Source: Saccoglossus kowalevskii
Taxonomy: Eukaryota; Hemichordata; Enteropneusta; Harrimaniidae
Assembly (NCBI RefSeq): GCF_000003605.2
Contig: NW_003106595.1
Span: 14,069-40,006, forward strand
Length of the DNA stretch: 25,938 nt
Reading direction: 5' to 3'
Shown: positions 1-25,938 of the stretch, piece after piece
Layout of the letters: each line of letters opens with the position of its first letter
Position numbering within the stretch: the first letter of the stretch is position 1
The notes under the pieces: generated by a model
What the model saw: only the letters and a program-made list of their open reading frames with translations
What the model was told of the DNA's origin: nothing
Databases searched by the model: none
Made by a program: the position numbers and the translations under genes

Positions 1-31
<31 letters not shown>

Positions 32-363
32 ATGCGTTACAGATAATGCGGATTTCTGGCATCGGTCATATTTTTCGAGTAGAAACTGACTCTTTTGCTT
101 TTAACCAATTATGTTATATGAGAGGGCTTACTATTTAAACATTTATTAATATTTCGTTCCCGGGAGTTGAGTTAACCCAGTAATTAGCTGGTGGGGTTGT
201 TGAAAGTAAAATCTGTTTGAAGCTGAAGTACTATCAATCTAAAGTAAATGAGCATTAATATGATGATGCTATGATATTGTTTTTTAACGAAGCGTCTCTG
301 TCCAGACTGCACACGAATAGTTGGCGAATTATAATGTTACCAATACCATATTGAAAAACATAC
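1..363 (-). other. Intron 3' of the sulfonylurea receptor TMD0 exon, with (ATTG)n at the window edge
   Basis: Everything left of the GTATGT donor is intron. Bases 1-31 are a simple (ATTG)n repeat, about 7.5 copies, cut by the window edge. No further exon is visible before the edge. Confidence 0.6.
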
Positions 364-909
364 CTTAGTTTTGAGAACATTAATTTCAGCAACTACACAG
401 CACGTATATAAAATAATAACAACAATACTGATGTCTAAACGCATCATAGTGCCATTAAATCCTCCTAAATACTCAGAGAGTCTTAATATTGCTAATAGCT
501 CTCCAATAATAGCCATGACCCAGTAAAGTAACATCCACCAGGCAAGATGAGGTCGATTCCAATGCTCCATATGATGGTAATACACCAAACTTAGTACTAC
601 ACTGATCACTGCTAACAGTTGCGGAATGTACAAGTATGGATCACTGGTAGCATTTCTAGTAAGGTCAGTAAGGATTCCATCAGCCACACTAAAGAATAGC
701 ACTGTTAGAAGCAATCCCGAAATTGCCCATTTGAATTTATGTCCGGGATAACGTATCAAGGTTTTGTGGTCGTAGTAACGTAGTTTAGTGCAGTATTTCA
801 TAACAATAAGAATAATAGACGCTACTCCAATAAAAGAAGCATGGATTACTATTTGAAGATATTGAACTTCACCGAGCTTGTCACGGCTTGTGGTGACATT
901 GGAATTCAT
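364..909 (-). CDS. ABCC8/9: Sulfonylurea receptor (ABCC8/9-like) TMD0, first coding exon, partial gene
   Basis: SUR proteins are ABC-C family regulatory subunits of ATP-sensitive potassium channels; their N-terminal TMD0 binds the Kir6 pore in the plasma membrane. The exon gives 182 residues with about five hydrophobic segments (near 18-39, 61-80, 94-112, 121-143, 157-176), as in TMD0. Recognisable SUR landmarks are a PGHKFKW motif (55-61) before helix 2, an ADGIL motif at its end (76-80), a VYYHHME motif after helix 3 and AEINVLK at the end of helix 5. An N-glycosylation sequon (Asn4) sits at the extreme N-terminus, where vertebrate SURs also have one. I chose the Met at 907-909: the 3' splice site TTTTCAG lies only 15 bases upstream (exon starts at 924) and A is at -3. 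The donor AAG|GTATGT at 364/363 is phase 0. The gene continues off the left edge. Family is clear; ABCC8 versus ABCC9 cannot be decided and is probably pre-duplication. Confidence 0.85.
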
Positions 910-924
910 GTTTGTAATTAATAT
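910..924 (-). other. 5' untranslated part of the sulfonylurea receptor exon, with 3' splice site
   Basis: A pyrimidine-rich tract ending in TTTTCAG occupies 925-936 on the minus strand, so an upstream exon must exist to the right; I could not locate it. The 15 bases between the splice site and the Met are also in frame without a stop, so the exon could be internal coding sequence, but the length and position of the Met fit a first coding exon. Confidence 0.6.
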
Positions 925-1115
925 CTGAAAAGAATACAAATATTATTGAAATTCATAACTCGTAAAAAAAATCGGTGAAATCTGTGAAAACACAAAACAA
1001 AAGAAAGCATTTCAAGTGTGTCAGATGGATGAGGAAGAAAACTTTGAATCAACTTTCAAAACAAACTGTAACACACCATATAACAATACGTTCGTGAAGC
1101 TGTTTGTGACATCCA

Positions 1116-1235
1116 CAATGTGAATAAATTTACATGCATATGCGAATATAAACAATGTGAACAAATTCACTTGCATGTGCAAATGTTGACAGTGTGCCAA
1201 TATTTACATGTTGATAGTGTGAACAAATTTACAAT
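1116..1235. repeat. Imperfect 37-bp tandem repeat, about three and a half copies
   Basis: Units begin at 1116, 1153, 1190 and, after a 12-base deletion, about 1215. Each starts CAATGTGA or CAGTGTG and continues with AAATTYAC and GCATRTGC. It lies about 200 bases upstream of the sulfonylurea receptor exon, in the presumed intron or 5' region. No relation to the minisatellite near 25000 despite the same period. Confidence 0.65.
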
Positions 1236-2797
1236 TATTAATTAAAAATGTGCTTGCTTACATATCATGTATTATGCATGTTTGTGTACTAATACAAAAC
1301 ACTGGCGGCGTTATATCAGTAGGCCATTAGCTAGTTGTGACATATGTTATCAGATGTCTTCATGCAAATACGTTAGTATGTCGGCGCAAATAAGTAGATA
1401 TGGTGTTTAACAATCGTATCGCCTGGAATTGCTCACCACTTGTAGACATGCCTGTATAATCAACAAATACGAATAGTTTCGTAGGGGCGCTTCGGATAGC
1501 AAGTATACATATAATATCAGCCATCCCCGTATATACCACAAGTGACACGAAGTATAATCCTTGTAAAAAGTGTATTGTTTATAAATAGTATCATTATACT
1601 CGGACAATAGGCCCAGTTCAATTATAATTCACATAGTACTTACAATATCGCCAATATCGTTATATATAGATTCATGATGAACGAAAGTTCATTAATTTGT
1701 CAATGCGATTTATTGTTGTTGTACACCGAGTCAAAACTAAATTTATGTGATTTAGTATGCATTTGTGCTAAAAAACGGTACATAGGTAATAGCCATTCTG
1801 TGCATCAATTCGAAATTACGTGTTTTGAAATTTCGTCATAATCGGTAGAAATCATTTATCGCATATCCTACGAGATTACATTTGTGACATAACTATGTTT
1901 GGCAAGTGTTTTGGACCAGGTGACCCAAATTATAGTTTCTCAAATGACTAACAAGATTATAAAGGGATACGTTACCTTATCGAACGGGATTTTAAGAGTA
2001 AATTAGCACTATAGTGATACCTGTGTGAGAATTGGTGAATAAAAGGCAGTAACAGTAATCGTTCGTCACGAACCAGCATACCTGATAAATTCCAAAAATA
2101 CGCACCGGGTTTGTTGCTATGACGATGTTAAAAATACGGATGATATGATTTCAGAGTAACAGAAATATTTGCGTCAAACATGTTCTGGTACTGTTTTATA
2201 ACAGTATATAAATTGAGTGGTTATTCTTTTGATTTTAAAACCAAGTGTATAACCCATTTAACCAATAAATGGGATGTTTATCTAGACAGAAAGATATTCT
2301 GCATGTTGGTTGTGACGTGAAAGATTGGAATTGCGCGGTCTATGCTCACTACATGCTATTTAAATCTGTTCTTTGTAGGGAGTGCTCCAGTCCTTTACTA
2401 CGACCTTTTCGTAATCACCCTGTCAAAACTGCTTCATTTATGAAACATTTATTGCAGTCTTTTGCAATATTACAATATTCTGAAATACAAATAATTTGCA
2501 GTGTAGGGAGCCATTGCAAGCGTTTTAAGTAATGCTTGGCTCCAAACGTCAGGTGATGACATTCTTCAAAGAATTTGCCCCCAAAATTGTAATAATCGTT
2601 CCAATGACGACCCTTCAAAACATCGCGATGCAAAATTATTTTTTGCAGCCATTGCTGATAAAAATGTTAGTCAAATACGTGAATGGCTCTTTAGTACAGC
2701 ATGTACTATAGGTCAATTATTGATTCAACGGACCGTAGTTCCGTTGAGCTATACTGATGATGTTGTGCGCGGCGTCTGAAGTCTGCCTGGTTGTGGG

Positions 2798-3265
2798 CGA
2801 CTTCTTCTCAAAAACGACTGAATTGTTTGACTTGATTTTTTTCTGTATTTTCTTGATAGGTACAGACGGAATTTGTTTCATTGGAAGTTGATCCGCCTAA
2901 AATTATGCAAACTAGCTACCATGAACTATTATAATAATATATAAAAATGCCTAAATGACTTCTACTATGTCTACAGTGCTAACAATAGGGGCTACCTTTA
3001 TTGGTTTTGTTAATTTTGTAACAAAATCTTCAATTCCCTAATTTTTTGAAAATTTATAGTGACTATTTTTGTCATTTTTGGTACAAATGGTGTTTCGACT
3101 TCTTCTTAAAAACTAATAGCTCAATTATTTTGATACTTGGTATCTACCTTGGGTAGCCCTATGTCAGTTTTTTTCAGTATGTAGGAGCCTTGGGTGGAAC
3201 TCTGTCACATTTATTATTTTTTAGAAAATATTGTATTTGTTAGTAACAAATGCAAAAAATACCAG
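2798..3265. repeat. Dispersed-repeat sequence, two or three diverged partial copies
   Basis: The string CGACTTCTTCT then AAAAAC recurs at 2798 and 3096. The phrase AGCTCAAT, then TTTGATACTTRGTAT, occurs intact at 3118-3145 and again at 3264-3570, where it is interrupted by the 279-bp inverted-repeat element. This looks like an old repeat family hit by a younger insertion. Family unknown. Confidence 0.4.
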
Positions 3266-3272
3266 CTCAATA

Positions 3273-3551
3273 GGTGATTTTCCGTTCACTGCGAGATCTC
3301 GCGAGAGGCATGAAAGAACGTCTGCCGCAATTGCAATTGGAATATTGCTTTCGAATACCCTCACTTAATCGAAATTGTCTATCATCAAATGTGTACAGCA
3401 CATTATTAAATATGGAAATGCCCCTGTTTGTCGCGTTTGTCGAATCCCACGCGATGTTTGACGCCACTACAACGCTATGACCTTTCTTTGTCCTGTTTTT
3501 ACGTTCGATTTCACGCATAACGCGTGATTTCGCAGTGAACGGAAAATGGTC
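3273..3551. mobile_element. MITE-like element, 279 bp, with ~29-bp terminal inverted repeats and TA flanks
   Basis: The left end (ATTTTCCGTTCACTGCGA near 3277) is the reverse complement of the right end (TCGCAGTGAACGGAAAAT near 3530-3547), and the match continues imperfectly inward through GATCTCGCG. TA dinucleotides flank both sides (3271-3272 and 3552-3553), consistent with a Tc1/mariner-type target duplication. There is no transposase coding capacity, so it is non-autonomous. A reading frame that spans it is a chance product of the inverted repeats. Confidence 0.7.
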
Positions 3552-3553
3552 TA

Positions 3554-6500
3554 TTACTTTGATACTTAGTATGGTTTGAAACACGTTGATAACAATTGCA
3601 ATTGGCGACAAGTATATAAACTACCATGGCTACCATCATTAATAATCCCCATATATAGCAGTATTAACTTTGAGGAAGACACTCCACCGAGACAGTTGTG
3701 CTTTTTAAACCATTAGGTCACTTTTTTAAGTGATGGGGTGATTCATTAAAAAATCAGAAAGGTAAAACTACTGTACAAATTGCTTTCTTCCCTTCACCTA
3801 GTTTTGAGACTCATTTGTTGAGATGCATATATATGTGGCTGTTAATGATATCACAAATACCGCTAATTAATTCTATACAATAGGTGTACAGTTGTATAGA
3901 AATAATACTAGACCTGTTAATGTTTCAGTGTCTGTTCCAATATCTTAACCGATCATTATATTTCAATGATGATGTTGTACACTAATGTACTCTCAAATAA
4001 ATTCATTTTTCGGAGAAATCTTTGAGCAACAGGCCTATTGTGTAGCTATTATTGTAAAATGTTAGTAACAATTCATATATTCACAATAAGTTACCAGTTA
4101 GTGTATAATAATTATCAATCTTGAAATCACAATACAATATCCAACATAATGTTAGGCCTAATACACGTACGCATGATCTCGCCTATGACGTGCAGTCATT
4201 TTGAGGTATAGTTTATAGGAAACATAACACATTGCATCAATCATATACATTATGATTCAGAGTAAAAAATTTCTCTATGATCAACCTTCAAAATGGATGA
4301 GATGTCGCACTGCACAAGTCTTTATTCTTCTAGCTTACCAAACCATTTAAGGTATGAAAACTATTTGACAATGCTAGTACGTGCCGAATATGCCAATACA
4401 AGTATATGTGTTCTGAATAACAACAGAGCAAACCACGTCCTAAGTGCATTTAAGTTTTAGATGAGTGTTACTGAGAGTGAATTGTTTCAGTTCACTGTTG
4501 GGCGTCATTTTCTTTTATCCATGATGCAATGGGAATATCAATAGTTATTTGGTACCAACAACCAACTATGTTGTTGTGGTCGTGTCAGGCGTGTTTTCGA
4601 GATGTATGCAAGGTTTTTTATAAAAAGGATGCGTTTTCTCTCATAGATTTATAAATACAGTTCCGTTTACTTGCAATTTCACAAAAAACGCCAGTTTTAA
4701 GTTGTTGGGAACGTGTACATGGCTGTATATACACATTTTCTGACGATTGTTTTCACATAATAATAGCGAGACAGGCTGATCTCATATTTCCACCTGGTTT
4801 AAGAGGACAAGTACAATATTTAGCAGTGAAAGTGTGGGAAACAAATAAGATTGCAGACCTAAAAATACACGTAGAATGATCAAGATGTTTCCGTATTTTG
4901 AGGAACACTGATCCAATTATTTATTTTTTCCGACAGGTACAGTATTTTATATAAAAGAACACTTGTTTTTAATACACTTGTTTTAGATACGGTATACACC
5001 GAAAATTTTTAATTACAGCGTATGTCATATCAGCGGTCGGTATAGACACACTGTAATATGTTGACAGAATAATGAGTACGTAAAGGAGTTATTATAATTG
5101 GTGACACACAAAAAAAATGCCCTCGTCAAGGCCATCACACCCCACCAAACGGGACTTTGGTACTGTTTCGGAGATTGATCATGTCTCTTCGTATATGTGT
5201 TTATATATATGTATGCTGTTCATGTCATACTCTAGTTTACGGGAACTCTTTTCAGTATGTTCACATAAATATCCATGAGTCGAATTTTATATAGACGGGA
5301 AAGTAAACATTCCCAACTAGACGATTTTCTGCCTTTGTTTAATAATCATGTTGTGTCAACTTCATGGGAAAGATGCGTTACATGGGAACACTGATGGGAT
5401 ACACTGTAATTCTGTAAATACCATGAATGAAAAGAATAGTTGCTGATAAACATATATTGCATTGATCTTTTAGAATAAATATAGAGAAATAATTATGCAA
5501 ATAACGATACAGAGTTCAAAATTTATGCACATAGTTGACGTTTTGGGATTAACGCGTCCACATTCGATTGCGCAAATTTCAAATACGCCATTATTTAATT
5601 CACATGTTCATAATGTATTTGTTTTAATTACTTAATTAATATTTTTCTACCAACATTACTATGAAATCCCAGTAAAATCACTGATTAGTAAAACCATATA
5701 GATAAGCAAAAATTTTATTTTAAACAGATTGGTCAGAGTTGGCAGAGTGCGTTATATATATTATGCTGGTATCGTGAAGCATGGAGAATGTTTTTAGTTT
5801 TTCTTTGTAGATCATTTCATAATTCTTGATCACACTGGGTCTCCGTAGCCATAAATTGCTTTCATGTGTGTTTTCATCCCCATTTTAACATCATAAGCCA
5901 ATATTATGTGACAGACAATTGTTCGTGATATGTTTGCACGTTATTGTTCTTATTTAGTTCTAGTGATAATAATCTGAAAGTTTTCTTTTCTAATATTATA
6001 ATAATATGTATTACATGTATTATGATGTTAATTTCTATGCTCATTTATCTTTTGAAATGGTTCTATTGGAATTAAATGCAATCTCTTATTTGTGAATTGG
6101 TTCATTGTTTTTTTGTTTGTTTTTTGAATCATTGAAAACAATTGTCCATGTTGCCATCTCATCTGCAACAGGGTCTGATAATGTTCACGATGTGTTCAAA
6201 ATCGAATGGATTCGAATAAGGCGAGGTTGATGCGTAACTACTTTGGCAACCATGGTCATCATCATTTCTCGTATGTGGAGTAGGCGAAAGACTTAGATGC
6301 TGTTGTTAATTATTGACACCCTAACATAGGCTACAATTGTATAAATGTCAGCATATATACTATGCAATACAAATTGTTCGTATATAATAAGTATTATATT
6401 TGAAGGGTCAAATCCCATATTGGGTTGAACAGCAAGTAATGGTCGGTGAAGACCCTAAGTACGTCACATGCAGTGCAGAGACCAGAGCCACTAGCAGAGA

Positions 6501-6639
6501 TCCATCCCGTAATTCGCTCACTTAAAGTGCCTGAAAATGCCTACTATCAACTTTTATTTTCAAACCCTGGCTTGCCCATAATGATGATTTATGCCACTTT
6601 CACTTTTATAACCGGAAAAACACGGCCCTGCATTCAGTA
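3554..6639. other. No gene supported; AT-rich intergenic or intronic DNA
   Basis: I saw no open frame over about 65 codons with recognisable content, no RNA gene and no strong repeat structure. It lies between the LTBP-like gene and the sulfonylurea receptor exon and may hold 5' untranslated exons of the latter. Confidence 0.5.
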
Positions 6640-6783
6640 TTTATGACACGCCCCTTTTTCGTTATGGTCGACTTTTTTCGGCTATACGAACATTGCCGAG
6701 GAATTGTTTACACACGATGTGTATTGACTTCTGAGATTGTGAACAGTATTACGCAGTTGGGTGTCAGTAAGCCGATAATCACT

Positions 6784-7070
6784 ATGGTGAGGCGATTCGC
6801 TTTTGGGGGCTGTACACGACCAAAGATGCAACCTTGTTTTCATTTCCAAATGAGCCGATGAGACGTCAATGAACACGAACCAAAACCTTATAATGTTGTG
6901 TGTAGCGATCATTTTTCGAAAGATAGCTTCGTGAACCAACTGCATTAGAGTACAGATGTGTTTTGGTAACAAACAAAGTTGAAGCCAGGCGCTATTTCGA
7001 CCATTTATAAGCAGGAAGAATGTTCGGCAAAACCACAGTCTTCATATGCAAAAAGAGAGAGATGCCACTT
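6784..7070 (+). pseudogene. Decayed THAP-domain (C2CH zinc finger) gene, probably a transposase relic
   Basis: Three fragments in order make a THAP domain. The frame starting at the Met (6784) gives MVRRFAFGGC. After a frameshift, 6822-6850 gives KDATLFSFPNE, the usual hydrophobic block. Back in the first frame, 6898-6936 gives VCSDHFSKDSFVN, which carries the C-x-x-H ligand pair. About 40 bases further in the same frame, 6979-7008 gives LKPGAISTIY, equivalent to the family's AVPTIF box. It is dead: two frameshifts, in-frame stops at 6946 and 6967, and Phe where the first zinc Cys is expected. THAP domains occur in P-element-type transposases and in host DNA-binding proteins; the lone decayed domain among repeats suggests a transposon remnant. 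Confidence 0.65.
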
Positions 7071-7505
7071 TGGGGGGGGCGCTCAATTAAAGTCCGTGTG
7101 TTACTTTGCCATAATTAAAAACATCTCTGTCACGTGACCCCCAAACTAGTATATTTAAGATGTAATCACTATTTATTAACAATGTATTTAAGAATCGTTG
7201 TATAACAATGAATGTGAAGCTCTTACGGTGTCGCCAGCGAAACCATGTGTTACTATTAAATGTTTAGTTAAAATATAGTAAATACATTTCCTAACAATCG
7301 GCAATCTTTGAATATGCTATTTCAAAATGATTAATGCGAAACCTCGCCGATTCTCGTATAGATTAAATTACGTTGCTTATACGACATCTCACAAGTCGCC
7401 GTTGAACTATCGGTGATAGTGTGCACATTTCACTGCTTTCTTTATCAGAATGGTTCTAAAATTATTACGAAGCACTTATACAGGCAAGTGAAACAATGGT
7501 ACCAA
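7071..7505. other. Intergenic DNA downstream of the LTBP-like gene
   Basis: A G8 tract starts near 7074, followed by AT-rich DNA. No gene seen. Confidence 0.45.
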
Positions 7506-7511
7506 TTTATT
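7506..7511 (-). terminator. Candidate poly(A) signal of the LTBP-like gene
   Basis: TTTATT on the plus strand, that is AATAAA on the minus strand, is the first such hexamer below the stop codon at 7769. It would give a 3' untranslated region of about 260 bases. A T/G-rich stretch follows on the minus strand. Confidence 0.35.
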
Positions 7512-7768
7512 TTAGGGAATGAAAACACTAAGACAAACATATACGAAAAATACTTTCAAATGATTCAACTCAAAAGATACAAAAGTCTCTCTCAATAACA
7601 CTGTCACGTTGAAATATACATGGTATAGGAGCTTACAGAATTGTGTTATGTGACGTTGACAAAGGTCCGCCAAGCATTTAGTCGTCAAGTCAACATAGAC
7701 AGGTCCAAATGTAGGTGCCTTTCATTTCAATGCGTATACATTCTGGATATGCAAGAACGCCGTGTTAA

Positions 7769-7911
7769 TCAGGGATGTCTACGTTTGACGCAGAAATTAC
7801 GCGTAATTTCCACGTATCCCGGGTAGCAGGTGCACTTAAATGACCCAGGCGTGTTGACGCAGTTGGATTGCCAACAGAGCGTGTTACCGAGTAACCTGCA
7901 TTCGTTGATAT
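7769..7911 (-). CDS. LTBP: LTBP-like exon 20: last cbEGF and stop codon
   Basis: [26 protein letters not shown], then VKRRHP and TGA at 7769-7771. The protein ends eight codons after the first base following the last Cys, with no fibrillin-type C-terminal propeptide, as in LTBPs. Acceptor ATTTGCAG. No phase-1 donor is available before the stop, so this is the terminal coding exon. Confidence 0.87.
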
Positions 7912-10900
7912 CTGCAAATAAAGTGAAAAGACACTTAGACGCTCTCAGGTTTGTTCATTAGACTTTCATATGTATGTAGAATTCCGTCTAAAATAAATAC
8001 AAGCTTCCGCATGTTGCACAGCCATGTACATGTGTACATACGAACACGTGTTTGTACATCCGATACTTTATAATATCTACCGCCATGTAGTATTATACAC
8101 CCGTAATTTGTAACTGAAATGAATTACATGAGCATTACATATAAACCACATAATCGATGAATAAAATTATACGTATTCGATACGTAGTATTTGCTGCAAT
8201 TGTCTAGGCAAATGAGTGGCCGCCTGTTAATTTAATAACGGTTGTGTCAGAGCAACTGACAACTCACTTTTCAAAAACAGCGTAATAATATGTTGCGCGT
8301 AACGAAGTACTGTAATTTCCAGGAAATATACAACTCACCCCGACACGTGGTTCCGGTTCTATCCAATTTGAATCCTCTATAACAGTCACAGGCGTAACCT
8401 CCATGGACACGAACGCATCGACCATTAACACATCCATCTAGAAACCCACAATCGAGTTCCAGTTCTTCCTGACCTAAACCATACAATGGCATAACTTACA
8501 GGAATAATCATTTAGAGATAAAGTCATAATATACCCAGTAAATGTTAGAACATTATAGTATCAAGTTTATTAGTAATGGATGTCATTCATTGTGAAATTG
8601 ACAATTATTATAAATAGTAAATTCACCAGTTACTGTAGTATATACAATTTCAAACTTAGTTAGTATTAGCCAGTTACGATTGGTTCGGAATTTTTAAAGC
8701 GTCTGTGAACACTGCAAAGTCACTAGAAAGTTGTGTTATAACCACGCTCTCAAAGACAAATAATAATGCCCATTCTAGGAATTAACCAAACTGACCCATT
8801 AATTGGGCTCCGCTGTTATAAACACAAGTTCATTCGACGCTGTATATACCCATTGCTGCTTAATGGCCGCCATAGTGTATTCATACATTAACAAACAAAT
8901 AATAAATAAATACCATCGGATCTTGCAGCAGCAACTGGTGTTCTAATCTGGGAAGGACGAGCACGTAAACCACTTCTGGACTTGTATTCAGAACACAGCT
9001 CGTTATATTCCACTACAATAGATAATTATGAAAAAAGCAATAAATAGGTGGGAACAATCGGTCGATGACAATTATTTATCTAAGAGACGTAGTTTCTCCA
9101 ATATGTTCAGAACAAATGCATCTGAATTGATAACCACCAATTACCATAACTTACTAGAATTAGGAGTCGGACAACGTCGACATTCAAATCCCCATCCCAC
9201 GCCGGCTGTGCAGCAACAATCGGTGTACGTCGATTCCGGACCGTCCATTGCTGAATTACATACAACTTCATTGCTAAGTTCAGTCCAGCATACGTCAGTT
9301 GCATTTGTATCCACCGTGTCTACCGCAGCCATGGCAACTGAATATGATAAATATTACTGTTACAAATGAATACAAAGTATCGTGTTGAAAGGTCAAATTC
9401 ATTTTGACAGATAGAAATGGTATATCCCAGTTATCACCACGATTGGGGGGGGGGGGTCGCTAACTCCTGTATTAATTGTCAACAAATGTGTCTAAGTTGA
9501 ATGCACGAGTTGATTATGTTCTGAAACTGTTTTACTATACAACATTCGACATTATCATTGAACAAGCAGCCTGTCAGCTAATATAGCTCTGCTTTTTCAG
9601 ATGCATTTTGAGAAAGAAATATCAAATCAATCAGTTGTTCAAATCATTCAAATTCAAATCAATTAGGCGTTTTGAAGATAACAAGAATACCGATATTCAC
9701 TAGAATGAGAAATAATTGAATGAATTAATCTGATAAAGGAAGGCATCAAATCAATCTGACAGTGATTCGTCTAAGGTACCTACATATAAAATATCAGAAA
9801 TGTGTTGGTGGTTTCAGAAACATGTCAAAAAATTTCACTAAAATAAGTGACGTAAAATTGTCATGAAAATCAACAAATTAGTTAGGTCAACCCAAAGCGG
9901 GTTTTAATAAGAATTAAAGAATTGAAGATATCGTCACAACATGAATTAACTGACTGGGATCCATCCAACGTGAACACGTATAAAATATTGATTAGAATAG
10001 CCATTTTTAGGAAAACAAAAATTACAAAAATATTCATCAAAATTAGAGATTTGAAAATATCACCATGAAATTGACAAATTTGAGAGAAGTCCATCTGAGG
10101 TAACTATAAAATACTAAAGCACTTTTCAGGATTGGGATACGTCGAAAATTGAATGTGCATGACGTCGACGACACAAAATCAGTAATACGGCTATCTCCGC
10201 CAGACGAAGTAGATAAATAAGCTGGGGGAAAAATGACTGATTGGTCGATGAATCAATTTGTTTGTTTGTTACCGTCTGAACAAGTGGATACGACTTTACC
10301 TATGCATCTCGTGCCAGTGCCATCAACGGTTAATGGCGGATTGCATTCACAGTGATATGAGCCTTCGGTATTCACACATTTACCATTCGGGCATATGCCT
10401 AATTCAAAGCATTCATTCTTATCTAGACAATGACGAAAAATATATAGGTTATTATTCTGCAATGAGAGTGGGTCAAATGTCGTTGTGCAATGTTGGGAGT
10501 AATGTATGCAAAAGTCTGAGGAACATAGGTGTATGCCAGAGCATAGACCCAAGAGATATACGTATCAATCAAAATAACTCTCTCTTTCTTGTATGTCGCC
10601 CTCTATCGACAGAGTGCTTTAATTACGTGTATGGATGGAAACAACGTTGGTTCACACAACTTAACTAGTGTGTTTGCCTGTGTAAACGTCATACATAGTA
10701 ATATAGTAAATATCTCAACGAAAATTATGTATTCATGACAGACGACTACTGATGATAAACCACATAGATATATATCAAAAGTAACCCTGATTATATACAG
10801 TGCATGCTATTCACCAAAATGGCGTTCTGCCAAAAGAGGGCGTGCTTCATAGGAATAGTGTATTTTAGAGTTAATCCAAACCTTATATTAGATATAATAA

Positions 10901-13900
10901 AACAATTTTAGGCGACTTGTGATTTTCTAAAGGACTTACCAACACATTGCTGCGTTCTTAGGTTAAGTCGATACCCTGGAGGGCAAGTACATTCATAACC
11001 ATTGACCGTATTAACGCAGTCCCCATTGGGACACAGATTGTGAAATAGATCACACTCATCAATATCTGCATAAACAAAACAGAAACAAAAACAATAATTT
11101 GACATATAACAAGTAACTAGCAGGCATCATCAATCCATTGTATGTGTTTTGAGAGACACTTTTTCCATATAACAGGGCATCTGAGAATACCATTTACTCA
11201 CTATAAAAATAATTTTAGTATCTGGTTGTTGTTTTTTCGCTGCTAACCAAATGCGCTAAATTAAAACCCAGTAACTTAGCAATGTTCAACGTAAATTGTA
11301 CTGTCTTCTTTACAAACCTGTGAATTTCAAATCTAATGAACATACAAGGCTACTAAAATTACACCCAATGAATATTTCTCATTTTACTATGGGCGGTAGA
11401 AGTTTCGTTATAATTATAATTCGTTATTAATTATAAAATAAGTCATTCTACCAATGCGGTACTATAAATAAAAAAAAGTCGACGATTTATCCCGCAAAGG
11501 TATCAAAGACAAGTCAAGTGAATTTACCGTCTAAGCGATGTCCTTCAGCTTCCGATCCTAACATTAGTTTTCCTTTACCACCGGGACACATTTTATTGAA
11601 TGCACCTACAACAAACGTTTCATGGATTAATGGATCATGATACATAACATTAACGGGGGTCTTGTAACAACAGAATGAGAAGGCGTTTTGGTTAATATCC
11701 ATAATACCATATATCGCCGACGATAATTGCATATTAATCCTGACATCTGTCATACATTAACCACTGTTATAGTTTATGACGTAAAACATTTAACAGTGTA
11801 AATCTGCTATTTTAGCCGTATTCGGTTCAATGTATGAATTAACAGAATCTTAATTGAAGTAAGGAGCCAACAATATTCGTGTAAGAATGTGCCTTGTTTA
11901 CAGCTACTGCTTTAATTAGCGGAATTACAGGGGAACTAATTTAGGTGAAATAGATAGCTTACTTGAACTTGGCAATGTTTCGAATTTAATCCTGGATGAC
12001 AAAAAACGTAAATCGCAGTACATACGACACATAAATAAATTTACGACTTACTTGTACCAAAATATGGACAAGGCCAAAGGTTACAGTTATCTCCCCAGCC
12101 TTCCCCAAGCGAGCAGCAACATTCTTCTTTCGTCATGTTAAGTCCTATCAGATTTTCGCAAAAACGGAGCGAGTTTAAGTTATTGTAACAATCTTTTTTA
12201 CTTTCATCTGTTGGTGAAAAGGACAAACAAAACTAAATTGTACCACAATATTCATATTTGAAGGATACATTGTAGAATCGACAGTTTAGACGACCAATAC
12301 GTGTTGCATGATTTTAATAAACTCAGAATGATTGTTCAAACACGATGTTCACAAATGTTGCGTGCGCTCTTCTGTTCTTTGTTTGTGCTGTAACACTATA
12401 CCAATTCATCACCGCTATGTCAGACTTACGTGAAAACAATACCCCTCCTATCTGAGCCTCACATCTATGTATTTTACCTTTACACGACTTTGTACTCTGA
12501 TGGTATTCCATTCCATATCCCAGACACTCGCAGTGAAATGTACCATCATCGTTAACACACTCGGCTTCACCACATACCGAGTCATCTATCTCACATTCGT
12601 CGATATCTGTCGCGGAAAATCGATATGTAGTGTGAGGACGTGTCGTGTAGAGTGAGGTTAAATTATTTATTAATTAAATCAACTTACGACAACCATCATG
12701 GTATTAAAGTTTATGTCCGCTTATACGCGAATGCTCGAATCTGTGAGCGACTAACGCTGGACGTGGCCGTACCGCTGTTATACTGACCTAAGCATTTTCT
12801 CCCATCCGAGGCGGGCATATATCCTTGGTAACAGAGACAGTTGTAACCTCCATCACTGTTGAAACATTCACCGTTATCACAAACAGAATCGTCTTCGCAT
12901 TCGTCGATATCTTGTATTTTGAAAGAGAAAGGAAGAGCACAGTTAACTATGATTTACATGTCTGAATGGTTCAACGCTACAACAATAAAGATCAGCAACC
13001 ACGTGTACAGTACCTTGACAACTATTCCCGGATGTAGTGAGCTCGTAACCATCCCCACAGTGGACTTCCATACAGTGATAACTACCAATGGTATTAAGAC
13101 ATTTCCTGCCATTACACACATAACCGCCACTGCATTCGTCTATGTCTAAATTTTTAAAAAAATGTGTTCACTTTAGTGTAAATTGTGTGTCGCCGAGTAA
13201 ACAGCTGAGAGAAAAGACAGGAATCAAAGAAAGCAGAATATTTTGCTCACCCATGCAGTCGGTGCCATCGTCCGCGAGCTGAAATCCTTCGGGACACGTG
13301 CATTTATAACTTCCCTTGGTGTTTGTACACATACCATTGAAACACAGGGACATATCTTCCGAACACTCGTCTTTATCTGCGTCAGTATAGAAAGGTATAC
13401 AACATCAAAATGCATCATGATTAAAACGATACTTGATGTCATTATATGCAAATGTTGCACTGCTGACTTGTTTTTTTTATTATTCACACAATAGTATGAC
13501 AGTGATGACAGTTGACTACAACAATTTACTAACTCATAACAGTACTACACGTAAAAGCATGGAAGGTAGTAGTCTAGAGTGGTAAAGTCGGGACTTCTTT
13601 TTTTGTTTTACAAACAAAAATATATTTAATTGTCAATTTAGCCTTTTAAACGTGATCACGAAAACAAGCGTGAATGCGATAGAAATCCCGACTGGACGCA
13701 TATTTAAGCGACCCCTGCGTTGAAGTTAAAACCGGGGCGCAATTAATCCGGTGATTATGCTAATTAAAAGCTGTTGACTTGCATTTACAACGAACCAGAG
13801 TGCAGCTGTATACGTCATATCTTATCTACGTGACCTTTCACTTCTGAGGTCCCGGCGATTATGAAAGACTACATATAGGTCTCATGCCATTAATCAACCA

Positions 13901-16900
13901 AATTTAATAGCCTTGCAAGAACCAATGAAATTTTTTAAATATTTTTTTTCTCAGGTGCTCCCTGTTTGAGGGCGTGATCACCTTGGTCAAAGGTGACCCC
14001 AACATGTGGTATTTTGTTTACTACTTAGCGACTGTGTACCTGTAAGTTTATTCTGTGTGTATTTGGATGTTCTAATCTTGGTGTTTTTCCAGTGATTTCT
14101 TTAGGTGCAATCCAAATACAGTAGGTGTGTTTTGTTTACCTGAGATTTGCAAGAGTTTGAGCTGGCCAACATGTTATTTTTTTTCAAGTGGTTGATGATT
14201 TCCCATTTTTGAGCCATGTTTTCAACTTTCTTCATAATTTTTATATAGCAATATCGTCATATGTTAACATTGTCGTCTATGGAAATTCAATTAGTGGTAT
14301 GAGCCCTTATATACATCGGACATTTAAATTGACTTGTTTTCAGTAAACATGGATGAAAGTATCGCCTTTGCACTTAGAAAGTTAAAGCACAATCCCAGGA
14401 CTGTGGTTAAAGTATCCATCTTTGCGATCGAATCGAATCAACCTTTAAAATGTCATGTTTACTTTAACAAACCCACTCATGAATAATCAATGAAATCATG
14501 AATAATTAATAGCAGTCAAATGCCCGCAGATGCGTCCAGTCGGATTTTCTTTAGCGGTCAGGTTAGTTTTCGCGATCACGTTAAAAGGACTAAAAGAACA
14601 CTTAATTATTTCTTTTTGTAAAACAAAAAAGAAGTCCCCACTTTGCCAGTCTAGTAGTAGTCATATCACCCTTCCATGGTAACATATATGCAAGTCGAAT
14701 ACGTATCATCTTCTTCAGAATACGTATTATCAGTGTTTTATGTGAACTCGTACTGTAGCTTATAATTGAATGAATACTTGAACGAATGCATATATTATGA
14801 GACTCACCTACACACCGGTTTCCTTGACGATTTTGTTTGTATCCGTCGTCACACAGGCATCGAAAACTGCCCAATGTGTTGACACATCTGCCATTTCTAC
14901 ATAGACCGGGGATACTGTTACATTCGTTTATTTCTGAAAATAGCAACAGTGTTGTATAAATGGACAATAGACCCTGTGCTCAAATGGCCGCCGAGATTTC
15001 GGCGAGAGTGAGACAATTCACGAGACTCCTCCCCTTCTGTGAAAATAATGTTCTATTTTCTGTCATCATCGAGTACTATACTGTACCAAATGTCATGGTC
15101 AGGAGAACAATAGGCGCGATGTCGGGGGGGGGGGGTACAAGTCGCGTAACTATCGATTTCAACAAGATTTCTCGGCGGATATTTGAGAATGAGGGATATT
15201 GAAATCTACCCACAGTACCTAAGTGTATTCATATCAAGAAGTATAACTGTGAATATTAATTAGCTGCAGTTTCATTGGTTTTATCACAGGGGGACTATGT
15301 TTTTATATAATATTTCAAACATAATTGCAAATGTCCAATCGATCTGTTTGTCTAAAATATACTATGTACCATTATCTCTATGCAAACTGACGACTTGGAG
15401 TGGACATGTGTTTATTGTTCACAGAGATGTCATGAGCAGATTTAGAGAGCCCCCCCCCCACATTTTTAACAACCAACAGGGCTTCGCGCCATCGGCACTC
15501 GCGAACTTGGCCTTCGGCCAACTTATCGCCCCCCCCTCCCATTCCAGAATCCTAGATCCGCCTCTGTGAATGACAGACAAACGAATAAATAAATAATTTT
15601 AATATTTTTTTACCCGTATCATGCAGTGTTTCAAGAACGGGAAAGTATTTTCTGAATATGTTCAAAATAAATATGAAGTAATATTTCTCACGAGTTCCTG
15701 CATTGTATGACACCAACCACACAGTGGAGACGTTCCCTACCTTTCTTCTGGCCTTCCAATCCAGGCGTTATTTGATACCCTTCGCCATAGGGGCAGAGAC
15801 CACGGAATTCATCTGCGTATTAGCAAAGTATAAAATTACATGAAAATAAAGTATTAGGTCATGTTGTACTGTTCTGACCGCCCTCTGATATGAAAACAAC
15901 GTGCATCACACTATCAAAACAATAAGTCTATAATAACATGACAATTTTTTTAGACGAATGGATAACTGTTTGAAAAACAATATTGACTTTAGCCACAGTT
16001 TAATGTAACACGAATGCAGTTAAATATAGTTATGTTGTGAAAATAGGGTTTATATTTCTGTACATGTCCATTTATATGGTCCATATCGGGAATTTACATC
16101 ATTGTATATGTTGACTATTTCAATGCATATGGATTATGTTGGAAGTTTACATAATTGTATATCTCGATGTATATCTCAATGCACATGGCCTATATTCACA
16201 TTATTGTACATATTCTTACCTGTTTTCTTACGAGGGCAAGATTCACACTGAGACCCCCAACCTCGACCAATGCTGCAACAACACTGCATCTTCGTCATGG
16301 CAATCGGCACTGGGTCCGAGCACATGCCACGTAACTGCTTTCTGTAACACTGTGCGGAGACTGAGGCTGTGAGAGATGGCACAACGGTATGGAAGGTGAT
16401 TCAAAATAACGTACAGTTTATCATAGCTTCTGGGTTCCCTGTAGTTTCAGTTCACTTTCCAAAACTGTGTGGCGACAGGGAAGCTCTAAATTTTAAGAAT
16501 TATGCAAATTGGATTGGCAGCCACCAGACTGGTAAAGCTCGTACTTGTTTGTACATTTCCCCCACTTAGTGCTAAAACATGTGTCTGAGAATATTTGTTT
16601 TTGTAAGGTTGACATTTGCATCTACCATGGGACCTTCTGGTGTTTACGTTGATGTGTGAATATTATCTAAGGTTGCACTGGTATGAGACAAGAAACGAGA
16701 TCTACGTACCAACACACAGAGTAGAAGACGAATCTAATGAATATCCCGGATGACACACACACTGATAGCTACCGTATGAGTTTTTACATGCGCCATTGCC
16801 ACATATCCCGTCCAATGCTTCACATTCATTAACGTCTATAGTGAAATAAACAAAACAATAACACATGTAAGTAATATGTACTTCTGTATCTACACTGTCC

Positions 16901-19473
16901 CAGATACTTATACCGTATCTCCACATAGGTTGTTATATCCTCCATGCATTGGACAGGTTCAATTATGGGTGAGACCTACGTATGACATTTTTAATCGAAA
17001 TTTCCTCTTTTTTATTTTTATTTTCGAATCTACATTCAGTTCTCTTTATTTTGTACATTTTTGATATCCTATCTCATAAGGAAACCTTGAAAAAAATAGT
17101 CCAAACCACGCGAAAATTTAAAAAAAAATGTTAATGATTTGATGACCTAATATTCATTTGCATATAATTTTCACGATTGGTCTGAATTTCGCACTTGCTT
17201 CTCATGCGCATTTTTAGTATGTATCAGATATTAGATAACATTTCTAATGAAAAAAAAAATCAGTGTCAATCAAAAAAAATTCTGAAATCGATATTTTGGA
17301 TGAAACTAATGTTTATTTTTTAATCTACTGAACAGTATCCCAAAATGAACATTTTTGGGACACATGGTTCTAGCCAAAAATAAATAATTCGTTTTAGGTG
17401 GCATACTGTGATCTTCTGAACGGAAACATGGGTAAGAATACAAGTGTTAACGAACATGGGTAAAATATGTCAGTTACTTAAGAACAATTTTTTTAATGAA
17501 TTTTAATTATAACCAATTAGAGTTGTTTGATCTTCAGAACACAACAGTTATTTACAGTTTATATGGATCTAAGTTATCATGTTAATACAAAAAAAAATAT
17601 GCATATGTGTCAATGAGAAGTAATGGGTATTATTGGCACACGTCAATATATTAATAAAAAAACATCAACATCGAGGGATTTCCCGATGGTTTGCTTGAAA
17701 TCATCATTCACAATTATTCAAAAAGATTAAGCGTCCACCAAAGACAGACATTATTAAAACAAATGCACAAATGCATATTCAAATACAGTTTAATCGTTGT
17801 CTGCGTTTTCAATGCGCATTGCCTATGTCAAACGTGTATGTAATAAATAACAAGATTTCGTTTGGCCTGGCATCTGGTTACAATTACATAATTGGCAATG
17901 ATTAGAAACATATATAAATATATAGCACACTAATTGGAACATGGTGAATGGTTTCGCTGACTCACCCATACATTCTTCGGTGTTAAAATGCTTTTTGAAC
18001 CCAGTGGGGCAGTCTTTTTCTCTGTCTGCCGAGAAAAGAAACAAACACAGCTGTGATGAAATGACGTCATGTACACTACTATTAACATTACAGTGGCGAG
18101 GCGTCTCATATATCCATGGTACGAATTCTGATTTCACTCATTGATAAATTGTAAAGTATAGAATCGTGCTACCAACTTGGGATGGTCATTGCTATGTTAG
18201 TTTACGTCGAATTGTCCTGTCATTCAAGTAACATATTCAGGACTTTCAGAGAGCAACATGGCTTAAAATTTCGCAATACTTTACTTTGTATTTCACTCCT
18301 GGGCGTTGACACAATGACGTCATATAAACGTCATACTGTTCGTTTCATTCAAGTCACCGGATGTTTCTTAGGGGGAGGGGTAGTTGGTGCGGTATAAAGG
18401 TATCCTTAGTACAAAAATAGCATCAGACATATCCATACCTATCTGTTGCGGACATATATAGCACGGGTCACCCCAAGCTTTGCCAACCGTCGTACAGCAA
18501 TCGTCGTGAAGCGTGAGCATGTTACTGAGTGGGGCTTTACACTCGTTGTTCGTTACTACGCGAAAACAGGGTCCTCGCAAATGATGTCGTGCCAGTAAAG
18601 GTTCTGTTACGATATAACATAAAGAATATCAAATATGAATGTGTGTTTTGTATGTGTCTGAATACAATGAACAGGCGGCTAGTTTCATGACATGATGTTA
18701 AAAAGTTTCTTTTTTTTTTGATTTCTAATTATATTTGTATATATTTATTTGTTTATTTTACATTATATATTTTTATTATATTTTATTTCTGGTCGCGAAT
18801 ACACAGCAACCTATGTCTTGTTCAAACGGTGTGTCCGGGGACGTTTTGTCCTAGTACACTTTACTGTAAACACATTCTACCTTGCCCTGTTTACGTGAAA
18901 TCGACTTGGCCATGAATTCGAAATTGTGACTATTTCCGGGCACTCCGCAATGCGGTTGCTTTGTGGATATACTCGTACATAAGTGTTAAGTAGTAATATA
19001 TTTATGACTGCAACACTCCCCCATATATTACACATACATGTTTCTAATTTCAGTAGCTTACGACGCCAGCCAATGACCAAAATGCGGTGAGTGGACGGTG
19101 CGCGGTTAGAAAGTAGTGCAAACACCTTGAAGCTGCTTCAGTGACAAAAAATACCGTAACTTGAAAAATAGCGAAGAACAGTATGTTTGCGCTTTATTCA
19201 TCTGTGAGCCATAAACAAATGTTAGTTATTTATTGAATAAATTCCACGATTTTCATGTACAGGAATATGGGGTCATTGACCCCATGGCGTCACACAGAGG
19301 CGTGTATCGGACACCAGGTGACAGAGGAATGTAGGCCTTTCATTTAATGTAAATTACAAGTGACGCTAAAGTGTTCTGTTGACTGGGTTGTTATGGCAAC
19401 TAAAACGTGTTTTTGTAAATTGCCCATTTGACTTGTTGATATGTTTGATATATTTTATTAGTACAAAAAAACA

Positions 19474-19564
<91 letters not shown>

Positions 19565-22500
19565 AATATGGAATTAAAAAAAAAATAATAGCAAAATAGA
19601 CTGGGGTAAAATACATCAACGTGTGTATATAATACTGTGTAAATTGACTAGACTGGGAATACCAACGTGCGAATTAATTTTATATATAGTTCTGCGAAAC
19701 CAAACTGAAAAGTATACCACGCAATTTGTTCATTTTGTGACGATATCTCTAATTTTCACATTTCAGTGAATATTTTTGGTAATAAATTATATGTCGACTT
19801 CTTATATAACTCAAACAAAATATGTTTGTTCTGGGTCAGAAGTTTTAGTAACAACCACTTATGGTACGTTTTCACAAATTCATTTACAATTGCTACACGT
19901 TTGCTGCTAATGCGTCGGTCATAATTGTCATTTCACGTGCCTCTAGTTTCAAAGGTTACTACTGTTGTTACGTCTCTCTCAGCGAAGTTTTCGACTTGCG
20001 GGTTTGACGATTGTGTGAGTATGCCAGAAAATCGGCAAAATGTGATGAGTTCCAACGCATGCGTACACTCGCAGAATTATTCTTTTAAAGCGTCACAATT
20101 TTTTTCTGGACAACGTCTACTCTTTCAAATTATAGGCACGTAGTATAACATAAGATTGTAGTTAAGTTACATAGATGATCTCAAAACATTTCACTTGCTT
20201 GGTCTTGACCAGGAATTACCTGCCAACAACAGTTGTTTGTGTCGTTATGGAAATAAACAACACGCCATTGAATCTCAATCACAATGATTTCCGGTTCGCG
20301 CATACAAACGGTGCTGCACTGGCGTTAACCCGCGAACTGTCTTAAACTTGCTATGACTAAATAACACGTAATTGAGGATAGAGCGGGCATAATGTAGCCC
20401 AGACAGTTCGTCTTATTTTCAAAAACTTAGGCTGCGAGTATTTCAATCGTTGATGCATGTTTTCCCTCCGCTCTACCCTACGTCATTGCAAACATTGTCA
20501 TTCAAATCACTTCCGAGCGAAAAGGTTAACCACGGCTCACTTTCATTGTCCGAAAGCGAATCACTGTCACGGCACGCCCAATTCCACATTTTCTCAGCAT
20601 TACGGTAGCCCTCCGACCGATTCGTGACGGCAAAACATACAGAAACTTCCGACTGTCGTTTTTAATCTCATACAGGCTATTGTATATTGAAATGCCGATA
20701 AAAAAGACACTTTATATTGGGAGTGTCTGATGATTATTAGCAACAAAATTTTGTATACATCTATGTGTATATACACGTACCTTAGCGATAAATGGGGGAC
20801 TACGCCTATGGGTTGGCCATGTAATTGAATATAAAAGATGATGGAGAGTCTAAGTTTCACACAACTTCATGGAATTTGAGAACACCTGTTGATATTAGGA
20901 GAAAAACATCGTGGACTTTATTAGAAATACAAGTTCCATAGACGGTCACGATGGCTGTGAAGGCGAGGGTTTACATTTTCTTCGGATGTTGGGTGATACT
21001 TTCAGTGGGAGCATTCGTACTGAACATTTTGAACGTGGATTGGGAGCGGACACACATCGCACACGGACTTATACTGTGTGTTGTATTAGGTATTTTACAA
21101 AGCTGTGTTATGGAAATGGTAATGAATACCATGGTGACTATAATAACACGTATGACGTGCTGGAAACACTACGATGATAGAGCCGACTACTCTAACTTGA
21201 CTTTGATAATGGCGTACAATCTACTAGCGTTGAGCCAATCGGATATTGATGCAACTTTTGGGAGCATGTACGACGCTTTTATGGGTAACCTCAGCGAAAA
21301 AATCTCTATTGTTCTCGTCAGTGCAACAGGTAATGCTGATCTTAAACAGTATGAGGTTGAGTGTTGCCAGCGTTACAGGGAACTCGTATATGATACACTT
21401 CTCGCCGAGTGTTGTGCTTACACGTACGGGAACGAAAGTTGTATAGATCAGGGACGACTGAATCTCTTCTGGAAGAAGTACGCAAAGGCTGATCTGCGGA
21501 ACAATACCGAGGAATTCTGCGCAAACATCGCGAATGAGTTCATGGTAATCCATCGCGTGAGTCGAGTCCTGCGAAAGTGTGGCCAATACCAGGATTTAAT
21601 TCAGTTAAGTTCAGGGGACGATAAAGCCTATACATACACCGACATTGAATATTACGGGAAGATGGCAAGACAGTATGGCGAACCATTGTTTTATGAATGC
21701 CCTGACGTGGCTAACATTCGAGGGCGTTCTTTTGACTACACTCTTGTGCTTGACGGCGACACCGGAGTGGCTCCTGCTGTGGCGCACGAAATCCTCGCGA
21801 TAGCAGCGGCAAACCCGGAGCGAGGATTAATTCAGCCAAGCATCATCATGGATGTTAATGACGATGATACTTTGTTCATGCACCTTGAGAAGCTCCGTCA
21901 GGATATAAATGCCCCCGTGGGGGACGCCATTACGAACATGTTCGGACAATGTGGATTTTTCGGTAAAGGCCTGATCAAGAATAAAATATACCTAGAGGAG
22001 GTAATTGGGACTCGGAGTAATCTACTAGAGAAAGTTCCTGTCGATGTTCTTAGTCATGATACATTCGAGGCAGCTATCCTCAAACCGTATTACGCTGGAA
22101 GTACATTCTTATTAGAAGGTCCGTGCTTCAACTACATCACGTGGGACATCCGCGAAAGGCGTTGGAACAAAGGAGAGGTCCTGCTTTCAAAGTATTTCTG
22201 GAAAAAACCAATTGGCAGACCGATGAAATGGCTACAGAGAAAAGTCCAAGGTGAAGACTTCAATGACACCAAGGTACGGACAGAATGTGACTTCGACGTG
22301 GTTAGCAAATACGTCGCTCATACTGCTATCCGAATGATGTTGATGAAACCACTCCTTCTTCTGTATATCTTCATCAGCATCAACTCTCATATGCTGTATC
22401 CATATCTACCGCTCGTCATTATCATGTTTCTAATAATAGTATTTCCGAAATTGGCTGTACTGACTTTTAGAAACATTCATTTAGTTCTACTCGAGACCGT

Positions 22501-25500
22501 GTGTTCAATATTACAGTTCACACCAGAGGCCGTGGTCGGCTGTGTTAGACTCTTTCAAGCAATCCAGGCTAACATATGCAAATGTAGCAAATGGGTCCCC
22601 CAAAGGGCGGTAGAAGAAGAATTCATGAACAAAAACGTGTTCATTTCGAGTTTCAAACATATGTGGGGGTATTCTTTATTTAGCGGCGTTTTGATAGTGG
22701 TTTTTGCTGTCTTCGCGCCACATGCTTTGTTAATTTATTGTCTACTACTGACAGTATTCTTGCTGCCAATTTTCACCGCTCTTACGTCATTAAAACTCAG
22801 TCTAACAACGAAGAGTAGATACCGCTTGAACGTGAGAGAAAATTTCTCACGCGTTTCCAGTATAAGTAGTCTCGGGATGCTTGACTCGAATTACTCTTTC
22901 GCTTTGAACATATCAGAAATTTAAATCATACTTCTTATATATGAATTATCGACCAATCTCAGTGTGTGTAACAGCCACATGGGAAACAGACTGACCAATC
23001 TTGTTGCAAGTAAATTGTAAATATGTTAATTAGCTGTGTTATACCCTACAATGACATGCGGGTTTGACCCAAAGCCTGTACATTACTTCACGAATGCCAC
23101 ATGGACGGCACGACATTTGAGGCCCTGGATGCACATCATTGTAATTTATTTTTTTTATTTATGAATGTAATCACTAACCAATTTATATTATTATTTATCT
23201 ATTTATTTATTTGAAATAATGTGCTACTATTCACTGCCTTTGTCCGCATGTTGTACAAAATGTTGTGTTTGTATTATGCACTGTATTCAGGTACTAAAAG
23301 GATCTAATGAAATAAACAAATCGTATACATGTATTAAACGAACAATTGTATTCTCTGTTCAATTGGTGACAAAGTAAGGACGTAGGTGGCGTGTTTTGAA
23401 ATGAGTGTGGAACGCAGGTGAGGTGTGGGTCACTCTGTGGCAGATGACATTCACGTACATTCGAGCCATAACAAAAACACGAACTAAATATAAATTATGA
23501 TCCCCCAAATTGTAAACATACCTGTTGTTATTATCGCCGGTTGTTGCGTTGCTAGTAGCAACTGGCAAGCATAACCATAGTACCCAGTAAGACAGTAACA
23601 CTGATTTGGTCCCACACATCTTCCACCGTTTAGACACTGGAAATAACACACGGCTACCGGAATAGAAGAAAAATGTATTCGCAAAAATAAATAACCAATC
23701 CACAAGTTGAGAAATGCTGTTTTTTGATGTACTGGTGTTAGAGGGAACTTTCATGTGGGATTCTCGAACTCAGGGGGTCACATGACATGATACGTCAAAC
23801 AGCGTGCATGGTCAACAGTCACACTTATCACGACGGCTGCAAGATTCTTTACTTGGGGCGCACCTTTTTCGATGTCGCGCTGTTGTGTTGCATTGTGGGA
23901 TATACTTATGTGAGTAACAACGGTTTAGATGCTCCTCTAAATCCTCTACGTGGTAAAGCTTGCTGTAATGTTGTATGCGCATGCGCAGGGCTTCATGACA
24001 GTTAAGACACAGTAAGGAAGTTTAGCGTAACTAACATTGCTTTCTTTCGATATCCTCGTTTATTAGACTGTGAAAATATTTTCACGAAACTCGCGATATA
24101 AAAGTGAAAAAGTGACTCGGCACATTATCATGCATTTTACGCAATATGTGTTTCCAGGGATAACTGGCGGCTGGGAAATGTACACAGATCGCACAAGGTT
24201 GTTTACAAGTAGTGTAAGCACAAGTCAACTATGACTGACAGACAGTCAATCAGTACATGCAACGATGGTTGGCTGCATATGAACAAATGATGTGCAGTCA
24301 GTCAGGTACTGAGCCTGATGTCACGTCATCAATCCCCACACGGGCGACATCTGGGGTTTCACGGTGAAATGCGGTCAATAAATGACATTTATCATAACAC
24401 ATGTTTAATAGTTTGTGGTTCATCTTCCTTTTTTCTGGTGAAAATCTAACTCGGATAACAGTGAATTGATCTAACGCGAGATAGCGTATTGGAATGTTTC
24501 CGTATAAACCGAGGTAACCATAAAGGTGTCACAAGTAAACCCTGGACGGCGAAGATTAAGTACTAGTATCTGTCAGACGAAATACAGTGAAAGTACATTT
24601 CAAATAAGCATTAGCTGCCTACGTGAACACACCAACTAATTAAAATACTTCGACGTCTGTTAAATTGTCTTCACATATTTATGTTCCACCATATCACATT
24701 ACATTTACAATATACCACATCTGTATTACATTACAACGGACGGCATACGGTAATATTAACAATTACATTACACTACATTACATTACATCACATTACATTA
24801 CATTACATTATAAAGGGTGATATACGGTGATATTAACAATTACATTACTTGTGCATTACATTACAACGGACGACATACGGAAATATTAACAATTACATTA
24901 CATTACAACGGACGACATATAGTAATATTAACAATTACATTACAACGGACGACATACGGTAATATTAACAATTACATTACATAACAACGGTGACAAACGG
25001 TGATATTAACAATTACATTACTTGTGCATTACATTACAACGGACGACATACGGAAATATTAACAATTACATTACATTACAACGGACGACATATGGTAATA
25101 TTAACAATTACATTACAACGGACGACATACGGTAATATTAACAATTACATTACATAACAACGGTGACAAACGGTGATATTAACAATTACATTACATTACA
25201 TTACAATGGGCCACATATGGTGATATTAACAATTACATTACAACGGGCCACATGCGGTGATATTCACAATTACATTACACTGCAAGGTATTATGGCGATA
25301 TTGTAAAGTACGGTATGTATGCAATATTTGTCTGTCTCATGAAATAAAACAGTAGAGCATGCTGTATCATCTATGTAGAATTGTTTACACACAGCAGCGC
25401 CAGGATCTGGTTAGCGTCATGTGGGGATCAGACCATTAATTTAGGAGAACTATCATCGAAGTGGTACGTCTCGCCTGGGTAAATTGTATGACGTGGAGAT

Positions 25501-25894
25501 GTCGAAATGTTGAAATTATATTTTCATTTTTATTTTGTATAAAGAAAAATAATTGCGAATTGGACTATTTATTTATTTCTAGCCGTTTATTAGGACACAT
25601 AAGCAATGAAACCACATGACTATGTCGGAAGAGCAACTGATTTAGTAGTGTTATTTTACTTACTGTGACTTGGCATCGCCATTTGTGTACATTATGGCGA
25701 AATTTATACGGACTCCCTGCCGATCAGAATTGCTTTCAACAAAACTTAACATGTTATAACAAAAAAACCAACCACTCAATCATTGAAATGCATGTACATG
25801 TGTAGTAAATTGAAGCCACTTACGAATTGTGCAAAGTCCTGTGGACGTTTCTAACAACCAACCTTCGCAGCAAACACTACCGCACACATGGGGT
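7769..25894 (-). CDS. LTBP: Latent TGF-beta binding protein-like extracellular matrix protein, 20 exons, 5' incomplete
   Basis: LTBPs are secreted matrix glycoproteins that covalently hold the TGF-beta propeptide and anchor latent TGF-beta to microfibrils. Twenty exons join with every intron in phase 1, giving about 816 residues to a TGA stop. Order: Cys-rich N-terminus, EGF, hybrid domain, cbEGF, TB, five cbEGF, TB, two cbEGF, TB, EGF, cbEGF. This matches LTBPs (one hybrid plus three TB domains, two EGFs between the last two TBs and two after) and not fibrillins (two hybrids, seven TBs, C-terminal propeptide). The TB after the five-EGF array has a Trp-Pro insertion between Cys6 and Cys7, the place of the Phe/Tyr-Pro dipeptide of TGF-beta-binding LTBPs. 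The central array is much shorter than in vertebrate LTBP-1. The signal peptide exon is off the right edge. Intron 2 in view contains an antisense glycosyltransferase gene. Assignment to the superfamily is near certain, to LTBP strong. Confidence 0.88.
8339..8473 (-). CDS. LTBP: LTBP-like exon 19: penultimate EGF, calcium motif lost
   Basis: [23 protein letters not shown] and TCR show six EGF cysteines, but the D-x-D/N-E-C start and the central Asn are missing, so calcium binding is doubtful. 135 bases, acceptor GGTTTAG, donor G|GTGAGT. Confidence 0.87.
8914..9012 (-). CDS. LTBP: LTBP-like exon 18: end of the last TB domain and basic linker
   Basis: [11 protein letters not shown] supplies Cys8 (Ser replaces the usual Pro after it). 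A linker rich in Arg (about seven in 25 residues) follows, which could bind heparin or be a protease site. 99 bases, acceptor ATTGTAG, donor G|GTATTT. Confidence 0.8.
9155..9337 (-). CDS. LTBP: LTBP-like exon 17: last TB domain, cysteines 1-7
   Basis: A Thr/Asp-rich lead, then [24 protein letters not shown] and ECRRCP: seven Cys with the CCC triplet and no insertion between Cys6 and Cys7. 183 bases, acceptor ATATTCAG, donor A|GTAAGT. Confidence 0.9.
9338..10299 (-). other. Intron 16 of the LTBP-like gene, with G12 tract and diverged ~130-bp repeats
   Basis: A run of twelve G lies at 9445-9456. Between about 9760 and 10110 similar phrases recur: ATTAAAGAATTGAAGATATC (9914) and ATTAGAGATTTGAAAATATC (10042), each followed some 60 bases later by TATAAAATA. 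The copies are weak and only suggest an old tandem duplication. No exon seen. Confidence 0.4.
10300..10422 (-). CDS. LTBP: LTBP-like exon 16: second cbEGF between second and third TB
   Basis: [23 protein letters not shown] then NPPL, a turn also seen in the LTBP EGF preceding the last TB. 123 bases, acceptor TTGTCTAG, donor G|GTAAAG. Confidence 0.9.
10940..11065 (-). CDS. LTBP: LTBP-like exon 15: cbEGF between second and third TB
   Basis: [22 protein letters not shown] and QCV. It resembles the LTBP EGF directly after the propeptide-binding TB. 126 bases, acceptor TATGCAG, donor G|GTAAGT. Confidence 0.9.
11528..11605 (-). CDS. LTBP: LTBP-like exon 14: end of the Trp-Pro TB domain and linker
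   Basis: [13 protein letters not shown] supplies Cys8, then a linker to the next EGF. 78 bases, acceptor TTGTTGTAG, donor G|GTAAAT. Frame is also open upstream of the acceptor, but that sequence has no family similarity and the phase-1 acceptor fits. Confidence 0.82.
12052..12207 (-). CDS. LTBP: LTBP-like exon 13: TB domain with Trp-Pro insertion (putative TGF-beta propeptide binder)
   Basis: [24 protein letters not shown] then CNLWPCP. Between Cys6 and Cys7 there are four residues (N-L-W-P) instead of the two found in the other TB domains here. Vertebrate LTBP-1 and -3 have a Phe/Tyr-Pro insertion at this exact place in the equivalent (third 8-Cys) domain, and it is known to matter for binding the latency-associated peptide. 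Acceptor CCAACAG, donor A|GTAAGT. Confidence 0.9.
12478..12606 (-). CDS. LTBP: LTBP-like exon 12: cbEGF 5 of the central array
   Basis: [22 protein letters not shown] and SCK; 129 bases, acceptor GCGACAG, donor G|GTAAAA. Confidence 0.88.
12788..12910 (-). CDS. LTBP: LTBP-like exon 11: cbEGF 4 of the central array
   Basis: [21 protein letters not shown] and KCL; 123 bases. The acceptor (AAAATACAAG) has a poor pyrimidine tract but is the only AG giving the right phase. Donor G|GTCAGT. Confidence 0.85.
   Translation of the reverse strand: MSTNAKTILFVITVNVSTVMEVTTVSVTKDICPPRMGENA
13014..13145 (-). CDS. LTBP: LTBP-like exon 10: cbEGF 3 of the central array
   Basis: [21 protein letters not shown], then an unusually long [11 protein letters not shown] between Cys4 and Cys5, and SCQ. 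132 bases, acceptor AATTTAG, donor G|GTACTG. Confidence 0.88.
13251..13376 (-). CDS. LTBP: LTBP-like exon 9: cbEGF 2 of the central array
   Basis: [22 protein letters not shown] and DCM; 126 bases, acceptor GACGCAG, donor G|GTGAGC. Confidence 0.9.
13559..14678. mobile_element. Foldback-type element, ~1.1 kb, with ~145-bp terminal inverted repeats
   Basis: Left arm 13559-13701 and right arm 14530-14678 are reverse complements over almost their whole length. Shared blocks are CATGGAAGG at the tips, GGGACTTCTTTTTT with GTTTTACAAA, CCTTTTAA with CGTGATC and CGAAAAC, and CCGACTGGACGCAT at the inner edge. The ~830-base interior has no transposase-like frame. It fills most of intron 8 of the LTBP-like gene. 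I could not define a target-site duplication. Confidence 0.8.
14808..14933 (-). CDS. LTBP: LTBP-like exon 8: cbEGF 1 of the central array
   Basis: [22 protein letters not shown] and RCV; full calcium-binding EGF of 126 bases, acceptor ATTTTCAG, donor G|GTGAGT. Confidence 0.9.
15124..15135. repeat. G12 homopolymer tract
   Basis: Twelve consecutive G in intron 7 of the LTBP-like gene; a second G12 tract is at 9445-9456. Such tracts often mark repeat-element edges. Confidence 0.6.
15441..15569 (-). repeat. Dispersed-element terminus with G-tracts
   Basis: Read on the minus strand it begins CAGAGGCGGATCTAGGATTC, then a G-run, a GGCCGAAGGCC palindrome and a second G-run of ten (C10 at 15450-15459). 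The motif 'GGCGGATCTAGGATT plus poly-G' is a common end of dispersed mobile elements in invertebrate genomes. Only one end is recognisable. Confidence 0.5.
15741..15812 (-). CDS. LTBP: LTBP-like exon 7: end of first TB domain and linker
   Basis: [13 protein letters not shown] is the typical post-TB motif and supplies Cys8, followed by a linker. 72 bases, acceptor ATACGCAG, donor G|GTAGGG. Too small to be seen as an open frame; found from the splice signals and motif. Confidence 0.85.
16080..16214. repeat. Imperfect ~52-bp tandem repeat beside the first TB exon
   Basis: TTTACATCATTGTATAT (about 16093), TTTACATAATTGTATAT (about 16146) and TTCACATTATTGTACAT (about 16194) recur, each preceded by a TGCATATGG or TGCACATGG phrase. 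The repeat reaches to within four bases of the exon 6 donor. Confidence 0.55.
16220..16366 (-). CDS. LTBP: LTBP-like exon 6: first TB (8-Cys) domain, cysteines 1-7
   Basis: [23 protein letters not shown] and QCESCP show seven of eight Cys with the CCC triplet. Only one residue fewer than three separates Cys6 and Cys7 (C-E-S-C), so there is no dipeptide insertion. Cys8 is in the next exon. Acceptor CTCACAG, donor G|GTAAGA. Confidence 0.9.
16710..16835 (-). CDS. LTBP: LTBP-like exon 5: calcium-binding EGF between hybrid and first TB
   Basis: [22 protein letters not shown] and LCV give the six Cys and the full cbEGF calcium and Asn-hydroxylation pattern. 126 bases, phase 1-1, acceptor ACTATAG, donor G|GTACGT. 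Confidence 0.9.
16836..17965 (-). other. Intron 4 of the LTBP-like gene
   Basis: Very AT-rich with several A6-A9 and T6 runs. No exon, RNA gene or element recognised. Confidence 0.5.
17966..18025 (-). CDS. LTBP: LTBP-like exon 4: C-terminal half of the hybrid domain
   Basis: A 60-base exon encoding [14 protein letters not shown] and ending EECM. It supplies cysteines 7 and 8 of the hybrid domain, like the CRRGF..GACQ half in vertebrate LTBPs. Acceptor TCGGCAG after a pyrimidine-rich tract, donor G|GTGAGT. Confidence 0.75.
18439..18603 (-). CDS. LTBP: LTBP-like exon 3: N-terminal half of the hybrid domain
   Basis: It encodes [31 protein letters not shown]: the TB-like half with CC rather than CCC, diagnostic of the hybrid domain of fibrillins and LTBPs. 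The last two cysteines come from the next exon. Acceptor GTAACAG, donor G|GTATGG, 165 bases, phase 1 on both sides. Confidence 0.85.
19268..19284. promoter_or_regulatory. Perfect palindrome with an IR-1 nuclear-receptor site
   Basis: TGGGGTCATTGACCCCA is an exact inverted repeat around one base. Its core, GGGTCA-T-TGACCC, is the IR-1 arrangement bound by EcR- or FXR-type nuclear receptors. It lies 1.6 kb upstream of the nested glycosyltransferase. Function is inferred only. Confidence 0.35.
19473..19565. repeat. (AAAT)n microsatellite, about 23 copies
   Basis: An uninterrupted run of TAAA units in intron 2 of the LTBP-like gene; expected to vary in length between individuals. Confidence 0.95.
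20830..20837 (+). promoter_or_regulatory. TATA box of the nested glycosyltransferase gene
   Basis: TATAAAAG is a full consensus TATA box. A transcription start about 25-30 bases downstream, near TTTCACAC (20856-20863), would give a 5' untranslated region of roughly 90 bases before the Met at 20951. Confidence 0.6.
20869..20892 (+). other. Possible seven-codon upstream ORF in the nested gene's leader
   Basis: ATG at 20869 in a C-A-T-G-G context runs to TGA at 20890-20892, ending 58 bases before the main start. If transcription begins near 20860 it would lie in the leader and could damp translation. Confidence 0.35.
20951..22924 (+). CDS. Intronless multi-pass membrane glycosyltransferase, GT2 fold, GT84/OpgH-like, nested in LTBP intron
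   Basis: 657 residues in one exon. Start context CACGATGG (A at -3, G at +4) is strong. Two hydrophobic segments (about 7-27 and 36-65) precede the catalytic region; others lie near 464-477, 486-506 and 578-613. Catalytic landmarks of processive family-2 transferases are in order: a LIMAYN start (85-90), VLDGDT with the DxD metal site (D268, D270), GQCGFFGKG (332-340), LSHDTFEA with the presumed base D370, and RERRW (401-405) in place of QxxRW. SHD instead of the chitin-synthase EDR or hyaluronan-synthase GDDR, with FxGKG before it, recalls cyclic beta-glucan synthases (GT84) and OpgH of bacteria. A Cys-rich insert (about 131-235) is unusual. The likely role is membrane synthesis or export of a glycan; the sugar is unknown. 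TATA box upstream, AATAAA downstream. GT fold call firm, subfamily tentative, origin (horizontal transfer, retrocopy or old animal family) open. Confidence 0.8.
   Translation: MAVKARVYIFFGCWVILSVGAFVLNILNVDWERTHIAHGLILCVVLGILQSCVMEMVMNTMVTIITRMTCWKHYDDRADYSNLTLIMAYNLLALSQSDIDATFGSMYDAFMGNLSEKISIVLVSATGNADLKQYEVECCQRYRELVYDTLLAECCAYTYGNESCIDQGRLNLFWKKYAKADLRNNTEEFCANIANEFMVIHRVSRVLRKCGQYQDLIQLSSGDDKAYTYTDIEYYGKMARQYGEPLFYECPDVANIRGRSFDYTLVLDGDTGVAPAVAHEILAIAAANPERGLIQPSIIMDVNDDDTLFMHLEKLRQDINAPVGDAITNMFGQCGFFGKGLIKNKIYLEEVIGTRSNLLEKVPVDVLSHDTFEAAILKPYYAGSTFLLEGPCFNYITWDIRERRWNKGEVLLSKYFWKKPIGRPMKWLQRKVQGEDFNDTKVRTECDFDVVSKYVAHTAIRMMLMKPLLLLYIFISINSHMLYPYLPLVIIMFLIIVFPKLAVLTFRNIHLVLLETVCSILQFTPEAVVGCVRLFQAIQANICKCSKWVPQRAVEEEFMNKNVFISSFKHMWGYSLFSGVLIVVFAVFAPHALLIYCLLLTVFLLPIFTALTSLKLSLTTKSRYRLNVRENFSRVSSISSLGMLDSNYSFALNISEI
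22925..23310 (+). other. 3' untranslated region of the nested glycosyltransferase
   Basis: No intron or ORF of note between the stop and the poly(A) signal; AT-rich with a T-rich stretch around 23146-23215. Confidence 0.5.
23311..23316 (+). terminator. Poly(A) signal of the nested glycosyltransferase
   Basis: AATAAA about 390 bases after the stop, followed within 40 bases by a T/G-rich stretch (TTGTATTCTCTGTTC). It lies about 205 bases short of LTBP-like exon 2, so the two transcription units need not overlap in exons. Confidence 0.6.
23522..23653 (-). CDS. LTBP: LTBP-like exon 2: non-calcium EGF domain
   Basis: A six-cysteine EGF ([13 protein letters not shown], then NQCYC and YACQ) corresponds to the first EGF of LTBPs. 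No D-x-D/N-E calcium motif. I chose the acceptor GGTAG at 23654 over the nearby TTTCCAG because only it keeps phase 1 and restores the first Cys of the domain. Donor ACAG|GTATGT. A Thr-rich linker follows. Confidence 0.8.
23654..24692 (-). other. 3' part of LTBP-like intron 1
   Basis: No exon recognised. Contains a perfect TGCGCATGCGCA palindrome at 23976-23987. Confidence 0.45.
23976..23987. promoter_or_regulatory. Perfect NRF-1-type palindrome
   Basis: TGCGCATGCGCA matches the NRF-1/P3A2 consensus exactly. It sits about 320 bases upstream (for minus-strand transcription) of LTBP-like exon 2, so could belong to an internal promoter. Function is inferred only. Confidence 0.3.
24693..25290. 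repeat. ATTAC-rich minisatellite, about 12 copies of a ~37-bp core, with a 173-bp higher-order duplication
   Basis: Each unit contains AATATTAACAATTACATTAC (or TGATATTAACAATT) preceded by ACAACGGACGACATACGG or a variant, with variable (ATTAC)n spacers. Adjacent cores are 37 bases apart where no extra ATTAC is present. The stretch starting CTTGTGC at 24848 is repeated at 25021, 173 bases on, with about one difference. It lies in LTBP-like intron 1. Confidence 0.9.
25291..25823 (-). other. 5' part of LTBP-like intron 1
   Basis: No exon or repeat recognised between the minisatellite and the GTAAGT donor of exon 1. Confidence 0.5.
25824..25894 (-). CDS. LTBP: LTBP-like exon 1 in view: N-terminal Cys-rich segment
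   Basis: The acceptor is TTTGATTTCAG and the donor C|GTAAGT. The exon encodes [12 protein letters not shown] and then a GLCTI end, resembling the VCGS..CCPGW..C start of fibrillins and LTBP-2. It begins with a single base of a split codon (phase 2 acceptor), so the preceding join is not phase 1, unlike the rest. Earlier exons lie beyond the right edge. Confidence 0.75.
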
Positions 25895-25938
25895 CTGAAA
25901 TCAAAGCAATAGAGTATATTTAGTTGACGGATGCCAAC

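Follow-up and report, generated by a model that had tools for sequence, protein, structure and literature searches.

Does the genome of the enteropneust Saccoglossus kowalevskii encode a polysaccharide synthase related to bacterial glucan synthases, and if so, where does it come from and what may it do? The question is raised by an open reading frame (P0001) in a 25,938-nucleotide stretch of contig NW_003106595.1 (assembly GCF_000003605.2, positions 14,069 to 40,006 of the forward strand), the whole of which is called here the window. Among animals, membrane enzymes of this fold that make polysaccharides comprise, to our knowledge, the synthases of chitin and hyaluronan and, in tunicates, of cellulose. 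P0001 was compared above all with GT84 enzymes and with OpgH (MdoH), the osmoregulated periplasmic glucan glucosyltransferase, which we take to belong to CAZy GT2. The gene and its immediate surroundings are as follows (window coordinates).

20951..22924, + strand: P0001, intronless open reading frame of 657 aa, predicted OpgH/GT84-like membrane glycosyltransferase (frame reading, profiles, tree and alignment)
18604..23521, - strand: putative 4,918-base intron of a fibrillin-like gene, enclosing P0001 in antisense (GT/AG signals and agreeing phases; flanking domains)

The frame begins with ATG and runs through 657 codons with zero internal stops; a TAG lies in frame four codons upstream of the ATG, a TATAAA at 20830 and an AATAAA at 23311. 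"Intronless" refers here to the coding region, as introns in the untranslated regions would need RNA to be seen. From stop to stop the frame measures 660 codons; when the window was shuffled 30 times by mononucleotide, no frame was longer than 183. Elsewhere in the genome there is one intact, likewise intronless and equally uninterrupted paralogue, which is 57% identical, and searches with either copy as query returned these two copies only, among the best candidates scored. Over 632 aligned codons the copies differ at 39%, 22% and 64% of first, second and third codon positions, respectively; NG86 dN is 0.376, and dS is not computable. Silent sites are saturated, and most differences are silent. 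P0001 is a real gene under constraint, because its frame far exceeds those of the shuffles, the 57% identical copy is uninterrupted and the differences are distributed among codon positions in this manner. Furthermore, both copies reside in animal DNA (contigs of 784,738 and 312,492 bases): fibrillin-like exons, recognized by domain matches, flank P0001, and a MIS13/DSN1 frame lies near the paralogue. No Rfam family matched in the window.

The residues and segments that bear on function are all on the + strand.

20963..21136, +: two N-terminal hydrophobic segments, residues about 5-31 and 34-62 (Kyte-Doolittle)
21323..21325, +: codon 125, Ala in both animal copies, aligning with D527 of Cgs
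21752..21760, +: DxD motif, D268-G-D270 (frame reading, alignment)
21956..21970, +: FFGKG motif, residues 336-340, with GK as in GT84 (frame reading, alignment)
22052..22060, +: SHD motif, residues 368-370; D370 aligns with D739 of Cgs
22151..22165, +: RERRW motif, residues 401-405; R401 falls at Cgs R773, part of the RW motif
22322..22537, +: hydrophobic segments, residues about 458-529 (Kyte-Doolittle)
22592..22606, +: WVPQR, residues 548-552, resembling a W-x-P-Q-R stretch in many OpgH rows of the alignment
22658..22810, +: C-terminal hydrophobic segments, residues about 570-620 (Kyte-Doolittle)

The preliminary description of this DNA had reported the intact 657-codon frame, the DxD, FFGKG, SHD and RERRW motifs and an animal setting, and it was correct on each of these points. 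PMC10901819 gives D527 of Cgs as the UDP-coordinating Asp, D739 as the catalytic base and R773 as part of the RW motif. In the alignment, D268, D270, D370, R401, R404 and W405 are conserved, and both animal copies keep D268 and D270 as well as D370 and R401, the positions of the catalytic base and the RW-motif Arg of Cgs. LSHD, E373, R401, R404 and W405 are found in 48 of 48 animal, GT84 and OpgH rows, and the combination of LSHD, E373 and R401 likewise in 48 of 48 but in neither BcsA nor PgaC (0/2); note that these counts are partly built in, as most of the 46 bacterial rows were fetched or cut by motifs of the LSHD/E373/R401 type. Position 125 is Ala in both animal copies and Asp in all 48 other aligned rows, including 9 of 9 from GT84. 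All nine GT84 rows have a Tyr at +69 to +72 from DxD; no Tyr was found at residues 300-342 in either animal copy (a Tyr at 347 comes after this stretch). A Pfam search of the 657-aa chain found no GH94 or cyclase partner domain, and PF10091 had no match in the genome (one candidate scored).

The likeness to GT84 and OpgH, which had been noticed from motifs alone, was borne out by BLASTP, HMM, hhalign and the motif alignment, and P0001 is a homologue of both. The BLASTP comparisons covered three single pairs (P0001 with GT84, 6e-14; paralogue with GT84, 2e-8; paralogue with E. coli OpgH, 2e-10), P0001 with OpgH not being among them. The GT84 HMM scored P0001 at 44.3 bits and the paralogue at 43.7, compared with 15.7 for E. 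coli OpgH, 0.6 for PgaC and -0.1 for BcsA. With the OpgH HMM the paralogue reached 30.7 bits and P0001 22.8, a score that is weak alone because BcsA (20.3) and PgaC (14.3) come close on the same profile. In hhalign the animal pair aligned to the OpgH profile with 1.3e-21 over 527 columns and to the GT84 profile with 6.7e-19 over 577 columns; against single sequences the values were 2.4e-8 (GT84), 7.6e-8 (OpgH), 0.078 (PgaC) and 0.34 (BcsA), with 0.54 and 0.12 for shuffled controls. The NCBIfam MdoH equivalog gave 21.2 bits (cut-off 328) and 29.7 bits (cut-off 419), far below the cut-offs. Among solved structures neither P0001 nor the pair matched anything relevant; in the same search the GT84 comparison protein matched 8rf0/8rf9 and E. 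coli OpgH matched none.

That P0001 might simply be a chitin or hyaluronan synthase of the usual animal kind, with unusual motifs, is scarcely credible. It shares the same broad GT2-type fold group, and PF13632 (Glyco_trans_2_3) matches it weakly (16.2 bits, E 0.0096; gathering score 27) and is not among the matches of the paralogue up to E 0.1. However, residue 401 is R rather than Q, SHD stands in place of TED, PF03142 is absent from the two Pfam matches of P0001, and hhalign to BcsA and PgaC gave values like those of shuffled controls. On the motifs and profiles this assignment was rejected, in agreement with the preliminary description, which had set the protein apart from these synthases. 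A genome search with PF03142 also found none (three candidates scored), but this genome-wide absence says little, as the same type of search with PF13632 missed P0001 itself.

Relatives were sought in a genome collection, in genomes of two phyla, and among viral contigs, phages and plasmids. A pattern scan based on P0001 alone yielded 69 stretches and no confirmed relative, and a scan based on the motif alignment at least 257 relatives among 592 stretches; in the 80 loci kept, the best bacterial segments reach 23-33% identity. In a search of 785 genomes from two phyla, 52 of 398 (maximum 33.5 bits) and 29 of 387 (maximum 31.5 bits) matched. Three scans of viral contigs gave no confirmed relative, and phages no match; among plasmids, 70 and 127 records were found, the best E among the matches listed being 3e-4 and 2e-4. 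The papers found on "glucans biosynthesis glucosyltransferase" concern, by title or start of abstract, bacteria or microbiota, and a term search of the main text of a compendium of metazoan transfers (PMC13342648) found no "glucan", "glucosyltransferase" or "OpgH". In the tree, the animal pair adjoins GT84 yet lies outside it (98/93); its stem measures 4.0 changes per column, and long-branch warnings apply. OpgH was not recovered as a single clade; with an outgroup root, GT84 and the animal pair emerge among OpgH lines of poorly settled branching. Since OpgH is not resolved as one clade and AU tests do not fix the deep position of the pair, the tree neither establishes that the pair descends from within bacteria nor speaks against it. 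The suggestion of an animal clade of its own holds as a two-copy group, in both tree and genome search; the tree expected to settle the origin placed the pair beside GT84 and left its deeper position undecided.

For horizontal acquisition, as originally proposed, no donor emerged, as no bacterial relative exceeded about 33% identity in the 80 loci kept or 33.5 bits in the 785 genomes. The data lend no support to a recent transfer from any bacterium sampled, and this or bacterial contamination is highly improbable: the nearest relatives found are bacterial, the coding region is a single exon and its GC content is 0.436 compared with 0.368 for the window, but the long contigs, the fibrillin-like exons and the MIS13 frame, the low bacterial identity and the silent-site saturation between the copies all argue against it. 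We give about even chances to an ancient transfer from an OpgH/GT84-type bacterium to an animal ancestor, followed by duplication. The finding of relatives in bacteria alone among the collections searched, the lack of introns in both copies and the outgroup-rooted tree are consistent with it; the position outside GT84, the long stem and the indecisive AU tests count against it, and since those collections were not eukaryotic the gene may also have come from a protist or be an older eukaryotic one. Copies made by retroposition from an animal parent gene with introns would likewise be intronless, and P0001 sits in antisense inside a putative intron; this origin is nevertheless unlikely, as only the two copies turned up with either as query among the best candidates scored.

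As to function, P0001 is probably an active membrane-embedded inverting transferase of the beta-glucan synthase type. A cytosolic catalytic domain would lie between two membrane segments on its N-terminal side and probably four on its C-terminal side. In this domain the metal-binding DxD would hold a nucleotide-sugar, most likely UDP-glucose, although A125 casts doubt on which nucleotide the donor carries. D370 would act as base on the acceptor hydroxyl, with the RxxRW region lining the active site, and a beta-linked glucan or similar chain may be extended processively in an OpgH-like manner without a primer-tyrosine loop. A non-processive transferase, which would attach one or a few sugars to a protein or lipid, or a weakened homologue serving a different purpose, appears rather unlikely: the A125 replacement, the missing primer-loop Tyr and the absence of partner domains would fit it, whereas both copies have retained the remaining catalytic motifs although their silent sites are saturated, and the hydrophobic segments are placed as in polymer synthases. 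On balance we favour, with reasonable confidence, a membrane-embedded inverting GT-A enzyme, homologous to OpgH and GT84, apart from both and with no recognizable donor. Such a constrained pair would suggest that the animal makes a glycan so far unrecognized, and enzymes that lack the UDP-binding Asp but are otherwise intact would also allow donor selection in this fold to be tested directly. More tentatively, some animals may possess a third, OpgH/GT84-type class of synthase, with an altered nucleotide pocket, which would make an undescribed beta-glucan (beta-1,2 or related) independently of chitin, hyaluronan and cellulose synthases.

BcsA and PgaC share DxD, the aspartate base and RW with the animal proteins but have TED and QxxRW where the latter have SHD and RxxRW, and their hhalign match is at shuffled-control level. 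With GT84 the pair shares the 577-column profile alignment, DxDT, GK, LSHD, RxxRW, F372 (7 of 9 GT84 rows) and the hydrophobic segments on either side of the core; it differs in that the P0001 chain carries neither a GH94 nor a cyclase domain, in lacking a primer-Tyr loop, in having A125 for D527 and a DxD-SHD spacing of 102 (114-117 in GT84), and in its place outside the GT84 clade. That spacing is OpgH-like (102-103), as are the size, the common LSHDxxEAA, RxRRW (36 of 37 OpgH rows) and W-x-x-Q (Q in 31 and R in 20 of 37). Unlike OpgH, the animal copies have LSHDTFEA rather than LSHDFVEA, GKG/GKA rather than G(H)NA, DxDT rather than DxDS and A125 in place of D, at an identity of 19-21%. The animal pair mixes GT84-like and OpgH-like residues; its nearest relatives found are bacterial beta-1,2-glucan synthases, from which it has diverged so far that it forms a group apart.

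The P0001 gene is a real, constrained animal gene. Its open reading frame at window 20951-22924 (+) consists, as the preliminary description stated, of 657 uninterrupted codons, and the protein carries the motifs named there (D268/D270, FFGKG, SHD at 368-370 and RERRW at 401-405). An in-frame stop lies 4 codons 5' of the ATG, and the stop-to-stop frame of 660 codons compares with a longest frame of 183 codons in the shuffled window (30 shuffles). A single further copy was found in the genome (572 Mb, 4830 contigs), with P0001 or the paralogue as query alike. This paralogue (632 aa, uninterrupted, 56-57% identity to P0001) is located on another contig of 312,492 bases. As the two copies differ at 39/22/64% of codon positions 1/2/3 and dS was not computable, the duplication is old and the copies are under constraint. 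In P0001 and the paralogue GC3 is 0.487 and 0.410, in the MIS13 frame near the paralogue 0.366. Two minus-strand open frames near the paralogue (L116:600-1199 and L115:288-960), which may be non-LTR retroelement pieces, matched no Pfam family up to E 0.1.

Features around the two copies (window coordinates unless a paralogue locus, L115, is named):
20830, TATAAA near the P0001 ORF
23311, AATAAA near the P0001 ORF
8271-18628 and 23522-23636, fibrillin-like gene exons on the minus strand (3 TB and 3 calcium-binding EGF domains scanned)
23636-23522, minus strand, EGF-like exon of 115 nt, splice signals read, Pfam score below cut-off
18603-18439, minus strand, TB exon of 165 nt, splice signals read
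L115:6288-7223, frame of the kinetochore gene MIS13/DSN1 on the minus strand (PF08202, E 1.3e-8), ~2.3 kb from the paralogue

The contig holding P0001 has 784,738 bases. Among 10 open frames of the window scanned, three minus-strand frames contained TB domains (E 3e-9 to 1.4e-14), which we take to be animal domains, and three had EGF_CA above the cut-off; LTBP1 and fibrillin were the best solved-structure matches of the one TB frame searched. The neighbouring minus-strand gene is an animal fibrillin-like gene; more of its EGF-like frames were spotted by eye. The EGF-like and TB exons have GT/AG boundaries with agreeing phases, and a simple pattern search revealed no cysteine-rich minus-strand frame within the 4,918 bases between them. 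The P0001 ORF lies inside this predicted 4,918-base intron, on the opposite strand. The window also contains a hydrophobic 201-codon open frame (337-942, minus strand; weak ABC transporter TMD0 match below cut-off, PF24357, E 0.0016), ATAA x23, all perfect (19473-19565), and a tandem array of ~42-base units with a longer period of 173 bases (24725-25279).

P0001 represents a divergent OpgH/GT84-type variant. Curated libraries were weak on the animal copies (P0001 against PF13632, E 0.0096, below cut-off; MdoH models, E 8.8e-5 and 1.8e-7, both with scores well short of their cut-offs), whereas pairwise comparisons (GT84, 6e-14; paralogue with OpgH, 2e-10) and profile-profile comparisons of the animal pair (GT84, 6.7e-19 over 577 columns; OpgH, 1.3e-21 over 527 columns) were clearer. 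Against single BcsA and PgaC sequences and two shuffled controls the values ranged from 0.078 to 0.54, but the OpgH profile scored BcsA at 20.3 bits, close to P0001 (22.8), which counts against clean separation. A chitin or hyaluronan synthase was rejected for P0001 by motifs and profiles. The whole-genome PF13632 search missed the P0001 ORF, so such family searches of this genome under-report divergent members.

The GT84/OpgH likeness proposed in the preliminary description is borne out by profiles and motifs; the horizontal transfer proposed with it is unproven. Recent bacterial transfer or contamination is unlikely. Neither the species-genome collection (among the matches listed), nor 785 genomes from two phyla, nor the plasmids, phages and viral contigs scanned yielded a close relative. 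The gene may descend from an ancient transfer, or may be an old eukaryotic gene, patchily retained. In a tree with bacterial relatives, rooted with BcsA and PgaC, the pair is sister to GT84 (99/98) and outside it (support for GT84 itself, 98/93). Its stem measures 4.0 changes per column and drew long-branch warnings. The OpgH rows do not form a single clade there; a branch separates them from the rest in 24% of 200 bootstrap trees. A smaller set likewise joined the pair to GT84 (SH-aLRT 91.7, not starred). AU tests on this set rejected none of three alternatives (pair with OpgH, p 0.103; pair with outgroup, 0.105; GT84 with OpgH without the pair, 0.107). The pair thus stands apart, with more than one deep position compatible with the data.

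P0001 would act on the cytosolic side with a nucleotide sugar, inverting through D370 and extending a chain that needs no protein primer; by analogy with its relatives, the sugar would be glucose and the product a beta-glucan. The donor is the weakest part of this proposal because of the Ala125 change (see below). An exon-wise search of the genome, which has limited power, gave no match to PF10091, the family of the cyclase-type domain.

The site alignment comprised 50 distinct rows (2 animal, 9 GT84, 37 OpgH, 2 other). LSHD, E373 and R401/R404/W405 occur in 48/48 animal, GT84 and OpgH rows, in the bacterial ones partly by construction, since loci had been retrieved with LSHD and RxxRW patterns and the rows added afterwards were trimmed at these motifs; six rows from named records came via annotation or BLAST. 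BcsA and PgaC have TED and QxxRW in place of SHD and RxxRW. According to PMC10901819, the GT84 enzyme Cgs has six TM helices, binds UDP through D527/D624, uses D739 as its base, has R773 within the RW motif and carries Y694 as self-glucosylated primer on the IF1h loop. With Cgs numbers placed by motif spacing rather than from its sequence, D268, D370 and R401 are the aligned counterparts of D624, D739 and R773, whereas both animal copies lack the loop bearing the primer Tyr and have Ala125 at the D527 position, which is part of no search pattern and is Asp in 48/48 other rows. The hydrophobic segments of P0001 flanking the core (about 5-62, 458-529 and 570-620) are compatible with the six helices described for Cgs. 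P0001 resembles GT84 in T271, K339 and Y395 (8/9), and OpgH in A374, A375 and Q551 (31/37) and in its DxD-SHD spacing of 102 (102-103 in 40 OpgH rows, 114-117 in 9 GT84 rows).
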